IMG/VR virus record: IMGVR_UViG_3300036772_000271
Span: 1 to 64,000 of that record
Source: a virus
DNA length: 64,000 nucleotides
Direction: 5' to 3' (one strand)
The translations under genes were made by a program, and so were the position numbers. The notes beneath the pieces are model-generated. The model was not told the origin of the DNA, did not search any database, and saw nothing but the letters and a program-made list of their open reading frames with translations. Positions within the stretch are counted from its first letter, which is position 1. The number at the start of each line of letters is the position of its first letter. Of this stretch, positions 1-64,000 are shown piece by piece.

Positions 1-895
1 CCCCGTCCGCCTCGGCGGCCTCGGCGGCCTCGGCGGCGACGGCGGCCTCGGCGGCCTCGGCGGCCCCGGCGGCCCCGGCGGCCTCGGCGGCCCCGGCGGC
101 CACGGCGGCCCCGGCGGCCCCGGCGGCCCCGGCGGCCACATCGGCCCCGGCGGCCCCGGCGGCCTCGGCGGCCTCGGCGGCCACGGCGGCCACGGCGGCC
201 CCGGCGGCCCCGGCGGCCACGGCGGCCTCGGCGGCCCCGGCGGCCCCGGCGGCCCCGGCGGCCACGGCGGCCTCGGCGGCCCCGGCGGCCTCGGCGGCCT
301 CGGCGGCCACGGCGGCCAGTTTCTTCTCGTTCCACGCCTTCCAGAACGCTGCCTTGGCCTTCTCAGCGAGCTCGGCGCGCCACTCCCAGTAGTCCTTCAA
401 TCCAGCGCGCAGCTCGCGTGCGAGCTCCGCGGTGGATGCCGCCGTCGCGTAGTCGACGACGTCGGGCAGCGCCCGCCATGTTGCGGCGGCCTCGGTCGAG
501 CCCGCGGCGTCAAGCCAGGCGGGCAGCGCGACGTGCGCGATGAAGTTGGCGGCCATGTAGCCGCGCTGCTGCCGGCGGCCGTCGAGCGCCGTCGCGGCGA
601 GGCGCCGCACGTTGCCGAAGGAGTCGGCCGGGTCGAGGATCCAGTCGCGGATCGCGTCGCGCACCGCCTGGTCGCCGTTGTCGTTGTAGGACCGAAGGAA
701 CGCGGCGACGGTCGGGCAGCACTTGTCCTCGGGCGGATGGTCGGTCCACGTCAGGCCGAGGATGTAGCAGAGCATCTCGACGGCGCACATCTCGCACGGC
801 GCCTGGCCGGCCGGCGGCGGATCGTGCTTGCCGACGGCGAGAGGAACGTTGCGCACCTCGGCGATGCGCTCGGGCCGGACGAGGGTGAGGGTCAT
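1..895 (-). CDS. Hypothetical protein with Ala-Ala-X repeat tail (partial, runs off left edge)
   Basis: The frame opens at ATG 895 (MTLTLVRPER) and stays open to base 1, so the C-terminus is missing. The first ~190 residues form an ordinary globular region with a Cys-containing segment (PCEMCAVEMLCY, then DKCCPTV) and a conserved-looking AFLRSYND. This pattern matches hypothetical proteins common in actinobacterial phages, of unknown function. From about residue 195 the protein becomes a run of AAE/AAG/AAV tripeptides, probably helical. The start overlaps the stop of the upstream gene as ATGA (892-895), so the two are probably translationally coupled. Confidence 0.85.
   Translation of the reverse strand, partial: MTLTLVRPERIAEVRNVPLAVGKHDPPPAGQAPCEMCAVEMLCYILGLTWTDHPPEDKCCPTVAAFLRSYNDNGDQAVRDAIRDWILDPADSFGNVRRLAATALDGRRQQRGYMAANFIAHVALPAWLDAAGSTEAAATWRALPDVVDYATAASTAELARELRAGLKDYWEWRAELAEKAKAAFWKAWNEKKLAAVAAEAAEAAGAAEAAVAAGAAGAAGAAEAAVAAGAAGAAVAAVAAEAAEAAGAAGADVAAGAAGAAGAAVAAGAAEAAGAAGAAEAAEAAVAAEAAEAAEADG
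10..316. repeat. 9-bp tandem repeat (CGGCGGCCN), about 34 units
   Basis: The unit CGGCGGCCN is repeated almost without interruption. Only the ninth base changes freely (C, T or A); rare departures lie near positions 38 and 149. Read on the minus strand inside the gene that ends off the left edge, the array encodes the tripeptide Ala-Ala-X, with X = Glu (GAG), Gly (GGG) or Val (GTG). It is the 3' part of a coding region rather than a spacer. Such arrays are prone to copy-number change and assembly error, so the exact copy number should be treated with caution. Confidence 0.9.
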
Positions 896-1413
896 GATTC
901 GCTCCTGGTGGTTGGCGGCATCGCCGCGTGGTTGATGCTCTGGTCGGCTGTAGCCAGAGCCATGTGGATGCGCGTCGCGAGCCGCCGCGAGACTTCGGAG
1001 TCGGCGGCGGTGAAGTCGTCTTCGAGGCGCGTCAGGGTGTTGCGGAGGTGGCTGTAGGCCCCGGCGAGCTGGTGGGCCCGCTCGGACTGGCCGCGCCCGT
1101 CCCGCAGTGCACCGAGCACGGCGCGGAGGAACTCGACCGGCTCAAGCGTCAGCGACTCAGCGAGCAGGTCGACGTCGGCGAGCTCGGCGTGAAGGTGGCC
1201 AAGCACCTGGTCGATTTCGCCCGCGGTGGTGTTCTCGGCGAGCGCTGCGGCTTCGAGCGCGACTTTGGCCGCGGCAGCAAAGCCGGAGGCCGCCTGGGTG
1301 TCGAGCCACGGCTCGCCGCCATCGACCGTCGCCGGCCGGAACGCCGCCGCCTTGCGTGCCTGACTGGCAAGCGCGGCGGCGGCGGCCAGCAGATCGTCCC
1401 GCGTGCCGGCCAT
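892..1413 (-). CDS. Hypothetical protein, Ala-rich helical
   Basis: 173 residues from ATG 1413 (MAGTRDDLL), chosen because it gives a TGATG overlap with the preceding stop; a GTG lies one codon upstream. The sequence is Ala-rich and predicted helical throughout, with no recognisable catalytic motif, signal peptide or membrane segment. It sits in a tightly packed minus-strand run from 3600 down to the window edge where each start overlaps the previous stop, implying one transcript. Function unknown. Confidence 0.75.
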   Translation of the reverse strand: MAGTRDDLLAAAAALASQARKAAAFRPATVDGGEPWLDTQAASGFAAAAKVALEAAALAENTTAGEIDQVLGHLHAELADVDLLAESLTLEPVEFLRAVLGALRDGRGQSERAHQLAGAYSHLRNTLTRLEDDFTAADSEVSRRLATRIHMALATADQSINHAAMPPTTRSES

Positions 1414-1841
1414 CACCCACGCTCCCCGCTTGGCAACGCTGCCTGATCCGAGCCGTACTGGTAGTTGCTCGGGAACTCAGCACCCACCGGCTGCACCCGC
1501 ATGGCGTAGACCGTCACCGGAATGCCAGCATCGGCCCCTCTCGCCGCAGCGAGCGCCGCGAGCCCCACGCCGGCAACCATCGCCTGCGCGTACGCGAGCG
1601 ACTTCGGCTCGTCGCCGCCTTCGGGTGCCAGCGTCCAGTCCGCGGGCAACGCGGCCGCAGCGTCCGGGCCGAAGGTGAGTGCGAGTAGTGTCCGGCCGGG
1701 CTCGGGCTCGGGCGGCTCCGGGTTCGGCCCGAGTAGGGCGGCCAGGTCGCGCAGCTGTTCGTTCGTGGTGCGCAGCCAGACGACGGTCTCCAGCGGGCCG
1801 TCGGCGAATAGTTCAGCGACCTTGTTGAAGGTGTCGCCCAT
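1413..1841 (-). CDS. Hypothetical protein
   Basis: 142 residues from ATG 1841 (MGDTFNKVAELF). The frame is open further upstream, but that extension lies antisense-free within the next gene's C-terminus and the 1841 start makes a TGATG junction, so the short form is preferred. The middle is Pro/Glu-rich (PNPEPPEPEPG) and followed by an Ala/Gly-rich segment. No domain recognised. Part of the coupled cluster 3600-1. Confidence 0.75.
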   Translation of the reverse strand: MGDTFNKVAELFADGPLETVVWLRTTNEQLRDLAALLGPNPEPPEPEPGRTLLALTFGPDAAAALPADWTLAPEGGDEPKSLAYAQAMVAGVGLAALAAARGADAGIPVTVYAMRVQPVGAEFPSNYQYGSDQAALPSGERG

Positions 1842-2341
1842 CAGAACGGGACTTCTTCGAAGCCGGTGTGATGCGCGTCGATCAGCTGTCCCAGCTGCGT
1901 CTGGGCGCGTCGGATCAGCGTGGCCGCCCTGACCTTCGTGTCCTTGTCCCACGATGCGGCCGGGTCGAGTGTCTCGTAGAACTCGGCGAGGTCGCGCCTC
2001 AGGCCGGTCGTCGCCGTTTCGAACCTGCGCCCGATCACGGCGACGAGCTCGACCCAGCCGGCGTGGTGCCCGGCCTCGTGGCCTTCGTCCCAGGCCTTCC
2101 GCAACAGCTCTGGCCGGTTGGCGTGCTCGCGGTAGTACGCGGCGTCGTCGCCGTCACGGCGCGCCTTGTCGACCTTCAGACGTACAAGATGGTCGAGGTC
2201 GGCCAGCGTGAGGCCGCGGTGGTCGACCTCGTTCGGCCGGTCGAACGAGCGCTCGTGCTGGTCAGCGTTGAGGGTGCTGGCGATCCTGGCCGTACCGTCG
2301 CGGCGATCGCGCCGCTCGTAGGGGTTGGCGGTGTCAGGCAT
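1841..2341 (-). CDS. Hypothetical protein, charged
   Basis: 166 residues from ATG 2341 (MPDTANPYERRDRRD). It is hydrophilic and rich in Arg, Asp and His, with helical segments (LADLDHLVRLKVDKARR; RAATLIRRAQTQLGQL). It resembles the small helical accessory proteins common in actinophage early regions, but I do not recognise the family. It overlaps the upstream gene's end by 8 bases (2334-2341). Confidence 0.75.
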   Translation of the reverse strand: MPDTANPYERRDRRDGTARIASTLNADQHERSFDRPNEVDHRGLTLADLDHLVRLKVDKARRDGDDAAYYREHANRPELLRKAWDEGHEAGHHAGWVELVAVIGRRFETATTGLRRDLAEFYETLDPAASWDKDTKVRAATLIRRAQTQLGQLIDAHHTGFEEVPF

Positions 2342-2903
2342 GACGATCTCCCTGGTCGTGTGGTAGGCGGACCTGTTGGATGACGAGCGCCCGCGGATCC
2401 GTCTCGACCCAGCTGACCGACGACCGGTCCCGCGGTTCGAGGCGCGTGCCGAGCCCGATCGCGACCTGTGCGGCCCAGCACCGCAGCCGCCACCACCACG
2501 GACCGCGCCACTCAACTGCGTGCCGGCGGGCGACCGCCTCGCGCTCGCTGCGCAGGCGCGCACTCTCGGCTTCCCAGTCGCGGTCGGTGATCTCCTCGGT
2601 CGCCATGCTGATGTCGAACGTCCACCAGGCGGTGGCGACGCCAGAGCGCACGAGACATCCGACCTCCAGTGCAGTCGGCAGGTTGTTGGCCGGCGGAAGC
2701 TCGACCGACAGGTGCCGCAGCTCGAGGCCCTCGGGCCGCACACGCCGGTAGCGGTCGTCGAGATTCAGCACGCTCGCGGCGCCCGGCCCGAGAAGCCATT
2801 GCCGCGCAGCCTCAGCGGTCGCGGTCGCCGCGGTGACGTTGACGTAGCCTCGGTCGCCGTCCTCGTCAGTCCAGCCGTCCGGCTCGCGCTGGAATTCGCC
2901 CAT
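2334..2903 (-). CDS. Hypothetical protein with Trp-rich segment
   Basis: 189 residues from ATG 2903 (MGEFQREPDGW), forming a TGATG junction with the upstream zinc-finger gene. A Trp-rich stretch near residues 145-165 (GPWWWRLRCWAAQVAIG) may be an amphipathic or membrane-associated helix; the rest is soluble. No family recognised. Confidence 0.75.
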   Translation of the reverse strand: MGEFQREPDGWTDEDGDRGYVNVTAATATAEAARQWLLGPGAASVLNLDDRYRRVRPEGLELRHLSVELPPANNLPTALEVGCLVRSGVATAWWTFDISMATEEITDRDWEAESARLRSEREAVARRHAVEWRGPWWWRLRCWAAQVAIGLGTRLEPRDRSSVSWVETDPRALVIQQVRLPHDQGDRHA

Positions 2904-3292
2904 CAGTGGTCCCTCGCTTGTGGTCTGAGCTCTCCGACCGAGCGCAACGCCTCGGCCGCTTCCTGGCACACCCGCAGCCACGACCCCACCTGGTCGCCGT
3001 CCGCGAGGCCGCGCGAGCGCGCGGCGGCGCCCGTCATCGTCATCTTCAGATCAGCGATGACGACCTCGAGCACGGTCTCGCCGATGAGCGGCTGCCGCAC
3101 GCGGTCGAGGATGTGGGCGACGAGGATCTCGATCGGGATCTCGACGTCGGTCTTGCCCGTGCCGTCGCAGTTGCCGCATGGGACGCGTTCGCCGTGGCCA
3201 GTCGGATCGTCGAACGTGCGCTCGCGCGACCCGGTGCCATCGCATACCGCGCATGACTCGCGGCCAACGAGACGCAGATCCTCGACCTTCAT
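2903..3292 (-). CDS. DnaJ-type zinc-finger protein
   Basis: 129 residues from ATG 3292 (MKVEDLRLVG). The N-terminal half has two CxxCxGxG motifs (CAVCDGTG and CGNCDGTG) about 24 residues apart, the arrangement of the DnaJ cysteine-rich zinc-binding domain, so one zinc ion is probably bound. The C-terminal half is helical without a clear domain. There is no J domain. Small proteins of this kind are frequent in actinophages and their role is unknown. The start overlaps the mIHF-like gene's stop (3289-3292, ATGA), so both are co-expressed. Confidence 0.8.
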   Translation of the reverse strand: MKVEDLRLVGRESCAVCDGTGSRERTFDDPTGHGERVPCGNCDGTGKTDVEIPIEILVAHILDRVRQPLIGETVLEVVIADLKMTMTGAAARSRGLADGDQVGSWLRVCQEAAEALRSVGELRPQARDH

Positions 3293-3600
3293 CGCTGGCC
3301 GCAGACCTGCGTCACGATCGCGGCACGCTGCCTGTCGGTGAAGTCCCGCACCCGCTTCGTGTCCGGGACCCCGGCCGCCCGCAACGCGCGACGGCCACTC
3401 TCCCGGCCCCACCGCGGCAACTCCATCACCAGCGTGAGCGCCTGAAGCGGGCCCGAATCCGGGTCCGCGACCGCTTGCTGAAGCGTCATCCTGCCGGCCT
3501 TCACTTCGCGGCGGACGCGCGCAGCGCCACTGCGAGCATCGTTCGCCAGCTCAAGCGCCACCATGTGCTGCGGCTTCTCGGGTGCTGCGACAGTAGCCAT
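3289..3600 (-). CDS. mIHF/sIHF-type nucleoid-associated DNA-binding protein
   Basis: 103 residues, close to the usual ~105 of the actinobacterial integration host factor (mIHF in mycobacteria, sIHF in Streptomyces). The order of elements matches: N-terminal helix rich in Ala/Arg (ANDARSGAARVRREVKAG), a middle segment (LQALTLVMELPRWGRES) and the C-terminal helix-turn-helix with RVRDFTDRQRAAI, corresponding to RRLRGLGDRQRKALL in mIHF. Known members bend DNA and support L5-type integration and chromosome compaction. A phage copy may serve integrase or repressor complexes. It heads the 3600-1 transcript and has an operator palindrome 43 bp upstream (3644-3658), next to a TATGAT -10-like hexamer. 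Confidence 0.85.
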   Translation of the reverse strand: MATVAAPEKPQHMVALELANDARSGAARVRREVKAGRMTLQQAVADPDSGPLQALTLVMELPRWGRESGRRALRAAGVPDTKRVRDFTDRQRAAIVTQVCGQR

Positions 3601-3643
3601 GTTTCCTCCTAGCGTTTGGGCGGGGTTGCGGTCGCCTCGTTAC

Positions 3644-3658
3644 GCGACCAAAGGTATC
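3644..3658. promoter_or_regulatory. Operator palindrome GCGACCAAAGGTATC
   Basis: Copy of the dispersed palindrome GNKACC-NNN-GGTMNC, with centre TTT in the sense of the mIHF-like gene. It lies 43 bp upstream of ATG 3600, and a TATGAT hexamer abuts it on the minus strand, so a bound protein would cover a plausible promoter. Confidence 0.75.
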
Positions 3659-3842
3659 ATAACTGCGGGTAGTGGAGTTGAAGCTGGCCGGGCCGTTCGC
3701 GCAGCACCGCGGGCCTGGATCCGCGCCACCGCTCACGGCCGGCAACGAACGAGCTGTCGCCAAGCAGCGACGGCCGGTGCACCGCCAGAACCCTGTCGAG
3801 CGGGACGTGCAGGCCCGCGATGACCGCGAACGCGCCGCGCAC
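3657..3842 (-). CDS. Possible small protein (61 aa)
   Basis: Open frame from GTG 3842 (VRGAFAVIAGLHV) to TGA 3657, which overlaps the operator palindrome upstream of the mIHF gene. Third codon positions are mostly G or C, as in real genes here, and it would fill most of the otherwise empty 377 bp between 3600 and 3978. No domain recognised, no clear Shine-Dalgarno sequence, and the opposite strand is also open, so this remains tentative. Confidence 0.35.
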   Translation of the reverse strand: MRGAFAVIAGLHVPLDRVLAVHRPSLLGDSSFVAGRERWRGSRPAVLRERPGQLQLHYPQL

Positions 3843-3892
3843 CGCGTGCTCGACACGACGCCCTGACGGCCATCGCCTAGCCGCCCTGTTGC

Positions 3893-3953
3893 GTGACCGG
3901 TGGTCACGTACCAGTGGTTGCGCGCCGCCGCTCGCTCTGTTACCTTTGGTAGC
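3893..3953. promoter_or_regulatory. Cluster of three operator palindromes
   Basis: Three copies lie in 61 bp: GTGACCGGTGGTCAC (3893-3907, a perfect palindrome), a degenerate copy CGTACCAGTGGTTGC (3907-3921), and GTTACCTTTGGTAGC (3939-3953). The last is 24 bp upstream of plus-strand ATG 3978 and carries the sense TTT centre. This divergent region would control the plus-strand DUF5131 pair and possibly the small minus-strand frame ending at 3657. Confidence 0.75.
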
Positions 3954-3977
3954 GTAACCCGCGACCGGAGGAAGACG

Positions 3978-4454
3978 ATGAACGCCAGCGCGCAGGACGA
4001 GCAGTTCGCCTTGGCAGTGCCGTGCGGCGGCGGCTGCACCCCCGAAGGATGCCTCTCACCCGACTGCAAGCTGACGGTCGGGCCGGAGCGCGACGAAGCA
4101 ATCGCGGTCCTGCTGGAACTCGGCCGGGAGCACGAGGCGCGCGAGCGGTTCGGCGACCGGGCTGTCACGGCCGCGATCCGCCGCGACGTCGAGGCGGCCG
4201 GCTTCGACTTCGTCGCGGTGTGCGCCGACGCGAACGGCTTCGAGGCCAGCGAGTCCCTGCTGGCCGACCCGATAGACGCCGACCACGTCGTGAACCGCAC
4301 CCGGCTCACCGACCGGCCGGGCTGGGAAGTCATCCAGTACGCCGACGGGTCGTTCATGGCCGTCGAGACGTTGGGGTGGGCTGTCGGTGCCGGGCATCGC
4401 TCGTTCGCCGCCGCAGTCCGGTCGATCGGGGAGGCCGTGGATGCCGGGCGATAG
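3978..4454 (+). CDS. Hypothetical protein upstream of DUF5131 gene
   Basis: 158 residues on the plus strand, opposite to nearly all other genes. ATG 3978 is preceded by a good Shine-Dalgarno (GGAGGAAG, 3967-3974). The N-terminus holds four Cys (CGGGCTPEGC, then PDCK) that could bind metal; the remainder is acidic and soluble. Its end overlaps the next gene by 14 bases, so the two are probably expressed together from the operator cluster 3893-3953. Function unknown. Confidence 0.75.
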   Translation: MNASAQDEQFALAVPCGGGCTPEGCLSPDCKLTVGPERDEAIAVLLELGREHEARERFGDRAVTAAIRRDVEAAGFDFVAVCADANGFEASESLLADPIDADHVVNRTRLTDRPGWEVIQYADGSFMAVETLGWAVGAGHRSFAAAVRSIGEAVDAGR

Positions 4455-5271
4455 CGCGATCGAGTGGACCGAGCGGACGTGGAACCCCGTCACCGGCTGT
4501 TCGAAGGTGTCCCCCGGCTGCGCGCATTGCTACGCCGAGACGTTCGCTGAGCGCTGGCGCGGGATCCCCGGCCATCCGTACGAGCAGGGCTTCGACCTCA
4601 AGCTTTGGCCGGCGCGGCTTGACATCCCGGGGCGGTGGCGCAAGCCGAGCGTGATCTTCGTCAACTCGATGAGCGACCTTTTCCACGAGGACATCCCGGA
4701 GGCGTACATCGAGCGCGTGTTCGTCCGGATGATGCTGGCCGGCCAGCACACGTTCCAAGTCCTCACGAAGCGACCGGAGCGGATGGCCGACGTCGTGCCG
4801 CGGATCTACGAGAGTCTGAGCCGGCAGTCTCCGGACCGGGTTGGGCCGCTTCCGAACGTGTGGCTCGGCGTGTCGATCGAGAACCGCCGGTTCGTCGGCC
4901 GCGCCGATCTTCTTCGTCGGGTGCCGGCGGCGGTGCGGTTCATCAGCGCTGAGCCGCTGCTTGGGCCGCTCCGGCACACGGACGTCTACGAGGACGGCTG
5001 CACGAGCTACGCCGACGGGTACGCCGACGCCGAGCTCGACCTGACCGGCATCGACTGGCTGATCTGCGGCGGCGAGTCCGGTCCGAAGGCTCGGCCGATG
5101 GATCTTGCCTGGGCCCGCGACCTTCGTGACGCGTGCGCGACGACCGGCGTCCCGTTCTTCCTGAAGCAGCTCGGCGGGCGCGGCAGCCGGAAGCGTGGCG
5201 GCGACCTCGCGGTCCTCGACGGCGCCCGGCACACCGAGATGCCCGCGCTGGCCGCGGCGACCGCGCGATGA
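4441..5271 (+). CDS. DUF5131 (phage Gp37/Gp68) family protein
   Basis: 276 residues from ATG 4441 (MPGDSAIEWTERTW). The motif WNPVTGCSKVSPGCAHCYA gives cysteines at residues 20, 27 and 30, the signature of the DUF5131 family, which is suspected to be related to radical-SAM proteins. A second conserved block, ICGGESGPKARP, is near residues 205-216. Full family length, no truncation. Members are widespread in phages, and their reaction is not established. Second gene of a plus-strand operon; it ends in the ATGA overlap with a possible third reading frame. Confidence 0.88.
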   Translation: MPGDSAIEWTERTWNPVTGCSKVSPGCAHCYAETFAERWRGIPGHPYEQGFDLKLWPARLDIPGRWRKPSVIFVNSMSDLFHEDIPEAYIERVFVRMMLAGQHTFQVLTKRPERMADVVPRIYESLSRQSPDRVGPLPNVWLGVSIENRRFVGRADLLRRVPAAVRFISAEPLLGPLRHTDVYEDGCTSYADGYADAELDLTGIDWLICGGESGPKARPMDLAWARDLRDACATTGVPFFLKQLGGRGSRKRGGDLAVLDGARHTEMPALAAATAR

Positions 5272-5372
5272 GTGCCTGCCCGCATTGCGCTGGCGTCGGC
5301 GTCCTCGAAGCGACCGACATGTTCTGCGGCCATAGCGGCCTCGGCCCACTCGGCGCGCTCGCGGTCATCCAT
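5007..5372 (-). CDS. Possible minus-strand frame antisense to DUF5131 3' end
   Basis: 121 codons from ATG 5372. The first ~35 residues ([19 protein letters not shown]) look like a natural amphipathic helix and overlap the stop of the 36-aa frame upstream. The rest lies antisense to the DUF5131 gene and looks like ordinary reverse-strand shadow (Arg/Ser/Pro-rich). If real, it collides with the plus-strand operon; a short truncated product is possible. Confidence 0.3.
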   Translation of the reverse strand: MDDRERAEWAEAAMAAEHVGRFEDADASAMRAGTHRAVAAASAGISVCRAPSRTARSPPRFRLPRPPSCFRKNGTPVVAHASRRSRAQARSIGRAFGPDSPPQISQSMPVRSSSASAYPSA

Positions 5373-5453
5373 GCGACCGGGCCGCCAAGCAGCGGAGGCA
5401 GCTCACCGGCCGGCGCCGGCTTCGCCATGCGCGCCAGAGCGTCCACGCAGTGA
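5268..5453 (+). CDS. Possible 61-aa zinc-knuckle protein
   Basis: Starts in an ATGA overlap with the DUF5131 stop and begins MSACPHCAGVGVLEA, a CxxC-like knuckle, followed by a Gly/Ser-rich tail. The coupling favours a real gene, but the opposite strand of this segment is also convincingly coding (5365-5475 and 5007-5372). Probably only one strand is used. Confidence 0.4.
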   Translation: MSACPHCAGVGVLEATDMFCGHSGLGPLGALAVIHATGPPSSGGSSPAGAGFAMRARASTQ

Positions 5454-5475
5454 TCAGACGGCCAGCGACGCTCAT
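5365..5475 (-). CDS. Small basic protein (36 aa)
   Basis: Begins in an ATGA overlap with the stop of the SEC-C gene (5472-5475): [20 protein letters not shown], then a CLRC pair. It is strongly basic with alternating Trp and Arg, perhaps an amphipathic membrane-binding helix. Support comes only from the coupled start; a plus-strand alternative overlaps it. Confidence 0.4.
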
Positions 5476-5906
5476 CGGCCGTGGCACCACTTGTACTTCA
5501 CGCCAGACCCGCACGGGCACGGCTCGTTCCGCCCCACCCCACGAAGGGTACCCGCCGGCACGTTGCCGGCCCGCGTCGACTGGCGCTCGGCTTCGTCGGC
5601 GATCGCCTGGCCGTCCGGGCCGACGTACGCCAGCTCGCCGGCGGGCTGGCCCGAGCACTCCATGTCGACGAGACGCGCGTCTGTCAGCGCGATCTCGCAA
5701 TCCCAGCACGCCACGGCAACGAGGTCGCGCTGCATGTTGTGCGTCCCGAGAAACGGCCGCTCGTCATCCGGCGCCGGCGGGTCGCCCGCAGCGTGCTGGC
5801 CAACAGGGAGCTCGGCACCACGCATCGGTTTCAGGCCGACCATCCGCAGCGCGTCCTGGTCGGTTACCTCGTACGGCACGACAGCCATCCAGCGGTGCCG
5901 GCGCAT
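5472..5906 (-). CDS. SEC-C motif protein
   Basis: 144 residues from ATG 5906. The last ~20 residues carry the SEC-C zinc-binding signature ([17 protein letters not shown]), as found at the C-terminus of SecA and in many small proteins. The first 110 residues have further Cys ([15 protein letters not shown]) and no recognised fold. A role in metal-dependent protein binding is likely. It follows the 5906-6376 gene without a gap (TGATG junction). Confidence 0.85.
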
Positions 5907-6376
5907 CAGCCCTGCCCTGCCGGGATCGCCGCGACCGTGAACGGCACGCCGGCGCGCTCAGCCATCTGCCGTGTCGCCGACAGCAGCATGTCGAACAGAT
6001 GCCGGTGCACCTCCCGGTCGCTCTGGCCGTCCGCGAGGGCCGCCATCCCAACCGGCGGCTGCCCGGCCGGCGAGAACACCAGCACGAACGCCCGCTCGAG
6101 TTCCTGCCCCTCGAACCGGCCAAGCGCGACGGCCGCCGTCAGCGCGGCCTGCGCGGCGCGGCCAAGGACGCCGGGCGTCTCGATCACGCCAAGGACCTCG
6201 CCGGCCGGCTCGGCCGTTGGCCCGGACCAGTCCTTGACCCGCAGCCGCTGCCCCCCGCCAGACAGCTTCTCAACCACGGCCAGCACCCGGAGCGACACCT
6301 CCGTGCCAGGCGGATGCTCCGGCCCGTCGATGCTGGCCGGCATCAGGCGGTACTCTACAAGCTCGGTCACGGCCAT
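5906..6376 (-). CDS. Hypothetical protein
   Basis: 156 residues from ATG 6376, with a strong Shine-Dalgarno (GAGGAGGATGGCC precedes the start). Soluble, with a beta-rich N-terminal half and a helical C-terminus; no recognised motif. First gene of a transcript that also carries the SEC-C gene. An operator palindrome (6405-6419) is 28 bp upstream. Confidence 0.75.
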
Positions 6377-6404
6377 CCTCCTCAGAGGGATCGGTTGCAG
6401 CTAC

Positions 6405-6419
6405 GCGACCAAAGGTAAC
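6405..6419. promoter_or_regulatory. Operator palindrome GCGACCAAAGGTAAC
   Basis: Copy of the dispersed palindrome, 28 bp upstream of ATG 6376, with the sense centre TTT (TACCTT on the coding strand). Same geometry as the copies upstream of 18053 and 37328. Confidence 0.75.
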
Positions 6420-6464
6420 AGATGCCGAGGGGCACCTCGCGCGGCTTCCGACCGCGAGCAAAGC

Positions 6465-7286
6465 TCAGGTCTTGATGAGGATCGCTTGCCCGGTGGGCTG
6501 CGCAATCGGCGCTTCGCGCTTGTCCGCAAAGAACGCGTCCACGGCCTGCCGCTGGTCTTCGTATCCAGCGAAACCGTAGTCGTCAAAGACGATGGTGCCA
6601 CCGCTCACGAGACGCGGGTACACGTACTCGAGCGCTCGTGTCGTGGGACGAGCCGCGTTGAGATCGATGTGAGCGAACGCGAGTGGCCCGGTATCGACCC
6701 TCGGGAGCGTGTCGAAGACATCGCCGACGTGGAAGACCGTGCGGCCGTCCCATGCTGCGAGAACCTCGCGAACGTAGTCGACGGATGTATTGTCGAGGCG
6801 GCCGGCAAAGCCGAGGGCGCGCTCGGTTGCCGTGAGGTCCGTGTCCGGGATGCCCGCGAACGTGTCGAAGAGATGGCAGCGGCTCCTGCTTGTGGTCGTC
6901 AGGACCATGTACATCATGCCGCCGCGGTAGACACCGAACTCGGCGAACGCGCCGAGGCCGTCGACTCGTTTGGCGTGCTCGGTGAGTGTCCACATACGCC
7001 ATCGAAGTTCCTTGCGCATCTCGGTGAACCACGTTTCGGCCATCCGGTCGTACGCTGCCTGCCAAATCGGGTCGTCTATGAACGGTGAGTAGTGGATCGT
7101 CGCGAGCCCGTCAGCTTCGTACGGCCATGCGGTAGCGGGCGGCCGGATAGTGTGGGCGACGTGGCGCGCCAGTACGGCCAGCGGCCTTAGAACGGGCGGC
7201 AGTCGGGCGATACGCGACCCGTCGTTGATCGTGCGGTCCACTCTGCCGGCAAGCGTACGGAATGGCGATCCTGCGCGCCGTGACAT
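6465..7286 (-). CDS. TylF/MycF-type SAM-dependent O-methyltransferase
   Basis: 273 residues from ATG 7286 (MSRRAGSPFRTL); an upstream start at 7340 cannot be excluded. The SAM-binding motif AEFGVYRGG, the segment CHLFDTFAGIP and the metal-ligand region FAHIDLN...IVFDDYG are the hallmarks of the TylF (macrocin O-methyltransferase) family, which methylates sugar hydroxyls with Mg2+. Local GC is lower than in neighbours, suggesting recent acquisition. It lies directly downstream of the tail-fibre cluster, so methylation of a surface glycan or a virion component is a fair guess, but the substrate is unknown. Confidence 0.85.
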   Translation of the reverse strand: MSRRAGSPFRTLAGRVDRTINDGSRIARLPPVLRPLAVLARHVAHTIRPPATAWPYEADGLATIHYSPFIDDPIWQAAYDRMAETWFTEMRKELRWRMWTLTEHAKRVDGLGAFAEFGVYRGGMMYMVLTTTSRSRCHLFDTFAGIPDTDLTATERALGFAGRLDNTSVDYVREVLAAWDGRTVFHVGDVFDTLPRVDTGPLAFAHIDLNAARPTTRALEYVYPRLVSGGTIVFDDYGFAGYEDQRQAVDAFFADKREAPIAQPTGQAILIKT

Positions 7287-7366
7287 CGTGATCGAGGCCG
7301 GTGCGCAGCCCGGCACCCGCCACCGCGGTCTCGCAGGCAACCCTGCGCGGTCGTCCGCAAGATCGA

Positions 7367-9604
7367 CTAGGCGGCGAACGGGGCGACGGTCACGGGCTGG
7401 GGCGTCTCGATGATGAGGATCTCAGAGACCTTGATGACCTGCGTGAAGTCGAGCGTGTGCACGTCGTAGTACTCGGCGGCGCCAACGTAACGCGCGCTGA
7501 ACAGGTCCGGGGTCTCGCCGTAAGCTGCCTGCTCGACAGTCAGGCGCAGCTTCGACGTCGTCACGGGGACGGCCAGGTCGATGTTGTGCTGCCAGCGATT
7601 GTCGTACCACGTCAACAGCGAAATGAGGCCCGGCACGAAACCGAGCTCCCCGCTCGCAGTCGAGTTGATGTAGCGACCCGTGTTGTCCCAGTCCCGTGCC
7701 GCGACGGTCGGCAGCGGCAGCCAGGCGCCATCCCAATACTCGAGGCGCCCCTGAGTCATTGCCGTTCCCCGGTTCCCCGACTGCTGCAACGGGAGCGCGG
7801 TGACGATCAGGACCTTGCGGAACGTCTTTGGCGTGCTCCAGTCCAGTTCGATGCTCGCGGGAAGGTTCGGGACGGGCGAGTCGAACGGCTGGTAGCCGGC
7901 GAACACGTCGTAGGTGAACCCGTCGGATGTCGGGATGTAGCCGGTCTGGTAGACGTTGTCGTTGGCGTGCGACACGGCCTGCAACGGCAGGCCGCCACGG
8001 CCCGGTGTGCCGCTCGCTGTAGCCAGTGGCGCAATGTTGACGGGACTTCCGACGATCAGGCCATTGCCGCAGTCGACGACGCTGACGGTCGCGCCAGCCG
8101 AGAGCCGGAGGTAGATCGACACGTCGCCGATCGGGAGCGTGACTTGACCGCCGACGACCGCCGCGGTTGCGGTGTTGCCCTGCCAGTCGGAGTACGTCAG
8201 CGGCCCGGTGTCGGACGCCGCGAGGGTGACGGTGTCGCCGGGGTTGCCCTGCGCCATCAGCGACACCGTCGTGCCGAGCAGGCCACGATAGATGTTGCCG
8301 CGGTAGAAGTTGTTGCCGATCGTCCCGAAGTCGAGGGCGCTCGCGTACGTCTTGGCCCAGATTTCCTCCGAGTAGACGCGCAGGAACACGGCGACGCTGC
8401 ACATGCCGTTGTTGGCGTCCTTGAGCGAGATGTTCGAGAAGCCTGGGATCGCTCCGTCGAGGAAGATGTAGATGTGCTCCTTCGGAATGCCGTGCCTCTC
8501 GCACGTCAAAAAGAGTTGCGCGGCGCGTTGCGCCAGCGCCCGCGGGTTGAACGTCACTCCCGATGGCACGATCTGCCCCGTCTCCGTGAGAAAAATCGGG
8601 AGCGTTGGGGATCGGCCGTGAGCCGCGAGCAGCGCGCGTACGCCGCTCAGGACATAGTCGAGGACGCGAAAGTCGCCGAAGTAGTCATTGTAGGCGTGCA
8701 TCGAAAGGCCGTCGAGGGGGCTGCTGTCGCCTAGGGCGGTCAGCCACAGATCGAAATCCCCGAGCGTGCCAGGGGTGTAGCCAACGTCGCTCGGGCCGAG
8801 CACCAGTGCGGAGCTGTTGCCGGCTCGCACCGCAGCTCTCGTCGCCAGATAGTTCGCGGCAGAGTCCGCCTGACTCAAGCGCTGCGGCGGTGTTGTCGGC
8901 TCGTTGATGCCACCCCACCAGAGGATGTTGGACGCCGTCCCCGGCCCAAGTGCCGCGGCGGCAGCGGCCATGCCCGCCGCGTACCCAGACCTTGGCGCGC
9001 CCCCGCTGTGGGCGCCGTTGATGGCGTTGTCGTTCGGGGCCGTGATGTACTTCGGGCGGTCCCGGACCCCATCGGCAAATGCGGCGTTGCTGTAGTACGC
9101 GTTCTCCATCGTGCAGCACGCCTGGATCGCCGCGATCGTTCCGCCCTGGTCCTTCCCCGGCATGAAGACCGTCGGGTGCACTGCGTCCGAGAGTTCGTAT
9201 CGCTGGAAGTTGGCGCCGATCAGGCCGTGCATCGGAATGTCCATGCCACGATTGTTCGGGTCGCCCACGACCGGGCTCGTTGGGGTTGGAGACGACCCGA
9301 AGGCTGGGGCGACCGGGAACGAGCCGATACCGCTGCGAAACACGCACATCTGGAGGTTGTCGGTGACGTAGCCCTGCTTGAAGTCCCACGCCGAGCTGCG
9401 GAAGATGATCTGAAAGTGCCCCGGAGGCCACGAACCGCCGGGAGCGGGAATCGTGACGGACGTACCGCTCACCGCGCCCGCCTTGACGACGACCTTGTTG
9501 GCGTCGACCACGCTGTACGTGTTCGGCGAGCCGACGATGTTGTTGACGGTGACCGACATCGCGCCCGCAGCGATGACGTTGTTGTACGTCCCCGTGTCGG
9601 CCAT
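7367..9604 (-). CDS. Tail-fibre protein with clan-A glycoside hydrolase domain
   Basis: 745 residues from ATG 9604 (MADTGTYNN). Residues ~110-400 look like a TIM-barrel glycosidase: WWGGINEP puts a probable acid/base Glu near residue 233, and FLTETGQ a probable nucleophile Glu near 341. This NEP/ExG pair about 110 residues apart is typical of clan GH-A (GH5, GH39 and relatives). The C-terminal ~200 residues are beta-rich and resemble a carbohydrate-binding jelly roll (IELDWSTPKTFRKVLI). It is encoded after other tail-fibre genes, so it probably acts at the tail tip as a capsule or wall-polysaccharide depolymerase. GH family and substrate cannot be fixed from sequence alone. Confidence 0.78.
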   Translation of the reverse strand: MADTGTYNNVIAAGAMSVTVNNIVGSPNTYSVVDANKVVVKAGAVSGTSVTIPAPGGSWPPGHFQIIFRSSAWDFKQGYVTDNLQMCVFRSGIGSFPVAPAFGSSPTPTSPVVGDPNNRGMDIPMHGLIGANFQRYELSDAVHPTVFMPGKDQGGTIAAIQACCTMENAYYSNAAFADGVRDRPKYITAPNDNAINGAHSGGAPRSGYAAGMAAAAAALGPGTASNILWWGGINEPTTPPQRLSQADSAANYLATRAAVRAGNSSALVLGPSDVGYTPGTLGDFDLWLTALGDSSPLDGLSMHAYNDYFGDFRVLDYVLSGVRALLAAHGRSPTLPIFLTETGQIVPSGVTFNPRALAQRAAQLFLTCERHGIPKEHIYIFLDGAIPGFSNISLKDANNGMCSVAVFLRVYSEEIWAKTYASALDFGTIGNNFYRGNIYRGLLGTTVSLMAQGNPGDTVTLAASDTGPLTYSDWQGNTATAAVVGGQVTLPIGDVSIYLRLSAGATVSVVDCGNGLIVGSPVNIAPLATASGTPGRGGLPLQAVSHANDNVYQTGYIPTSDGFTYDVFAGYQPFDSPVPNLPASIELDWSTPKTFRKVLIVTALPLQQSGNRGTAMTQGRLEYWDGAWLPLPTVAARDWDNTGRYINSTASGELGFVPGLISLLTWYDNRWQHNIDLAVPVTTSKLRLTVEQAAYGETPDLFSARYVGAAEYYDVHTLDFTQVIKVSEILIIETPQPVTVAPFAA

Positions 9605-11151
9605 CACGCGGTGAGGAAGCCTGCGAGGGCCTCCCACTTGGCGCCTATGCCACCGTTCTGCGTCAGCGACGCACTGTAGCTCGTCGCCGGCCCTGTGTTG
9701 AGCTGGTAGGCCAAGACGATCAGATTCGACGCCTCACCGCCAACGAGCACGGTCCACGGTCCGACGATGTGCTTGCCGGGCGTCAAGACGGCGGGATCGC
9801 CATTAAAGGCGGTGTAGCCGCCAGCCGTCGAGAACGCGATGAACACGAGATCACCGGCCTTCGGCGAAACAACGGCCGTCGTCGAGTCGGTCTGCGGGGT
9901 CGCGGCCTGCGTGATCGACGTATAGACCGGTGTTCCGTCGATCGGCGCCAGGACACTCGGCCCTTGCAATTCCACGAGCTCGAAGCCTCTGGCGCCAGCG
10001 CCCTCGTCGCCGTAGAACACGATGCTCTGGCTGCCGTCGGAGTTTGATCCCTCCCACAGCTCCGACTGATTCGCGACGCCACCCGGCGTCGTAGCGGCAA
10101 ACGTCGCGATCGTGTGCCCCGGATCGGCGCTCGCGTTGATCGCGTGATCGGTGATCGCGCCGAACCAGGCGCCCGAGAACGTGATCGTCGTCGCAGCCGG
10201 CAGGGGACCACCCGTGACGGTGATCACGCCAGCCGGGATCGTTTCGCCATGCGGGCCGGTCGCAGCAAGCAACGCGGCCTGAAGCGTGGCGTTGCTCGCG
10301 TTCCACGCGAACGGCGCCGTGGTATACGTGACACCGAGGCGAGCGAACGAGACAACGACGACGCCACTCGTGATCGACCCGAGGTTGATCACGTCAACCT
10401 CATACGGCTCCGGCCAGTTGTAACCGAATGCCCTGCCACCGACGCGCCGCCACGTGGCGCAGATCCCTGTTGGTGGGTTGCCCGATGGGCGCGTCAGGTT
10501 CTGCACCAGCATCAAAATGCTCGAGCCAGGTGTCGTCGGCGACGCGAGGGTGATGTTGTTGCCGACGAACGTGTTCGAGACAAGCCACTGAAGCTCGGCC
10601 ATTCCGAGAGATGCCTTGGTCAGCGCCGAAGCGAAGTAGATCGGCAACCAGCCCGTCGCGGTATCGTCCGCCTCGACCCACAGCTCCTCGATCTGCCCGG
10701 CGACGCTTGAGAATGTGGGGCGCGGTGAGCCCATTGTCGCGGGCCACACCGGCTGCGCGACGGTCCCCGTTGACTGCACCAGCATCTTGAACTTACCGCC
10801 CGCAACCGGGGCCGGGAACTGAAACGTGCAGGCCCCGTTGCGGATCATCGTGTTCTTGTGGCCGTTCACCATCGTGACGGTGCCGGCCCCGGTGTTGCCG
10901 ATCGCGTTGACGGGCTCCTGCCCGAGCAGCTCGTACAACGTGTCGCCTTGGGCGTGGGTATGCAGGGCGTCCGCGTACTGGCCGCTCGGGCCGCCCGCAG
11001 AGCCGTGCTGCGTGTCGGGGTTGCCCGGGTTCGTGCCACGCGTCGCGGCGGTGACGGCCGCGTACGGTGCGTGGGCACCCGTCGAGCTCGGGATCTGCCC
11101 GGCATCGGACGGGTCCGGAAGCGTCCCGGCCGGCGGGTTGGGGACCGTCAC
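9604..11151 (-). CDS. Tail-fibre/virion structural protein
   Basis: About 515 residues from GTG 11151 (VTVPNPPAGTLPDP), which follows the previous stop by one base; a start at 11208 overlapping that gene is also possible. The composition is Gly/Thr/Ala/Ser-rich with many short beta segments and few charges, typical of fibre proteins. A YADALHTHAQGD segment near the N-terminus resembles the His-containing collar found in other fibres. No enzyme motif. Part of the 13.1-7.4 kb adsorption cluster. Confidence 0.75.
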   Translation of the reverse strand: MTVPNPPAGTLPDPSDAGQIPSSTGAHAPYAAVTAATRGTNPGNPDTQHGSAGGPSGQYADALHTHAQGDTLYELLGQEPVNAIGNTGAGTVTMVNGHKNTMIRNGACTFQFPAPVAGGKFKMLVQSTGTVAQPVWPATMGSPRPTFSSVAGQIEELWVEADDTATGWLPIYFASALTKASLGMAELQWLVSNTFVGNNITLASPTTPGSSILMLVQNLTRPSGNPPTGICATWRRVGGRAFGYNWPEPYEVDVINLGSITSGVVVVSFARLGVTYTTAPFAWNASNATLQAALLAATGPHGETIPAGVITVTGGPLPAATTITFSGAWFGAITDHAINASADPGHTIATFAATTPGGVANQSELWEGSNSDGSQSIVFYGDEGAGARGFELVELQGPSVLAPIDGTPVYTSITQAATPQTDSTTAVVSPKAGDLVFIAFSTAGGYTAFNGDPAVLTPGKHIVGPWTVLVGGEASNLIVLAYQLNTGPATSYSASLTQNGGIGAKWEALAGFLTA

Positions 11152-11152
11152 T

Positions 11153-11707
11153 TCAGTTCCAGCCGAACCAAATGTAATCCGTGGCGGAGCCGAACCCCTG
11201 GGTGACAAGATCGGTCTGACCGCCGGCGCTATGGATGCACGACGTAACCGGGCTCGAGCCGATCGCGGTCCCGCCGCTCGTGCTGAGGCCGCGCACGAGG
11301 GCGAGGTCGGTCGTGACCCAGTTGCCGGTCTTGAGGAACGCGAAGTAGTACCCGTCCGTTGCGGTCACTGTGAACGGGGCGGTCAAGGGAATGACGGCAT
11401 ACCCCGTCGCAGCCCACTGCGCGTTGCTGGCGACGTTCGCCGACTTCGCGAGCAGCGTCCCGGTCTTGTCGAACAGTCCGAGCACGACATTGGCCGGGGG
11501 CGTGCCGGCGCCAGGGGTGTTGACGTTCACGATGACGTTCGTGACGACGTCGCCGGCGACGAGGCCGACGAGCGACCCGAGGATGGTGCCGGCGAACGGT
11601 GCCTGGACCGTGATTTCCGCGCCGGCCAGCGTGAACGACTGGCCCTTCAGGCCGCGCACGGCATCGGCGATGGCCTGGCGGCCGCTGGGTGGGTTCAGAA
11701 CGCTCAT
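11153..11707 (-). CDS. Fibre-associated structural protein
   Basis: 184 residues from ATG 11707 (MSVLNPPSGRQAIADAV). Beta-rich, with alternating hydrophobic strands (VVTNVIVNVN, YAVIPLTAPF) and a jelly-roll-like profile, but no recognised domain. Its position between two fibre genes suggests a tail-tip component. It overlaps the upstream fibre gene by one base. Confidence 0.7.
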   Translation of the reverse strand: MSVLNPPSGRQAIADAVRGLKGQSFTLAGAEITVQAPFAGTILGSLVGLVAGDVVTNVIVNVNTPGAGTPPANVVLGLFDKTGTLLAKSANVASNAQWAATGYAVIPLTAPFTVTATDGYYFAFLKTGNWVTTDLALVRGLSTSGGTAIGSSPVTSCIHSAGGQTDLVTQGFGSATDYIWFGWN

Positions 11708-12654
11708 CAGATGATCCTCCAGACCACGTTGTCACTGATGACCGTGACCGCCTTATACGGCGCCCCGGATGCTGGCGTCCCAAGCGTGACCGTCGCCGCT
11801 CCATCGATCGAGGCGGCCGCCGTGGCGAGCGTCACGAGATTCGTGCCGGTCGTGACCGCGTCGACGGTGATCTGCAACCCCGAGTTGCCGACCGGCGTCG
11901 GCAGCGTCCTCGTGAACGGGGCGCCCGTTGCGTCGGCGATCTCGACGCGCGGCCCCGTGCTCGGGATCGCGCCCCCGCTCGACACCGCGGCGACCGTTGG
12001 TGCGCCCCCACCGCCACCGGCGGGCACGGCCCACGTCTTGTCGCCGCGGAGGAAGTGCGTCGCGTCCGCGGTGCCCGAGGCGAGCTGCGCCGGCACCGCC
12101 AGGCTGTCGCTGCCCAGCCCGAGGTAGCCGCTCGCCGCGCCCTTGTTCGTCGTGTGCTCGACCGCGGCGACGCGAGGATCGTTGTCGCCGACCGCGATCG
12201 GGTTGCTCGAGCTCGCCGGCGCAGTCGCGAGCTTCGCGATGCCCTTGACCGTCGTCGACGCGTCCGGTGCGCCCGCCGCCGCGACGCCGTCGACGTAGCC
12301 CTTCGGCGCCGCCTGCGTCGACGTCGTCGGCGTCGGCACCGTCGGCGACGCCGAGAACGCCTTGATGCCCGTGATCGTTTCCGAGCCCGCGAGATGAACG
12401 GCCGTCGGCGTTGTCGGTGCCGCTGCGGTGCCGCCGAGATCGTTCGCGAGCTGAACGACGCCCTTCGCGCCCGTCGTGGCGTCTGGCGACGAGCCACCGG
12501 CGTACGCCAGCGAGTTCCACGCCGTCGCGCCGTCACCGATCTTGAACTTGCCGGTGTCCGTCTCGACAACGATCTGCCGCGCCGCGTACACGCGATTCAG
12601 GCTCGCCAGGTTCCCGGCTGTATCACCGGCCTGTTGCAACAGCGCAGCGGTCAT
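11707..12654 (-). CDS. Tail-fibre protein with Mtd-like N-terminal domain
   Basis: 315 residues from ATG 12654. The N-terminus (RQIVVETDTGKFKIGDGAT, then WNSLAY) matches the short hairpin module found at the start of many fibres and of the major tropism determinant (Mtd), which often follows a LASLN-type linker. The centre has phage-tail-repeat-like segments (LAGSETITGIKAFSASP). The C-terminus is a beta-rich head. Probably a receptor-binding fibre. No template/variable repeat or reverse transcriptase is present, so nothing suggests a diversity-generating system. Confidence 0.8.
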   Translation of the reverse strand: MTAALLQQAGDTAGNLASLNRVYAARQIVVETDTGKFKIGDGATAWNSLAYAGGSSPDATTGAKGVVQLANDLGGTAAAPTTPTAVHLAGSETITGIKAFSASPTVPTPTTSTQAAPKGYVDGVAAAGAPDASTTVKGIAKLATAPASSSNPIAVGDNDPRVAAVEHTTNKGAASGYLGLGSDSLAVPAQLASGTADATHFLRGDKTWAVPAGGGGGAPTVAAVSSGGAIPSTGPRVEIADATGAPFTRTLPTPVGNSGLQITVDAVTTGTNLVTLATAAASIDGAATVTLGTPASGAPYKAVTVISDNVVWRII

Positions 12655-13091
12655 GCCGGACCTCCGTCAAGGTTGAGTGAGTAGGTACTGCTGGCGCTGC
12701 CGCCGTCGTAGGTGACGGCATACGTCGCCGCCGCGTTGCCGCCGTCGTAGACGAGGCTGCCCGAGCCGCCGCCGCCACCTGGCGCCGACGTCCACACGCC
12801 GCCGGCGCGCGTCACGACGTCGCCGTCGACCGGCTCCTCGCCGACATCCAGAACGACCGCGCGGAACCCGCCCGGCTCAGGCGGGTCCGGTGCCGTCGGC
12901 GTGCTCAGCCACGCACCGATCAGCTGCGCGACCTCGACGTCGGAGAACGAGGCGCGCGAGTCGCCCTCGAGCGCGCCGCGAAGGACGTGCGGCGCGTACG
13001 AGCCGTAGCCCGAAGAGATCAGTCCGGCTCGCGTGTAAGGACCAGGCATCGCTGATCCGAGCGTAAGCCCGGCCAGCCCGCGAAGGTCCAT
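12651..13091 (-). CDS. Structural protein with Gly/Tyr-rich repeat tail
   Basis: 146 residues from ATG 13091. The C-terminal third contains imperfect repeats around TYxVxxDGG and a Gly-rich linker (APGGGGGSG), typical of small fibre or collar proteins. It leads the adsorption cluster after the terminase gene. An operator palindrome lies 7 bp upstream of the start (13099-13113). Confidence 0.7.
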   Translation of the reverse strand: MDLRGLAGLTLGSAMPGPYTRAGLISSGYGSYAPHVLRGALEGDSRASFSDVEVAQLIGAWLSTPTAPDPPEPGGFRAVVLDVGEEPVDGDVVTRAGGVWTSAPGGGGGSGSLVYDGGNAAATYAVTYDGGSASSTYSLNLDGGPA

Positions 13092-13098
13092 GCTCTGC

Positions 13099-13113
13099 GC
13101 TACCGCCGGTCGC
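13099..13113. promoter_or_regulatory. Operator palindrome GCTACCGCCGGTCGC
   Basis: Copy of the dispersed palindrome in the 31-bp gap between the terminase stop (13123) and ATG 13091. It extends into a flanking GCGCAACC on the plus strand, as several other copies do. It would separate control of the fibre genes from that of the terminase. Confidence 0.7.
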
Positions 13114-13122
13114 GCAACCCGA

Positions 13123-14913
13123 TCACTCGAAGCCAGGCCGGTAGTCCGGCTCCGCGGTGTAGTCCGCCAGCTCGACCGGGTGCAGATCCTCGATCTGGTC
13201 AGCCATCGGCACCGGCCCCTGACCGCGCACCGCGTTCAGGCCGCTGTTGCGCCAGAACAACTCGATCGCCGTCAGCTTGTACGCCTCCGCCTGCGCATAG
13301 TCCTCGGGCCCGGTTTTGACGTAGTCGACGCGGGTTCGCCCGAGGCCGCCGGGGAGCTCGACGGACCGGCGGTAGAGGTTGCCGAGATGCGCCGGGTACT
13401 CCGGCGGCAGATAGTCGAGCGGCGGCAGCAGGATCTTCTGGAGGCGGAACCGTTCGAACGTCGCGTCGTACGTCGTCGTGCGGTTCACCGACACGAAGTG
13501 AATCGCGTCGTCCGGGTACCACGGCGGCGCGTCCTTCCGGCCGTCCGGGCCCGGCGAGAAGAACGCGACGCGGTACACGCGGCCTGGGTAGCGGTCGGCG
13601 AACGTCTCGGAGAATCGGCCGTCCGGGCTGTTGTCGATGCCGCACATGTTCACGCCGAAGCTGTCCATCAGCCAGCAGAGCTGCTGAAACGCGGTGTTGC
13701 CACCGGGGATGTCGTCGATCGCGCCGCAGAAGATCTGGCGGCCCGCCGCGTTCGGGTCGGCCGGGTCGAGTGTTTCCTCGATCACGACGTTCAGCGCCCT
13801 GGAGCTGGCCATGTCGACGCCCATCCACCGCCACGCGTACGTCGGCGCCGGCGGCGTCACGAGCCGTAGATCGGGGCGCACGCACGCGCGGACAGCTTCG
13901 AGCGACAGGCGGCCCTCCGCCGGCGCCCATGCCTCGCCGAGGTCGCGCCGGTGGAAAGCCTCGACCTCGTCCGGACGCGTCTTCTTCGATCGCTCGATGA
14001 CCCCCGCAAGGACGCGCCGCCCAGGCACCAGAAGCTTCGGGACGTGGTAGCCGCGAACCGAGCGGTCGGCGAACGTCGCCGTCCACTCGCCGGTCCGCAC
14101 ATCGATCGGGCGCCGGCACTCAGCGCAGACGAGCGCGACCGCGACCTGGTCGACGTTCTGGCTGAACGCCTCGAAGCCGCGCAGCCTGTTCCAGTGGTTG
14201 CAGCCATCGCACCGCACCGTCCACAGCCGCTGGTCGCTCGCTTGGTAGAACCGGTCGATGCCAGAGCCGGGCACGGACGGAACGCCAACGCGCCGGATGA
14301 GTGCGGCCGACTCGGCACCGGACAGCCGGTACTCCGTGGCCGTGATGTTGGCCTCATCCGACGTGTCGTATTCGTCGATGATGAGGACGTCGACGTCGAT
14401 CGAGTCGACAGGCTTCTGGAGGCCGCGGAAGCTGATCCAGCCCTGCCCGATCTGTTTCTGGCCGACGTTGTCGACGTGATCGCCAGTCATCCTCGACCGG
14501 AGATGCGGCGACGCGCGGATCACCGGTTTGATGCGTTTCCGGCTGAAGTCGCGAAGCTCGTCGTCCGTCGGGAAGGTGTAGAGCACCGACCGACTGAGGA
14601 CGTCGGCTTGGTAGAGCGCCTGCCGGATCATGCCGGTCGACAGGCCGCTCTGCGTGCTTTTCATCGTGACTTGCTGCGCGTCGTGAACGGCGTGCTCGCT
14701 GTAACAAGGCTCGATTTGGAACGCGTACCGCTCAAGGTCAAGCGGGCCGCGTTCCTCTGGCACGAGGTCCACCCATTCGCGGATGCCGATGCGCAGGTTC
14801 GCGCGGCGCTGTCGCTGTTGGCCGCGTTCCTCGAGCTCGCCGTGGATCGTGTTCGCGATCACCTCCCACGGGTCGGGGACGGGCTCGTCTACGTCGAGGC
14901 CCTCGACCTTCAC
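13123..14913 (-). CDS. terL: Terminase large subunit (GpA-like)
   Basis: 596 residues from GTG 14913 (VKVEGLDVDEP), which gives a GTGA overlap with the 70-aa gene upstream; a longer in-frame extension to 15297 is rejected because it overlaps two coupled genes and is Arg-rich shadow. The ATPase core has a Walker A-like MKSTQSGLSTG near residue 80 and Walker B VDVLIIDEYD near 175. The nuclease half contains GVDMASS and GIDNSPDG, likely metal-binding Asp residues. Overall it fits the lambda GpA family. It packages DNA with a portal not seen in this window. It is far from the capsid genes, an unusual order. Confidence 0.9.
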   Translation of the reverse strand: MKVEGLDVDEPVPDPWEVIANTIHGELEERGQQRQRRANLRIGIREWVDLVPEERGPLDLERYAFQIEPCYSEHAVHDAQQVTMKSTQSGLSTGMIRQALYQADVLSRSVLYTFPTDDELRDFSRKRIKPVIRASPHLRSRMTGDHVDNVGQKQIGQGWISFRGLQKPVDSIDVDVLIIDEYDTSDEANITATEYRLSGAESAALIRRVGVPSVPGSGIDRFYQASDQRLWTVRCDGCNHWNRLRGFEAFSQNVDQVAVALVCAECRRPIDVRTGEWTATFADRSVRGYHVPKLLVPGRRVLAGVIERSKKTRPDEVEAFHRRDLGEAWAPAEGRLSLEAVRACVRPDLRLVTPPAPTYAWRWMGVDMASSRALNVVIEETLDPADPNAAGRQIFCGAIDDIPGGNTAFQQLCWLMDSFGVNMCGIDNSPDGRFSETFADRYPGRVYRVAFFSPGPDGRKDAPPWYPDDAIHFVSVNRTTTYDATFERFRLQKILLPPLDYLPPEYPAHLGNLYRRSVELPGGLGRTRVDYVKTGPEDYAQAEAYKLTAIELFWRNSGLNAVRGQGPVPMADQIEDLHPVELADYTAEPDYRPGFE

Positions 14914-15122
14914 CTGGCGCTCCGCGGCCGCGGGTTCCACTGCCAGCCGCACACCGGCGCATCGCCAGGCACCTCGTCGAGTGGCCAGCGAGTGCAGTGC
15001 AGCGTCTGGCCAGCGACACGATCGACGCGCCACGCGGTCGTGACCCCGAGCAAGAACGTGCCGACCGGGATCTCCGGGCCGCCGACGCGGCGCAGCTTGC
15101 ACGGCGTGAAGGGCTCGCCCAT
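14910..15122 (-). CDS. Small protein upstream of terminase
   Basis: 70 residues from ATG 15122 (MGEPFTPCKLRRVGG). Probably beta-rich; includes CTRWPLDEVPG and a Trp pair near the end. The reading frame overlaps both neighbours by start/stop codons (TGATG and GTGA), so it is part of a coupled set with the terminase. No family recognised. Confidence 0.65.
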   Translation of the reverse strand: MGEPFTPCKLRRVGGPEIPVGTFLLGVTTAWRVDRVAGQTLHCTRWPLDEVPGDAPVCGWQWNPRPRSAR

Positions 15123-15487
15123 CAACTTGCCCGTCGACGCGCGCGAGCCTTCGCGTTCCGCTCCTGCCGCAGCAGATCCTCAAGCCGTGTCTCTGCCGCT
15201 CGCCAGCGCCGCTGAGCCTCTTTCCGGCCGGAGATGTAGCGCTCCCACTCGCGCGCCAGATCCTCGAGCACGTCGAACGCAGCGACCTCCCGGCCACACT
15301 TCCGGCAATGGCAGCGCCGCGTCTCCGGGTTCAATTCGACGTTGCCGGCTGGCCAGTGCGAGCAGTACGTCTTTGGTCGCGGAGTCGTTGCAAGTGGCCG
15401 GTCGTCATCGAGCTCGTCGCCGTCGGGGAAGAGCCGCACGACTGGGGCGAGCGGCTCGTCGGGACCGATCTCGACCTCGTCGCTCAC
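15122..15487 (-). CDS. Small zinc-binding, basic-tailed protein; possible terminase partner
   Basis: 121 residues from GTG 15487 (VSDEVEIGPDEPL), chosen for the GTGA overlap. It has a Cys/His cluster (TYCSHWPAG ... CHCRKCGREV) consistent with a zinc ribbon, followed by an acidic/basic helix and a basic tail (KARARRRAS). Its position two genes upstream of terL and its likely DNA-binding character make it a candidate small terminase subunit, but there is no sequence signature to prove it. Confidence 0.65.
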   Translation of the reverse strand: MSDEVEIGPDEPLAPVVRLFPDGDELDDDRPLATTPRPKTYCSHWPAGNVELNPETRRCHCRKCGREVAAFDVLEDLAREWERYISGRKEAQRRWRAAETRLEDLLRQERNAKARARRRAS

Positions 15488-15609
15488 CGGCGCCCGCGCG
15501 TCGTCGAGCCGGTGTGGTCCGGCGTGCCCCACCAGCCGTGCCACGACCAGCCGGGGCCGAGCACCAACGTCCACCGCACAACCGCGGCGCTCGACAGCGA
15601 CCCGGTCAC
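15484..15609 (-). CDS. Very small Trp-rich protein (41 aa)
   Basis: GTG 15609 to TGA 15484 reads VTGSLSSAAVVRWTLVLGPG and continues with a WSWHGWWG segment. Both ends overlap neighbours as GTGA, and third codon positions are almost all G or C, so it is likely to be a real gene. One weakly hydrophobic stretch; function unknown. Confidence 0.55.
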   Translation of the reverse strand: MTGSLSSAAVVRWTLVLGPGWSWHGWWGTPDHTGSTTRGRR

Positions 15610-15812
15610 CCGTCAGCGACCGGCAGATCCAGAATCGTCAGCTGGCCGTAACGCGCCGACCCGAGCCGAGGGCGCGCCGCGAGCCTGTCGGCCAGGACGG
15701 CGAAGCGCTGCTCAAGGCCCGGGTCGGCGTTCCGCGGCACCGGCGGGCGCAGCGCCTCGTGCCGCGCGCACTCGGCCGCGGTGCAGCGCAGCCGCTCGAG
15801 GGCGGCGTTCAC
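15606..15812 (-). CDS. Small hypothetical protein
   Basis: 68 residues from ATG 15812 (MNAALERLRCTAAEC). Helical, Arg-rich in the first half, with a RFAVLADRLAARPRL segment. Coupled at both ends by ATGA/GTGA overlaps. No domain recognised. Confidence 0.65.
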   Translation of the reverse strand: MNAALERLRCTAAECARHEALRPPVPRNADPGLEQRFAVLADRLAARPRLGSARYGQLTILDLPVADG

Positions 15813-16006
15813 CCCGCCGTCCAGTCAACACGAACCGCGACGCACGGCACCGGATGCATCCTGAGCATTCCGGCCGCCGCGCCCGAGCCCGGCGCGACCA
15901 TGACGCCCACGACCGCGCTCGCCGGCCGCCACTCGACCTTGACCTTCAGATGCAAGCCGGCGCATAGAGCCGCCAACGCCGGCGCGAGAAGCTCCCGGGT
16001 CGTCAC
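15809..16006 (-). CDS. Small hypothetical protein
   Basis: 65 residues from GTG 16006 (VTTRELLAPALAALC), selected for its GTGA overlap with the preceding stop. A short helix is followed by beta strands (LHLKVKVEW; ASAVVGVMVAP). No recognised family. Confidence 0.6.
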   Translation of the reverse strand: MTTRELLAPALAALCAGLHLKVKVEWRPASAVVGVMVAPGSGAAAGMLRMHPVPCVAVRVDWTAG

Positions 16007-16158
16007 CGCAGCCTCGAGTCCTTCCACCGCCGCACCTCGGCGTCCGTGCGGCGCACGGTCGGCGACGAGAGGTCCTGGCAGCGGAAGACGTACCGAACGC
16101 AATAGGTCCGCTCAGGCGCGGGCGGGCGCCGGCGGAACAAGCGCACGAGACGACTCAT
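16003..16158 (-). CDS. Small basic protein (51 aa)
   Basis: ATG 16158 to TGA 16003, starting MSRLVRLFRRRPPAPERTY, with a YVFRCQDL core and RWKDSRLR end. Strongly basic with an amphipathic N-terminal helix. The ATGA overlap with the DUF3307 stop supports it. Function unknown. Confidence 0.55.
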   Translation of the reverse strand: MSRLVRLFRRRPPAPERTYCVRYVFRCQDLSSPTVRRTDAEVRRWKDSRLR

Positions 16159-16718
16159 GCCAGGCCGCCGACGACGAGAGCCGCGAGCGCGATCGTCGCA
16201 ACATGCGCGACCTGGTCCGTCGCCATCCGCACGAGCGCACCCATGTCGACGATCAGCGGCGCCCCCGGCTCAGCCTCCGGCGCGAGTGCGACGTCGGCGT
16301 GCTCGATCGCGTGCTCCTGCCGGTACTTCCAGTAGACGATGAAGTGCGGCTCCCCCGCCGGCGGGGTCTGCCGGATCAGGGCGGACCACCACGCGAGCGG
16401 GGTGCGCGTGTCGATGATGAGGTGCGCCAGCGCCACAAGGATCGCTGGCCAGCCGAACACGGCCGCCAGCAGCGCCCCGTGGATGCCGGCGTGCACGAAC
16501 GCCGCGGGATGCCGGTCCCACCACTCGCCAGGTGCCATCGCGAGCCGCGGCCACACGTTGCCGTCCGGGCCGTCCGTCGTGCCGGCAGGCCGCCACCGGA
16601 TCTGCCTGAGCGCCTTGTGCTCAGCGATCCACGCGTTCTGCAGCGGCCAGTCCGCGATCAGGTGCGCGACGATGCCCCACGCCAGCAGACCGGTCGCCGA
16701 CAGCGCGAACGGGTTCAC
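16155..16718 (-). CDS. DUF3307-like integral membrane protein
   Basis: 187 residues from GTG 16718 (VNPFALSATGLLAWG). The opening HLIADWPLQNAWIAEHK, a later HAGIHGALLAAVFG and AHLIIDTRTPLAWW match the His/Asp pattern of DUF3307 membrane proteins, which also occur as host genes. About four membrane segments: residues ~5-25, ~65-85, ~85-105 and ~165-185. Role in the phage is unknown; possibly envelope modification or exclusion. It forms a pair with the 33-aa membrane peptide upstream. Confidence 0.75.
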   Translation of the reverse strand: MNPFALSATGLLAWGIVAHLIADWPLQNAWIAEHKALRQIRWRPAGTTDGPDGNVWPRLAMAPGEWWDRHPAAFVHAGIHGALLAAVFGWPAILVALAHLIIDTRTPLAWWSALIRQTPPAGEPHFIVYWKYRQEHAIEHADVALAPEAEPGAPLIVDMGALVRMATDQVAHVATIALAALVVGGLA

Positions 16719-16816
16719 CGCCGGTGTCCTTCGTCGCCGGGGAACGCGACCGCGCACAGCCCGAGCGCGACGCCGAGCACCAGGAGCCACGCCGCGACAC
16801 CGACGAGCCAGATCAC
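16715..16816 (-). CDS. Single-span membrane peptide (33 aa)
   Basis: GTG 16816 to TGA 16715. VIWLVGVAAWLLVLGVALGL is one clear transmembrane helix, with a short charged tail (FPGDEGHRR). Both ends use GTGA overlaps. Probably inserted in the inner membrane beside the DUF3307 protein. Confidence 0.6.
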   Translation of the reverse strand: MIWLVGVAAWLLVLGVALGLCAVAFPGDEGHRR

Positions 16817-17220
16817 GAGGTGCCCTCGGCCAGCAGCCGGTCACGCTCGGCGCGCATGTCGTCCGCGGCCCGGTCGATCCAGCCGTCGTACGCCGTCCCG
16901 TCGCGCGGCAACACGCAGCCCGGATCGACGCACTGCTCGTCGTGCGCGGCGTTCAGGAAGCACAACGGGCACCGCTCAGAGCCGTCAGCGTTCGGGGCCA
17001 TCACAGCGAGACCCACGAAGCCCATGATGTTGTTGACGATCGCCCAGTGCGCTCCCATCAGCGGGTCGAACGTCGTGAGACTCGCGGCGCCCGGTCCGGC
17101 CTCGAGCTCGGCGGCCATGTTCTCCAGCGCGCGCTCGCCGTCGCGCGCGACGAGACCCCCCAGGCCGCGCGCGTCGATCGCTGCACGCAGCCGATCCCAG
17201 TGGTCCTGGCAGAACTTCAT
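16813..17220 (-). CDS. Conserved phage protein with CxxC pairs
   Basis: 135 residues from ATG 17220 (MKFCQDHWDRLRAAID). The opening MKFCxDHWxxLRxAIDARGL, the DPLMGAHWAI segment and the late CPLCFL form a pattern I recognise from hypothetical proteins shared by many actinobacterial phages; the cysteines probably bind zinc. Function not established. Coupled to its neighbours. Confidence 0.75.
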   Translation of the reverse strand: MKFCQDHWDRLRAAIDARGLGGLVARDGERALENMAAELEAGPGAASLTTFDPLMGAHWAIVNNIMGFVGLAVMAPNADGSERCPLCFLNAAHDEQCVDPGCVLPRDGTAYDGWIDRAADDMRAERDRLLAEGTS

Positions 17221-17474
17221 CCGGCCGGCTTCCCGGCATCGCCGAGCGCCCGACCAAGAACGTTGGACGCCACGAAGGCCGTGATCCCGCTGACCCTGTT
17301 CACAGCATGAAGACCGCGCGCAGCCAGCGCCCCGTCGACCTGGCCTATCGCCGAGTCAAGAGCTATCCATGCCTCCACGATCTCTGGGCCGTCGAACGCC
17401 GCGGCCATCATCTGATCTGTGCCGGCCAGCCCCGCGGCGCGGATCTCTGCCAGGTCGTCATCGCTGAGCGCCAT
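17217..17474 (-). CDS. Small hypothetical protein
   Basis: 85 residues from ATG 17474 (MALSDDDLAEIRAAG). Helical with alternating acidic and Ala-rich segments. The start overlaps the upstream stop (17474). No motif recognised. Confidence 0.65.
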   Translation of the reverse strand: MALSDDDLAEIRAAGLAGTDQMMAAAFDGPEIVEAWIALDSAIGQVDGALAARGLHAVNRVSGITAFVASNVLGRALGDAGKPAG

Positions 17475-17788
17475 CACCGCGCCCGCTTCCACCCGCGCGA
17501 CCTGGCGAGGTACACAAGCGCGTCGAGAACGACGTCCTCGATCTCGTCTGCGGTCCGCTCGAGCCGCTCGTCGACGTCGCGGGCGTGCGTCGGAACGAGC
17601 TCGACGGCGACGCCCTGCGCGATGGTGCCGACGGCGTGCTCGAAGCCGCGTGCGGCGAGCACGTCGCGCATCGCTTGGCGGTCGCGGGCCCGCGTGTCCC
17701 CGGGGGGCTGGTCGACCATGTGCCGCGTCGCGCCGTCGACGGTGACGGCGCCAGTCGACGCTCCGCTCGTGGTGGCGCGTCGGGCCAT
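17474..17788 (-). CDS. Hypothetical protein
   Basis: 104 residues from ATG 17788 (MARRATTSGASTGAV). The C-terminal half is a continuous helix with heptad-like spacing (ARDVDERLERTADEIEDVV). Function unknown. A 10-bp gap separates it from the preceding gene. Confidence 0.65.
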   Translation of the reverse strand: MARRATTSGASTGAVTVDGATRHMVDQPPGDTRARDRQAMRDVLAARGFEHAVGTIAQGVAVELVPTHARDVDERLERTADEIEDVVLDALVYLARSRGWKRAR

Positions 17789-17798
17789 CAGTCGCGGG

Positions 17799-18053
17799 TC
17801 ACGCGGCCGCGAGCGACGGCGCTTGCAGCACCGCCAGCAGCAGGTCGACATGATCGCCGCGTTCCTGATCCTCCAGCGGCGCCGCGGTCGCGAGATCCTC
17901 GGGGAACCCATCCTCGAGATGCCCCGCGATTTCCTCCGGCGTGTCGCCTCTGATCATCGCGGCGACGACGAGCTTCAGCTGCTCGCGCGTCCCGTCCGCG
18001 ACCGGAACCGGCGGCTTCGGCAGCTCCCGGTCGCGCTCGTCAAATCCATCCAT
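17799..18053 (-). CDS. Small acidic protein, first gene after operator
   Basis: 84 residues from ATG 18053 (MDGFDERDRELPKPP). Acidic and helical, with MIRGDTPEEIAGHLEDGF resembling a small interaction domain. First gene of the leftward small-gene transcript; an operator palindrome (18082-18096) is 28 bp upstream. Function unknown. Confidence 0.7.
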   Translation of the reverse strand: MDGFDERDRELPKPPVPVADGTREQLKLVVAAMIRGDTPEEIAGHLEDGFPEDLATAAPLEDQERGDHVDLLLAVLQAPSLAAA

Positions 18054-18081
18054 ATCGGCAGACTCCCCAGTCTTTGGTTGC

Positions 18082-18096
18082 GTTACTAAAGGTAGC
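18082..18096. promoter_or_regulatory. Operator palindrome GTTACTAAAGGTAGC
   Basis: Copy of the dispersed palindrome with one core mismatch (ACT for ACC) but extended flanks: GTTGC before it and GCAAC after it pair with each other, so symmetry covers about 25 bp. Sense centre TTT. It controls the 18053-14.9 kb small-gene run. Confidence 0.7.
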
Positions 18097-18255
18097 GCAA
18101 CGAGCGGCGGAATGGGGCGCTCGACCAACGAATCGTCAACACGAATTTGTGGTGCTTGCGGTAACGCAACGACGAGGCGCAGCGCACCGCGGCAACCCAC
18201 GGTCTGCGCGGCACGAGGACCTGTCTCCCGGCCAGCAGCAGCGGTCTCCAGCCGA

Positions 18256-18275
18256 CCGGGGCCGTCGGGCCCCGG
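18256..18275. terminator. GC hairpin downstream of integrase/att
   Basis: Perfect 8-bp stem CCGGGGCC / GGCCCCGG with loop GTCG. It would lie in the 3' untranslated region of the integrase transcript. There is no U-tract on either strand, so it is a weak terminator candidate or a processing hairpin. Confidence 0.4.
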
Positions 18276-18360
18276 AAGCAACTCCCGGGCCGATGTCGCT
18301 GCACGCGGCGCGAGACTGTCTACAGCCGCGTCAGGCAGCCGGTCGGCGGCCCCCGTGGCC

Positions 18361-18406
18361 GGAGGGCTTTCAAGACCGTCGCATTCAACCGCTCTGCCAC
18401 CCCTCC
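18361..18406 (-). other. tRNA-Ser(UGA) 5'-half segment; putative att core
   Basis: Read on the minus strand from 18406, the sequence has acceptor strand GGAGGGG, a D arm with AGCGGTTGAA, and the anticodon loop CTTGAAA (anticodon UGA), all in register with a bacterial tRNA-Ser. It then switches to GCCCTCCGGCCA instead of the 3' anticodon stem, variable arm and T arm. CCCTCC can pair with the 5' GGAGGG. It therefore cannot be a functional tRNA, but about 39 nt are shared with a tRNA-Ser gene, the expected form of an att core next to an integrase. Confidence 0.65.
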
Positions 18407-18436
18407 AAGTCCCGCGCACGCTGGGCGAATCGCCGG

Positions 18437-19861
18437 TCACTGGTCCGGCTCGATATCGATGCGCTGCACGGTCACTGGACGGCCGTAGCGTTGCACACCC
18501 GGCGGCGTTACCTCTGGTAGCACGCCATGGTCGTGCTGCCACGACTCAAGGCCGGCCAGCATGTCCGCTACCAGCGGTAGCGCAACCCCAGGGTCCTCGT
18601 CGTCCAGCGCGGCACGCAGGCGCCGCCACGCCACGGCGACCTCCGACGGCGCGTCTGGGCCGCTGTCGAGGAACGCGTCGAGCATCCGGCCGGCTTCTTC
18701 CTCCGCCCCGGGGAACAGGTGGCCGTACCGGTCGTACGTCTGCTGAATCGACGCGTGGCCAAGCATCTGCTGCACCGTCTTCGGATTGAAGATGCCGGCC
18801 GCCGCAGTCGCCGCGATCATCAAGCTCGCGAACGTGTGCCGGCCAGCGTGCAGCGTGATCGGCGCGACACCAGCGAGCGCCCACGCCCGCGACGCGCGCC
18901 CGGCGAGAGCCTCGTCAGAGAACGGCTGGTCACGCGCCGCGTTTCGACAATGCCCACCAAGCGACGCCCGGGCGAACACGAGACCGCGGCCGCGGCCGGC
19001 GCGCTGCCGATGCTCAAGCAGGATGTCGCGGAGCACCCCGGCGATCGGAACCTTGCGGTCCTGGCCAGCAGCGGTCTTCACGTCCACCGTCTGGCCGCTG
19101 ACCGGGTCGTAGCTTCGCTGCACCCGGATCACGCCGGCAGCCAGGTCAACATCCGACCACCGCAGAGCCATCAGCTCGCCGCGGCGCAGCCCAGCGTAGA
19201 TCGCGGTCGCCCACACCGGCCGGTCACGGTCCTCGAGCGCGCCCAGGAGACGCGGGATCTCTGCCGGTGTCGCGAATCGCAGCCGGCGTCCCGAGCCGGC
19301 GGGCACACGCACCCCGGTCGTCGGGTTGGTCGTGACGTGCTCGAGGTCGAGTGCCTGCCGGTACACCGCGCGCAGCGGGATCACGATGTTCTTCACCGTC
19401 TGCGCCGCGAGACCCCTTGCCTGAAGCGACTGGACGTACTCGTTCAGCCGCCCGCGGGTCAGCTGGTCGAGGCGAACGCCGCCGAGCTCGTCGAACAGCT
19501 CGTTCTCCATGCACCGGCGGTAGCCGCGCAGCGTCGACGGCCGGTACGGCTTGTCGCCCCTCGCCAGCACGATGCCGTTCTCCGCAGCCAGCAGCCACGC
19601 CTCCGCAGCTTCCCGCACCGTCGGTGCGCGCCCGATCGTCCGCTCCCCACGCTCGAATGCGCGATCGGTGTCGCGCTTCCACGACCGTGCGGCCGCGAGC
19701 GTCGCGAACGTCCGCGTCAGCCGGCCACGCCTCGGCCCAGCCTGGACCTGGTACCGCGGCCGGCACGTACACACCGTGAGATCGTCGGACGTCACCGCCG
19801 GGCACGACCGGGCGTGCCGGCGCCGCACCCCTGGCGGCAGCCTGTTCTGAGCGTCGCTCAT
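18437..19861 (-). CDS. int: Tyrosine recombinase (integrase)
   Basis: 474 residues from ATG 19861. An N-terminal zinc-ribbon-like segment (HARSCPAV ... CTCRPRY) precedes a SAM-like core-binding domain (residues ~80-175) and the catalytic domain: first Arg in AGLRRGELMALRW (~224), HxxR in LHAGRH (~340-343), GHAS (~367) and the nucleophile Tyr in YDRYGHL (~380). All key residues are present. A C-terminal extension of ~90 residues, longer than usual, contains two operator palindromes in its DNA. It integrates the phage, probably at a tRNA-Ser gene (see 18361-18406). Co-transcribed with the excisionase-like gene (ATGA overlap at 19858-19861). Confidence 0.95.
   Translation of the reverse strand: MSDAQNRLPPGVRRRHARSCPAVTSDDLTVCTCRPRYQVQAGPRRGRLTRTFATLAAARSWKRDTDRAFERGERTIGRAPTVREAAEAWLLAAENGIVLARGDKPYRPSTLRGYRRCMENELFDELGGVRLDQLTRGRLNEYVQSLQARGLAAQTVKNIVIPLRAVYRQALDLEHVTTNPTTGVRVPAGSGRRLRFATPAEIPRLLGALEDRDRPVWATAIYAGLRRGELMALRWSDVDLAAGVIRVQRSYDPVSGQTVDVKTAAGQDRKVPIAGVLRDILLEHRQRAGRGRGLVFARASLGGHCRNAARDQPFSDEALAGRASRAWALAGVAPITLHAGRHTFASLMIAATAAAGIFNPKTVQQMLGHASIQQTYDRYGHLFPGAEEEAGRMLDAFLDSGPDAPSEVAVAWRRLRAALDDEDPGVALPLVADMLAGLESWQHDHGVLPEVTPPGVQRYGRPVTVQRIDIEPDQ
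18507..18521. promoter_or_regulatory. Operator palindrome GTTACCTCTGGTAGC (within int)
   Basis: Strict copy of the dispersed palindrome lying inside the 3' coding end of the integrase, about 70 bp before its stop. It pairs with a second copy 46 bp away. One of the few copies not just upstream of a gene. Confidence 0.65.
18567..18581. promoter_or_regulatory. Operator palindrome GCTACCAGCGGTAGC (within int)
   Basis: Perfect palindrome of the dispersed class, with the recurring GCAACC flank, inside the int 3' end. Together with 18507-18521 it could act as a stoperator that blocks read-through of int or toward the att region. Confidence 0.65.
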
Positions 19862-20091
19862 CGCGCGGAGGCTACGTCGCGCGGCTCATACCGTCCAGCG
19901 CGCTCCGCCGACCTGTCAAGCCACCGCTCGATCTCGCTGACCGGGTACAGCCGGCGCCGGCCGCGCCGCACGCACCGCAGCTCGCCCGACACGTGCTCGT
20001 CAAAGAAGTCCACGCTCACGCCCAGTGCCTCCGCTGACTCTGTTCGGCCCAGCGCCAGGCGCGGCGTGCTGCCCCTACCATCCGCTCGCAT
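19858..20091 (-). CDS. Excisionase-like helix-turn-helix protein
   Basis: 77 residues from ATG 20091, preceded by GGGGAAGG with suitable spacing; a GTG two codons earlier is possible. The core (ALGRTESAEALGVSVDFF ... RRGRRRLYPVSEIERWL) is the MerR/Xis-type winged HTH_17 fold used by excisionases and by small phage repressors. Its overlap with the integrase start points to a recombination directionality factor. Upstream lies a good sigma70-type promoter (20160-20187). Confidence 0.75.
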   Translation of the reverse strand: MRADGRGSTPRLALGRTESAEALGVSVDFFDEHVSGELRCVRRGRRRLYPVSEIERWLDRSAERAGRYEPRDVASAR

Positions 20092-20159
20092 ATTCACCTT
20101 CCCCTTGCCGTGAGAGGTTGCAGTCGCCCACCCATGTTTTCGGGCACTCACGGGACGCG

Positions 20160-20187
20160 AACATACAACCAACAAACGGCGTCTCAA
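20160..20187 (-). promoter_or_regulatory. Sigma70-like promoter for xis-int
   Basis: On the minus strand, -35 TTGAGA (20187-20182), a 16-bp spacer and -10 TATGTT (20165-20160) precede the excisionase-like gene by about 60 bp. The region is clearly AT-richer than its surroundings. No copy of the dispersed palindrome is present, so this promoter may be controlled separately from the rest. Confidence 0.5.
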
Positions 20188-20278
20188 CTCGTCGATCGGC
20201 AAGCCGGCGGCTGACAGTTCTCGTCCCAGCCGTCTCTACCGGCCCGGGCAGGCCACCACCCGCCGGATCCGCAGGTTC

Positions 20279-20836
20279 TTATGCAGCGATCTGCCGGCCG
20301 TCACCGGCTGGCCGGCCCATCCGTGTCTCCGCGAGCGCGAGGAACTCGCGTAGCGCGTCGTCGCCGACGTCGTGGCGGCGCAGTAGCTCTGCGAACTCGC
20401 GGAACACAAGGTGCATTTCCGTCGCCAGCCCGGGTGCCGCCGGATGGCGCGGCACCATCCCGGCTGCCCGCTCCACCTGCCACCGCAGCAGCGAATGCTC
20501 AACGAGCGTCCGCAGAGCCCCGATGCGGTTCGAGTCGTTCTCGGCCGTCACCGCGACCGTCGCGAGCTCGTCGACGCTGAACCGAACCGCGGCGAGGAGC
20601 GCGGCGAACGAGTCGCGGCCGTCAGCGTCCTCGGGTGTCGACGTTTTCCAGTCGAGCAGGATGTTCGCGATCTGGCGGGGCGTCACGCCAAACTCCGCGG
20701 CCAACCGAGCGGCCGGCACGCCGGCATGATGCGCCGCCGCGATCCGCGAGTTGCGGCGGGCACGCTCCCGCGACGTCATCCTTGGCTGGCCGGGCCGTTT
20801 GGGCGGGTCCGGACTGAAAGATTCTTTCGCGGCCAT
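20279..20836 (-). CDS. HTH DNA-binding protein; candidate phage repressor
   Basis: 185 residues from ATG 20836. Residues ~28-60 form a helix-turn-helix (AAHHAGVPAARLAAEFGVTP, then RQIANILLDWK), followed by a helical C-terminal domain (~75-185). Size and HTH position recall the 183-aa repressor of mycobacteriophage L5, though overall similarity is not claimed. The gene sits beside the integration module, and an operator palindrome ends 3 bp before its start codon with no Shine-Dalgarno, consistent with autoregulation and leaderless translation. Alternatives: small terminase or a replication-linked HTH protein. Confidence 0.7.
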   Translation of the reverse strand: MAAKESFSPDPPKRPGQPRMTSRERARRNSRIAAAHHAGVPAARLAAEFGVTPRQIANILLDWKTSTPEDADGRDSFAALLAAVRFSVDELATVAVTAENDSNRIGALRTLVEHSLLRWQVERAAGMVPRHPAAPGLATEMHLVFREFAELLRRHDVGDDALREFLALAETRMGRPAGDGRQIAA

Positions 20837-20839
20837 TCC

Positions 20840-20854
20840 GTGACCGATGGTAAC
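20840..20854. promoter_or_regulatory. Operator palindrome GTGACCGATGGTAAC
   Basis: Strict copy located 3 bp upstream of ATG 20836. The coding strand reads TACCAT ten bases before the start codon, a -10-like TAnnnT. Binding would directly block initiation of the candidate repressor gene. Confidence 0.7.
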
Positions 20855-20902
20855 GCAGGCTGCAACCCGTGGCCGGCGCTCAATGGTCGACTCGAGGTCC
20901 GG

Positions 20903-21676
20903 TCACGACAGCGCGAGCCGCTCGAGGCGGTCGTACACGTGCTCGGGGCAGTCCGGGCCGACCATCGCCAGCAGCACCTCGAAGTACCGTGTTCGCAGGT
21001 CGGCGTCCGGTGCCGCCACCACGATCTCAAACGGCCGGGCGGGCCCGATGAGGCGCTCACCGATCATCTCGATCGGTTTGCCAACCTGGATCTCTCCGCC
21101 AGCCACCAACGTCGGCTCCTGCACGGTCTCCTCGTCGGTGTCGATCGGGTCGCGCGGCGCCGCGGCCTGGTCCGCGGCGGCCGTCAGCGTCCAGATGACC
21201 GCCGGCCGGCCGCCGCTGCCGTCACGCTCTCGCAACCCAGCGCGACGCACGACCCTGGCGTCCTCCAGCTGCCGCAGGCACCGCGCCGCGTTCGATCGCG
21301 TCACAGCGTTGCCCAGGCCCTCGGCGATCGCCGGCGCGGTCTGCGCGCCATGGTCACGCAGATAGTCAACGATCCTCGACATCTGGTGCTGCGCCAGCAG
21401 TTCGTCCGCGCCCTTCGCCGGGCGTGCCGGTTCCAACTCGACGGCCGGCTCGGGCCGCCGCTCGATGATCTCCACCAGTGGCTCCTTTCCATTGACGCTC
21501 CGCGCCGCGCGCTCGAGCTTCGCCTTGATCCTCGCCAGCTCCCGCGGGATCTCATCTCTCGCCAGGCCGAGCTTGCGACACGCCTCGTCGCTCAAGCCGC
21601 CGCGGGCGTGCAGCACCAGAAAGTTCTGCTCGGGCGGCGTGAGCACCGCGAGGGCCTCCCGGCCAGCGTCGCTCAT
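20903..21676 (-). CDS. Regulator with two DNA-binding domains
   Basis: 257 residues from ATG 21676. Residues ~11-52 (LTPPEQNFLVLHARGGLSDE, then ACRKLGL) resemble a LuxR/sigma region-4 HTH. Residues ~95-165 (DYLRDHGAQTAPAIAEGLGN ... GRPAVIWTL) are a MarR-like winged helix including the wing. The C-terminus is acidic, then globular. Two HTH units in one chain could bind a symmetric site or bridge two sites, making it another candidate for the dispersed palindrome. It follows the Phd-like gene directly (ATGA overlap). Confidence 0.75.
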   Translation of the reverse strand: MSDAGREALAVLTPPEQNFLVLHARGGLSDEACRKLGLARDEIPRELARIKAKLERAARSVNGKEPLVEIIERRPEPAVELEPARPAKGADELLAQHQMSRIVDYLRDHGAQTAPAIAEGLGNAVTRSNAARCLRQLEDARVVRRAGLRERDGSGGRPAVIWTLTAAADQAAAPRDPIDTDEETVQEPTLVAGGEIQVGKPIEMIGERLIGPARPFEIVVAAPDADLRTRYFEVLLAMVGPDCPEHVYDRLERLALS

Positions 21677-21864
21677 CCCGCCGCCGCTACGAGCCGCGCA
21701 TACTCGTCGACGCTCAGCACTACGGCGTGCATCTGGCCGTGCCGCGTCAAGACGTACTTCTCACGATCGCCGGCGACGAGCTCGTCGACCATGCGGTTCA
21801 GGCCGCGCATGCCGTCGCGGACCGTCGCGAGCTCGTCGTTGCCGACAACGATCGACGCGCTCAC
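21673..21864 (-). CDS. Phd/YefM-like antitoxin-type protein
   Basis: 63 residues from GTG 21864 (VSASIVVGNDELATV). The order beta-helix-turn with NRMVDELVAGDREKYVLTRH and GQMHAVVLSVDEYARL is that of Phd/YefM antitoxins, usually 75-90 aa, so this one is short. No RelE/Doc toxin is adjacent; the neighbour (21861-22040) is acidic and lacks toxin motifs. It may be an orphan regulator or counter a host toxin. GTGA overlap with the upstream gene. Confidence 0.65.
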   Translation of the reverse strand: MSASIVVGNDELATVRDGMRGLNRMVDELVAGDREKYVLTRHGQMHAVVLSVDEYARLVAAAG

Positions 21865-22040
21865 CAGACGCCTCGCTCCCACAACTCCTCCGAGATCTGC
21901 GTGAGCAAATCGACTGAGACCGCGGCTGGCTCGCCGGCGTAGACCGCGGCGACGATGTCGGCGGTGCACGTCGGGAACCCGGCGAGCCGACACGCCGCTG
22001 CCGCCTCGTCGCAAATGTCGGCCAGTTCGCTGTCGGTCAT
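21861..22040 (-). CDS. Small acidic protein
   Basis: 59 residues from ATG 22040 (MTDSELADICDEAAA). Acidic and helical with three Cys. Coupled on both sides by start/stop overlaps. Not recognisable as a toxin; function unknown. Confidence 0.6.
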   Translation of the reverse strand: MTDSELADICDEAAAACRLAGFPTCTADIVAAVYAGEPAAVSVDLLTQISEELWERGVW

Positions 22041-22987
22041 GCCGTCACGAGCCGCATCTGGCAGTCCGAGCACAGGTCGCCGCCACGAGCCGCCGTCTCG
22101 AACGGCCGCTGGCCCCACACGGCTCCTGGCAGACGCCTGCGCGTCGCCTCACGCTCAACGTCGAGGATCGTGTCCTCGAACCACTCCGGGAAGAACGTCA
22201 GCAGATCCAGGCGCTCGCCCGGCGCCGCGAACGCCCCGCAGTTGCACTCGCCGGAGCGATGCATCAGCGCAGCGACGTCCGACTCCGGCAGCCGGTGCTC
22301 GAGGCGGTAGCGGCGCATCGCCTCGTTCGTCCAGTCGATCAACGGGTTGCACCACACCTGCGCCTTCACTCGGCGATGCGGTGCCTTCTGCGTCCGGGCG
22401 CGCCGCGCCGACTCGCCGCGCCGCGTGCCGGTCAGCAGCATGATGCGGGCCAGCCGATCGCCAGGCGCAAACTCGGCCTTCGCGTCGCGCACGAGCTGCT
22501 CGACGCAGCGCTCCTTCAACCGCGTGTACGCCACCCGGTGGCCGGCCGGCCCGGGGAAGCCGTGCGGCGCGTTGCCGAGACCATCGCCCTGCGCTCGGCC
22601 GTGACGGGCACGCAAGAGGTCATTGAAGTCGCTCATCCGCGCCGTCTGGTGCCGGGCGCGCCACACCACGAACTCCGAGCCGAAGTTGTGCCACCAGTCC
22701 GGGTCGCCGAGAACCATCACGCGGAACGCGTCGCCGGCACGCAGGATCCTCAGCGGCTTGCCGAGCATCCCGGCCATGTTCTCGACGAACTCGACGACGC
22801 CGGGCAGCGCCGTGCCGGTATCGATGAACGCCAGCTCGTCGTACTCGTCGACACACCGGTGCGCCAGCACCGTCGAGTCATGGCCGCCAGAGAACAGGCA
22901 GAACGTGCGGACCGGCCGGTGCTCGGCGCGAGCCGCCGCGACCAGCGCGTCAGGGTCGGCGGCGAGGCCGGGCAGCATGTCCGTCAT
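22037..22987 (-). CDS. PAPS reductase/ATP-PPase family protein
   Basis: 316 residues from ATG 22987. The PP-loop SGGHDST (residues 33-39) marks the adenine-nucleotide alpha-hydrolase fold of PAPS reductase-like proteins. A central TRRGES and a late Cys cluster (SGECNCGAF near 254) are also typical of the phage branch. These proteins activate a substrate with ATP; phage members may act in sulfur metabolism or DNA/tRNA modification. No dnd/ssp phosphorothioation partners are present. Coupled to small genes on both sides. Confidence 0.8.
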   Translation of the reverse strand: MTDMLPGLAADPDALVAAARAEHRPVRTFCLFSGGHDSTVLAHRCVDEYDELAFIDTGTALPGVVEFVENMAGMLGKPLRILRAGDAFRVMVLGDPDWWHNFGSEFVVWRARHQTARMSDFNDLLRARHGRAQGDGLGNAPHGFPGPAGHRVAYTRLKERCVEQLVRDAKAEFAPGDRLARIMLLTGTRRGESARRARTQKAPHRRVKAQVWCNPLIDWTNEAMRRYRLEHRLPESDVAALMHRSGECNCGAFAAPGERLDLLTFFPEWFEDTILDVEREATRRRLPGAVWGQRPFETAARGGDLCSDCQMRLVTA

Positions 22988-23190
22988 CTCGCCGGCACCT
23001 CCTGCTCCCACCGCTGCTGATGCGAATGCTTCAACGACACGGGCTTGCCCATCCCGACCCGCACGCACGGCCGCCCCTTCGGCATCCCGCACCGCGGGCA
23101 GTCGCGCCGCTCGTGCGCGGTACGGATCAACTCGTTCGCCGCCGCGGCGGCCGCCAGCAGACGCTGCTCAGTTGCCGACGCGGCGCTCAC
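22984..23190 (-). CDS. Small zinc-finger protein
   Basis: 68 residues from GTG 23190 (VSAASATEQRLLAAA). An N-terminal helix precedes CPRCGMPKGRPC and a His pair (LKHSHQQRW), a likely Cys3-His zinc site. Similar mini-zinc-fingers of the form CPxCGxxxGxxC are very common in actinophages. Function unknown. Confidence 0.7.
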   Translation of the reverse strand: MSAASATEQRLLAAAAAANELIRTAHERRDCPRCGMPKGRPCVRVGMGKPVSLKHSHQQRWEQEVPAR

Positions 23191-23612
23191 CGCGCGCTCA
23201 CCCGGATCGGTCCGTAGCCCGCCGCCAGGTTGAAGCCGATCGCCCGGGCCGTCGCGATCGTCAAATCGAACTCGCGGCCAGCAACGAACGGGCCCCGGTC
23301 GATGACGTGCGTCTCGATGCACCGCCGAGCGCACACCCGAATCCGCTTCCCGCACGGCAGCACCTTGTTCGCGACGCCAAGCGTCCGGTCCGTCAAGTTC
23401 CCGCCGCCGCACGCGAGCGCGCCACCGGAGTCAGCGACACCGTAGAAGCTCGCGATCGCTGTGCGCATCGGCTGACGCGCGTCAATCTTGGCCTGCACCC
23501 TGCGCACGCACGCCGCGGAGTGGCACCGGCCGTGCTGGCGGGCGTCAGCGGTCACGGCCGGCGTGAGCGCAGTAGCGATGGTCGCCGCCAAAGCGGCCAG
23601 TGGTCGTTTGAT
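23187..23612 (-). CDS. Secreted RlpA-like (double-psi beta-barrel) protein, ATC start
   Basis: The C-terminal domain (ASFYGVADSGG ... VIDRGPFVAGREFDLT ... ARAIGF) is the double-psi beta-barrel of RlpA/expansin-like proteins, which act on peptidoglycan. No ATG, GTG or TTG gives a full N-terminus, but reading from ATC at 23612-23610 yields a good signal peptide (KRPLAALAATIATAL, then TPAVTADA) preceded by GAGGAGG with ideal spacing. I therefore propose an ATC start; a shorter form from TTG 23591 would lack the basic N-region. It is exported and probably contributes to wall remodelling or host surface alteration. Confidence 0.75.
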   Translation of the reverse strand: MKRPLAALAATIATALTPAVTADARQHGRCHSAACVRRVQAKIDARQPMRTAIASFYGVADSGGALACGGGNLTDRTLGVANKVLPCGKRIRVCARRCIETHVIDRGPFVAGREFDLTIATARAIGFNLAAGYGPIRVSAR

Positions 23613-23702
23613 GCAATCGTCCTCCTCTTGCGTGTCGCCGCCCCGATTCGGGAACGGCCTGGTGTGCCAGCGCGCACTCAGCCAGCAGGTGAAGATCAGT
23701 CG

Positions 23703-24146
23703 TCATGCCCGGCCGGCCAGCACCGCGGGATCAAGAGGGACAAGCACCCACGCCTCGGCGAACGCCCCCGCCTCCCACGCGTCGTCCCACGAGGTGGCGT
23801 CGTACCGCGTCAGCAACGCGGGGTCATGGACCAAGTCGAAGCCGCGAGCGACGACGCAGTGCAGCGCGACACGGCCGTCCGGCTCAGGCGGCAGGTTCAG
23901 CGACGGCAGCGACGCGATCCAGAGGCCGAGTCGCGGCACCATCGTTGGGTCGACCTGGACGAGGCAGAAGCCGTACCGGCCGACCTCGGCGTTCAAGCGG
24001 TCCCACCATCCCTCGCCGTGACAGTTGGCGATGGCCGTGATCGGCAGGCCGAGGATCGACGCGATGCACGCCGGCACGCAGTCGCCGCGCTCGGCCGCCG
24101 GATCGTTGCCGCCACCCGACTTCGTCTGTCGCAGCCAACGAGTCAC
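23703..24146 (-). CDS. Papain-like (C39-type) cysteine protease-fold protein
   Basis: 147 residues from GTG 24146 (VTRWLRQTK), chosen for the GTGA overlap. GDCVPACIASILGLP with a possible nucleophile Cys at 23, ALHCVVARG with a His, and DLVHDP with an Asp follow the Cys-His-Asp order of C39-like papain-fold proteins. There is no signal peptide. Whether it is catalytically active is uncertain; such folds in phages may cleave or bind host peptides. Confidence 0.6.
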   Translation of the reverse strand: MTRWLRQTKSGGGNDPAAERGDCVPACIASILGLPITAIANCHGEGWWDRLNAEVGRYGFCLVQVDPTMVPRLGLWIASLPSLNLPPEPDGRVALHCVVARGFDLVHDPALLTRYDATSWDDAWEAGAFAEAWVLVPLDPAVLAGRA

Positions 24147-24445
24147 AGCAGAGATCCCTGCGCCGACTCGGACCTCGTCGCCGGCCGCGGCTCGCCGCGC
24201 GTCGGACACGTCACGAAATGCGACACGTGCGTGCCCGACCCACCAAGATCGCCGTCAGGGTGCGCGTCCCGGAACGCGATCGCCGCGGCACGATTGCGGA
24301 ACGCGTGCGCACGCCCGTGCCCGTCGACGAGGATGTTCCCGATCTCGTCGTTCGGCTCCGGGTCAAGCGGCATCCGGGCGCCCGTCGCTGCGGCTTTCGA
24401 CCACACGATCTGCGCCTTGCACGACCGGCACTGGCCGTACACCAT
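24143..24445 (-). CDS. Zinc-ribbon protein
   Basis: 100 residues from ATG 24445 (MVYGQCRSCKAQIVW). CRSCKAQIVW at the N-terminus and HFVTCP near residue 80 form a split zinc ribbon; the order CxxCxxxIxW ... MPLDPEP is a widespread small actinobacterial/phage protein. Function unknown. TGATG junction with the J-domain-like gene. Confidence 0.75.
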   Translation of the reverse strand: MVYGQCRSCKAQIVWSKAAATGARMPLDPEPNDEIGNILVDGHGRAHAFRNRAAAIAFRDAHPDGDLGGSGTHVSHFVTCPTRGEPRPATRSESAQGSLL

Positions 24446-25014
24446 CAGCCGGCCTCACGCGCGGCACTGACCGCCTTGAAGTCGTCCTCGCTACCGCCGC
24501 GGTCAGGGTGCGTCGCGGCCAGCGCGCGCCGTGCGTCGCCGTGCTCCCGGATGATTCGCCGGCCGCGCTCGACGATGGCATCCTGCGGACTCGGGAGGCC
24601 CTTCCAGCCGGCGTATTGCTCGCCACGCTTCGTGACGCCGTACCGGTCGACCTTCCGTAGCGCCTGGAGCGCCAGCGCGATCGCGCGCACGTTCGCCTGC
24701 CACGACCGGAACGTCGAGCACGGGTACCGCAGATCGCCGTGCGGCGTGCCGACGAGCGTCAGGATCACGCCCGGCTGGCCGGCGCGCGCCGTCGCCCTGG
24801 GCATCCCGTCCATCCGTAGGTCCTGCTCCCGGATGTCGATCTCAAGGATCGTGTCGCTGGGCCGCAGATGCCGGACCTCGTCGACGAGGAGACCGACCGT
24901 GTCCGACCAGCTCGCGCGGAATGGCGACCCGGACCAGCCCTCGAACGTCGGCGCCGGCAGATTCATCGACAGCGGCCGGAATGTCACGACCCCAGCGAGC
25001 TCCCCGTAGCTCAT
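24445..25014 (-). CDS. Protein with C-terminal J-domain-like segment
   Basis: 189 residues from ATG 25014 (MSYGELAGVVTF). The last ~35 residues (ALAATHPDRGGSEDDFKAV) hold the HPD motif and flanking helices of a truncated J domain, the Hsp70-interacting module. The first 150 residues are a beta-rich domain not recognised. The same architecture is common in actinophage early regions. It may recruit host DnaK to phage complexes. Coupled to the SWIM gene upstream. Confidence 0.75.
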   Translation of the reverse strand: MSYGELAGVVTFRPLSMNLPAPTFEGWSGSPFRASWSDTVGLLVDEVRHLRPSDTILEIDIREQDLRMDGMPRATARAGQPGVILTLVGTPHGDLRYPCSTFRSWQANVRAIALALQALRKVDRYGVTKRGEQYAGWKGLPSPQDAIVERGRRIIREHGDARRALAATHPDRGGSEDDFKAVSAAREAG

Positions 25015-25418
25015 CCCTGTGCCGCCGCGATCGCGGCTTCGCCCCGCGCGCGCTCCTCGTCCGTCAGGCCGCCGTTGCACAGGCGGTCGGCGTCGTCGAG
25101 GATCCCGCCGGCCTGCGCCCACAGCTCGTCCGCAACGTCGTCCTGGCCAGCGCGCTGCGCGATCATCGCCCGCGCGCAGAGTTCGCCGGCGGCGCGCCGA
25201 ATCTCGTTCATCCGGTTGCTGCGCCGCACCAGGTCGACGGCGACGATATGCGAGCAGCCGCCATGCGCGGGGCACGTGCACGACGTCTCGCCGCCGGCCA
25301 GGACGACGGTGTACGTGCCGTGGTCTCCCTCGACCTCGAACACCTCGACGGGCGAGAGACGGCGGACCTTGCCGGTGTCGGCGAGACGGACGGCCTTGGC
25401 TTGCGTTGATGCGGTCAC
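25011..25418 (-). CDS. SWIM zinc-finger protein
   Basis: 135 residues from GTG 25418, with Shine-Dalgarno AAGGAG suitably spaced. SCTCPAHGGCSHIVAV gives CxC...CxH at residues 47, 49, 55 and 57, the SWIM domain. The C-terminal part is helical. SWIM proteins bind DNA or proteins and often accompany recombination or ATPase factors. It heads a transcript controlled by the operator at 25461-25475. Confidence 0.8.
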   Translation of the reverse strand: MTASTQAKAVRLADTGKVRRLSPVEVFEVEGDHGTYTVVLAGGETSCTCPAHGGCSHIVAVDLVRRSNRMNEIRRAAGELCARAMIAQRAGQDDVADELWAQAGGILDDADRLCNGGLTDEERARGEAAIAAAQG

Positions 25419-25460
25419 AGCGGGGCTCCTTGAACGGGAGAGAACGGGTTGCCCCACTAA

Positions 25461-25475
25461 GATACCAAAGGTAAC
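25461..25475. promoter_or_regulatory. Operator palindrome GATACCAAAGGTAAC
   Basis: Copy with sense centre TTT, 42 bp upstream of GTG 25418 and 16 bp beyond a strong hairpin terminator. Marks a transcription-unit boundary. Confidence 0.75.
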
Positions 25476-25491
25476 GCAAGAATGCGAGGGG

Positions 25492-25526
25492 CAGAGCGAC
25501 CGCTGATAACGCAAGCGGTCGCTCTG
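25492..25526 (-). terminator. Hairpin terminator after 25537 gene
   Basis: Perfect 13-bp stem (CAGAGCGACCGCT / AGCGGTCGCTCTG) with a 9-nt loop, starting 11 bp downstream of the stop at 25537. There is no long U-tract, but stem strength and position support termination. Confidence 0.75.
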
Positions 25527-25536
25527 GCCCGGGGTG

Positions 25537-26310
25537 CTACGAGAAGCTGGTCGGGGGGATGACCGCCGACACGTTCGGGTCGGCCGGCGCCGCGGCGCCG
25601 GTGGTCGGGTCGACGACGGGAGCCGCCGGATCGGTGGGGAGGGAGGCCGAGCTCGCCGGCACCGTCGGGCCGGCGTAGGCGTGCCACACGCCGCCGAGGC
25701 CGTCGCCGGTCGCCGGGCCGCCCGCGGTGTCGCCGGCGAACGTGAACAGCGGCTTTCCGTCGGGGGTCGCGAGGTCCGTCTTCGTCCAGGGCGAATCGGC
25801 CGTCGCCGGATCGCCGTCGAACGTGTACAACGGAAGCGCCTGGTCGACGGGCGGCGCGGCCGGCTGATCCGGAGACGGAGGCGGCGCGTCGACGGTGGGC
25901 GTCGGCGGCGCGTCGACGGGCGGCGGCGCGTCGGCCGGGGGCGATGCGGGCGATTGCTCGACCGGCGCCGGCGCGTCGACACCCGTCACCGTCTGCCCGA
26001 TCGACTCGAGCTTCGCCGTCAGCGGCGACAGATCGACCGGCGAGCCGTCCACGGTGACGAGCCCGGCAGCCTGCAAGCCGGCGACCAGCTTGTGCGCCGC
26101 GTCGAGGTCGGTCGTCACGCGCGTCTTCATGTCGGCGACGTCGGCCGCCACCTCGTCCAGCTTCGCGTTCAGGTCGTCGAGTTGCGTCATCAGGGCCTCC
26201 GAGAGAAGTAGTTGCGCCCACAGAAGGTCGCGGGCGGTTGGCTGGTCGCCGTCCAAGGAGGCGTCGTGGAACCGGCGTACCTCCGCGGCAAGGTCGTAAT
26301 GGCGACTCAT
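25537..26310 (-). CDS. Coiled-coil and Pro/Asp-rich protein
   Basis: 257 residues from ATG 26310 (MSRHYDLAAEVRRF); ATG 26316 is also possible. Residues ~40-90 form a coiled coil (DDLNAKLDEVAADVADMK), followed by a low-complexity PAPVEQSPASPPADAPPPVD-type linker and a C-terminal domain with PLYTFDG / PLFTFAG repeats. An internal ATG at 26190 has a perfect Shine-Dalgarno (GGAGG), so a shorter product is possible. Monocistronic, bounded by operator 26327-26341 and terminator 25492-25526. Function unknown; the architecture suits a surface or assembly protein. Confidence 0.7.
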   Translation of the reverse strand: MSRHYDLAAEVRRFHDASLDGDQPTARDLLWAQLLLSEALMTQLDDLNAKLDEVAADVADMKTRVTTDLDAAHKLVAGLQAAGLVTVDGSPVDLSPLTAKLESIGQTVTGVDAPAPVEQSPASPPADAPPPVDAPPTPTVDAPPPSPDQPAAPPVDQALPLYTFDGDPATADSPWTKTDLATPDGKPLFTFAGDTAGGPATGDGLGGVWHAYAGPTVPASSASLPTDPAAPVVDPTTGAAAPADPNVSAVIPPTSFS

Positions 26311-26326
26311 CCCCATCGATGCTACC

Positions 26327-26341
26327 GCTACCAAAGGTCGC
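26327..26341. promoter_or_regulatory. Operator palindrome GCTACCAAAGGTCGC
   Basis: Copy lying 10 bp upstream of ATG 26316 and 16 bp upstream of ATG 26310. On the coding strand it runs into TAGCAT and then eight bases before ATG 26310, a possible leaderless promoter. Confidence 0.7.
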
Positions 26342-26366
26342 GGAAGCCACCACCCTGGGGAGCGGC

Positions 26367-26413
26367 GCGACGGCCGGCCTCGCGGTGTGCGCTGCTGCGG
26401 GGCCGGCCGTCGC
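26367..26413 (-). terminator. Long hairpin after ASCH gene
   Basis: Perfect 13-bp stem (GCGACGGCCGGCC / GGCCGGCCGTCGC) with a 21-nt loop and further CCACCA/TGGTGG pairing outside, in the 138-bp gap between the ASCH gene stop (26480) and the next operator. Likely terminator; the rest of the gap shows no gene. Confidence 0.65.
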
Positions 26414-26479
26414 TGGTGGGGGAGGGTGCCGCCCTTACCCATCCTTTCGGACCTAGGCGGCGTGGGATCTTGGCCGGGC

Positions 26480-27097
26480 TCAGCCCGAAGTTGGTTGGCT
26501 CTCTGCGAGCAGCTGCGCGCGCAGCTGGAACTCGATCGGCCCGGGCACCGTCCAGAGGCCCTGCGCGAACGGGTGCCGTCCGTTCTCGTCACGTGGGGAT
26601 AGCGGCTCGACCTGGCGGACGTTCTCGAGAATCCAGGCGTAGCGGCCCGGCGAGAAGTCACCGCAGGCCGTCTCGTGCCCATTCTCTGCCAGCCGGCGCG
26701 CGAGCGGAGGCGGACAGAACGACCGTCCTGCGCCCGGGCGGTAGACCGTAGGCAAACAGTCGACGAGCTCGGCGACGGCGATGATCTTCCCGAGCGTCAG
26801 CGAGAACGGCAGCGGGAAGACGCGCCCTTGGTCCAGCCACCCGCAGCTCAGCGGTCCGCCGGGCCCGTCGCTCGCCGCATTGCACGCTTCCCAGAGCGAT
26901 CGGGTATCCCAGATCATCTCGCGCATCCCGTCGAGCGTCCCCGGGTAGCCGAGCTTCCGCAGCGGAGCGAAGCCGGCCGCCGCATGGATCGCGATCGGCC
27001 CGCGATACGACGTCGACCACGACCTCGTCTCGATCCGCTTCACGCCGCGCGCGACGAGAGACGCATAGGGCTCGGTGAGCGTGAGCGCCTTTGTCAT
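26480..27097 (-). CDS. ASCH-domain protein
   Basis: 205 residues from ATG 27097. The N-terminus (LTLTEPYASLVARGVKRIET, then RSW) and YRGPIAIHAA are characteristic of ASCH/PUA-like domains, which bind RNA or modified bases. A Cys/His-containing central insert distinguishes it. Phage ASCH proteins are usually annotated only by domain; some family members act on modified cytidine. ATGA overlap with the gene upstream. Confidence 0.8.
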   Translation of the reverse strand: MTKALTLTEPYASLVARGVKRIETRSWSTSYRGPIAIHAAAGFAPLRKLGYPGTLDGMREMIWDTRSLWEACNAASDGPGGPLSCGWLDQGRVFPLPFSLTLGKIIAVAELVDCLPTVYRPGAGRSFCPPPLARRLAENGHETACGDFSPGRYAWILENVRQVEPLSPRDENGRHPFAQGLWTVPGPIEFQLRAQLLAESQPTSG

Positions 27098-27954
27098 CCC
27101 TCAGTCCCTCCCAGGGCCCGGACGGCCAGCTCGTACGGCGTGAAGTGGCCGAGCAGCGGCGCCCCATAGGCCAACGGGTCACCAGCCCAGTTGTCCGGGT
27201 CGGCGAGGTAGCGGAGCGCCGTTCTGCCTCTCCGTGCCTCCTGTAGCTGGGAGGCCAACTGGTCCCGCTCGGCAACCTTCGCAGCGACGATCGTCTCCAA
27301 GCGCTCAATATGGGTCGCGTCCTCGCTGGCGCTCGCCAGTGCTTGGTCGCGCTGGACCTCCGCGTGCTCGGCTCGACGGACCCATCCGTTCGCGATCCCC
27401 GTGCCCTCGCAGTGACGGCAGTCGTACGGGCCGGCGTCGCTCATCATCTCGCCGTCGCCGTCGCAGCCTGCGCAGCGCAGTTCCCTCCAGAGGCGCGCCA
27501 TCCCTTGCTCGCGCTCTTCGGCTCGGTCCGCTCGCTCTAGGGCTGCTTGGAGTTGAGCGGCCGGGACAACCTGAACCTCGTCGACTCCCGCGTGCTCGGT
27601 CGCCTGCGGGAACATCGGGTGCGAGTAGGTCACGCAGCCGTCGTGCTGCCGGCCGTGGTGACTGCCGCATTGCCGGCAGATTCGGATCGTCCACGGCCCT
27701 GTCGCTTCGATCGGTGTAGAAGGGCTCTCGACCGGCTCTTGCGTCATCTGCTTGACGGCCGCATCGGCGACCGCCGACAGCGCAGCCATCGCCTCCTCGC
27801 TCAGCTGGGCGTTCCCCGAGACGCGAAGCGACGTGCCGTCTGGCCGCTCGATGAACGTCGTCACGCGCTGGCCGGTGCCGCTGCACTCCGAGCAGCCGCC
27901 GCCGTTGCAGCACGGACAGACGGTCGCGAACTCGCTGGAGTCGCAGTCAGACAT
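27094..27954 (-). CDS. Multi-zinc-finger, coiled-coil protein
   Basis: 286 residues from ATG 27954. Three Cys-rich units are visible: CPCCNGGGCSECSGTG near residue 13, CRQCGSHHG near 95 and CAGCDGDGE...CRHCEGTG near 165-190, the last like a DnaJ zinc finger. A coiled coil follows (EVQRDQALASASEDATHIER). No catalytic motif. Possibly a scaffold binding several partners; function unknown. Confidence 0.75.
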   Translation of the reverse strand: MSDCDSSEFATVCPCCNGGGCSECSGTGQRVTTFIERPDGTSLRVSGNAQLSEEAMAALSAVADAAVKQMTQEPVESPSTPIEATGPWTIRICRQCGSHHGRQHDGCVTYSHPMFPQATEHAGVDEVQVVPAAQLQAALERADRAEEREQGMARLWRELRCAGCDGDGEMMSDAGPYDCRHCEGTGIANGWVRRAEHAEVQRDQALASASEDATHIERLETIVAAKVAERDQLASQLQEARRGRTALRYLADPDNWAGDPLAYGAPLLGHFTPYELAVRALGGTEG

Positions 27955-28219
27955 CGGACGCTCTCTCTACGGGCTCACCTCTTGCGGCCAGGAGGGCTCG
28001 CGTGTTGGCCAGGATCTCGGGCCCGCGCCCCAGCACCTCCACGTCCTCCCATTGCCGCAAGGGGTGCGCCGCCGTCCACGTGACCACGCTCTCCCAACAG
28101 AACTCCTCGGAACCGCACGCGATGAGCTGCAACGACGGCTCGTGGCCGCGCAGCTCCTCGTCGGGATGTTCGCGGGCCGGGTCGCCGGAGAAGGTGATGA
28201 CCGCATAGTGGGTGTTCAT
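27947..28219 (-). CDS. Small acidic protein
   Basis: 90 residues from ATG 28219 (MNTHYAVITFSGDPA), with a TGATG junction to ssb. Alternating beta and helix (VVTWTAAHPLRQWEDVEVLG); no recognised family. Co-transcribed with ssb from the operator at 28694. Confidence 0.65.
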   Translation of the reverse strand: MNTHYAVITFSGDPAREHPDEELRGHEPSLQLIACGSEEFCWESVVTWTAAHPLRQWEDVEVLGRGPEILANTRALLAARGEPVERASDV

Positions 28220-28665
28220 CAGAACGGGATGTCGTCGTCGCCGACGCCCTGGCCCGGCCGGCCAGCGCTGCCATACCCACGCACCGGCTGCACGGCCGCC
28301 GCCGGCTGCCGGCCCCCGGACGTCTGCCGCTCACCGCGCGGCACCGGCACGATCGACTCAGCCACGATGTCGACCGCCTGCCGCTTCACGCCGTCCTTCT
28401 CCCACTCCCGCCACTGCAACCGGCCCTGCACCGCGATGCCGTCACCCTTCGACAGGTTGCCGGCGACCCACTCGCCGATGCCGGACCAGACCGTCACGTC
28501 GAAGTACATCGCCCGGTCCGACCACTCGCCGGTACCGTCCTTCACGCGCTCGTTGACAGCGACACGCAACTTGCACAACGCGGTCCCGGACGGCAGATGC
28601 CGCAACTCGGGGTCCGCCGTCAAGTTGCCACTCAGGCAGACGGTGTTCATGGTGAAGCCGGGCAT
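28219..28665 (-). CDS. ssb: Single-stranded DNA-binding protein
   Basis: 148 residues from ATG 28665 (MPGFTMNTVCLSGNL); Met6 is an alternative start. The OB fold is clear (VCLSGNLTADPELRHLPSG; FDVTVWSGIGEWVAGNL; VQGRLQWREWEKDG), and the Gly/Gln-rich linker ends in DDDIPF, the acidic tip that recruits host replication and repair proteins. Length is normal for bacterial and phage SSBs. Serves the recombination/replication genes encoded upstream at 30-37 kb. Operator 28 bp upstream. Confidence 0.93.
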   Translation of the reverse strand: MPGFTMNTVCLSGNLTADPELRHLPSGTALCKLRVAVNERVKDGTGEWSDRAMYFDVTVWSGIGEWVAGNLSKGDGIAVQGRLQWREWEKDGVKRQAVDIVAESIVPVPRGERQTSGGRQPAAAVQPVRGYGSAGRPGQGVGDDDIPF

Positions 28666-28693
28666 CGGAGCCCTCCCGCGGTCGTAGGGTTGC

Positions 28694-28708
28694 GCTACCT
28701 ACGGTAAC
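28694..28708. promoter_or_regulatory. Operator palindrome GCTACCTACGGTAAC
   Basis: Copy 28 bp upstream of the ssb start, flanked by GGTTGC on the plus strand. A Shine-Dalgarno (GGGAGGG) lies between it and the gene. Confidence 0.7.
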
Positions 28709-28732
28709 AGAAGCGGGGGGCGCGTGCGAGCG

Positions 28733-29104
28733 TCAGAACACGGACGCTGCGGGGTACGCCCGCGAGCAGCTGAACCCGGTCGCCGCGACCTGGCCGCGGA
28801 GCGCTGGCCAGCGCAAAGTTGGCGTGCCCGCCAGGGCGTGCGTATCAAGGCTCGCCGCGATGTCGAGATCAGACTCAAGGATCCCCGTCGCCTCGGCGTG
28901 CCTGAACGACTGCGGCGCCGTGACGTCCGCGGTGTAGATCACGAAGTCGCGGTTCAGCTCGTCGACGGTCTTCCTCGCACCGCGAAAACATCCGCTGCGC
29001 TGGCTCGCGACGAGCTGCTTGCGACCCTCGTACGACGTCTCGAACTGCGTCACGGTCAGCACGGCGAGCGCCAGCAGAAGAATCAACGTCGTGAGCGACT
29101 TCAC
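28733..29104 (-). CDS. Membrane-anchored or exported small protein
   Basis: 123 residues from ATG 29104 (MKSLTTLILLLALAV). An N-terminal hydrophobic helix (residues 4-20) is an uncleaved anchor or signal peptide; two Cys (SGCFRG, FSCSR) may form a disulfide outside. ELNRDFVIYTADV is the most regular part. Sits with three other membrane genes (28.7-29.95 kb). Function unknown. Confidence 0.65.
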   Translation of the reverse strand: MKSLTTLILLLALAVLTVTQFETSYEGRKQLVASQRSGCFRGARKTVDELNRDFVIYTADVTAPQSFRHAEATGILESDLDIAASLDTHALAGTPTLRWPALRGQVAATGFSCSRAYPAASVF

Positions 29105-29541
29105 CGGTGAACCGCCGCCTTCGGCTTCACCGGCGCGTTGATCACCGCACAGTTGCGATGCGGCGCAAGATCACCAATCAGCACCGCCGCGAACGCCACA
29201 CCTGCCTCGCTCACCTTCCGGGCCGCCGGCGACTCGCCTGTCTCCGTCTGCGTAACTTTCTTCCGCAGATCCCCCAACGTCTTCTGCCCGCGCTGATTCG
29301 TGTCGTTGCACGCTGCGATGCGCTGCTGCTGGATCGCTGTGACGGCCGTCTTCAACGTCTTCGCCTGCGAGGCGATCGTCCCCTGCGTTCTGGCCAACGT
29401 CGCCTGCTGCGTCTTGAGCGTCGTCTGCTGACCGGCGATCGTGCGACCCTGCTCATAGTTGCGCCACAGCCCGAACAAGACCAGGCCAAGCCCGACCAGC
29501 ACGATCAGCGTGTACCGCCGGTCTGCGTGGCGGCGCGTCAC
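29101..29541 (-). CDS. Transmembrane coiled-coil protein (spanin-like topology)
   Basis: 146 residues from GTG 29541 (VTRRHADRRYTLIVL). One N-terminal transmembrane helix (YTLIVLVGLGLVLFGLW), then a long coiled coil (QTTLKTQQATLARTQGTIAS) and a periplasm-type tail with two Cys. This topology matches i-spanin or similar envelope proteins, although actinobacterial hosts lack a typical outer membrane. Coupled with the neighbours at both ends (ATGA, GTGA). Confidence 0.65.
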   Translation of the reverse strand: MTRRHADRRYTLIVLVGLGLVLFGLWRNYEQGRTIAGQQTTLKTQQATLARTQGTIASQAKTLKTAVTAIQQQRIAACNDTNQRGQKTLGDLRKKVTQTETGESPAARKVSEAGVAFAAVLIGDLAPHRNCAVINAPVKPKAAVHR

Positions 29542-29627
29542 CAGATCGCCCCGAACAGCAAATACATCAACATCCCGGCCAAGAGCCAGACAGCCAGCAG
29601 CGCCATGTCGCGGGCCGTCGCTCTCAC
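29538..29627 (-). CDS. Single-span membrane peptide (29 aa)
   Basis: GTG 29627 to TGA 29538. VRATARDMALLAVWLLAGML plus MYLLFGAIW is a basic start followed by one transmembrane helix. GTGA overlaps on both sides. Probably a small inner-membrane component acting with the adjacent membrane proteins. Confidence 0.55.
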   Translation of the reverse strand: MRATARDMALLAVWLLAGMLMYLLFGAIW

Positions 29628-29950
29628 CACTCCTCCGGTGCGCGGCGACGCCGCGGCGCGTCGCGACGGCGCGACGACTGCGCCCGATAGTCCCGCTCGA
29701 GGTCCTCGTCCTCCCGGTCGTCCTCGTCCTCCTGGTTGCGGCGCCGCGACTGCTGCTTGCGGGCCTGCAACAGGCCGTACCCCACCAGCAGGTCTCCCCC
29801 CGCGGTCTGCACGAGCGTTCCCCGATCGCCCCCAAGGATCGGTCCAGCACCAATCAAGATCGCAGCCAGCGAACAGACCACGACGAGCGACATCTCGTCG
29901 ATCTTTCGGCTCAGGCGAGACCGACCTCGTGATTTGGACCGCGACCCCAT
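29624..29950 (-). CDS. Holin-like membrane protein
   Basis: 108 residues from ATG 29950. A basic N-terminus, two membrane-capable segments (SLVVVCSLAAILIGAGPILG; LLVGYGLLQ) and a highly charged C-terminus (DEDDREDEDLERDYRAQ, then an Arg run) give the outline of a class II holin. A better holin candidate lies in the lysis cassette (38327-38863), so this may be a second holin, antiholin or unrelated membrane factor. Its promoter region carries the most symmetric operator (30044-30066). Confidence 0.6.
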   Translation of the reverse strand: MGSRSKSRGRSRLSRKIDEMSLVVVCSLAAILIGAGPILGGDRGTLVQTAGGDLLVGYGLLQARKQQSRRRNQEDEDDREDEDLERDYRAQSSRRRDAPRRRRAPEEW

Positions 29951-30043
29951 TCATCGGGGACGGGCCAGGCGGACGACACGCAGATGGGCGCCACGGAACA
30001 CCCCCCAAGCGTACGACCGCCCCGCCGCCACACGTCCATGCTC

Positions 30044-30066
30044 GTGTGCGACCAACGGTCGCACAC
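30044..30066. promoter_or_regulatory. 23-bp perfect palindrome containing operator GCGACCAACGGTCGC
   Basis: The 15-bp operator core (30048-30062) is extended to ten paired bases on each side of the AAC centre, the most symmetric copy in the window and perhaps the highest-affinity site. It lies 97 bp upstream of ATG 29950 and 6 bp beyond the stop of the HTH gene at 30073. Confidence 0.75.
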
Positions 30067-30072
30067 CGCGAG

Positions 30073-30324
30073 CTACTGGCTCTTGGCCTGCCCCGCCGGG
30101 GCGCGCTGCCGGCCAATCTCCTCCGCGAAACGCTCGACATCCGACTTCACCCAGACCGGGCCGGCATCGATCCGCTTCGGCGGAATCATGTACGTCCGGC
30201 CCGTGTCCGGATCAGGCCGCAGCCACCGATTCAGCGTCATCTTCTGAATCCCGAGGATCTCAGCAGCCTCCTTCGCGCCGACGAGATCGGGCAGCCGCGA
30301 TGTCCGCCACGGCCGTCTAGGCAT
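30073..30324 (-). CDS. Small helix-turn-helix protein (Xis/HTH_17-like)
   Basis: 83 residues from ATG 30324. LVGAKEAAEILGIQKMTLNR followed by WL and a PPKRIDAGPVWVKSDVERFA wing fits the MerR/excisionase winged helix. A second excisionase-like protein lies at 19858-20091. Operators occur both upstream (30365-30379) and just downstream (30048-30062), so it is embedded in the palindrome network and could be one of its regulators. Confidence 0.75.
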   Translation of the reverse strand: MPRRPWRTSRLPDLVGAKEAAEILGIQKMTLNRWLRPDPDTGRTYMIPPKRIDAGPVWVKSDVERFAEEIGRQRAPAGQAKSQ

Positions 30325-30364
30325 ACGAACACACTGAGAACGCGAAAGCCATACCGGTGCGCAT

Positions 30365-30379
30365 GTTACCGAAGGTCGC
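30365..30379. promoter_or_regulatory. Operator palindrome GTTACCGAAGGTCGC
   Basis: Copy 40 bp upstream of the HTH gene's ATG 30324. The coding strand ends the palindrome in GGTAACAT, giving TAACAT as a -10-like hexamer. Confidence 0.7.
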
Positions 30380-30435
30380 ACGGCCGCGGGAACACCTTGA
30401 CTGCGGACATACCGGCTCGCCGCCGGCGCCCCGCA

Positions 30436-30882
30436 TCAGACCGCCAGCGCCAGCGGAAGCGCCGAGCAGTCCCGCGGATCGATCGGCGTCCACGGCCGTC
30501 CCTGCCGACGCGGCACCCTCGCCGCGTCGAGCTTGAAGTACGCCGTCTTGCGCTCCGCCGGCCGAAGCGCAACGACGGCCCACCCGCCGTGCGTCTCCGC
30601 GATCTCAAGCAGCGCGTTCCACTCCGCGGAGCCGATGTCGCCGCGCCGCTTGCACTGGATGAACAGCACCGGCCGGTCCTTGCCGACGGCGACCAGGTCG
30701 ACTTTCGTCTTCGACGCGTACGACCGCATCACCCAGAACCCGCGGCGCTCGAGCTGGCCGCGGACGGATACCTCGAACGCCCGGCCGAGTTTGTACGGGC
30801 TCGCGCCACCCTTGCTGAGACCCTCGGTCGGCGCGGGGCTCGGGCCCGGCCGGAACCGCCGCTGCGCCGGCGTGAGCGCCAT
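30436..30882 (-). CDS. Hjc-type Holliday junction resolvase-like nuclease
   Basis: 148 residues from ATG 30882. GRAFEVSVRGQLERRGF (Glu37), KVDLVAV (Asp62) and LFIQCKRR (Gln76, Lys78) spell the E...D...QxK active site of PD-(D/E)XK resolvases of the archaeal Hjc type, which some phages use in place of RusA or RuvC. Probably resolves recombination intermediates or packaging branches. Coupled to the gene upstream by a TGATG junction. Confidence 0.8.
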   Translation of the reverse strand: MALTPAQRRFRPGPSPAPTEGLSKGGASPYKLGRAFEVSVRGQLERRGFWVMRSYASKTKVDLVAVGKDRPVLFIQCKRRGDIGSAEWNALLEIAETHGGWAVVALRPAERKTAYFKLDAARVPRRQGRPWTPIDPRDCSALPLALAV

Positions 30883-31622
30883 CAGGACGCCACGCGCTCA
30901 GGCAGCGCCGCCAGGTAGTCCGGCCGCTCGAGGCCGCGCCGCGGAGGCTTCCGGCCAGCGTCCTCCTGCCGCGCCGTATCGAGCCGCCTCAGCGACGCCG
31001 GCCCCTCGACATGCGCGATCGCCCGCGACAGCACCGCACGCTGCGAGAACTGCTCCCACTTCATCCGCATCTGCGCCTCGAGCGTCGTCGCTTCACCGGC
31101 CGCGATCGTGTCGACCTCGCCCCACGTCGCGTACCCAGCCGTCACGAACTCCCGCACCAGCGGATGCAGACCACTCTCGCGCCGCCTGTCGGCGATCATC
31201 GCCGGCCGGCAGCTGCACGGCGCGTTCGACCGCTTGTGCGGCGACGCGGAGTCGGAGAACACGAACCCCGAGCCGTCGCACCGGCCGTCCGGACACGTCC
31301 ACTCGCGCCGCTCACCGACAGCGGCCTGCATCGCAACTCGGCGCGCAACTAGTTGCCGCTTCACGTCACCCCAGTCCGGCGCGTCGACCTGCAACCGGGC
31401 GACCTCAAGCAACACCATCGGCGCGGTCGGCGCGAACTCCCGGCCCGAGCGGGCGAGGACCTCGACTGCCGTCAGCGCTTCGGCCGGGTCGACCTGGCAA
31501 ATGTCGTGCGCGTACCGCCGGCGATCGTCGTCGTCGAGCCGCGCGTTCTTCCAGATCTCCTCGACCCTGGCGACGACCTCGAGGGCGCCGGCCAGCTTGG
31601 TGCGCTCAGCCATCGGGATCAT
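30882..31622 (-). CDS. Probable replication accessory protein (helicase-loader-like)
   Basis: 246 residues from ATG 31622 (MIPMAERTKLAG). The N-terminal half is helical (ALTAVEVLARSGREFAPTAP); the centre has a Cys-rich finger (CPDGRCDG ... CSCRP); no Walker motifs. It directly follows a replication initiator-like gene, a common place for loader or primosome proteins of the DnaD/gp-P type. The assignment rests mainly on context. Confidence 0.55.
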   Translation of the reverse strand: MIPMAERTKLAGALEVVARVEEIWKNARLDDDDRRRYAHDICQVDPAEALTAVEVLARSGREFAPTAPMVLLEVARLQVDAPDWGDVKRQLVARRVAMQAAVGERREWTCPDGRCDGSGFVFSDSASPHKRSNAPCSCRPAMIADRRRESGLHPLVREFVTAGYATWGEVDTIAAGEATTLEAQMRMKWEQFSQRAVLSRAIAHVEGPASLRRLDTARQEDAGRKPPRRGLERPDYLAALPERVAS

Positions 31623-32470
31623 CCGATCTCGCCGTTGCGGAGCGCGGCTGCCATCGCTCTCAGTCGTGCTGGCCCATCGTTGCTGTCGCGCCGTCCCATT
31701 GTGCGACCAACGGTAGCGGAGCGACCGGCGGAATTGAGCGGCACGCCGCTGTCGTCGAGTTGCTCGATCGCCGCGAGGTCCCGAGTGCGGGCCAAGAACG
31801 TCCGATAGGTCCTGGCGACGTCAACGATTGGGCGGGGAGGATCTACCGCCCACGCCGCGAGCTCGTGCGCCGTGGCGACGAGGGGCGCTCGAGGGTGCGC
31901 CATGATCGCCAAGCCAACCTCTCGCGGCCACACGACTTTCGCTTTCGGGTGTTGCTCGGCGACGTCCCGCAGGATCCTCAAGATGTGCCGGGCGTGCGGC
32001 CGCAGCTCGTCGGGGAAGCCAGCTGGCGGCTGATCTCGCGCGCTCTCGCGCGCTCTCTGTTCCTGCTTGGAAGCGTGGTCGTTCTCTAGTGGTCGTTCTT
32101 GCGACGCACCTGGCGACAGGGGGGTAGTGTCGTTTCGTGCATCCCCCCCCGGCAGATCGTGCACTGGGGTGCCGTCGGGCCACTCGGTGATTTCTGGGGC
32201 GCACAGCAGAAACTCGTCGCCGCGGCGCCCGCCGTCGCGGCGGAACTGCGGCCGGCGCGCGATGAGGCCCATCTCCTCAAGTGCCTTCAGGTGGCCGCTG
32301 ATCGCGCGCTTACCCATCTCGGTCGCTTGCACGAGCGTCGCGAGTTTCGCTTCGCACCGCCCGGTGTTCGTGTCGGCCATCACGGCCAGCGCGCCGAGAA
32401 CGGCCTTGCGGCCGTAGTTGCCGGTAGTGACGCCGAACGCCCACCGCTGAAAATGCCAGGGATCCTGCAT
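31619..32470 (-). CDS. Replication initiator-like protein with winged helix
   Basis: 283 residues from ATG 32470, with GGAGAGG upstream. The N-terminus (ALAVMADTNTGRCEAKLATL, then EMGKRAISGHLKALEEMGLI) is the winged helix of phage replication initiators that start with a gene-conversion helix module. The C-terminal half is helical and may bind the loader. No iterons were seen in or beside the gene. It forms the replication operon with the loader-like and Hjc-like genes. Confidence 0.75.
   Translation of the reverse strand: MQDPWHFQRWAFGVTTGNYGRKAVLGALAVMADTNTGRCEAKLATLVQATEMGKRAISGHLKALEEMGLIARRPQFRRDGGRRGDEFLLCAPEITEWPDGTPVHDLPGGDARNDTTPLSPGASQERPLENDHASKQEQRARESARDQPPAGFPDELRPHARHILRILRDVAEQHPKAKVVWPREVGLAIMAHPRAPLVATAHELAAWAVDPPRPIVDVARTYRTFLARTRDLAAIEQLDDSGVPLNSAGRSATVGRTMGRRDSNDGPARLRAMAAALRNGEIG
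31703..31717. promoter_or_regulatory. Operator palindrome GCGACCAACGGTAGC (within initiator gene)
   Basis: Strict copy inside the 3' end of the initiator gene, 80 bp upstream of ATG 31622. It could drive or stop transcription into the loader/resolvase genes. Confidence 0.6.
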
Positions 32471-32534
32471 GAACCTCTCCTTCCGTCCGAGCACCCTGAA
32501 ATGATGCTCGGGCTGACAGTGGGCGGCAACTCCT

Positions 32535-32567
32535 GAAGGGCCCGCTCCTCCCGGGGGCGGGCCCTTC
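32535..32567 (-). terminator. Hairpin terminator after 32575 gene
   Basis: Perfect 11-bp stem (GAAGGGCCCGC / GCGGGCCCTTC) with an 11-nt loop, 7 bp after the stop at 32575. The gap to the initiator start (32471-32534) also holds a 7-bp inverted repeat CCGAGCA/TGCTCGG (32487-32511), possibly a separate regulatory site; no copy of the dispersed palindrome is present there. Confidence 0.7.
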
Positions 32568-32574
32568 CTCGTTC

Positions 32575-33021
32575 TCAGGCTGCGGCGGCGATCCCGAGTA
32601 GCCGGCGCGCGGCCTCGGACCGCGAGTCGTAGACGGTGATCGCCCTGACGTGCGGCCGGATCGTGACCTTCGACACGTTGCCTTCCGCGTCGTATGTCGG
32701 GTCGATCTCGACCTTGCCGGCCCTGGCCGGCACGATCAGCGTCAGCTCCGGATCGGAGAACGGAATTAGCCCGGTCTCCGCGCCGCCCTTCACCGACCGG
32801 CCCTGGAACTTGAACACGACCTCGACGGGCGTGCTGCGGGCGTACAGGTTCGCGAGCGTGACGCGCTTGCCCTGCTCGACGACGAACAGCTGACCGTCTT
32901 CTTCTTCGCCGGTCTCCGGCTCCTTGCGGCCGGCGTCCTCTGCGTCAAGCTTCGCCTGCTCCGCTGCTGCGTCGTCGATCTCGTGACGCAGTGTCCGCAC
33001 GTTGTCCTTGTCGTCTGCCAT
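32575..33021 (-). CDS. Conserved hypothetical phage protein
   Basis: 148 residues from ATG 33021, preceded by AGGAGG. An acidic N-terminus (DAEDAGRKEPETGEEEDG) is followed by a beta-rich domain (VEVVFKFQGRSVKGGAETGL; VTIRPHVRAITVYDSRSE). I recognise the pattern from other actinophages but no function is assigned. Terminator directly after the stop. Overlaps the HNH gene end by 77 bp. Confidence 0.7.
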   Translation of the reverse strand: MADDKDNVRTLRHEIDDAAAEQAKLDAEDAGRKEPETGEEEDGQLFVVEQGKRVTLANLYARSTPVEVVFKFQGRSVKGGAETGLIPFSDPELTLIVPARAGKVEIDPTYDAEGNVSKVTIRPHVRAITVYDSRSEAARRLLGIAAAA

Positions 33022-33475
33022 CGGATTCCTCCTGCTCGTGGTTGACCTGCAAGTCGGGGTACTCGCGCTCGATCGCACCGACCAAACCGAGCCGCTGCGC
33101 GAACGCGATCGCGGCCGCGGGCACGAGGTGCCGCGGAACGCGCTGCACGGCGTGCTCGTGCCGGGCGTGGTGGTAGCGGCACAAGCACATCGCGTTGTCG
33201 GAGTCCCACAGCGACCCCCACAGCCCGGCGCGCTTCAGGTGGCGTTGCGCCACTACGTGGTGGCCTTCACGGATCCGCAGCTGGCCGGCGAGCGCGGCGA
33301 CGATGCGGTCTGGTGGCGGGAACGCGAGGCACATCACGCACGGGACGCGGCACGCGGACCGCTTCCACGCTTCCCGGGCGACCCGCTCGAGCTCCCACTC
33401 CCTGGCAGTCTTCGGGCGCTGCCGCTGCTGCTTTCGAGCCAGCGACTTGGACCGCTTCAAGCTGCTGCTCTTCAC
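32945..33475 (-). CDS. HNH endonuclease
   Basis: 176 residues from ATG 33475, starting with a very basic segment. CVMCLAFPP, GHHVVAQRHLKRAG, LWDSDNAMCLCRYHHARHEH give the zinc-binding CxxC...CxxxH and the HH-N-H core of the HNH family. Compact phage HNH proteins often aid packaging beside terminase, but this one lies among replication genes. The last ~25 residues overlap the next gene in another frame, so the true end may be less structured. Confidence 0.82.
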   Translation of the reverse strand: MKSSSLKRSKSLARKQQRQRPKTAREWELERVAREAWKRSACRVPCVMCLAFPPPDRIVAALAGQLRIREGHHVVAQRHLKRAGLWGSLWDSDNAMCLCRYHHARHEHAVQRVPRHLVPAAAIAFAQRLGLVGAIEREYPDLQVNHEQEESDGRRQGQRADTASRDRRRSSGAGEA

Positions 33476-33762
33476 GGCGCGTCAGGTCCGCGGGTCAGCG
33501 CCTCTAGGCCCTCTTCGACGCTGACGACACCGGGGCTATCCGGGTCGAGGACACTCAGGGCGCAGCACACGATGTCGAGCGCCCACCGTGCGCCCTTCAG
33601 CGCGCCGGCGGGCACCTGGTCAGGATCGACCGGCTCGCGGCCGTGCAGGCCCTCTCTGGGGCCGTCAGCGGCCGCCAGGTCGACCGGCAGGCCGACTGCG
33701 TTGATCAGGGCGTACGCGGCGTCCTTGAGCGCCAGGGCGAGCCGGTCGACGTCGTCGCTCAT
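33472..33762 (-). CDS. Small hypothetical protein
   Basis: 96 residues from ATG 33762 (MSDDVDRLALALKDA). Helical and acidic, with a KGARWALDIVCCALSVLD helix. Coupled to both neighbours by overlaps. Function unknown. Confidence 0.65.
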   Translation of the reverse strand: MSDDVDRLALALKDAAYALINAVGLPVDLAAADGPREGLHGREPVDPDQVPAGALKGARWALDIVCCALSVLDPDSPGVVSVEEGLEALTRGPDAP

Positions 33763-33998
33763 CGCGGCGCCAGCCGGCGAAGCACCATCGCGACGGGGTC
33801 GTGCACTCTGGTCAGCCAGGCGCCACCGGCACAGAGCCGACTGTTACCGAACGGCGTCACCGGCGACACGTCGCCGCAAACGGGGCAGTGCCAGACGTGG
33901 GTCATCGGGCCGGCCGGCTCCGGTGGACCACCGATGCGGGCCGTCGCGCGCACCCGGCCGCCAGCGAGACGCCGAATCGTGACTATCGGCGTCCTCAT
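33759..33998 (-). CDS. Small zinc-ribbon-like protein
   Basis: 79 residues from ATG 33998. WHCPVCGDVSPVTPF and a later LCAGGAW suggest a half zinc ribbon. Basic at both ends. Function unknown. Confidence 0.65.
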   Translation of the reverse strand: MRTPIVTIRRLAGGRVRATARIGGPPEPAGPMTHVWHCPVCGDVSPVTPFGNSRLCAGGAWLTRVHDPVAMVLRRLAPR

Positions 33999-34165
33999 GG
34001 CTGGCGAAGGTCGATCTCGACGCAGACGATCGGGTCAGCGCCGCGCGCCGTCCGCAGCCCGAACGCGAGATAGCGACACCCGTCGCCCTCGCCGCCGTAG
34101 TCCACGAACGGCCGCGGCACCATCCAGGCGTTGAACTCCACCGAGAGCCTGCGCCAGCGCCTCAC
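33995..34165 (-). CDS. Small hypothetical protein (56 aa)
   Basis: GTG 34165 (VRRWRRLSVEFNAWM) to TGA 33995. Beta-rich with an FGLRTARGADPIVCVEI end. GTGA overlap with the Cas4/RecB-like gene upstream. Function unknown. Confidence 0.6.
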   Translation of the reverse strand: MRRWRRLSVEFNAWMVPRPFVDYGGEGDGCRYLAFGLRTARGADPIVCVEIDLRQP

Positions 34166-35460
34166 GCCGGCACCGGCGCAGCACGGCGCTGCGCGTTCTC
34201 CGCGGCCGCGCGCTGCGCCGCGGCAAGCCACTCCTCGTCCCGACGCGCACGCTCCGCCGGATCCGGCGCCTGCTCGGGCTCGCACGGCCCCCACGCCCGG
34301 CCCCCGGTCGGCTTGTCCTTCCACCGCAGCACCAGGTCGTCGTTGATCACCGGCGCGTGATCGGTCTCCTCGTTGAACGCCTTCAGCCGGTCGCGCATCT
34401 GCTGCCGCAGCCCGTCGATGACGATGTACCGCTTCGCCTCAACGTCCGCGTCATCGGTGCTGGCCAGCGCGCCGATGCCGCGCTGCTCCTGCGGCACCGG
34501 GCACGACGCGGCGACGGGGCACTGCCGCAGGCATTGCTTCCCGGGCCGCGGCCGCCACACCTCCGAGCGCTCGCCCTCCGCGATGCCGCGGTCGAGCTTG
34601 ATCATGTGCACGCTCAGCATCCGCTCGACGTGCTCGAGCTCGGGCCGCGTCAGCGTCATGCGCCGAATCTCGCCAGACCGGAGATGGATCTCCTCGAACG
34701 TGACGCGCTGCGCCTGCGGGTACGTCTTCATCGCGAGTAGCGCGTACACGTCGCCCTGGAAATGGCCGCGATCGGACAGGTACTCCTCGCCCTCGATCGT
34801 CTCGCCGTCCTTGTGGCCGCGCGGCGTTCGCGGCTTGCCCTGCCCCGACTTGTAATCGCGGATAATCAGGCCGTCCGGCGGATCCGCGATCAGCACATCC
34901 GGCGCCCCCGTCAGGGTCCGGACCTCGCCGTCTTGGCACACGATGTCGGCCGTCAGGCGCTGCTCGAGCGCCATCACGCGCCTGGCCGGGATCTCGACCT
35001 CAGCGAACCGGAGCGTCAGCCACACGAGCGTGTCGCGCTGCTCCGCGGGCAGTACGATCGGGCTGGCCGCGTAGACCTCGTACATGATCTCGATCGCTTC
35101 CTGCGTCGAGATCTGCGTCTCGCCCTGCCGGTACAGCGTGCGCACGATCTCGGCGAACACCGCATGGACCATCGTCCCGAGTTCGCCGGTCGCGCCGACG
35201 TACCCGACGGCCAGGTCGTCCGGGGTGATCAGCGAGTGGTAGGTGCGGCGCGGGCAGACCTCGAAGCTGGCGAGCAGGCTCTGGCGGTAGCCGTCGAGCT
35301 GGATGACCGGCGCGGGCGCCGGCGGCTCGACGACAGTCCCGGGCGCGACGGCCGACCATGCCTCGAACGGCCCGCACTGCTGGCCGCGACGCCGGTGATG
35401 CTTCGGCCGAACCGCGGCCTGCGAGAGCTTCTCGCACGTGGTGCAGCGCCACACGTTCAT
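34162..35460 (-). CDS. RecB/Cas4-like PD-(D/E)XK nuclease
   Basis: 432 residues from ATG 35460 (MNVWRCTTCEKL). After a short zinc-finger-like start, the nuclease domain has the N-terminal Cys (FEVCPRRTYHSL, Cys69), the catalytic APDVLIAD (~187) and IRDYKSGQ (~200), and a C-terminal cluster KQCLRQCPVAASCP (~311), the four-Cys arrangement that holds an iron-sulfur cluster in Cas4/AddB-type enzymes. It probably resects DNA ends for the RecT-like annealing protein encoded upstream (36246-37328). A terminal acidic/Ala-rich tail ends the protein. Confidence 0.85.
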   Translation of the reverse strand: MNVWRCTTCEKLSQAAVRPKHHRRRGQQCGPFEAWSAVAPGTVVEPPAPAPVIQLDGYRQSLLASFEVCPRRTYHSLITPDDLAVGYVGATGELGTMVHAVFAEIVRTLYRQGETQISTQEAIEIMYEVYAASPIVLPAEQRDTLVWLTLRFAEVEIPARRVMALEQRLTADIVCQDGEVRTLTGAPDVLIADPPDGLIIRDYKSGQGKPRTPRGHKDGETIEGEEYLSDRGHFQGDVYALLAMKTYPQAQRVTFEEIHLRSGEIRRMTLTRPELEHVERMLSVHMIKLDRGIAEGERSEVWRPRPGKQCLRQCPVAASCPVPQEQRGIGALASTDDADVEAKRYIVIDGLRQQMRDRLKAFNEETDHAPVINDDLVLRWKDKPTGGRAWGPCEPEQAPDPAERARRDEEWLAAAQRAAAENAQRRAAPVPA

Positions 35461-36242
35461 GCCGCGACCTCGACGGCCGGGATCAGCGGCCACGCCGCCG
35501 GCACGTCCTGCGGCTCGCCCTTCTCCCGGAAGTACTCGGCGAGGCTCACGGCCTGCTCCCTAGCCCACCGCATCTGCGCCAGGTGCAGCGCCGGCAGATC
35601 GTCCCGGACACGCTGCCACTCGCGGTTCAGCACGGCGAGATCCCGGCCATCGCGGCTGTTGCGGACGCGACGGATGACCTGGCCGCGCTGGCCGATGCAC
35701 CACGCAACCCTGGCCGCGGCGAGCGCGTCCGATGCCGCGTCGTGCGCGTCGTCGAGCTTCGCCTGGTAGTGCTCGGCCTGCGCGTCAAGGCGGCGGCTGC
35801 CCTTGCGGTAGCGGTGCAGCCACTTGTCGAGCACGAGCGGGTCAACGACAAGCAGCTGCGGCGGCCGCAGCTCGGGGTACTCGTCGAGCGGCCCGAGGCC
35901 GTGGCGGCGCGCTTCGCGGTCAAGGACCGTCAAGTCGAACCGCGCGTTGAAGATGACGACCGCCGCGCCGGCCGGCCGGGCGACGAGCGTCTTCACGACC
36001 TCGACGACGGCGACGGCCGGATCCTGGCCGTCGGCGCGGGCCCGCTCGGTCGTGATGCCATGGATCGCCGCGGCCTCCTCGGGGATCTCGACCCCGGGGT
36101 CAACGAGCCACGTCCGCGACATCGTCGGCTGCCCGCCGCCGACCTCGACCAGCGCGACCGACACGATCCTCGCGTCCTCAGGCTCCGGCGATGTCGTCTC
36201 GACATCGAAGCCGACCATCCGCTGCTCCCACCACGCGGGCAT
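35457..36242 (-). CDS. DnaQ-like 3'-5' exonuclease
   Basis: 261 residues from ATG 36242. ExoI GFDVETTSPEPEDARI (Asp13, Glu15), ExoII VVIFNARFDLTVL and ExoIII LDDAHDAASDALA give a complete DEDDh active site, so it should be catalytic. It lies between the RecT-like and RecB/Cas4-like genes and may work in the same recombination pathway or in proofreading. ATGA overlap with the downstream gene. Confidence 0.9.
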   Translation of the reverse strand: MPAWWEQRMVGFDVETTSPEPEDARIVSVALVEVGGGQPTMSRTWLVDPGVEIPEEAAAIHGITTERARADGQDPAVAVVEVVKTLVARPAGAAVVIFNARFDLTVLDREARRHGLGPLDEYPELRPPQLLVVDPLVLDKWLHRYRKGSRRLDAQAEHYQAKLDDAHDAASDALAAARVAWCIGQRGQVIRRVRNSRDGRDLAVLNREWQRVRDDLPALHLAQMRWAREQAVSLAEYFREKGEPQDVPAAWPLIPAVEVAA

Positions 36243-36245
36243 CGC

Positions 36246-37328
36246 TCAGATCCCCAGGGCGGCCTGCCCGGCCGATGCCGGGTGCCACCCAATCGGGACG
36301 CCCTCGCCGCGGAGTTGGCCGTCGAGCGCGTCGAGCTCGGCGTCGATCTCGCTCGTGCGGTGCGCCGGGGCGTCTTCGCGGGCAAGCTCGAGGTCGGCCT
36401 GCCGGTGCAGCAGCACGTCGATCTTGCTGGCCCACTCGGGCTCGTTGTCGTAGCGATCCTGCGGCGACGCCTTCTCTGCGGCGATTTCGTCGCGCACGTC
36501 CTGATGGCTCTGCACAACTTCGGCGTCGGCCGGCTCGCCTTCCGCGGCGACGCCCTCCGTCTCGCCGGCCTGCGGCTCGAGCGCGTCGAGTTCCGCGGTC
36601 GCCTGCGCAACCCACGCGTTCACGACAGCCGGCGACCTGGAGCCGAGCGTCATCTCGACCGCCGCCCTGTTGGCGAGCCCGGCGTGCCCGAGGTCGGCGG
36701 CGCGGGCGATCAGCGCGTCGACCTTCGGGCCGAGTTTGAGCCCGACCGGCTCGGCGTCCGACCCGGCGGTCAGCGCGGGACGGTCTACGAACTCGCCCTC
36801 GACGTACACCGGCAGGCCGCCGAGGACGTCCGGTGCGTACCACTTCACGCCATTGCTCATCGCCCTCGCGAACAGCATGTTGCGCGGCGCGGTCTTCCAC
36901 CCGCTGCCGTCCTTCACGAGCCCGGCGGTCTTCGCCTCGGCCAGCGTGTACGCCGACCGGCCTTCCTCCTCGCCGTGGCGGTAGAACACGATCGTGCACG
37001 TCTCCGCGGTGTGGTCCTCGACGGAGTAGTCGTAGTCCGGGTGCTGGCGGACGAACGACCCGAGCATCGGGTACGCGATCTGGATCGCGCCCTTCACGAA
37101 GTAGAGGCCCTGCATCGACTGCGCGGGGCTCAGCCCAAGGTCGCGGCCGATGACGAGCTTCGCGAACGCCTCCTTCGCCTGCTGCGCGTCCTTGAACACG
37201 CCGGACGCGGCGAGGCCTTCCGCGAGGCGGTAGAGCCGCCTGATCTCGTCGTCGGACAGGACAGCGGCCTGGGACCGCCCGATCGTAGCCGGCAGTCCCG
37301 GCGCTCGGACGGCGACTTCCTCGGACAT
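36246..37328 (-). CDS. RecT-like single-strand annealing recombinase (predicted)
   Basis: 360 residues from ATG 37328, with GGAGG suitably spaced. KLVIGRDLGLSPAQSMQGLY, GSFVRQHPDYDYSV and APRNMLFARAMSNGVKWYAP are blocks shared by a large actinophage family regarded as RecT-related annealing proteins. The C-terminal third is acidic and variable. The neighbouring nucleases support a recombination role. Two operator palindromes are upstream (37358-37372 and 37404-37418), so this is the first gene of the recombination/replication transcript. Confidence 0.75.
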   Translation of the reverse strand: MSEEVAVRAPGLPATIGRSQAAVLSDDEIRRLYRLAEGLAASGVFKDAQQAKEAFAKLVIGRDLGLSPAQSMQGLYFVKGAIQIAYPMLGSFVRQHPDYDYSVEDHTAETCTIVFYRHGEEEGRSAYTLAEAKTAGLVKDGSGWKTAPRNMLFARAMSNGVKWYAPDVLGGLPVYVEGEFVDRPALTAGSDAEPVGLKLGPKVDALIARAADLGHAGLANRAAVEMTLGSRSPAVVNAWVAQATAELDALEPQAGETEGVAAEGEPADAEVVQSHQDVRDEIAAEKASPQDRYDNEPEWASKIDVLLHRQADLELAREDAPAHRTSEIDAELDALDGQLRGEGVPIGWHPASAGQAALGI

Positions 37329-37357
37329 TCTGGTGCCTCCATTTGGTAGCGGGTTGC

Positions 37358-37418
37358 GCGACCAAAGGTATCAGAAGCACCCGGGATTCAACAGGCCCGT
37401 TGTGTTACCGCTGGTCGC
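37358..37418. promoter_or_regulatory. Double operator upstream of recombination operon
   Basis: GCGACCAAAGGTATC (37358-37372, identical to the 3644 copy, sense centre TTT) and GTTACCGCTGGTCGC (37404-37418) lie 31 bp apart. Between them the coding strand has TTGAAT 15 bp before TACCTT, a weak promoter. A half-site (GGTAGC) at 37345-37350 is a further hint of cooperative binding. Confidence 0.75.
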
Positions 37419-37521
37419 GTACGCTACGCTTCCGGTGGATGCCAAACGCCGCGGTCTCCTAGCGGAGCGGGTTGCAGCGTGAAGCACGGCCGCCGCGGCG
37501 CACCCCCGGCATCTCGCGGCC

Positions 37522-37548
37522 GGTCCCGGGCCCGCATGGCCCGGGACC
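37522..37548 (-). terminator. Hairpin terminator after lysis cassette
   Basis: Perfect 11-bp stem (GGTCCCGGGCC / GGCCCGGGACC) with a 5-nt loop, 9 bp beyond the stop at 37558. The rest of 37419-37557 shows no gene; a tRNA was considered and rejected. Confidence 0.75.
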
Positions 37549-37557
37549 AAGCCCCGG

Positions 37558-37767
37558 TCAGCCCCCGTTCGCTGGCGACGCGAGCGCGGCGGCGTGACCC
37601 TCACGCAACTGGGCGAGCAGCTGGTTCATTGCCACGCCGGCGGTCGTGTACGACTCCGCCGGCGGCGGAGCATCCAGGAGCGCCTTCCACAGCACCCACG
37701 GAAGGTCGGCGTGCAGTCGGAGGGGCAGCGTGCCCGGCGGGTCCTCGTGGAGAGCGTCGGCCGGCAT
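37558..37767 (-). CDS. Small protein at end of lysis cassette
   Basis: 69 residues from ATG 37767 (MPADALHEDPPGTLP). Soluble and helical, with no signal peptide. TGATG junction with the amidase gene. Could modulate lysis; function unknown. Confidence 0.6.
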   Translation of the reverse strand: MPADALHEDPPGTLPLRLHADLPWVLWKALLDAPPPAESYTTAGVAMNQLLAQLREGHAAALASPANGG

Positions 37768-38327
37768 CAGCTGTGCCGTGCGAGGAGCTTCCCGCGGTAG
37801 AAGCCAGCCAGCGCGAGCATGTCGTCCATCGGGTAGGGCGCCCCGGGGTCGCCGTGACCGCCGCCGATCACGCCGAGATCGGAGTGGCGGACGACGCCCG
37901 ACCGCACGACCTGGCCGCCATTGACCGAGCCGTGCCGGATCGGCACGCCATGCATCAGCGACCAGCGCGCCACCCACCGCGCCGTTTCGCGCAACTCGTC
38001 GCGCTTCCACTCCGTCTGCGCCGTGTGGCCGATCTGCTCGATCCCGAGCGACACGCTGTTGTAGCCCGCGCAGTGCCACGCCTTCTCCTCGTCGACGACG
38101 TACCTGGCGGAGTAGCCGGCGTTCGCATCGGTGCAGACATGCGACGACACCTTCGCGATCGGGTTGCAGAACCAGTCGCCGATGGCCGCGAGGTCCGCGG
38201 CGCCAGCGACCTCCGGGCTTTCGGTGGCGTGGATCGTGATGATCTCGATCCGGGTGCCGTTGCGGCTCGAGCGGAACGGCGAGAGCCGCCGAACGACGAC
38301 ATGCGGATCGATGCGCTGGCCGAGCAT
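37767..38327 (-). CDS. N-acetylmuramoyl-L-alanine amidase (endolysin)
   Basis: 186 residues from ATG 38327. The Amidase_2 zinc motif is present: TIHATES (His33), SSHVCTD, the catalytic-type GIEQIG, and RHSDLG (His). It cleaves the link between MurNAc and L-Ala in peptidoglycan. No signal peptide, so it relies on the holin encoded just upstream (38327-38863). No separate cell-wall-binding domain, making it a compact lysin. Confidence 0.9.
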   Translation of the reverse strand: MLGQRIDPHVVVRRLSPFRSSRNGTRIEIITIHATESPEVAGAADLAAIGDWFCNPIAKVSSHVCTDANAGYSARYVVDEEKAWHCAGYNSVSLGIEQIGHTAQTEWKRDELRETARWVARWSLMHGVPIRHGSVNGGQVVRSGVVRHSDLGVIGGGHGDPGAPYPMDDMLALAGFYRGKLLARHS

Positions 38328-38863
38328 CAGACGACCGGCGGGTTGAACGCTGCGACCGGCGGCGGCAGGGGAGGCGAGCCGTCGCCAAGGTTGGTGTGCG
38401 TCAGCGGCCCGGTGCTGGCCGGTGCGGCGGGCCCGGGGTCGTCGAGCGCCGGGTTGGCGAGCGCGGCCGCGACGGCAGGCGGGACATGGTCGGGCGCGGC
38501 GAGCTCCTCGGCGTCGGACGGCAGGCCCTCGGGCGCCCCGGCGGCGACAGGCGTTGTCGGCGCTGGCACGGCGGCCGCGAGCGCCGCGGCCTGGACCTGC
38601 GCGTCGCCGGCGATCTGGATGTGGTGGCCCTTCAGCCACTTCAGGTCGCCGAGCTGCGTCAGGCCGGTCGTGGCCAGCCACACGCCGGCGGTCGCGAGGC
38701 CCTTCGCGAGCTGGTCCTGGTCGATGCCGTGGATGCCGAGCACGTTCGCCGGGCCGACGAGGTAGCCGGCGATCGCGCCGGCGCCGAGGTTGATGTACGG
38801 CTTGGCGAACGCGACGAACCTGTTGAACGGGATCTGGCTGATGAGGTCGGCGAGCTGCTGCAC
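38327..38863 (-). CDS. Holin
   Basis: 178 residues from ATG 38863. The first ~90 residues carry two membrane helices (YINLGAGAIAGYLVGPANVL; LATAGVWLATTGLTQLG) and the remainder is a Pro/Ala-rich soluble tail. This form, placed between two lysins, fits a class II/III holin that releases the amidase and M15 peptidase. Membrane topology cannot be fixed by eye. Confidence 0.75.
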   Translation of the reverse strand: MQQLADLISQIPFNRFVAFAKPYINLGAGAIAGYLVGPANVLGIHGIDQDQLAKGLATAGVWLATTGLTQLGDLKWLKGHHIQIAGDAQVQAAALAAAVPAPTTPVAAGAPEGLPSDAEELAAPDHVPPAVAAALANPALDDPGPAAPASTGPLTHTNLGDGSPPLPPPVAAFNPPVV

Positions 38864-38885
38864 GAGTGGTCTCCTTCGGAAGTAG

Positions 38886-39545
38886 TCAGGTGGTGCGAGC
38901 GAGTAGCGACGCGTAGCGGCGCAGGCGAAGCGGGGTCCAGCCGTGGCCGTCGCCGCGCGGCCGGGGTTGCGCGACGACCCAGATCCGTTTGCGCTGCGCG
39001 GTCATCTCGGCGACGAGGTCGGCGAGCCGGGCGGGGTTCTGGCCGGTGCGCTTCAGCTGGTCTGACTCGCGGATCCACGAGCGTTCTGCCGCGGTGTAGC
39101 CGGCAAGCGGATCGGTGAGGCGGCGCAGCAGCGCCGTCGATGCGCCGATGTAGCGGAAGTGCCACGGCTCGCCGACGCGGAGCCCCTCGTCGTGCGCCCA
39201 GCCATAGTCGGGGCCGTGCCGCAGAAGCCATGCTTGGGCCTCAGCCCACGGGCAGTCGACGGCGAGGCCCCACCCATGGTTGCTGGTCCCTGGCACCGCG
39301 GCTGGTGGCGGCTGGTTCGCGAAGAATCCGCGTTGCTGCACGAGGGTGCGGGCGCTTGACGCGGGGCCGCCCGGCTGGAAGTGCGCGGGGTTCCCGCCGC
39401 CGGCGATGAACGCGGCGCGCATCGCGATCCATGTCGTGGCGGCCTCCGGCCAGAGCCGGCCGCCGGGGATCGCCGCGGTGTTCTGGCTGGTGAAGACGCC
39501 GTTCACCGGAACGCCGAGGTCGCGGCCGTTGATCGCGATTGGCAT
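38886..39545 (-). CDS. M15 (VanY-type) peptidase endolysin
   Basis: 219 residues from ATG 39545. SNHGWGLAVDCP (His90, Asp97) and GEPWHFRYIG (second His, ~129) are the zinc ligands of M15 L-Ala-D-Glu or D-Ala-D-Ala peptidases. A helical C-terminal segment (~150-219) may bind the wall. First gene of the lysis cassette; the operator at 39548-39562 ends 2 bp before its start codon. Confidence 0.9.
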   Translation of the reverse strand: MPIAINGRDLGVPVNGVFTSQNTAAIPGGRLWPEAATTWIAMRAAFIAGGGNPAHFQPGGPASSARTLVQQRGFFANQPPPAAVPGTSNHGWGLAVDCPWAEAQAWLLRHGPDYGWAHDEGLRVGEPWHFRYIGASTALLRRLTDPLAGYTAAERSWIRESDQLKRTGQNPARLADLVAEMTAQRKRIWVVAQPRPRGDGHGWTPLRLRRYASLLARTT

Positions 39546-39547
39546 AC

Positions 39548-39562
39548 GCGACCGACGGTAGC
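39548..39562. promoter_or_regulatory. Operator palindrome GCGACCGACGGTAGC
   Basis: Copy immediately upstream of the lysis cassette start (39545), overlapping by two bases the hairpin that ends the preceding unit. A degenerate copy (GCATCCTTTGGTAGC, 39583-39597) lies on the far side of that hairpin. Confidence 0.7.
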
Positions 39563-39584
39563 ACTAGCCCGTGCTGGCTAGTGC
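39561..39584 (-). terminator. Hairpin terminator before lysis cassette
   Basis: 9-bp inverted repeat (GCACTAGCC / GGCTAGTGC) with a 6-nt loop, 14 bp after the stop at 39599. Less GC-rich than the other hairpins, so it could also be a separate protein-binding site. Confidence 0.55.
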
Positions 39585-39598
39585 ATCCTTTGGTAGCG

Positions 39599-39823
39599 CT
39601 AGCGCTTCGGGCGTGTGCGCGGCGGCTTGGCCGGCGCTGCGGACTTGCTGAGCGCTTCGAGCGCCGCGATCGCGTTGTCGCGCTCGACAAGCGCGACCCG
39701 CAGATGCTCGCCCAGCGCGCGCTCGCGGACGATCAACTCACCGATCTGCGCCAGGAGAAGGTTCCGGTCGAGCGTCGGGTCCGGCATCTCGTACTGGCTG
39801 GGCACGGGGGTCTCGTCAGGCAT
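39599..39823 (-). CDS. Small coiled-coil protein
   Basis: 74 residues from ATG 39823 (MPDETPVPSQYEMPD). Central helix (QIGELIVRERALGEHLRVAL) and a basic tail (PAKPPRTRPKR). Single-gene unit between two operators. No Shine-Dalgarno; the coding strand reads TAGCGT seven bases before ATG, suggesting leaderless translation. Function unknown. Confidence 0.65.
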   Translation of the reverse strand: MPDETPVPSQYEMPDPTLDRNLLLAQIGELIVRERALGEHLRVALVERDNAIAALEALSKSAAPAKPPRTRPKR

Positions 39824-39832
39824 GCCGCTAAC

Positions 39833-39847
39833 GCTACCAGCGGTCAC
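39833..39847. promoter_or_regulatory. Operator palindrome GCTACCAGCGGTCAC
   Basis: Copy 9 bp upstream of ATG 39823, adjacent to the 3' end of the tail-fibre gene. On the coding strand it forms TAGCGT followed by seven bases and ATG. Confidence 0.7.
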
Positions 39848-39857
39848 AGAGCGACAA

Positions 39858-41936
39858 TCAAGCCTCGGCGCGCTCGAGTTCGTCGACGCGGCCAGCAACA
39901 TGCTTCAGCGCCTCGACGAGCAGCGGCGTCATACGCATGTAGTCGACGCCCCACATGTCGTCCTCGGGCTGCGACACGAGCTCCGGCTCGACCTCGGCGA
40001 CTTCCTGGGCGATGAAGCCGTAATCGCGGCGGTCGGTCGTGCCGATCCAGCCGTGTTTCACGCCTCGCAGTGCCCGGATCGTCGCCAGCGCCCGCGAACC
40101 GTCAAGCGCCGTGACGCCCTCCTTCAGGCGCCGGTCGCTGAACACCTCGAAGATGCCCGCGGAATATCCCGAGTCGGTCGTCGTGGATCCGCTCGCATCG
40201 ATCATCGCGAGAAGACTCGTACGCCCGCTCGCGGATCGGCGGTAGGTGTAGGCGGCGCCGTTGAAGTACGTGATCTGCGTGGCATTCGCTCCGCTCGGGC
40301 CGAGCGTCAACCCGTTCCGCACGAATGTCGCGGTGTTCGGCGTGAAGATCATGTCGAGCGTCCCGGTCGTCGCGTTGAAGACGCTGAGGTTGTCGTTCGC
40401 GCCGTTGTTCGACAGGGTCCACTTCGCCGCGCCTTGGTTGCACAGGGCGAACTGGGCGACCTGTCCGGCTGGACCCGTATCCACGGTGATCGAGGAGACG
40501 CCCGCGGCGGACGTCTTCTGCAGGATCCCCGTTGTCGCGGTAAGCGTTGTCGCGGCCGTCATTGAGTTGGCGTTGACGTAGCCGGACACGCCGACATTGC
40601 CGGTGATCCCCATGATGCCCGCGGACGAGCGGTAGAGCGCGAGATCCCCGCCTGCGTTCCCTGGCCCCCAAGTATGCGTGCCCGCATGATCGACGAAAAG
40701 GCGGTAGGCGGTGTCACCCGGCACGTTGAAGTACAGCGCGTACGCTCCGGCCGCGGCCTGCGAATCGAAGCCACCGGGCGCGGTGAGAGTAGCCGCCGTC
40801 CAGTGACTATTCGTCTGAAGCGACGACGATGCTGGCCGCCAGATCACCGCGTCACGGCCACCGCTGGCGCCCGTCCCGAACTGAAGGCCGCCCGCGATTG
40901 TCTGGCAGTCGCTGAACATGACCATGCGGTAGTCCGCGTCACCGGGCTGCCGGGTATGGATCGCCCCCACGACACCCGTCCGCTCTGAGTAGACACCGGC
41001 CACGCCAATATTGGCGAACGGCCCGCTGCCGACCGTCGTCCCGTCGAGATAGAACCCGAAGTGGCCGCCGGCAGCTCCCGCGTTCGGGCGGTAGGCGATG
41101 TCGCCCCACAGGATCCCTGCGCCATTGAAGCGGAGCGCACCCGAGTAGTCGCCCGCGCCGTAGCCAGCGGTGCTGTCGTTGTCGCCGATGAACGCGCTGA
41201 CGGTGTTCTTCGGGGCGCGCCACCAGTGCGTCCCGCCGGCGCTCGCCGAGCTCGTCGACGTCGCGGCATACGCGGTGTGAATGCCGGACGTCAGCGTCGT
41301 GCCGACGACGAGCGCGCCGTCCGTCTTGAGTGTCGCCGCCGCGCTGCGGTACAGGTCGGTGTCGCCAGCCCACGATAGGACGCGGCCAGCCGGGAACGCG
41401 CCGACCGTCATGTTGTCCCACGTGCCGACGATGTCGCCCGTCGGGGCGCCGCGAAGCGTTCCGCCGATCACGACGTTGACGCCCGAGAACGCGCTGCCGG
41501 TCCATGCCGCGGTCGCGACGAGGCGGTAGAGCGCCACGCCCGTTGGGGTCGCGCCGTGCTCGACGACGGCGAGCGCAAACGAGTACACCGTCGAGTCGAT
41601 CTCGGGGTTGCCGGGCGCGAAGCTGTTGTCGCTGGCCGTGACGTACACGTCGAGCGTCCGGGCCGATCCACCAAGGCTGGCGCGCTCGACTGTCGCCGAG
41701 TTGTACCGCCATCGCCCAACGATCCCGATCCCGACCTGGTCGTTGCCGGTACCGGCCGGCACCTGCAACGTCGTCGGATCACCGGGCTTCAGTTGCAGCA
41801 CGAAGTTGAACGCCGCGGTACTGATGAACTCGCCGAGCGAGTTCGGCTGGTCAGCCGGGAACGCGTCGTGCGGATTGAAATGCCGGTTCGCGGTCACCCC
41901 ACCGATCGTACGGCCCCCCTGGCGGGCGGCCCACAT
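39858..41936 (-). CDS. Tail fibre with S74 intramolecular chaperone domain
   Basis: 692 residues from ATG 41936; a GTG start 13 codons later (VTANRHF) is possible. The long central region is Gly/Ala/Thr/Ser-rich beta structure. The C-terminus (FSDRRLKEGVTAL ... DYGFIAQEVAEVEPELV) is the S74 peptidase/chaperone domain, whose Ser-Asp and Lys residues release it after the fibre trimerises. Follows the baseplate genes, so this is probably the main side fibre, in addition to the adsorption cluster at 7.4-13.1 kb. Confidence 0.88.
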   Translation of the reverse strand: MWAARQGGRTIGGVTANRHFNPHDAFPADQPNSLGEFISTAAFNFVLQLKPGDPTTLQVPAGTGNDQVGIGIVGRWRYNSATVERASLGGSARTLDVYVTASDNSFAPGNPEIDSTVYSFALAVVEHGATPTGVALYRLVATAAWTGSAFSGVNVVIGGTLRGAPTGDIVGTWDNMTVGAFPAGRVLSWAGDTDLYRSAAATLKTDGALVVGTTLTSGIHTAYAATSTSSASAGGTHWWRAPKNTVSAFIGDNDSTAGYGAGDYSGALRFNGAGILWGDIAYRPNAGAAGGHFGFYLDGTTVGSGPFANIGVAGVYSERTGVVGAIHTRQPGDADYRMVMFSDCQTIAGGLQFGTGASGGRDAVIWRPASSSLQTNSHWTAATLTAPGGFDSQAAAGAYALYFNVPGDTAYRLFVDHAGTHTWGPGNAGGDLALYRSSAGIMGITGNVGVSGYVNANSMTAATTLTATTGILQKTSAAGVSSITVDTGPAGQVAQFALCNQGAAKWTLSNNGANDNLSVFNATTGTLDMIFTPNTATFVRNGLTLGPSGANATQITYFNGAAYTYRRSASGRTSLLAMIDASGSTTTDSGYSAGIFEVFSDRRLKEGVTALDGSRALATIRALRGVKHGWIGTTDRRDYGFIAQEVAEVEPELVSQPEDDMWGVDYMRMTPLLVEALKHVAGRVDELERAEA

Positions 41937-41946
41937 CCTGCGGTGG

Positions 41947-42486
41947 CTACAGGGCGTCCTGGTCCAGCAGCGACCCGTCCAGGATGAACCCGCTCGACGG
42001 GCCGCTCGAGAAGAACACGAACACCGTCCGGTGCGCCGGCCACACCGTGAGCGCGATCCGCTCCACCTCCGACGCCTGGTAGCTGCCCGGCGGGAACGGC
42101 ACGGTGATGATGTCCTGCAACGCGCCCGGGCTGTTGCGGGTGATCATGAAGCTCGTGCCGACAGCCTCGGTCAGCAGATCGATGACGTCGCCGGCCGTCT
42201 CGGCGCTCAGGCGTTGCAGCTTGACCTTGATCGTCGTCTGCCGCTGGCTCGTCGTCGCGCCGGCCGGCGCGATCGGCAGGCCAAGCATCCGTTCCCAGAT
42301 CCGCAGCAGCTTCAGATCGTCCGTCGCGGTGCCCGGCACCATCCCTGTCTTCAGGGTGTCGATCCTCGCGTCGACGCGGTCAATCTCGTTCGCCCTGGCC
42401 TGAATGATCCGCTCGACGATCGGGTTGCCGTCGTAGTAGTCCGGCAGGTAGCCCATCATCCGCAGTGCGGTCGCGGTGAGCGCCAC
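41947..42486 (-). CDS. Baseplate/tail protein (gpI or DUF2313-like)
   Basis: 179 residues from ATG 42486. YLPDYYDGNPIVERIIQARA and ERMLGLPIAPAGATTSQRQ fit the pattern of P2 gpI / YmfQ-like tail proteins (LPxYYxxS...R..LL...). These form the baseplate layer linking the wedge to the fibres. Adjacent baseplate J and fibre genes agree. Confidence 0.78.
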   Translation of the reverse strand: MALTATALRMMGYLPDYYDGNPIVERIIQARANEIDRVDARIDTLKTGMVPGTATDDLKLLRIWERMLGLPIAPAGATTSQRQTTIKVKLQRLSAETAGDVIDLLTEAVGTSFMITRNSPGALQDIITVPFPPGSYQASEVERIALTVWPAHRTVFVFFSSGPSSGFILDGSLLDQDAL

Positions 42487-42489
42487 GGG

Positions 42490-43668
42490 CTAGCTCGGCG
42501 TGAACGTCGTGAGCGACGCGACCTGGGTGCTGCTGACCGCGGCATCGGCCGTCGTCGAGCCGTTGATCGTGAGCGAGCTGACGTTGTCAACGCCGTCGAC
42601 GTCAACGATCGCGGCGATGACCTTGTTGTGCAGGACGTCACCGCCGATCGGCAGCGAGTTGACGTACGCCGTCACCGACGCTTGCAGGTCGGGGGCCAGG
42701 GCGATCGTGCCGCCCGCGCCGGTGACGCTGTACCCCGTCTTCGGGACGATCGTCGCGAGGATCGTGATGCCGACGATCGCCGGTGTCGTGACCGTCACCG
42801 CGGCACCGATCGTCGCAAGGCCCGCGCCCTGCGCCGTCCCGGTCGTCGGATCCAGCTGCGCCTGCAACCCGGCGATCGGGATGCTCGACATCGGCTGGTT
42901 GTCGACGTCGGTGATCACAACGCGCACGTCACCGAGCCCGGGCGTGTTCGGCTGGACCGTGACGAACCCGACACCTGGGTAGTTCAGCCCGATGTTCTCG
43001 TAGTAGTCGACGTTGCCGGCGCCCGTCGTTCCGCGAAGCTTCTTCAGCACTCTCGCCTGGAGCGCCTGGTCGGTCTCGACGTCGGAACCGCCGGTGATGC
43101 CGGCGGGGTTGCTGACGGTGACAGGGCTGCCGTCAGCCGTGGTGACGGCGGAGTCGAGCAGCGTGACGGAGTTTGCCGGCACGTTGCCCTGGCTGCCAGC
43201 GTCGACGGCCTGAGCGAGTATGTCCACGACGCCGCTGGTGATCGCCCCGATCGTGCCGGGCATCGTTGTCTGGTACGTCACCGGCTCCGCATCGGGTGTC
43301 GGCGCCTCCGTTGAGACCTGTATGCCGGTCTGGACAGCGGTGCCGTTCAAGCCGGTGAACCGGACGACGCCACTCGCGGCCGTCGCGTCCTTGCGCTCCA
43401 GGCCGACGGTGTCGGCCCAGTCGTCGAGCCACACCCCGGTCGCGAGCGCCGGCAATGCGGCGGCCGGCACCTCGTTCAGCATCCGGTCGTAGAGCCGGTC
43501 GAACTCGAGCGCGTCCGCGCGGGCCATGTCGTCCCACACGCTGCCCGGCAGCATGTCGGCGTACAGCGGATCGCTCGGGTCGATGCCGGCGTTCAGGTCT
43601 GTCTGCAACCTGAGCAGGATCGTGTCCGGCGTTTCCGCGGCGAGAGGGAAATCGTCGAGGGCGGCCAT
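42490..43668 (-). CDS. Baseplate J family protein
   Basis: 392 residues from ATG 43668. The N-terminal TPDTILLRLQTDLNAGIDPS, then LPALATGVWLDDWADTVGLE RKDATAASGVVRFTG, and the repeated beta domains (VQTGIQVSTEAP; GGSDVETDQALQARVLKKL) are diagnostic of baseplate J / P2 gpJ wedge proteins. Full length. It lies next to the gp25-like and gpI-like genes in the standard order. Confidence 0.9.
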   Translation of the reverse strand: MAALDDFPLAAETPDTILLRLQTDLNAGIDPSDPLYADMLPGSVWDDMARADALEFDRLYDRMLNEVPAAALPALATGVWLDDWADTVGLERKDATAASGVVRFTGLNGTAVQTGIQVSTEAPTPDAEPVTYQTTMPGTIGAITSGVVDILAQAVDAGSQGNVPANSVTLLDSAVTTADGSPVTVSNPAGITGGSDVETDQALQARVLKKLRGTTGAGNVDYYENIGLNYPGVGFVTVQPNTPGLGDVRVVITDVDNQPMSSIPIAGLQAQLDPTTGTAQGAGLATIGAAVTVTTPAIVGITILATIVPKTGYSVTGAGGTIALAPDLQASVTAYVNSLPIGGDVLHNKVIAAIVDVDGVDNVSSLTINGSTTADAAVSSTQVASLTTFTPS

Positions 43669-44195
43669 CAGGCGGGCACCGTCACGGCCAGGTTGACCGG
43701 CTCGGCGCCGGCCGACACCGGCACGACACGGAACGTCGCGAGCGCCGCGTCGTCGCCCTGTACGTAGTCGACGGCCCACTCCTCCAATGCGGCGATCGCT
43801 GGATGGAACGTCAGGGCCCGCTCGACGATCGCTTCGAACTCGGCGGCGATGCCGGAGTCGAACGGGCCGCCGTCGATGAGGTCAAGGAACAGCGCGTCGA
43901 GGCCAAAGTCGGGGTGGCACGCGGGGTTGTCGCCTCGGCGCGTTCTCATCGCTTTCTCGACCCACTGGCCGAGGGTGTCGAGGCCGTACAGCATCAGCGG
44001 GCCGCCGGCGGTGTTCGGCACGAACGTGCGCTGCACGAAGTCGACGGCCGGCGCGCGACCGAGCGCGACCGGCGGGTCCTGCGGCACCGAGATCCCGGAC
44101 GGGTTCGCGAGCTGATCCTCGATGCGAAGCGCAACGTCGGGCGACCCGCCACCGGGCGGCAGCGCCGAGAACGTGTCGAGCGTCGTATCGGCCAT
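43668..44195 (-). CDS. Baseplate wedge protein (gp25/gpW-like)
   Basis: 175 residues from ATG 44195. A first domain with VQRTFVPNTAGGPLMLYGLD and then RTRRGDNPACHPDFGLDALF matches the small gp25/gpW and DUF2634 lysozyme-like wedge proteins of contractile phages. Operator palindrome 10 bp upstream, with TAGCGT eight bases before ATG. Confidence 0.78.
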   Translation of the reverse strand: MADTTLDTFSALPPGGGSPDVALRIEDQLANPSGISVPQDPPVALGRAPAVDFVQRTFVPNTAGGPLMLYGLDTLGQWVEKAMRTRRGDNPACHPDFGLDALFLDLIDGGPFDSGIAAEFEAIVERALTFHPAIAALEEWAVDYVQGDDAALATFRVVPVSAGAEPVNLAVTVPA

Positions 44196-44205
44196 CCCGA
44201 TCTAC

Positions 44206-44220
44206 GCTACCGGAGGTCGC
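44206..44220. promoter_or_regulatory. Operator palindrome GCTACCGGAGGTCGC
   Basis: Copy in the 31-bp gap between the wedge gene start (44195) and the DUF2577-like stop (44227). It divides the baseplate genes into two control units. Confidence 0.7.
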
Positions 44221-44226
44221 GCAGCA

Positions 44227-44529
44227 TCAGGTCACCGGCCGGATCGTCTTGGCGGTCCCGACGTCGACCGCCATCCACTCGCCCTCGGCCATCTCGACGA
44301 GCGCCAGGACGTCGCCGACAGCGAGGCCTTCGCTGGCATCGAACCGCAGCACGCTCGCACCGAGCTCAACGTCGTCCTGGCCAAGAACGAGGTCGGTGCC
44401 CAGGAGGTTCATGATCAGGGGCGACAACGACGTGATCTCGCCGCGGCCGTGCTGGCGGCCGCGCCGCTCGGCCTGCCGCTGGCCGGCAAGATGGAATGCA
44501 TCGGCGAGGAGGCGGGCCGCGTCGGGCAT
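44227..44529 (-). CDS. DUF2577-like baseplate protein
   Basis: 100 residues from ATG 44529. RGEITSLSPLIMNLLGTDLV, then LRFDASEGLAVGDVLALVEM follow the pattern of DUF2577 proteins found between hub and wedge genes in PBSX-like contractile tails. Likely a structural part of the hub-tube junction. Confidence 0.72.
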   Translation of the reverse strand: MPDAARLLADAFHLAGQRQAERRGRQHGRGEITSLSPLIMNLLGTDLVLGQDDVELGASVLRFDASEGLAVGDVLALVEMAEGEWMAVDVGTAKTIRPVT

Positions 44530-44915
44530 CAGGCGAGCACGTCGACGATGACGGTGATGTCGTCGAGTGCGAGGTTCGCCAGCGCGAAGAACGCGCGGCG
44601 GCTCAAGAGCAGGTCCTCGGTGAGGTCGTCGGGGAACGCCCGCTCGTCTTGGACGTACACCGCGACGGTGCGCGTCTGGCCGCCTGCGCGGTACGTCGCG
44701 CGGATCCGCTCGCCGACGAGGTCGCTCAGCGCGCTGTCGGCGCGGACAATCGCGACGGCCCCCGTCGTCGGGTCGAAGTTGCTGCCAAACCAGCCGGCCG
44801 TCGTGGTGCGCCGCGAGCCGCGGACAGTCCCGCCGACGAACACGGTCTGCGTGACGTCGAATGGCAGCGACGCGAGGTACGCGTCGTCGACGTTCGTGGG
44901 GATCCGGATGGTCAT
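44529..44915 (-). CDS. Baseplate-region hypothetical protein
   Basis: 128 residues from ATG 44915 (MTIRIPTNVDDAYLA). Beta-rich with GWFGSNFDPTTGAVAIVRAD; no domain recognised. Position between hub and DUF2577-like genes suggests a virion role. Confidence 0.68.
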   Translation of the reverse strand: MTIRIPTNVDDAYLASLPFDVTQTVFVGGTVRGSRRTTTAGWFGSNFDPTTGAVAIVRADSALSDLVGERIRATYRAGGQTRTVAVYVQDERAFPDDLTEDLLLSRRAFFALANLALDDITVIVDVLA

Positions 44916-46255
44916 GGCGTCACCGATGTCGTGAGCTGCGACAGCGCGAGCTGGCTGGCCGTCGGCTTCGGGCCAGGCACGTACTTGCCGCGCGTCGATG
45001 CTTTCTTCGGTGCCGGCGGCGTCGTCTTGCTGATCGTCGTCCGGCCGCGCTTGATCGCCGCCGCCGTCTTCTTCGCTGCCGCATCCGCCGCCTGCTGGTC
45101 CGCTGACCACGGATCGTCGAAGCCGACCGAGACCGTCATCACGTAGCTGCCGGCGCTCACCGCGTGCTGGCAGTCGGTGACGAACACGACCTGGTCAAAC
45201 CCGACCTCCGAGAGTTGCAGGCGCATCGCGTCGCTGCGGTCCAGCAGCGGCAGGCCGGGGTGCGTGAACGTGACGGTGCTCTTCGGCCGGTGAATCGTCG
45301 TCAGCTGCCCCTTCGCCCACTTGCGAAGCTCGGCGACCGTGTCGATCCCGGCCGGCGCCGTGAGCGTCTTCAACACGTCGCCGTACGACGTCTGGCGGCC
45401 CGGGCTTTTCACTTCGACGCGCATCAGCTTCTGCCGGCGGTACCCGGCGTGACCGGGCTGGCCGCTGGCCTGCCTGGTCGCCGTGGCGATGATGACCGTC
45501 GCGATCTGCTCGATCGACTGCTCGAGCGTCGCCGTGGCGATCGCGTCGCCGATCAGCAGCATGTATGCGGGCTCGCGCAGCTCCCGGACGCTGAGGAAAC
45601 CGGTCGAGGTGTCGAGGTCGAACCGGCGGCCGGTCGCTTCGCGTTCGCGTTGCCACGCCCTGGTCACGATGTCCTGCGGCGACAGGGACCGCTCGACGAG
45701 CCGGACGATGCGGTGCCCGGCCGATGGCAGCGACCCGAGCGGGATCCCGAACCGCTTCGCCACGGCGACGGTGATCTGCTTGGCGGTCCAGCCGTGCGGG
45801 TGCGCACGGTCCTGCACGAACTTCCACGCGACCTTCGACCCGGTGAACGACGCGCTCATCTGCGACGCGAGCGTCAACCCGATCGCGCCGGTGAACACCT
45901 CGTCGTTCGGGTTGCTGATCGCCATCCGCCACAGCGGCCGCCACCCGCCGGCTGGGCCCGTGAGCGCCACCTCGCACAGCACCGTGTCGCCGGCGACGAT
46001 CAAGCCAGCGGACCGCTCGTCCAGGGGCCGCCGGAACGTGAGGTTTCCTTCGCGTTTCGCGCCGCTGCGCTGCCAGTCGGCCTGCTCCACCCACGGGTCG
46101 ATGTCGAGGCCGCCAAGCTTCCGCTGGTCGCGGTACAGCCGAAACCGGAACTCCTCGCGCCCGAACTCGAGCGGCGTCGCCTTCCGCGGCCAGATGCCGT
46201 TCGGTGCGCTTGCGCGCACCGTCGCCTTCGCCGGCTTCTTCGTCGTGGTCGCCAT
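44912..46255 (-). CDS. Tail hub protein (gpD/XkdQ-like) with YVPGPK C-terminal tag
   Basis: 447 residues from ATG 46255. EFGREEFRFRLYRDQRKLGG and later QLTTIHRPKSTVTFTHPGLP follow the hub-domain layout of late control D / XkdQ proteins that form the spike platform. The extreme C-terminus, after a basic Ala/Lys/Thr-rich linker, is KYVPGPKPTASQLALSQLTT, nearly the same as the end of the head-region protein at 62364-63431. The shared tag is unexpected in proteins without other similarity. Confidence 0.82.
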   Translation of the reverse strand: MATTTKKPAKATVRASAPNGIWPRKATPLEFGREEFRFRLYRDQRKLGGLDIDPWVEQADWQRSGAKREGNLTFRRPLDERSAGLIVAGDTVLCEVALTGPAGGWRPLWRMAISNPNDEVFTGAIGLTLASQMSASFTGSKVAWKFVQDRAHPHGWTAKQITVAVAKRFGIPLGSLPSAGHRIVRLVERSLSPQDIVTRAWQREREATGRRFDLDTSTGFLSVRELREPAYMLLIGDAIATATLEQSIEQIATVIIATATRQASGQPGHAGYRRQKLMRVEVKSPGRQTSYGDVLKTLTAPAGIDTVAELRKWAKGQLTTIHRPKSTVTFTHPGLPLLDRSDAMRLQLSEVGFDQVVFVTDCQHAVSAGSYVMTVSVGFDDPWSADQQAADAAAKKTAAAIKRGRTTISKTTPPAPKKASTRGKYVPGPKPTASQLALSQLTTSVTP

Positions 46256-47121
46256 CAGCTCGCGGGGACCGTGATCTTCGTCTTGTGATGCCGCTTCGCC
46301 CACGCCGCAAGCTCGGCGGCGCTCGATGCGCTCACGCCGGTGATGCCGTTCGCGCTGGCGATCGTTTTCCACGCCGACGCCTGGTGAAAGTGGGAGTGCG
46401 TCGCGATGGTGTAGAGCGTGTCGCCGGACCTCAGGGTGTACGTCGTGTCGCCATGCTGCGCCGGCCGCTGGCTGTTCTTCTGCTGGTTGCGGCCGACCTG
46501 CGTCTCGTCGTACTCCAGGAACGTCGCCGTCAAGTACTCGGTGCCGACCTCGCCGGCTTTCTGCGTTGCCTGGAACGCCGTCAGGACCGCCAGGCTGTTG
46601 ATGATCGGCGTGCTGCCCCACACCGCCGGCTGGTCGATCACGAGCCGAAACGGCTGCGCTTCGCGGCCGGGCAGCATCCCGGCGATGCCGAGCAGCTCCC
46701 GGATGAGGTCCTGCGGATCGGTCTGGCCGGCCCACACCACCGTCTTCGACGCGGCGTCCGCGGACGGCCCGTCGAGCAGCATCGTGTCGATCGGCAGCTG
46801 AAACAGCTGCTTCCCCTGCGGCCTCGCGCGCTGCCCCAACCTGAGCGTGTCGTACGTTGCCCAGGCGTAGAGGTACTGCCTGACGAAGTCATTGATGACC
46901 GGCACCTGAAACCGGAACGGCACCGACAGGACGTTGCCGTTCGTGACGCCACGCTCGAACCGCATCGTGATCCGCAGCCCATCACCGGAGAACCCGAGAT
47001 CCGGGCGCGACGACCCGTCGCTGCTGGCGCCGACGTTCTTCGCCGGCGCGCCCGTGCCGGGCCCAAGGATGACCGGCGGCTGGTTGAGGATAAGGCCGCT
47101 GTGTGGGCGTGTGGCTGCCAT
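46255..47121 (-). CDS. LysM-containing baseplate protein
   Basis: 288 residues from ATG 47121. The C-terminal ~55 residues (YTLRSGDTLYTIATHSHFHQ) are a LysM domain; the N-terminal part (RPDLGFSGDGLRITMRFERG; FRFQVPVINDFVRQYLY) is typical of proteins that link tape measure and hub in contractile phages (gp53/XkdP-like). It may anchor the tube tip to peptidoglycan. Confidence 0.85.
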   Translation of the reverse strand: MAATRPHSGLILNQPPVILGPGTGAPAKNVGASSDGSSRPDLGFSGDGLRITMRFERGVTNGNVLSVPFRFQVPVINDFVRQYLYAWATYDTLRLGQRARPQGKQLFQLPIDTMLLDGPSADAASKTVVWAGQTDPQDLIRELLGIAGMLPGREAQPFRLVIDQPAVWGSTPIINSLAVLTAFQATQKAGEVGTEYLTATFLEYDETQVGRNQQKNSQRPAQHGDTTYTLRSGDTLYTIATHSHFHQASAWKTIASANGITGVSASSAAELAAWAKRHHKTKITVPAS

Positions 47122-50100
47122 CACGCGCCGATCAGGGCCCGCTCGTTTTCCTCGGGGCCGTTCGCGATGTGCGCGTGGACGCGCTTGGCGAACGTCTCGA
47201 GCTCGACCTGCACGAACCGGCGAAGCTGAGCGGTGCTTGACCCGGTGATCTGCACGGCGCCCGCGCCGATCGTGACGCTCGCGCTGCTGCCACCATGCGG
47301 CGTGATCGTGACCCTTTCTGGCCCGTTCTCGCCCGCCCCGAACACCGTCGGCCGGTTGACCATGAAGTCGCCGCCCGCAGCATTCCAGCCGCCCCACGCA
47401 AGCCGCCCACCCTGGCTGTACCCCTTGTAGCCGCCCCCGAGAAGACCGGTCGCGGTCGCGAGATGCTCGAGCGTGCCGTACCGGTCGTGGATGTAGTGGA
47501 ACGCCGCGAGCGCGTTGTCGACGGGATTCATCCGGTTGGGATGCCCGGCGACCTTGTACGCGTTGAACGTCGACCCGATGACCTGAAACGGGCCGGCCGG
47601 GTCGAGGCCGCCGCCGTACTGGTGCGGCGGCAGGTTCTTCCCGCCGCCGGACTCCTTGCTGAGCAGCGTCGACACGATCCCGGCGTTCCACGGCACGCCC
47701 TCCGCCGCCGCGGCTTGCTGAGCGATCGCGAGAATCCCGCCGACGGTCGAGATCGACGCGCCATCGCCGCCTGTCGCGCCGCCTCCGGCGATATGAGCGT
47801 TGAGCCGGGCCGCGAGCGCCGACGCATAAACCTGGCCGGCGCGGGCCGACAGAGCCCCGGGCACGCCGCCGAGGCGGCTTCCTGGCGCGCGCAGCGCAAT
47901 TGCCCGGATCGCGGTCGCCACCGCGGCACCTCCGACCGCCGCCGCGCCCTTGCCGCCCGCGAGCAGCTGGATGTGATCGGCCTCAGCCGCCCCAGCGAAC
48001 GGCCGCGTCAGCCCGTACTGCTCGAGCGTCGCCTCGGGCACGCCCTCGATGCCCGGACTGTCGGAAGCCTCGCCATGCGTGTGCGGGTCGTCCGCGAAGC
48101 CACCGACAGCAACAGAATGCGCCGGCGACCGGTAGCCACTGATGCCGGTGACATGGATCCCGAGCGCCATCGCGAGCGCGTTGAGGTGCGCCGCGATCGT
48201 CGGCTCCTCGCCGACCGAGTAGTTCGTGCCGGGCGCCGGCGAGAAGCCGCCCGTCCGGCCGCCGGTGGCGCGCTTCATCGGCGCGGAGTGCGGCCGCGTC
48301 TCGCGGGCCACCCGCTGCCACAGGCTGGGCTTGCCCGCGGCCGCGAGATCCCGGTCAGCGTCGCCCTCGGTGTGCCGGTTGAGAACGAGCTCGCCCGGCG
48401 CGCCCCAGCCACCGTCCGCCATCGGCACCGTGTCGTTCAGGCCCCACCCGGGGAGACGGCCGCCGCGGGCGCGCTTCGTGACGCCATGGCGATCAGCGGT
48501 CTGGTTCGCGACCGCGGCGCCCACTGACAGGCCGGCAACACCCGTCGGGGCGGTGAGTGCGGTCACGGTCGCCGCACTGATCGCACCGCTCTCCTGCCCC
48601 GAGATGAGCTTCTGCGCATCCGACGTCGAGAAGCCCATTGCTCGCAGCGACCCGATCGCTTCCTGCTGAATCGCGGTGAACGACGCGGATACCTCCTGCC
48701 GTGCCTTCTCCGCCGGCGTGATCAACGCTGCCGCGATGCTCTTCCACTCTGTCGTTGACCCGTCGAGGACCTGGCCGTTCACGATCTCGACGTTCTTGCG
48801 CATCGTCGAGAAGCGCTTTTCGATGCCGCTGGTCATGTCGTCGACGATGCGCTGCATCCGCGGGTTGCCCTGCGACACCGCGTCAGCCCACTGGATCGTG
48901 GCCTGCGTCAAGCTCTTGGCGCCCTCGGGCCCGATCTTTTTCGTCTCCGTGACGACCCTGGCCAGCGTCTCCCTGAGTGCCGCCTCCGGGCCCTTGCTCG
49001 GCGTGAGAATCCCGAACGCCTGCTGGAAGCTGTCAGCGAGCGACAGGCCATGGATGCTCGACGCCTCGGCCGTCCGCTTCTTCTGCTCAGCCTGAAACGC
49101 GGCCTGTTCCTTGCGCAGCACACCGATCGCCGACGCGTACTGCAACACCGCCGCGGCGTTGCGCTTCGCCTCGACATCGGTCGGGCCGGAGTCGCCGCCA
49201 TGGCCCGCGTCGAACAGGCCCAGCGTCCCGAAGTTGCCGAACAGCCCGGTTGAGCTCGTCGTGCGCGACTTGGCGGCAGCGGCCGCCTGCTTCGCTTGCA
49301 GTGCCGCGATCTGGTGCGCGTAGTCCGCGGCGCTCTGCGGCGCCGCCAAGCTCTGCAAGTAGGCGTTCGCCTGCGCCTGGCCTTGGTCGCGCGCCTGCGC
49401 GCCCGTCGTTGGTCCCGGCAGGATCCCGAACGTGAGACCCGACGCGGCGGCCTGGATGCGCTGGTCAAGGTTGCCCTGCGTGCCGGCGGCGTTGATGCCA
49501 GCGTTGATCAGCAGCAGCGGCCCGGCGAACCGGCCGGCAGTGCGCAGCCCGGTCGCCGCGGTCGACCGTGCAGCCGCCGCGAGGCTTGGTGCGGTCGAGT
49601 CGGCCGCAGTCCAGCCGGTCCAGTCGGTGCGGGCCGCGGTCCCCGCGCCGAGAGCCTGCGCGACCGGAGTCTGGCGGGCGCGCAGCGCGATCAGGCCACC
49701 GAGCCCGAGCGCCGCCGTACCGCCGCCGGCCGTGGCCGCCGCGCCGCCGGCGACCCCGACTGGCACCAGGCCGCCCAGGCCCGCCGCCGTGCTCCCCGAC
49801 GCGGTGCTCGCGGTGCGGCCGCCCGTGACCCGTCCAAGGCCGAGCCGCAACGCCGTCGGCAGCAGCAGCCCCGCGCCACCGGCGATGTTGCCGAGCGCCG
49901 CGAACCGGCTGAGGACCGGCAACAGGATCTGCCCAACCTCGTTCAAATCATGACCGACTGTCCCGATCAGGCCCGCGAGCTGTTTCGTGCCAGAGATCGC
50001 GTCGGCGTAGAACCGCCGCAGCTTGTCCGGGTTGTCCTTCGCCCACTGGTCCCATTTCGCGAGCTGCTGCGTAAGGTCGTCAACAAGCGACGTTCCTTGC

Positions 50101-51416
50101 GTCCGGCCCGGCATGATCAGGTCGCGGATCAAATCCCACGTCTCGCCGGTGAGGTGCCCCCACGCCTTCAGGTCGTTGACGTACCCGCCGATGACTTGCC
50201 GCGTGTGGTCGATCCCCGTCGTCGACTCGTCCCACTTCATCGCCCAGTGGTCGACGAACACGAGGCCGTCACGGAAAAACGGCGCGCCGGCCCTGGCAAG
50301 GTTGCTCATCGTGCCGACGACGTGCTCGAGCGTGTTCTCGACGATCGGGAGGTCCTCGGCGAACTGGTGCGTCAGCGACTGGATCGCGAGGAGTTCCTGC
50401 GGGCCCGTCAGGAAGTTCGCGAACGTCTGCGCGCTGCCGGCAACGGCGCCAGCCGACGTGTTCGCCGCCGCGCCGAGGATCGGCGACACCGTCCGCAGCC
50501 TGGCTGCGATGTTCCCGCCGGCAGTCGTCAGCGCGCCCTGCCCTTGCCGCGTGTCCGTCGCCCACACCTTCTGCAGGAGGTTCGCCTGGACCAGAAGGTT
50601 CTGCGCGCCCGCCGGCGCTCTCCTGGCGGCGACCGTGACCTTCGCTTGCGCGGCCTGCGCCTGCTTGCTCCCGGGCCCGTGCAGCGCCGCCTGCTGAAGC
50701 GCCGCCTGCTGCAACGTGTTGAGCTGCTTGATCTGGGCCTCCATTGGCTTCACGACCGACGCCACGCCGAGGCCGCCGGCCGTGGCGATGCCGCCGCCGG
50801 CGATGCCGAGCGCACCGGCGCCAAGACCAGCACCGACGGCCGACCCGAGAATCGGCGGGACCGCCCCAATCAGCGGCAGCCCGAGGCCTGCCGCGATGAC
50901 TTTCCAGTCCGGGATCCCCAGCGGAAACCGGCCGCCACCGACGCTCCCGGCCACGCCGCCACCGCCAGCCAGACCGCCGCCCGATGTCCCGACGCGCGGC
51001 GTCGCCGTCCGCCGCGACAGCTGGTCGAGTTGCCGGTTCAGGGCCGCGATCTCCGTCCGCGCCGCAGCGAATCCCTGTAGATCGATCGACGGCGTTGCGC
51101 GCTTGCGGCCGATGTCATCGAGACGCCGGCCGAGCCCGTCGAGCTGCGCACCGAGCCTGTCGATGCGTGCCGTCTGCGCCGGCCCGCCGAGCCGGTCGAC
51201 GCTGTCCGCCGTCCGTCTGGCTTCCGTCCCCACGGCCTTTGTCTTGGCGACGAGCCGGTCGAGCTGCGCGAGCATCTTCGGGCCGGACAGATCATCGAGA
51301 GACCGGCCGGCGCGCCGCGCGTCGTCGTCCATGCCCCGGAGTTCGCGGCGAATCCCGCGAATTGGGCCGCTAGCACGGTCCAGCAGAACGAACGCGCTTT
51401 CGACAGTCGCCGGCAC
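47121..51416 (-). CDS. Tape measure protein with M15-like and SLT-like domains
   Basis: 1431 residues from ATG 51416. An N-terminal coiled-coil region (MDDDARRAGRSLDDLSGPKM; IAALNRQLDQLSRR) is followed by hydrophobic Gly/Ala segments at ~170-225 that may insert in membranes. Near residues 1085-1150, GISGYRSPAHSV, DPHTHGEASDSP and EADHIQL match zinc ligands of an M15-type peptidase. Residues ~1225-1310 (SKESGGGKNLPPHQYGGG, GPFQVIGSTFNAY) resemble a lytic transglycosylase fold, with Glu in SKESG. Together they would open peptidoglycan at DNA entry. Upstream gap to the opposite-strand lipoprotein gene is only 18 bp. Confidence 0.92.
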   Translation of the reverse strand: MPATVESAFVLLDRASGPIRGIRRELRGMDDDARRAGRSLDDLSGPKMLAQLDRLVAKTKAVGTEARRTADSVDRLGGPAQTARIDRLGAQLDGLGRRLDDIGRKRATPSIDLQGFAAARTEIAALNRQLDQLSRRTATPRVGTSGGGLAGGGGVAGSVGGGRFPLGIPDWKVIAAGLGLPLIGAVPPILGSAVGAGLGAGALGIAGGGIATAGGLGVASVVKPMEAQIKQLNTLQQAALQQAALHGPGSKQAQAAQAKVTVAARRAPAGAQNLLVQANLLQKVWATDTRQGQGALTTAGGNIAARLRTVSPILGAAANTSAGAVAGSAQTFANFLTGPQELLAIQSLTHQFAEDLPIVENTLEHVVGTMSNLARAGAPFFRDGLVFVDHWAMKWDESTTGIDHTRQVIGGYVNDLKAWGHLTGETWDLIRDLIMPGRTQGTSLVDDLTQQLAKWDQWAKDNPDKLRRFYADAISGTKQLAGLIGTVGHDLNEVGQILLPVLSRFAALGNIAGGAGLLLPTALRLGLGRVTGGRTASTASGSTAAGLGGLVPVGVAGGAAATAGGGTAALGLGGLIALRARQTPVAQALGAGTAARTDWTGWTAADSTAPSLAAAARSTAATGLRTAGRFAGPLLLINAGINAAGTQGNLDQRIQAAASGLTFGILPGPTTGAQARDQGQAQANAYLQSLAAPQSAADYAHQIAALQAKQAAAAAKSRTTSSTGLFGNFGTLGLFDAGHGGDSGPTDVEAKRNAAAVLQYASAIGVLRKEQAAFQAEQKKRTAEASSIHGLSLADSFQQAFGILTPSKGPEAALRETLARVVTETKKIGPEGAKSLTQATIQWADAVSQGNPRMQRIVDDMTSGIEKRFSTMRKNVEIVNGQVLDGSTTEWKSIAAALITPAEKARQEVSASFTAIQQEAIGSLRAMGFSTSDAQKLISGQESGAISAATVTALTAPTGVAGLSVGAAVANQTADRHGVTKRARGGRLPGWGLNDTVPMADGGWGAPGELVLNRHTEGDADRDLAAAGKPSLWQRVARETRPHSAPMKRATGGRTGGFSPAPGTNYSVGEEPTIAAHLNALAMALGIHVTGISGYRSPAHSVAVGGFADDPHTHGEASDSPGIEGVPEATLEQYGLTRPFAGAAEADHIQLLAGGKGAAAVGGAAVATAIRAIALRAPGSRLGGVPGALSARAGQVYASALAARLNAHIAGGGATGGDGASISTVGGILAIAQQAAAAEGVPWNAGIVSTLLSKESGGGKNLPPHQYGGGLDPAGPFQVIGSTFNAYKVAGHPNRMNPVDNALAAFHYIHDRYGTLEHLATATGLLGGGYKGYSQGGRLAWGGWNAAGGDFMVNRPTVFGAGENGPERVTITPHGGSSASVTIGAGAVQITGSSTAQLRRFVQVELETFAKRVHAHIANGPEENERALIGA

Positions 51417-51434
51417 CGGCTACCTTTCCCAACG

Positions 51435-51767
51435 ATGAAGATTGCGTGGCTGGCGATAGTCGTGACGGTCGCTGCGGCGGGCTGCGGCGGGCAGACGCGC
51501 ACCGTCACCGCAACGACGCCCGCGCCGAAGTACTCCGCCCGCGACACCAGCGTGAAGGCGCACATCGAGGACGCCATCACCAAGCGCGTCACGCAAGCCG
51601 AGATCGCCGCCGGCGACGGCAGCACGTTCGACCCGAACACCGCGACAACATGCATCGCGACGAGCGACACCGCGCTGGCGTGCCAGGCATCGACGGACGG
51701 CCAGACACAGACGTGGACGGCGACCGTCGACACCAGCACCGGCGTGTACGGCATCCAGCCGGGCTGA
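51435..51767 (+). CDS. Lipoprotein, candidate superinfection-exclusion factor
   Basis: 110 residues on the plus strand from ATG 51435. The signal peptide MKIAWLAIVVTVAAAGC has lipobox AAGC with the lipidated Cys at 17. The mature part resembles small DUF4333-type actinobacterial lipoproteins, with a Cys pair (TATTC...LAC) that may form a disulfide. A plus-strand TTTCGA, 17-bp spacer, TACCTT and 10 bases before ATG indicate a leaderless promoter, allowing expression from a prophage while neighbouring tail genes are off. Lipoproteins encoded beside the tape measure, such as Ltp of phage TP-J34, block DNA entry of related phages. Confidence 0.8.
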   Translation: MKIAWLAIVVTVAAAGCGGQTRTVTATTPAPKYSARDTSVKAHIEDAITKRVTQAEIAAGDGSTFDPNTATTCIATSDTALACQASTDGQTQTWTATVDTSTGVYGIQPG

Positions 51768-51769
51768 CA

Positions 51770-52066
51770 TCAGCGCCGCCGCTCGCTCATACCAGGAGGC
51801 AGCACAACCCGCGAGGGCCTCGACCGCTTCGGCGCCTGAAGTCTCGTGTCTTCCATCTTCTGATCGATGATCGCCGCCGCCTTGCCCATCGCGTACATCC
51901 AGCGCTGACGGCGGTCCGGAAACCGTGGCCGCATCGGCGGCAACTCGGGGTCCCACAGCCGCCGGTACTCCCCGTCGAGACAGTTGAAGAGCTGCCACGG
52001 ATCCTCCCCGCCGTACCGCCACGCGCAGAACAGAAGCCACGCCTCGCCGCCGGCGAGGATCAGTCT
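51770..52066 (-). CDS. Tail assembly chaperone, frameshifted (T) part
   Basis: No start codon of its own. In the -1 frame after the slippery heptamer at 52072-52066 the sequence stays open for 98 codons: RLILAGGEAWLLFCAWRYGG, then PWQLFNCLDGEYRRLWDPEL and a Lys/Arg-rich end at TGA 51770. Together with the first 188 residues of the 52060-52629 gene it makes a ~286-aa GT fusion, the lambda-type tail assembly chaperone pair needed to build the tape-measure/tube complex. The stop is 2 bp from the convergent lipoprotein stop. Confidence 0.85.
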   Translation of the reverse strand, partial: RLILAGGEAWLLFCAWRYGGEDPWQLFNCLDGEYRRLWDPELPPMRPRFPDRRQRWMYAMGKAAAIIDQKMEDTRLQAPKRSRPSRVVLPPGMSERRR

Positions 52067-52629
52067 TTTCCCGCCTCGATCTCCTTCACGCTCGACTCGC
52101 CGTCGTTCGCGAGCTTCGACAGCTCGAGCACCTTCGCGGCAAGCTCAAGCAGCGCCCCGGACTGCTTGCGGAACATGCGGCGCAGCAACGCCGCGGCGTC
52201 CGCCGGCGCGGTGTCCGAGTTCTCGCTCTGCATCCGAACGATGGTCGGGCCGAGCTTCGGCGTCACCAAGGCGCGGGCGACAACCCACGACGAGCTGACG
52301 AACCGGTCGAACCCGCCGGTCTTCTCGTTCGTCGCACGCTCGATCGCGTCCTGCCACTCCGACCACTCGACGGCCTTGACCTCGCACGAGAACTTCCGGG
52401 TGCTCTGGCCGTGCCCGAGCTCGACGCTCAGCGCCGTGACCTCGGTGTCCCCCGGCAGACCCTGGTTGGTCAAGAAGTACGCGAGGAGGTCGTCGGACTC
52501 CTGCGGTGCGAGCCGGTCGCCGGCGGCCGCCGCGTCGATCAGGTCGCTGCCGGTGCGCGCCGGCGACTCAACGGGCTTCCCGCCGAGCGGGAGGCCTGGG
52601 GTCTCGGAAATGTCAGTGGTGGTGGCCAT
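52060..52629 (-). CDS. Tail assembly chaperone (G part)
   Basis: 189 residues from ATG 52629, with a strong Shine-Dalgarno (AAAGGAGG). An N-terminal linker (residues 1-40) is followed by a domain with ELGHGQSTRKFSCEVKAVEW and helices ALLRRMFRKQSGALLELAAK. Ends AGKD-stop just after the slippery site, so the majority product is G and a minority the GT fusion. Position between tube and tape measure is the canonical one. Confidence 0.85.
   Translation of the reverse strand: MATTTDISETPGLPLGGKPVESPARTGSDLIDAAAAGDRLAPQESDDLLAYFLTNQGLPGDTEVTALSVELGHGQSTRKFSCEVKAVEWSEWQDAIERATNEKTGGFDRFVSSSWVVARALVTPKLGPTIVRMQSENSDTAPADAAALLRRMFRKQSGALLELAAKVLELSKLANDGESSVKEIEAGKD
52066..52072 (-). other. -1 ribosomal frameshift slippery site GGGAAAA
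   Basis: GGGAAAA lies in phase (G-GGA-AAA) two codons before the 0-frame TGA (52062-52060). The classic X-XXY-YYZ heptamer at the end of the first chaperone gene, with a long open -1 frame beyond it, is the standard sign of programmed -1 frameshifting in phage tail genes. A downstream stimulatory hairpin was not resolved by eye. Confidence 0.85.
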
Positions 52630-52922
52630 GCGTCCTCCTTTGAGGATCGGGATGCCGCGCCAGCCTCCATCGCCAACAGCGTCGGGTGATCGCCGTCGGT
52701 GAGCGGGCCGCTGGTCGCGGAGGGCAAAAGGTCAAGGACGACGTCCGTCAGGTGATCGCCGAACCGGCGCAGCACGGCGGCGTCCGCGGTCTCGTCGATG
52801 CGGTGCTTTGCTTCGAGCTCGGCCATCAGCGTGAGCAGCTGCGGGAGGCCCCAGGAGGCGCGCTGCGGCAGTCGGCTGCGGAACTCGACCAGGACGGCCT
52901 CGTGATCGACGAGCCCGGCCAC
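52539..52922 (-). CDS. Hypothetical tail-region protein
   Basis: 127 residues from GTG 52922 (VAGLVDHEAVLVEFR). The first 85 residues form helices (LLTLMAELEAKHRIDETADA); the last 30 overlap the chaperone gene in another frame and are Pro/Arg/Ser-rich, so the functional part may be shorter. No recognised family. Confidence 0.65.
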   Translation of the reverse strand: MAGLVDHEAVLVEFRSRLPQRASWGLPQLLTLMAELEAKHRIDETADAAVLRRFGDHLTDVVLDLLPSATSGPLTDGDHPTLLAMEAGAASRSSKEDAWPPPLTFPRPQASRSAGSPLSRRRAPAAT

Positions 52923-52928
52923 GAGGGC

Positions 52929-53489
52929 TCAGGCGTTGTCGGGCGTGAGGTACCGGATCGCCGGCAGGCCCGACACCGGGTCGACCTGGTTGCCGATGCG
53001 CTCGAAGGACTTCAGCCTCGAGAAGTCGTCGTACCGGAACGCGTGTGTCCGTGACGTGATGTCGACGCTGAAGTCGAACCCGGACACCAGGTCGCTGATG
53101 CGGACACCGTCCAACTGCCAGCCGATCGCGCCGAGCGCCTCCGGGTCGTCCTCCCACACCTGGAGCGTGAACGTCCGCGACAGGCGCTGCCCGGCGTCCC
53201 TGAGCGCCCGCCTGGCGTCGAGGTTGCCGGCCCTGGCCTCGTACACGAGGTTCTCCCAGAACGCGTCGATCTTCTGCACGTCCATCGTGCCGGACCGCGA
53301 CTCGACGCCGTCCTTCGTGCCCGTGTCGTTGCCGGCCAGCGGCACATCGATCACGGCCAGCGACATCGTGAACTCGATCTTCGTCGCCTCGATGATCTTC
53401 ATCGGCGGCCGTGCGCCCGACGGATCGAGGAAGAACCCCTCGCCGAACCGGCCGGAGATGCGGTAGGCGCCCGCGTTGACCTGTGACAT
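52929..53489 (-). CDS. Tail tube protein
   Basis: 186 residues from ATG 53489. FLDPSGARPPMKIIEATKIE, GTKDGVESRSGTMDVQKIDA and a beta-rich body fit the XkdM/gp19-like tube subunits of contractile tails. Length is typical. Encoded directly after the sheath, in the usual order. Confidence 0.82.
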   Translation of the reverse strand: MSQVNAGAYRISGRFGEGFFLDPSGARPPMKIIEATKIEFTMSLAVIDVPLAGNDTGTKDGVESRSGTMDVQKIDAFWENLVYEARAGNLDARRALRDAGQRLSRTFTLQVWEDDPEALGAIGWQLDGVRISDLVSGFDFSVDITSRTHAFRYDDFSRLKSFERIGNQVDPVSGLPAIRYLTPDNA

Positions 53490-53504
53490 CTAGATCGTCT
53501 CCCT

Positions 53505-54989
53505 CTAGCCGATGCGCGCGACGTTGAACATTTGCCTGAGCGATCTCGTCGGGTGGAACCCGTGGCGCAGCGCGACGAAGTCGTCGTCGTCGCTGACCGG
53601 GCCGTCAAGCGCGACGGACCACCCGGGCTGCACGACCCGTGCGAGCTCGCGCGACTGGTAGCTGGTGCGGACCTTGCCGAGAACGAGCTGCCTCGTCTTG
53701 TCGTCGACGGGCATGTCGCCGAGGATGTCGCCGCTCCTGGCCCACTCGCCGAGCTCGAGCTCGATCGCGTGCTGAATCGCGACGTCCTTGATCCGCTTGT
53801 ACAGCGCGACGGGGTGTGTCTTGTTGCCGTCGCTGTCGAGCGTCGAGGCGGTGTCGTCGGTGTACGTCGTGACGGCCTCGCGGATGAAGCACGGCACGAT
53901 CGCGGTGTCTCGGCTGAACACGACGGTGCCGCCGAGCAGCGCGGCGGCCTGCTCGGTGAGCGACGGGCCGGCGATGACGTCGACGTCGGCGAATCGGACG
54001 TAGATGTCGTCGCGGTTCTCGCCGCGCCATGCCCGGGCGCCGGCGTACCTGGCGACAAACTCGGCGGTCGACAGGTCGCGGTCTTCGTCGGTGTAGTGCA
54101 GGGTGCCCTGCCCGAGGTTGATGATGTTGAAGTCGTTGATCGCCTGCGACCGGGCGTTCGCGGTCGACAGGTCCTCGCCGAGCGCGCCACCGACGATCAG
54201 GAAGCAGCGGGCGCCCGGCGTGAGCGTGTTGCGCTGCTGCGTCCATGCGACGAGGCTCGCCCGGATCGTCGGATCCGTCAGGTTGTACGCTGCGAAGATC
54301 GCCCACCGCTCACGGTCGAACGCGTTCATCGTCGCCGTCCACTCCGTGCCCGTCAGGACGGTGCCGTCGTTGCCGCCGGTCAGGGCGACCGCGGACACGT
54401 TCGCCAACGCGACACCGTCAACGCCGAGCGTCGCCGTGACCCACTGGCTCGCGAGGTTCACCTCGGCAACGAGACCACTGATGTTCGTCTGCACGAAGTC
54501 GTACGACTCGATGACGAGCGCCCCGTCGAGGATCAGCAGCGTCTTGTTGCCGACGGTCGCTGACGCCTGCACGGTGAGCCGCAACGCGTTGCCGCGCGTG
54601 CCGGGGTTCTTCGCGGTGATCGTGACACCGGTCGCCGGCGTCGTGTTCTGAAGGATGTGGCTCGCAGCGGCCGCGCTCGGCGTGGCCTGCCGGTACACCA
54701 GGACGGCGCCGGCGCCGGCCTTGCCGTTGACCTGCTGCCCCTTGAACGCGTCGTGCACCGCCCGGTGCAGCGCGGTGTCCGACGAGCCGAACCCGCCGGG
54801 GTTCGCGTCGTTTCCGCCGAGATACTCGTCCTCCGACAGGCACAGGACCGCGGTGTTGACCGGCCCCCAGTCGTTCGTGGCGGCGAGCGCGACGATGCCA
54901 CCGATCGACGGCTGCTGCGGCGTGCGGCCCTCCGCCTCGTACTGAAAGTAGACGTCCGCCAGGACCGGGCGCGGGCTCGGGAGTGCCAT
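53505..54989 (-). CDS. Tail sheath protein
   Basis: 494 residues from ATG 54989. ADVYFQYEAEGRTPQQPSIG and GIVALAATNDWGP at the N-terminus, ITAKNPGTRGNALRLTVQ in the middle, and the C-terminal ...DDKTRQLVLGKVRTSYQSRE with VQPGWSVALDGPVSDDDDFV follow the domain order of phage tail sheath proteins. Shows that the phage has a contractile tail. Length normal for the family. Confidence 0.95.
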   Translation of the reverse strand: MALPSPRPVLADVYFQYEAEGRTPQQPSIGGIVALAATNDWGPVNTAVLCLSEDEYLGGNDANPGGFGSSDTALHRAVHDAFKGQQVNGKAGAGAVLVYRQATPSAAAASHILQNTTPATGVTITAKNPGTRGNALRLTVQASATVGNKTLLILDGALVIESYDFVQTNISGLVAEVNLASQWVTATLGVDGVALANVSAVALTGGNDGTVLTGTEWTATMNAFDRERWAIFAAYNLTDPTIRASLVAWTQQRNTLTPGARCFLIVGGALGEDLSTANARSQAINDFNIINLGQGTLHYTDEDRDLSTAEFVARYAGARAWRGENRDDIYVRFADVDVIAGPSLTEQAAALLGGTVVFSRDTAIVPCFIREAVTTYTDDTASTLDSDGNKTHPVALYKRIKDVAIQHAIELELGEWARSGDILGDMPVDDKTRQLVLGKVRTSYQSRELARVVQPGWSVALDGPVSDDDDFVALRHGFHPTRSLRQMFNVARIG

Positions 54990-54993
54990 CCGC

Positions 54994-55248
54994 TCAGCCC
55001 TCCTGCTGGACGGGGCGCTTCAGAAACGCCTGCGCCTTCGCTTCAACCTCAGAGCGCGTCAGCTGCGCACCGGGATCCTCGCTGGCGAGCGCACCGGCGA
55101 GCACCGGGTACGGGATGCCGGTGATCGCTTCCGCCTCCGCCTGATCAAGCAGCCGGCTCAGCGGGAACGCTGGCTCGTCGGTGAACGTCGCGACGGGCGA
55201 CGTCGTGTCCGTGGCGGCTGGATCTGCGCTCTTGGATGCTGCTGCCAT
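54994..55248 (-). CDS. Small tail-region protein
   Basis: 84 residues from ATG 55248 (MAAASKSADPAATDT). A disordered acidic/Ala-rich N-terminus precedes a helical domain (LLDQAEAEAITGIPYPVLAG). GGAGG lies upstream of the start, and an operator palindrome 13 bp upstream sits inside the preceding gene. Function unknown; possibly a tail-terminator accessory. Confidence 0.65.
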   Translation of the reverse strand: MAAASKSADPAATDTTSPVATFTDEPAFPLSRLLDQAEAEAITGIPYPVLAGALASEDPGAQLTRSEVEAKAQAFLKRPVQQEG

Positions 55249-55252
55249 TGGT

Positions 55253-56113
55253 CTAGCCTCCGTTACCGCCGGTCGCGCTAACGCGCTGAAGGACTCTTAG
55301 GTCAGACGGTAGGGGTAGACCGCGCGCGAAGGTCAATCTGAGGTCGACGGCGACCATCACGAGGGTGGGATCTGCCTGGTCCGCAACGGCCTGCTGACCG
55401 AACGATGTGACGCGCATGTAGTCGCTGTCGCCGCGCCACGGCGCGATGGCGCCGGCCAGGAGCACGCGGGCCGTCGCCGACGCCTGCGCCCCGGCGAGCG
55501 CAGTCCCGTCGATCGTCGGCGACCCGACGGCCTCGCCGACGAGCTGGCCGCCGTAGATGACGTCCCAGAGGCCAGCGCCGCGGTCCTGGCCAACGACGTC
55601 GCCCGGCGCGAGAGTGAGCGTCCCGGCCGTGACGAACGCCGCCTCGATGGCGATTGCCAGGTCGCTGGCGATGACCGTCGGCGCGAGTGGCGCCGCGGCG
55701 ACACCGCCGACGCTGGCGGTGAACGTGCCGCCCGTCGCGCCCGCGACTGTGAAGCGATGCACCTCGAGCCGGTCGTCGTAGCACCACAGCGGGATCCTGT
55801 CCGTCGTCGGCCGGCGCGGATCGGGCCCCCACTTCACCGCGGCCCACACCGTCTCGCGCAGCGCCCGGGCGGCGTCTTCTGCGGCCTCCCTGGTCGGGAG
55901 CGCCGGCAGGTAGAGGCTGACGGTGATCGGGAGGGTGATGTCCTGCGTCACCGGCGCGCCGGCGGTTGCGGCCGGCCCGATCTGTTCGATCAGCGCGAAC
56001 GGCCGCACGGGCGGGTCGCCGGTCTCGAGCGTCGTGCGGATGTCCCACGGCTCCGGCAGCACACCGGCCATGAACCGCTGCACCGACAGGATCGCGTCGC
56101 GCTCAGAACGCAA
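55253..56113 (-). CDS. Tail completion/minor tail protein
   Basis: 286 residues from TTG 56113, or about 10 codons shorter from GTG. MAGVLPEPWDIRTTLETG, the IRTT / PFALIEQIGPAA block and ITLPITVSLYLP fit tail terminator or completion proteins, fused to a long Gly/Ala/Thr beta insert (~residues 120-225). The start overlaps the upstream gene by 11 bp. Confidence 0.65.
   Translation of the reverse strand: MRSERDAILSVQRFMAGVLPEPWDIRTTLETGDPPVRPFALIEQIGPAATAGAPVTQDITLPITVSLYLPALPTREAAEDAARALRETVWAAVKWGPDPRRPTTDRIPLWCYDDRLEVHRFTVAGATGGTFTASVGGVAAAPLAPTVIASDLAIAIEAAFVTAGTLTLAPGDVVGQDRGAGLWDVIYGGQLVGEAVGSPTIDGTALAGAQASATARVLLAGAIAPWRGDSDYMRVTSFGQQAVADQADPTLVMVAVDLRLTFARGLPLPSDLRVLQRVSATGGNGG
55262..55276. 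promoter_or_regulatory. Operator palindrome GTTACCGCCGGTCGC (within gene)
   Basis: Strict copy in the last codons of the 55253-56113 gene, 13 bp upstream of ATG 55248. Position relative to the downstream start is the same as for the intergenic copies, so the operator has been kept even where it must also code. Confidence 0.65.
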
Positions 56114-56690
56114 GAAGATCGTCCACGGTGCGCACGCCGTTGGTCAGGTCATGCCCGAACCGCTCGAGCTCGACGTCGAACATGCCGGGCACCTCGGTCT
56201 CGATGAACGCGGCGGCCCGCGCGAACGGGTGCTGGCCGGTGGTGCCGGGGTGGTGCAGCGCGCCGCGGAACGTGACGCCATCCCGGCCTGGGAAGCGCAG
56301 CGCAGCGCGCTTCTTCGGCTGGCCGGGCGCGCGCGCCTCGTTTTCTGCCGCGACGCGCGCCTCGTGCTCGAGCGTCGGCCTGATCTCGTGCGGCCGGGTG
56401 TTCCACTCGATGTACGGGAAGATCGGGTCCTCGGTGAACGCGCGTTTCTCCCAGCCGCGGCCGCCGGTCGAGACGTGCTGGCGAACGTCGCCCTCCATGA
56501 TCGACTCCCTGGCCGTCCCGCGCGGCCGCAGGCGGGGCAGGCCGAGCGTCGGCGACGTGTCGATCGGGGTGCGCACCCGCGTCGCTTCCGCGAGGCGGCT
56601 GCCGCCCTTGTCGGTCATCGCCCGGCCGGCGACGGTCACGGCGCGCGGGTCGACCATGTCCTCGAGCTGCTGATCGCAGACGAATCCCAC
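56103..56690 (-). CDS. Neck/tail completion protein
   Basis: 195 residues from GTG 56690 (VGFVCDQQLEDMVDP). LAEATRVRTPIDTSPTLGLP and later RGWEKRAFTEDPIFPYIEWN, with RFPGRDGVTFRGALHHPGTT, suggest an HK97 gp10-like completion protein. Its place between connector and sheath genes agrees. Confidence 0.65.
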   Translation of the reverse strand: MGFVCDQQLEDMVDPRAVTVAGRAMTDKGGSRLAEATRVRTPIDTSPTLGLPRLRPRGTARESIMEGDVRQHVSTGGRGWEKRAFTEDPIFPYIEWNTRPHEIRPTLEHEARVAAENEARAPGQPKKRAALRFPGRDGVTFRGALHHPGTTGQHPFARAAAFIETEVPGMFDVELERFGHDLTNGVRTVDDLLAF

Positions 56691-56693
56691 GGC

Positions 56694-56819
56694 CTACTCG
56701 ACCTCCGACAGACGCCAGCCACCGCCGCCAACTGGCCGCCACAGGAACGCGATCAGGCCGCGTGCACCGAAGATCGGGCGGTACTCGAGCGTGATCGTCA
56801 CGCGGTGCTCGCCGGCCAT
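56694..56819 (-). CDS. Very small protein (41 aa)
   Basis: ATG 56819 to TAG 56694: MAGEHRVTITLEYRPIFGAR followed by a GLIAFLWRPVGGGGW hydrophobic end. TGATG junction with the preceding gene. Possibly a small neck protein. Confidence 0.55.
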   Translation of the reverse strand: MAGEHRVTITLEYRPIFGARGLIAFLWRPVGGGGWRLSEVE

Positions 56820-57181
56820 CAGACCTGCCTCCAGCGGTGCCCCTCGTCGAGATAGCCGTGCCAGCCGTCGGAGGCGCCCTTCGACGGATCGTCAGGGTGC
56901 GACCGGCGATCGCTGATCGACTCGCGGATCTCGAGGCTGCCGTCCGCGCACTCCCGGAAGACGTGCGGCGGGCTCGTGACGTGCTGAACCCCACGGCCAT
57001 GAGGCGGCGTGTCGGGATTCCGGGCGTTCGGCTTCATGAAGAACACCGCGGCCAGCTCGCCGGTGTAGCCAATGATCGGCCCGCAGTAGTCGCCGGGCCG
57101 AATGTCGTCCCACCAGGCCTTCGGGATCTCGCCGTCGACGGTCGCGATCCGGCGGCCGACGAGCACGTCGCCAGCCGCCAT
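56819..57181 (-). CDS. Conserved hypothetical protein
   Basis: 120 residues from ATG 57181. The C-terminal half (TSPPHVFRECADGSLEIRES, then GWHGYLDEGHRWRQV) is a highly conserved pattern that I recall from other actinobacterial phages and host genes, with His, Glu and Asp residues that could bind a metal. Function not established. Lies unexpectedly among neck genes. Confidence 0.7.
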   Translation of the reverse strand: MAAGDVLVGRRIATVDGEIPKAWWDDIRPGDYCGPIIGYTGELAAVFFMKPNARNPDTPPHGRGVQHVTSPPHVFRECADGSLEIRESISDRRSHPDDPSKGASDGWHGYLDEGHRWRQV

Positions 57182-57558
57182 CAGGAGCGGTCCTTCACGA
57201 CGTCGCCGAACAGGTAATAGCCGAGTAGGTCGTCGCCGTTCGTCAGGACCTCCGGCTCACCGCTCAGCTGAATGACCGGGTTCCCCAGGATCGGGCAGTC
57301 CGTCTCCAGCACCATGCTCGCCGTCGGCCTCGCGTAGTCCAGGCCGTCCTCGTCGGAGTCGTCGAGCAGAATTTCGTAGCCGCGATCGACGCGCGCCTCC
57401 GTCGACCCCGACCTCGGCCGCGCCTTCGCCGCTACCGACCCGCGCTCCATGACTCGCGCGTCGATCCACGGCCCGACCGTCGGCGCTGAGTCGTAGGCGC
57501 CCTGCGCGCTGCGCGTGCCGGTCCTGGCGAACCCGACAAACCGCGCCCGGTGAATCAG
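57181..57558 (-). CDS. Head-tail connector-region protein; start uncertain (ATG 57450 or non-AUG near 57558)
   Basis: From ATG 57450 the product has 89 residues (MERGSVAAKARPRSG ... GYYLFGDVVKDRS). The same frame is open and strongly G/C at third positions up to 57558, giving HRARFVGFARTGTRSAQGAY and TVGPWIDARV, which look like the missing N-terminus of a stopper/connector protein. No ATG, GTG or TTG exists in that stretch; CTG (57558) or ATT (57555) would be needed. The longer form is reported as more likely. Confidence 0.6.
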   Translation of the reverse strand: MIHRARFVGFARTGTRSAQGAYDSAPTVGPWIDARVMERGSVAAKARPRSGSTEARVDRGYEILLDDSDEDGLDYARPTASMVLETDCPILGNPVIQLSGEPEVLTNGDDLLGYYLFGDVVKDRS

Positions 57559-57580
57559 GCCGGAAAGAACGACTCAGCCC

Positions 57581-58231
57581 TCACCACGGCCACGAGCCCG
57601 GCCAGCCGAGCTCGATGCCATCGCCCCACGCCGCATCCGGGAACGCCCCGCCGAAGTCGTCACCGAACCGCCCCGGTGTCAAGCTCACCGCTGGCGCAGA
57701 GATCCCGGACAGCCGGTACCGCCAGTAGTCGTACGCCACCGGCGTCATCAGCAGATACAGCAGGTCCGACAGCTCCCGCCACTGATTCACCAGCGGATTC
57801 TCGACCGACCCGCGGGACTTCAAGATGTCCTGCGCTGCGCGGCGCCGCTCGCTGTAGCTGCCGGCCGTGAACGAGTCGATGTAGTCCTGCAACACCGTCG
57901 CGTTGATGTGGCTCTTCGACGTCTGCGCCATCCGCTGAATCGTCGCCAGCATCACGGCTTCCTCAGCGAGCGGCACGAGATTCGGCGCCGGCGACCCGCT
58001 CGCCGGCGGCCCGCTCTCGATCGACGCGAGATCCCCCGTCACACCGGGCGCCTCGATACTGGCCAACGGCCGCCACGTCGTGTTCTCGATGTACCCGATC
58101 GACCAGTCGACGCGCTTCTGCAACGGGTCGGCCGCCGGCGGCGCCGGCGCGGTCGCCGGCCACCCGAGCTTCGCCCACGGCAGATCTGGCGGCATCCAGG
58201 CCCGCACGTCGGCGGCGGTCGGCAGGTCCAT
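57581..58231 (-). CDS. Head-tail connector-like protein
   Basis: 216 residues from ATG 58231. A helical N-terminus (DLPTAADVRAWMPPDLPWAK) and many Trp/Pro residues; MAQTSKSHINATVLQDYIDS is the most regular helix. Position between the head genes and the completion genes is that of gp6/gp15-type connectors, though length is above theirs. Operator 14 bp upstream, with TAGCCT seven bases before ATG. Confidence 0.6.
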   Translation of the reverse strand: MDLPTAADVRAWMPPDLPWAKLGWPATAPAPPAADPLQKRVDWSIGYIENTTWRPLASIEAPGVTGDLASIESGPPASGSPAPNLVPLAEEAVMLATIQRMAQTSKSHINATVLQDYIDSFTAGSYSERRRAAQDILKSRGSVENPLVNQWRELSDLLYLLMTPVAYDYWRYRLSGISAPAVSLTPGRFGDDFGGAFPDAAWGDGIELGWPGSWPW

Positions 58232-58245
58232 GCCTTTCAGGCTAA

Positions 58246-58260
58246 GCGACCATCGGTAGC
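58246..58260. promoter_or_regulatory. Operator palindrome GCGACCATCGGTAGC
   Basis: Copy 14 bp upstream of ATG 58231 and 15 bp past the hairpin terminator of the head unit. The coding strand continues into TAGCCT, seven bases before ATG, a leaderless-type promoter. Confidence 0.75.
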
Positions 58261-58275
58261 GCACGTCCACAACGA

Positions 58276-58303
58276 CAAGAGCCCCACCGAAGCGGGGCTC
58301 TTG
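58276..58303 (-). terminator. Rho-independent terminator of head operon
   Basis: Perfect 10-bp stem (CAAGAGCCCC / GGGGCTCTTG) with an 8-nt loop, 54 bp after the stop at 58358, followed on the minus strand by a T-containing stretch. A second small CCCGGG repeat (58306-58325) and a GGGGG/CCCCC repeat (58334-58347) lie between it and the gene. Confidence 0.8.
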
Positions 58304-58357
58304 CGCCCGGGCTGCTGCTCCCGGGTATCTCTGGGGGGTATGCCCCCGATGGTAGCT

Positions 58358-59131
58358 CTACGCGACGCCGGCGTCTTCCGCCGCGGCCTGCGCCTCCGCG
58401 GCAGCCGCGTTGCCCGGCGTGAAGTTCATGACGCTCGCCCGCGCCCGGTCCCCGCGCGTCGCCTGCTCGAATGCCTGGATCGCCGCGGCACGCTCCGGGT
58501 GCGCCTCCATCTGCTTCACCAGGTCGCGGGCACCGATTCCCGCCATCGCCGCGAACGGGTCCGCCGGGCCCGCGGGCGGCGCCGACTGCGCCTCGGCGAG
58601 CTGCGCCTCGGCGGCGCGCCGCGCCTCACGTTCGTGCTCGGCCGCGGCCAGCGCCGAGCGCAACGCCTGGCTGTCCTGCGCGGCCGGGGCGGCGTCGGCC
58701 TTGAGCTTCTGCGCCTCGAGATGGTCGCGGGCGGCCGGCGACCGCATGATGCTCGTCCGCTGCGACACATGGCCGTCGCTCGACGTCGACCCGAGATCGC
58801 TGTACGGGAACGCGCCCTTCACGACGTCACCCGTCTCGTCGATGAACGCGTAGGTGACCCACGCGTCGCTCGGGCGGCGCTTGCCGCCACGGACCATGAC
58901 CTGGAAACCGCTCTCCCGGCCCGCGCCAGCGAGATCCGCTGCGGCGGCACGATGCTCGTCGGTCAGCGCGGCCGTCAGGTCCGCGTTCTCGGGCCGTTCC
59001 TGCGCCGCGATCTGCTCCGGCGAGTAGTGGTAGTCGAGCGTCGCGACGAGCTTCTCGCCATTCGCCGCGACCCCGGCGGAGCCGATCAGATCGGCCGCCC
59101 GGAAGGTGCCCTCGTCCGTACGTGTTGGCAT
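58358..59131 (-). CDS. Head-region hypothetical protein
   Basis: 257 residues from ATG 59131. The first ~125 residues have a beta-rich portion (YAFIDETGDVVKGAFPYSDL); the rest is a long Ala/Glu/Arg-rich helix (SALAAAEHEREARRAAEAQL) and a Gly/Ala end. It follows the major capsid gene and ends the head unit at the terminator. Could be a neck or internal head protein; the family is not recognised. Confidence 0.65.
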   Translation of the reverse strand: MPTRTDEGTFRAADLIGSAGVAANGEKLVATLDYHYSPEQIAAQERPENADLTAALTDEHRAAAADLAGAGRESGFQVMVRGGKRRPSDAWVTYAFIDETGDVVKGAFPYSDLGSTSSDGHVSQRTSIMRSPAARDHLEAQKLKADAAPAAQDSQALRSALAAAEHEREARRAAEAQLAEAQSAPPAGPADPFAAMAGIGARDLVKQMEAHPERAAAIQAFEQATRGDRARASVMNFTPGNAAAAEAQAAAEDAGVA

Positions 59132-59151
59132 GAGTCAGGCCCTCCTCAGGG

Positions 59152-60276
59152 TCACGGAACAGCGAGCTTGTAGCAGCTCAGGGGCTCGACGACGGACACG
59201 CCGATGTCGTGGCGCGTCTTGTACTCGATCGTGTCGCCGTGGAAGCTGTACGGGTCGTGCCCCGACCCGTTGCTGTTGGCGAGGTGCATCACCGTCGCGT
59301 CGGCCATCCCCAGGAACGGCGTCTTCTGGCCGTCAAGGTACGCCACGACGACCGCCGGGTTGATGTTCGGGTCGGCGAAGAAGTGGACGTCGTTCGCGTC
59401 CGGGAACCACGGGTCGATGATGATGCCCTCGGGCGGGATGATGTCGGCGTCCGCGATCGGGTTCATCGTGCCGCGCCCGAACTGCGACGTGGTCTCCGGC
59501 GTCGTGCGGCCCGTCTGGATCTGGAGCTCCTGCGACCTGACGATCTGCCGCAGCCTGAGCGCCTGCCGGTCGTTCTGCACGACGGCCGTCTTCAGCTTCG
59601 TGCGGATCGGCCGGTTGTCGGGGTCGCGCCTGGTGCGCAGCCACACCGCGGCGTCGATCAGCGTGTCCTCCGACAGCACGTCGACGACGAGGTTGCCGCG
59701 GCCGGCGTTGAACAGCGACAGGCCGTCCGGGGCGAGCGGGTTCGCGACGATCATCGCGACGATCATCCGGGTGACGAAGTCGGCCATCGCCTGCCCGATG
59801 TCGTTCGGGTTGCGCTCCACGATCTTCTCGATGCCGTTCGACCGCAGCAACTTCCTGGTCATCGCGTAGCTGCCGCCGTACGTGTCGACGACGATCGCCG
59901 CCTCCGGCCGGAACGTGCGCCGCAGACCCGGGTACTCGCCGAGCTCGCCGACGTACCCGATGCCCGTCAGGCCGTTGATGCCCTTGATCCGGACCTCGTC
60001 GAAGCTGTTGACCGACTCCACGCCGGTGTACATCTCGTACTGCGACTGGACGAACTCGTAGCCCTGGTAAAACGACGCCTGGATCGGCTCCCACATGAAC
60101 GTCGCGAAGTCAGCCTTCGAGTCCGGCGAACCCTCGAGCAACGCCAGGTCCATCTGCTTGCCGGTGCGCGGATTGATGCCGGCCTCGATCAGCGCCTTCC
60201 GCTCCGCTGCCCAGTCGTAGTAGACCTCGAAGGTCTCGACGGGGCCGCCCCAGAGCCCGTGATTCAGTCGTCCCAT
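59152..60276 (-). CDS. Major capsid protein
   Basis: 374 residues from ATG 60276. EVYYDWAAERKALIEAGINP, then KADFATFMWEPIQASFYQGY, VVDTYGGSYAMTRKLLRSNG, and the C-terminal NPAVVVAYLDGQKTPFLGMA form the long capsid protein type seen in several actinobacterial contractile-tail phages; the HK97 fold is expected. Encoded directly after the protease and decoration genes, the standard order. Confidence 0.87.
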   Translation of the reverse strand: MGRLNHGLWGGPVETFEVYYDWAAERKALIEAGINPRTGKQMDLALLEGSPDSKADFATFMWEPIQASFYQGYEFVQSQYEMYTGVESVNSFDEVRIKGINGLTGIGYVGELGEYPGLRRTFRPEAAIVVDTYGGSYAMTRKLLRSNGIEKIVERNPNDIGQAMADFVTRMIVAMIVANPLAPDGLSLFNAGRGNLVVDVLSEDTLIDAAVWLRTRRDPDNRPIRTKLKTAVVQNDRQALRLRQIVRSQELQIQTGRTTPETTSQFGRGTMNPIADADIIPPEGIIIDPWFPDANDVHFFADPNINPAVVVAYLDGQKTPFLGMADATVMHLANSNGSGHDPYSFHGDTIEYKTRHDIGVSVVEPLSCYKLAVP

Positions 60277-60287
60277 GTCGGTCCTCC

Positions 60288-60671
60288 TCAGACCTTCTGC
60301 TCGAGGTTGATGCGGACGCTGTCGGCGCCGGTGCCCCGCTCGCCCGGAAGGCTTGAGACGCGGCCGAGGATCTGCAAGCCGGTGCCGGCCGCGGTCGCGA
60401 GCGCGTTCGTGGTCGTGTTGATCCAGACCAGCGCGCCCTTCGCGATCCCGGGCAGCGACGCTGAGGGGGCGCGGACGACCTTGCCGATCAGCAGCGTGTA
60501 GGCCTCGCCGACCGCGATGATGTTGCGGTTGGCGCGTGGCGTGTCCGCGGCCGGTGTCGCCGTCTTCACGGCCTCCCCAACGAACCCGTTGTCTGCGGCG
60601 AGATCTCCGTGCGTCAGCTGCGCGTGCGCGACGACGTAGGCGACCTTGCCCGGCTCTGCGTTGTAAGGCAT
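60288..60671 (-). CDS. Head decoration protein (DUF2190-like)
   Basis: 127 residues from ATG 60671. VVAHAQLTHGDLAADNGFVG, EAYTLLIGKVVRAPSASLPG and AKGALVWINTTTNALATAAG match the small beta-rich DUF2190/decoration proteins that cap the capsid. Sits between protease and major capsid genes as usual. Confidence 0.8.
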   Translation of the reverse strand: MPYNAEPGKVAYVVAHAQLTHGDLAADNGFVGEAVKTATPAADTPRANRNIIAVGEAYTLLIGKVVRAPSASLPGIAKGALVWINTTTNALATAAGTGLQILGRVSSLPGERGTGADSVRINLEQKV

Positions 60672-60682
60672 CTCGGTCCCCT

Positions 60683-62029
60683 CTAGTCCGTCTTGGCTGG
60701 CGTGTGGGCGCCGAACAGCGCCGGGTTGAGGCCCTTCGACTTGACCTTCGCGGCCCAGCCGGAGCCCTCCCCACCGAACTGGTGGGCGGTGGACGTCGTC
60801 TGCGCATCGGCACCGGGCCCACTGGACCACGGGACGCTCGGCGCGGCTTCGGCGAGCATCGCGCGCAGACCGGCGGCGTCCGCGTCGATCGACTCCTTCA
60901 GCGCCGCCTTCGCGCTCATCTTCGTGCCGCACGTCTCGCACTTCCCGGCCTTCATCGGCATCTTCTTCTTGCAGCCGACGCAGTAGCCATCTTCGTCGTC
61001 GTCCGCGTCGGCCGCCGCTTCGATCAGCGCGAGCCCGGGGCCCGCGAGCGTGCCGTCGGCCTGCTCGACGAGGCTGTACGTCGCGTGCAGGTGCGCCTTC
61101 GCCGCCGTGTTGAGCTTGAGACCGTCGATGTGGTCGCGCGCCGCGCTGGCGAGCGACCGCAGCAGGTGCTCGTGGCCGAGCTCGGCACGGATCGACTCGC
61201 GCAGCTCCATCTCGCGGGCCGTCAGTGCGTCGGGCAGCGCCGCGGCGATGCCCGAGTTGATCTGCCGGCCGATGAAGGTGGTGACCTCGTCGGACTGGAG
61301 GGCCTCCTGAAGATTCATGTCGTCTGCGCCTCCGAGGACGTTGGGTCGATGCTCTTGCAGCCACTCGAGCAGGTCCGCGTCCGCGATCGTGTCGGGGATT
61401 GTGAGACCGTCGGTAGCACTGCCCTGATCGTAGATTGACTCCACGAGCGAAAGCACATGGCCGCCCGCGCCGGCGGCCGTGACGAGGTCGAAGCTGGAGT
61501 TCTCCGGGTCGTCCTCGATGCCCTCGACGAGCATCCCCGGCGTGCCGTCCTTCCGCTTCTGCGGCCGCAGCCCGGTCGCCTGTGCCTTGATGCTGAGCTT
61601 GAGCTGGCGCGGTATGCGGCGCACCATTTCCTCGACCTGGGTGCTGGCTGGCATGAACTTGCCGACGACCGCCCCGGCCTCGTACCCGTACTTCGCGTCG
61701 TCGGGGGTGGTGTACGTCGGGTCCCACGTCGTTTCGCGCAGCTCGCCGGCGAGCTCGTTCGGGCCGCGCCGCATCTTCGCTGCGGCCCGGCGGACGCGCG
61801 GGTCCTCGTGGTTCATGTAGCTCGCCCACCCGGAGTACATCGGGGCGGTCGCTTCGAGGACGTCGCGGGTGTAGATCCGGGCGCCCGGACCGCGGCCGTC
61901 GCAGGGCCGGATCAGCGCAACGTTGACGGTGCCGTCCGCGTTGAACGGGCCGTCGCCGGCCGGGTCCGTCGATTCGATGAGGTCCAGCGGGTGCGCGTCA
62001 CGGATCAGCAGGTCGGAAGGTGCAGTCAT
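60683..62029 (-). CDS. Prohead protease/scaffold with internal zinc ribbon
   Basis: 448 residues from ATG 62029. Residues ~1-170 look like a capsid maturation protease: ARIYTRDVLEATAPMYSGWA, MNHEDPRVR (His) and PENSSFDLVTAAGAGGHVLS (Ser). The middle is a helical, acidic scaffold-like region. A CVGCKKKMPMKAGKCETCG zinc ribbon near residues 375-395 is an unusual insertion. The protein ends in a short Lys/Pro-rich tail. Two operators lie upstream and one internal near-consensus copy at 61403. Confidence 0.8.
   Translation of the reverse strand: MTAPSDLLIRDAHPLDLIESTDPAGDGPFNADGTVNVALIRPCDGRGPGARIYTRDVLEATAPMYSGWASYMNHEDPRVRRAAAKMRRGPNELAGELRETTWDPTYTTPDDAKYGYEAGAVVGKFMPASTQVEEMVRRIPRQLKLSIKAQATGLRPQKRKDGTPGMLVEGIEDDPENSSFDLVTAAGAGGHVLSLVESIYDQGSATDGLTIPDTIADADLLEWLQEHRPNVLGGADDMNLQEALQSDEVTTFIGRQINSGIAAALPDALTAREMELRESIRAELGHEHLLRSLASAARDHIDGLKLNTAAKAHLHATYSLVEQADGTLAGPGLALIEAAADADDDEDGYCVGCKKKMPMKAGKCETCGTKMSAKAALKESIDADAAGLRAMLAEAAPSVPWSSGPGADAQTTSTAHQFGGEGSGWAAKVKSKGLNPALFGAHTPAKTD
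61403..61417. promoter_or_regulatory. Operator-like palindrome GAGACCGTCGGTAGC (within protease gene)
   Basis: Matches the dispersed consensus but lies in the middle of the protease gene with no downstream start nearby. It may be a chance match or an internal stoperator. Confidence 0.4.
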
Positions 62030-62043
62030 GGATCTGAGCGTAC

Positions 62044-62092
62044 GTGACCGTTGGTCGCGTAGGTCCATCCATGCTGCGTTACCGCTGGTCGC
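62044..62092. promoter_or_regulatory. Double operator upstream of protease gene
   Basis: GTGACCGTTGGTCGC (62044-62058) and GTTACCGCTGGTCGC (62078-62092), 19 bp apart, in the 84-bp gap upstream of ATG 62029. The coding strand has TACGCT seven bases before ATG, a leaderless-type promoter for the main head unit. Confidence 0.75.
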
Positions 62093-62113
62093 GCAGAGCC
62101 GGCCAGGGGTTGG

Positions 62114-62353
62114 TCACGCCGGTACGTTGCGGAACGTGACCGTCATCCACGTCTCGTCGTGCTCCTCGCTGACGACGGCCCAGCCGCGTGCGTCGGCGAG
62201 GCGGAGCACCATCTCGGCGTTCGCGATGTGGATCGTCTCGGTGACGCGGCCGGCATCGCCACGCAGCTGCTCCCAGAGCCGGCCGATCTCAACACCGCGC
62301 GCGAACTCCGGGTCGTCCGTGTCGAACGCGACGGCGAGAGCGTGCTCGGCCAT
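62114..62353 (-). CDS. Small hypothetical protein
   Basis: 79 residues from ATG 62353 (MAEHALAVAFDTDDP). Alternating helix and strand (GRLWEQLRGDAGRVTETIHI; TWMTVTFRNVPA). Located between two head genes. No domain recognised. Confidence 0.65.
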   Translation of the reverse strand: MAEHALAVAFDTDDPEFARGVEIGRLWEQLRGDAGRVTETIHIANAEMVLRLADARGWAVVSEEHDETWMTVTFRNVPA

Positions 62354-62363
62354 CAGGATTCGG

Positions 62364-63431
62364 TCAGGTGCGCGTCGTCATCTTCGACACGGCGCGTTGA
62401 CCGGCCGTCATCTTCGGGCCGGGCACGTACGCCGCCGCCTTCTTCTTGCCGTGCGCGGCCTTCGCCGGCTCGGCGCTGGCCGTCGTGGGACGGCCGAGGT
62501 ATGCCTGGTCGGCGGCTGTCAGCGGCCCGACCGGCACGTTCGCCGCGTTCGACTGGCCGCGCAGCGCTGCCGCGGTCTGCGCGCCGACGATGCCGTCGAC
62601 GGTGAGGCCGTGCCGGCGCTGAAACGCGCGGACCACCGCCGTCGTCTTCGCGCCGAACTGGCCGTCGACGGCGGTCCCGCCGACGCGGCGCTGAATCGTC
62701 GCGACCTGGCCGCCGGACGCCCCAGCGGCAACCGTCGTCCATTTGCCGCCGCGGCCCCGCGGGTGCTTCGTCTCGGTGTAGCCGGCGCCGGCCGGTGCGC
62801 CGGAGCGTGTCTGAGCGGCGGCTCGCGGCACGCGAGCCACTCTGCGCACCCGTGAGCGCACGACTCCGGGGGTCTCGACGCATCGCAAGTCCCACTCCGC
62901 GAGGCGATCGCCACGGCTGCCGTCGTGCCAGGCCACGTCGTAGCGGTAGGTGCCGTCGACGGTGCTGACGTGCTCCGCGACGACCTCGCCGGCACGACCG
63001 AGCGCGCCACGGGCGTTCGCCGCTCGGACGTGCGCGCCGACCGTCGGTCGGACTGGGGCGTCCTCGCGCAGCAGAAGCGACAGGTCGCCGATCTCGTCGG
63101 CTGACAGTTCGGTCGCCAGCACGCCGACCGGCGCCTCCTTCAGTCCGCTCGCAGCGTGCGCCTGCGCCTTGACGCGCTCCCACTCGGCGATCGCCTTCGC
63201 CGCTCCGGCCTTCGTCTTGTCGCTGACGGCGTGCCCCTTGCCGTCGTGCCCCTCCGCCCAGTTCTGGACGATGCCGACGGCCAGGTGCACTGCCTCCGAC
63301 TCTGGGTGGCCCTCTTCGATGAGGTCGTTCGCGACGTGCTGGATGCCGGCAGGGAGCTGGAGTCCCTTGTGCTTCCAGAGGCCCTGTCCGGTGTGGCCGA
63401 CCTTCTCGTGAACGGACGAGCCGACGCCCAC
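62364..63431 (-). CDS. Virion protein with peptidoglycan-binding domain and YVPGPK tag
   Basis: 355 residues from ATG 63431. The N-terminal block GLQLPAGIQHVANDLIEEGH ... GIVQNWAEG with KTKAGAAKAIAEWERVKA is a helical unit I have seen next to phage portals. Then come an SH3-like part, and a PG_binding_1 domain near residues 245-295 (ATIQRRVGGTAVDGQFGAKT; FQRRHGLTVDGIVGAQTAAA). The C-terminus AYVPGPKMTAGQRAVSKMTT matches the hub protein's end (44912-46255). A wall-binding domain in a head-module protein is odd and may indicate a virion component reaching the tail or host wall. Confidence 0.75.
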   Translation of the reverse strand: MGVGSSVHEKVGHTGQGLWKHKGLQLPAGIQHVANDLIEEGHPESEAVHLAVGIVQNWAEGHDGKGHAVSDKTKAGAAKAIAEWERVKAQAHAASGLKEAPVGVLATELSADEIGDLSLLLREDAPVRPTVGAHVRAANARGALGRAGEVVAEHVSTVDGTYRYDVAWHDGSRGDRLAEWDLRCVETPGVVRSRVRRVARVPRAAAQTRSGAPAGAGYTETKHPRGRGGKWTTVAAGASGGQVATIQRRVGGTAVDGQFGAKTTAVVRAFQRRHGLTVDGIVGAQTAAALRGQSNAANVPVGPLTAADQAYLGRPTTASAEPAKAAHGKKKAAAYVPGPKMTAGQRAVSKMTTRT

Positions 63432-63435
63432 CGGC

Positions 63436-63705
63436 TCAGAACCCGGGGCTGGACTTCACGGCGAGCACGTCGACGACGGCCGTCGATCCGCTCACGCCGT
63501 AGATCGTGTCGCCGGCCATCGGTAGCACCATCGCGGCGCCGGCCAGCTTGATCGGCGGTCCCTGCCCGGCAACGACCGCCGGGCCGCCGAGCGTGACATC
63601 GGCGCCCGACTCGACGGCCAGGATCACCGTCTCGGGCGCCTCCAGCTGCGCGGCGTAGAGCAAGACCGGGGTGGTGCCGACGGTGAGGCGCGCGCTGTTG
63701 GCCAT
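63436..63705 (-). CDS. Small head-region beta protein
   Basis: 89 residues from ATG 63705 (MANSARLTVGTTPVL). Consists of regular beta strands (ETVILAVESGADVTLGG; AAMVLPMAGDTIYGVSG), like a small decoration or stopper protein. The operator palindrome abuts its start codon with no room for a Shine-Dalgarno; TACCGT lies seven bases before ATG. Confidence 0.68.
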   Translation of the reverse strand: MANSARLTVGTTPVLLYAAQLEAPETVILAVESGADVTLGGPAVVAGQGPPIKLAGAAMVLPMAGDTIYGVSGSTAVVDVLAVKSSPGF

Positions 63706-63720
63706 GCGACCAACGGTAGC
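63706..63720. promoter_or_regulatory. Operator palindrome GCGACCAACGGTAGC
   Basis: Copy directly abutting ATG 63705, the closest operator to a start in the window. Same sequence as the 31703 copy. Confidence 0.7.
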
Positions 63721-63745
63721 TCAACGGCGAGCCGGAAAGTGCGCC

Positions 63746-63994
63746 TCAGGCGACGAGTTCGCCGGTGACGCTCTCGTCCGCGAACGACGACTGATCCATC
63801 GCCTCAGCCAGCGCCGCGAGGTACCTCGCGAACCCCGTCTCCCGGCCGACGAAGCACGCGCACATCTCGGGCTTCGTGCCGATCAGTGCCGCCCGCCAGC
63901 TCCGGCGATGAATCGTGGCGTGCGGAAACGCACGCTCGTGCACCATCAGCGTCCACGCCGCTTGCCACGCCAACTCGAAGTGCTCGTCGGTCAA
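63746..63994 (-). CDS. Small hypothetical protein; start near or beyond window edge
   Basis: 82 residues if it begins at TTG 63994 (LTDEHFELAWQAAWT); the true start may lie past the right edge. Helical with MVHERAFPHATIHRRSWRAA and CACF. It is the first visible gene of the head side. No recognised family. Confidence 0.6.
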   Translation of the reverse strand: MTDEHFELAWQAAWTLMVHERAFPHATIHRRSWRAALIGTKPEMCACFVGRETGFARYLAALAEAMDQSSFADESVTGELVA

Positions 63995-64000
63995 CTCGAC

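What the first reader, a model, noticed from the sequence alone, without database searches (positions are those of the whole stretch)
18361..18406. tRNA-Ser 5' half in the att region, the reverse of the usual arrangement
About 39 nt match a tRNA-Ser(UGA) from the acceptor 5' strand through the anticodon loop, then jump to a CCCTCCGGCCA-like acceptor 3' strand. Integrases that use tRNA genes normally carry the 3' half and restore the gene end. Carrying the 5' half means an integrated phage would have to supply the tRNA promoter, or the segment is a mini-tRNA relic left by recombination.
Basis: partly seen in the sequence, partly recalled or inferred. Interest (0 to 1): 0.7.

Follow-up and report, generated by a model that had tools for sequence, protein, structure and literature searches.

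The report
Phage attachment site carrying tRNA-Ser front half
A soil phage that probably infects Thermoleophilia (Actinomycetota) carries, just behind its integrase gene, an exact copy of the front half of the host's serine-tRNA gene; it most likely inserts in the middle of that gene and supplies a new front half and its transcription, a real but already documented minority variant of the common trick of hiding in tRNA genes.

Summary
On the minus strand, 18406 to 18368 is a 39/39 match to tRNA-Ser(UGA), from its first base to the last base of the anticodon loop, starting 30 nt after the stop codon of a tyrosine integrase (18437-19861, -). Both flanks are phage genes, so this is an attP, not a prophage end. 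Exact hosts include five Thermoleophilia genomes, and integrase relatives (up to 50% identity over 84% of the protein) occur in 88 of 399 genomes of that class. Relatives with mapped sites insert into tRNA-Ser or tRNA-Cys in the usual 3'-half mode (lysogens L202, L206), with homology starting at tRNA nt 24-25. That places the crossover in the anticodon arm/loop and makes this phage a reversed exception within its clade. Eleven further viral contigs (about nine distinct elements) carry the same kind of orphan 5' half; one (L057) shows it next to host serS. The 5' mode is known: 159 of 3919 Islander islands, and pTN3-like archaeal integrases. The most likely mechanism is integration that places a complete tRNA-Ser gene behind xis-int, transcribed by the phage. 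The 'CCCTCCGGCCA' acceptor-like piece is only suggestive (P=0.0025). No lysogen of this phage was found, so its attL/attR remain unseen.

The parts
18368..18406 (-). tRNA-Ser(UGA) 5' half: nt 1-39, acceptor 5' strand, D arm, 5' anticodon stem, anticodon loop; the attP core with its gene-restoring extension
   Evidence: 39/39 identity to tRNA-Ser(UGA) of 11 genomes
18368..18374 (-). CTTGAAA, the anticodon loop; inferred 7-bp strand-exchange overlap
   Evidence: Homology in this attP ends here; homology in 3'-mode relatives starts at tRNA nt 24-25, so the crossover of this clade lies between; position of the overlap inferred from known anticodon-loop integrases
18356..18367 (-). GCCCTCCGGCCA, phage arm next to the loop; 7-nt resemblance to an acceptor 3' strand, can pair GGAGGG/CCCTCC with the start of the half
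   Evidence: P=0.0025; MFE -23.1 kcal/mol, z -2.4
18407..18436 (-). 30-nt spacer between the integrase stop codon and tRNA base 1; no terminator-like or promoter-like site found
18437..19861 (-). tyrosine integrase, 474 aa
   Evidence: PF00589 E=2.3e-19; homologues up to 50% identity in Thermoleophilia
19858..20202 (-). excisionase-like HTH_17 protein (candidate directionality factor), overlapping the integrase start; the true start codon is probably downstream of the listed TTG
   Evidence: PF12728 E=7.4e-7
20160..20187 (-). promoter-like TTGAGA-16-TATGTT upstream of the xis-int-tRNA half run
   Evidence: only hit in 18300-20400, 0.0 expected in shuffles; consensus match only
18082..18097 (.). 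dyad GTTACTAAAGGTAGCG of the dispersed 16-bp family, left of attP
18507..18522 (.). dyad of the dispersed family, inside the int 3' end
18567..18582 (.). dyad of the dispersed family, inside the int 3' end

Best explanation
The 39-nt segment is the attP core of a temperate, contractile-tailed phage that integrates into the tRNA-Ser(UGA) gene of a Thermoleophilia host by tyrosine-integrase crossover in the anticodon loop. Because the homology runs to the 5' end of the gene, integration joins the phage-borne 5' half to the host 3' half on the integrase side. This restores a complete tRNA-Ser(UGA) directly behind xis-int, and the original host 5' half with the host promoter is left displaced at the other prophage end. 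The restored gene must then be transcribed by the phage, most simply by read-through from the xis-int unit with RNase P making the 5' end, or by a local promoter not recognised here. Shown: the sequence identity and its exact ends, position and orientation next to int, phage genes on both sides, integrase relatives that use the anticodon-loop region of tRNA-Ser/Cys genes, and other phages with the same half. Inferred: the integration event itself, strand-exchange positions and the transcription source.
For: 39/39 match from the exact gene start to the loop end. The integrase stops 30 nt upstream in the same direction. Flanks are phage: terminase, tail sheath, baseplate, endolysin. Integrase homologues occur in 88/399 Thermoleophilia-class genomes, and the nearest (L142) is in the same order as an exact-tRNA host. 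Lysogen L202 has intact tRNA-Ser(UGA), a 100% identical displaced fragment nt 24-91 and int between them; L206 has the same with tRNA-Cys nt 25-74. Orphan 5' halves ending at or just after the loop occur in 11 other viral contigs, four of them with int ending 35-98 nt upstream in the same direction (L058, L098, L110, L137). L057 shows a host-side displaced 5' half right after seryl-tRNA synthetase. The in-silico product of attP and host attB is an unchanged tRNA-Ser.
Against: No lysogen of this phage or of a close relative in 5' mode was found among the Thermoleophilia genomes scanned, and the host is inferred, not observed. No promoter-like site lies between int and the half. Two dyads of a dispersed, operator-like family lie inside the int 3' end; if they bind a repressor that blocks elongation, read-through into the tRNA in a lysogen would be hampered.
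Confidence: 0.85

Rival explanations
1. Relic: an inherited or captured tRNA-Ser gene with an internal deletion (loop joined to the acceptor 3' strand), no longer used for integration.
For: GCCCTCCGGCCA follows the loop (P=0.0025 for a 7-nt run); L065, an orphan half with no tyrosine integrase found within the 14.6 kb held, is followed by TCTCCGCCA, exactly the last nine bases of such a tRNA (P about 0.0003).
Against: The half has no mutation in 39 nt and sits in the standard attP position next to int; eight of ten distinct orphan halves lack the acceptor-like run; the Thermoleophilia tRNA-Ser genes seen mostly do not encode CCA.
Confidence: 0.07
2. tRNA-dependent lysogeny: integration destroys the host tRNA and the phage supplies its own whole tRNA.
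For: Known in actinobacteriophages with tyrosine integrases (PMC10865867).
Against: No tRNA gene in the 69-kb record, and the shared core is 39 nt reaching the gene end, not about 10 bp.
Confidence: 0.02
3. The segment is the displaced host 5' half at a prophage end (attL), so the record is a prophage with host DNA on one side.
For: Such ends exist in the same scan (L057, L056).
Against: Phage genes lie on both sides (terminase and tail fibre to the left; int, exonuclease, baseplate, sheath, endolysin to the right); the half is in the interior (18 of 69 kb).
Confidence: 0.03
4. The half is expressed as a regulatory or decoy RNA (tRNA-half mimic or mini-tRNA) that acts on host translation or tRNA processing.
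For: The junction RNA folds somewhat better than shuffles (-23.1 kcal/mol, z -2.4).
Against: No promoter predicted, no conserved structure across the other orphan halves, and attP function explains position and ends.
Confidence: 0.03

Closest known systems
Islands and prophages with a 5' tDNA fragment, anticodon-loop attP (Islander; Williams 2002 as cited in PMC8371274)
   Same: attP carries the 5' half ending at the anticodon loop; the host gene would be restored with phage 5' sequence; the displaced piece is a 5' fragment
   Different: Here seen only as an attP in an uncultivated phage; junctions not observed; closest integrase kin use the 3' mode
pTN3-like archaeal integrases
   Same: 41-bp core covering the tRNA 5' half; restored tRNA separated from its own promoter and expressed from the integrase promoter (PMC8371274, PMC5495485)
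   Different: Bacterial phage; attP lies 30 nt behind int, not inside it, so integration does not split the integrase gene
3'-mode prophages of Thermoleophilia with related integrases (L202, L206, L210, L148, L149, L155)
   Same: Integrase 42-48% identical over the matched part, tRNA-Ser or tRNA-Cys targets, homology limit at the anticodon stem
   Different: They carry/displace the 3' half and keep the host promoter
tRNA-dependent lysogeny (Fionnbharth, Gaia)
   Same: Tyrosine integrase and tRNA attB in actinobacterial hosts; inverted attP orientation also reported (Omega, Gaia; PMC10865867)
   Different: They have short cores and a phage-encoded whole tRNA; neither is present here

Membership tests
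tRNA-targeting tyrosine integrase / attP | Phage_integrase catalytic domain encoded next to the att site | tested here: met
   PF00589 E=2.3e-19, 30 nt away
tRNA-targeting tyrosine integrase / attP | att core identical to one end of a host tRNA gene | tested here: met
   39/39 with tRNA-Ser(UGA) nt 1-39 in 11 genomes
tRNA-targeting tyrosine integrase / attP | restored tRNA at one junction and displaced fragment at the other in a lysogen | tested here: inconclusive
   No lysogen of this phage found; shown for 3'-mode relatives L202/L206; host-side displaced 5' half seen in L057
5'-fragment (reversed) integration mode | core runs from tRNA 5' end to the anticodon loop, and no 3' half is present | tested here: met
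5'-fragment (reversed) integration mode | restored tRNA transcribed from an element promoter | not testable with these tools
   Orientation behind xis-int fits; expression cannot be tested
pTN3-like integrase | attP inside the integrase gene, split on integration; archaeal host | tested here: not met
   attP is 30 nt past the stop codon; bacterial host kin
tRNA-dependent lysogeny | phage-encoded complete tRNA of the same isotype and a core of about 10 bp | tested here: not met
   no tRNA in 69 kb; 39-nt core

The most novel reading that the evidence does not exclude
Phages of this kind place an essential host tRNA under control of the xis-int unit, so lysogen viability depends on phage transcription, while the displaced host 5' half, joined to a phage-borne acceptor-like strand (window, L065), makes a mini-tRNA-like transcript from the host promoter with a role of its own.
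Probability: 0.07. Interest if true: 0.65.

Novelty: new member of a known kind. Interest (0 to 1): 0.33.

Why it matters
It is a clear case of the minority integration mode in which the element, not the host, must drive an essential tRNA. It sits in an integrase clade whose other mapped members use the normal mode, so the switch can be studied between relatives. A rough count suggests the mode is not rare at tRNA-Ser(UGA) in viral contigs: 11 orphan 5' halves (about nine distinct) among 119 stretches matching a 5' pattern, against 17 orphan 3' halves among 117 matches to a 3' pattern. For comparison Islander lists 159 of 3919 (4%).

Tried and rejected
Exact-peptide searches with the whole integrase or terminase found no relatives in viral or genome contigs; the six-frame scan of Thermoleophilia did. 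A scan for orphan 5' halves in 399 genomes allowed one mismatch, which let intact tRNAs through; the listing, which appears ordered by mismatches, shows no zero-mismatch row, so it is only weak negative evidence. L217 was called an intact tRNA-Met behind int, but its 5' part does not look like tRNA and a second 3' fragment follows, so it was not counted as 5' mode. L107 is a tRNA cut by the end of the held stretch, not an orphan. The GGTARCGCAAC repeats round attP were first taken for Int arm sites, but the motif is dispersed through the phage genome, so they are more likely operators. Rfam finds nothing at the site. A tree of 37 integrases places the window next to L142 and L098 (5' mode) beside 3'-mode integrases with good support, suggesting more than one switch, but many long branches make it rough. 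Williams 2002 is not held and was read only through citing papers.

Full report
On the minus strand positions 18406 to 18368 read GGAGGGGTGGCAGAGCGGTTGAATGCGACGGTCTTGAAA, then GCCCTCCGGCCAC. The 39 nt are identical to the start of intact tRNA-Ser(UGA) genes in 11 genomes, five of them Solirubrobacterales or Thermoleophilaceae. Identity begins at base 1 of the gene and ends with the anticodon loop. No whole tRNA exists in the 69-kb record and the half occurs once.

The setting is an attP. A tyrosine integrase (18437-19861, -; PF00589) ends 30 nt before tRNA base 1 and reads towards it; an excisionase-like HTH_17 gene overlaps the integrase start. Left of the site lie terminase and tail-fibre-like genes; to the right are further phage genes (exonuclease, baseplate, sheath, endolysin). 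The site is therefore inside a phage genome and is not the displaced host half of a prophage end.

The host class is Thermoleophilia. The integrase has relatives at up to 50% identity over most of its length in 88 of 399 genomes of that class, and its nearest relative (L142, genome G231) is in the same order as genome G002, which carries the exact tRNA.

Relatives show where this clade recombines. In L202 an intact tRNA-Ser(UGA) and a 100% identical displaced fragment (nt 24-91) bracket an element of about 15 kb with int beside the fragment; in L206 tRNA-Cys nt 25-74 does the same; L210 has tRNA-Ser(CGA) nt 25-89. These are normal 3'-mode insertions whose homology starts at the anticodon stem. 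The window's homology ends at the loop. Taken together the crossover lies in the anticodon stem/loop, as in class-A sites of Islander (PMC4383910), and the window phage has its homology extended on the opposite side. In L148, L149 and L155 the integrase faces the 3' end of tRNA-Ser, so both tRNA orientations relative to int occur in the clade.

The 5' half is not unique. A degenerate scan of viral contigs found 11 further orphan tRNA-Ser(UGA) 5' halves, about nine distinct elements, all ending within five bases of the loop. The scan pattern itself demanded the 5' end, so the exact 5' start in these is by construction; for the window it is an observation. Each half occurs once in its record. 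In L058, L098, L110 and L137 a tyrosine integrase ends 35-98 nt upstream of the half in the same direction, as in the window. L057 shows the other product: seryl-tRNA synthetase, then a lone 5' half, then phage-like genes; L056 has a transglycosylase gene on its outer side, which looks like host but is less certain. A matching scan for 3' halves gave 17 orphans in 117.

Mechanism. Recombination between this attP and a host tRNA-Ser(UGA) joins the phage 5' half to the host 3' half; the sequence of the tRNA is unchanged. The new gene sits behind xis-int and is cut off from the host promoter, so phage transcription must feed it. No terminator-like or promoter-like site lies between int and the half; one promoter-like site lies at the head of the xis-int run. 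L058 has a 10-of-12 promoter match between int and the half, though about one such site is expected by chance in that stretch. The source of transcription is thus inferred. The same solution, tRNA expressed from the integrase promoter, is described for pTN3-like archaeal integrases and called seldom met in bacteria (PMC8371274; PMC5495485).

The acceptor-like piece. The 7-nt run CCCTCCG has a background probability of 0.0025 in this window, and L065 has a 9-nt run with about 0.0003; the other eight distinct elements show nothing. This was noticed before it was tested, so the probabilities overstate the case. It could be a trace of how such sites arise (internal deletion of a whole tRNA gene) or chance. 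L065 has no tyrosine integrase in the held 14.6 kb, which suits a relic there.

Novelty. The kind is known: 159 of 3919 Islander islands have 5' fragments. New here are the member, its host class, its position as an exception within a clade of normal-mode integrases, and the hint that the mode may be commoner at tRNA-Ser(UGA) in viral contigs than in chromosomal islands. The last point rests on two unequal patterns and truncated lists.

Limits. No lysogen, no expression data, host inferred; sister-level integrases are only 50% identical; the integrase tree has long branches and an unsettled bootstrap.

Noticed in passing
window 3939, 6404, 13099, 18082, 18507, 18567, 20840, 25461, 26327, 28694, 31703, 37404, 39547, 39832, 44206, 55262, 58246, 62078: A 16-bp dyad GYTACY-NNN-GGTARCG occurs at about 18 places (29 strand matches, 0.2 expected), several 10-22 nt from predicted gene starts and many in short intergenic gaps: looks like a dispersed, stoperator-like operator family of a phage repressor.
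   Followed up: partly
window 22037-23092 (-): Phosphoadenosine phosphosulfate reductase-like gene (PHROG 424), a frequent auxiliary or DNA-modification-related phage gene.
   Followed up: no
L065 12496-12544 (-): Orphan tRNA-Ser 5' half followed after one base by TCTCCGCCA, the last nine bases of such a tRNA: an apparent tRNA-Ser with its middle deleted, in a phage contig, without a tyrosine integrase in the held stretch.
   Followed up: partly
L205 (G281:C101): 5.8-kb contig with two similar tRNA-Ser(CGA)-like 3' pieces about 4.5 kb apart with a related integrase between: possibly a very small integrated element.
   Followed up: no
L206 (G126:C1 about 1166790-1170424): Element of only about 3.6 kb between intact tRNA-Cys and its 3' fragment, with a related integrase: a mini-island.
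   Followed up: no
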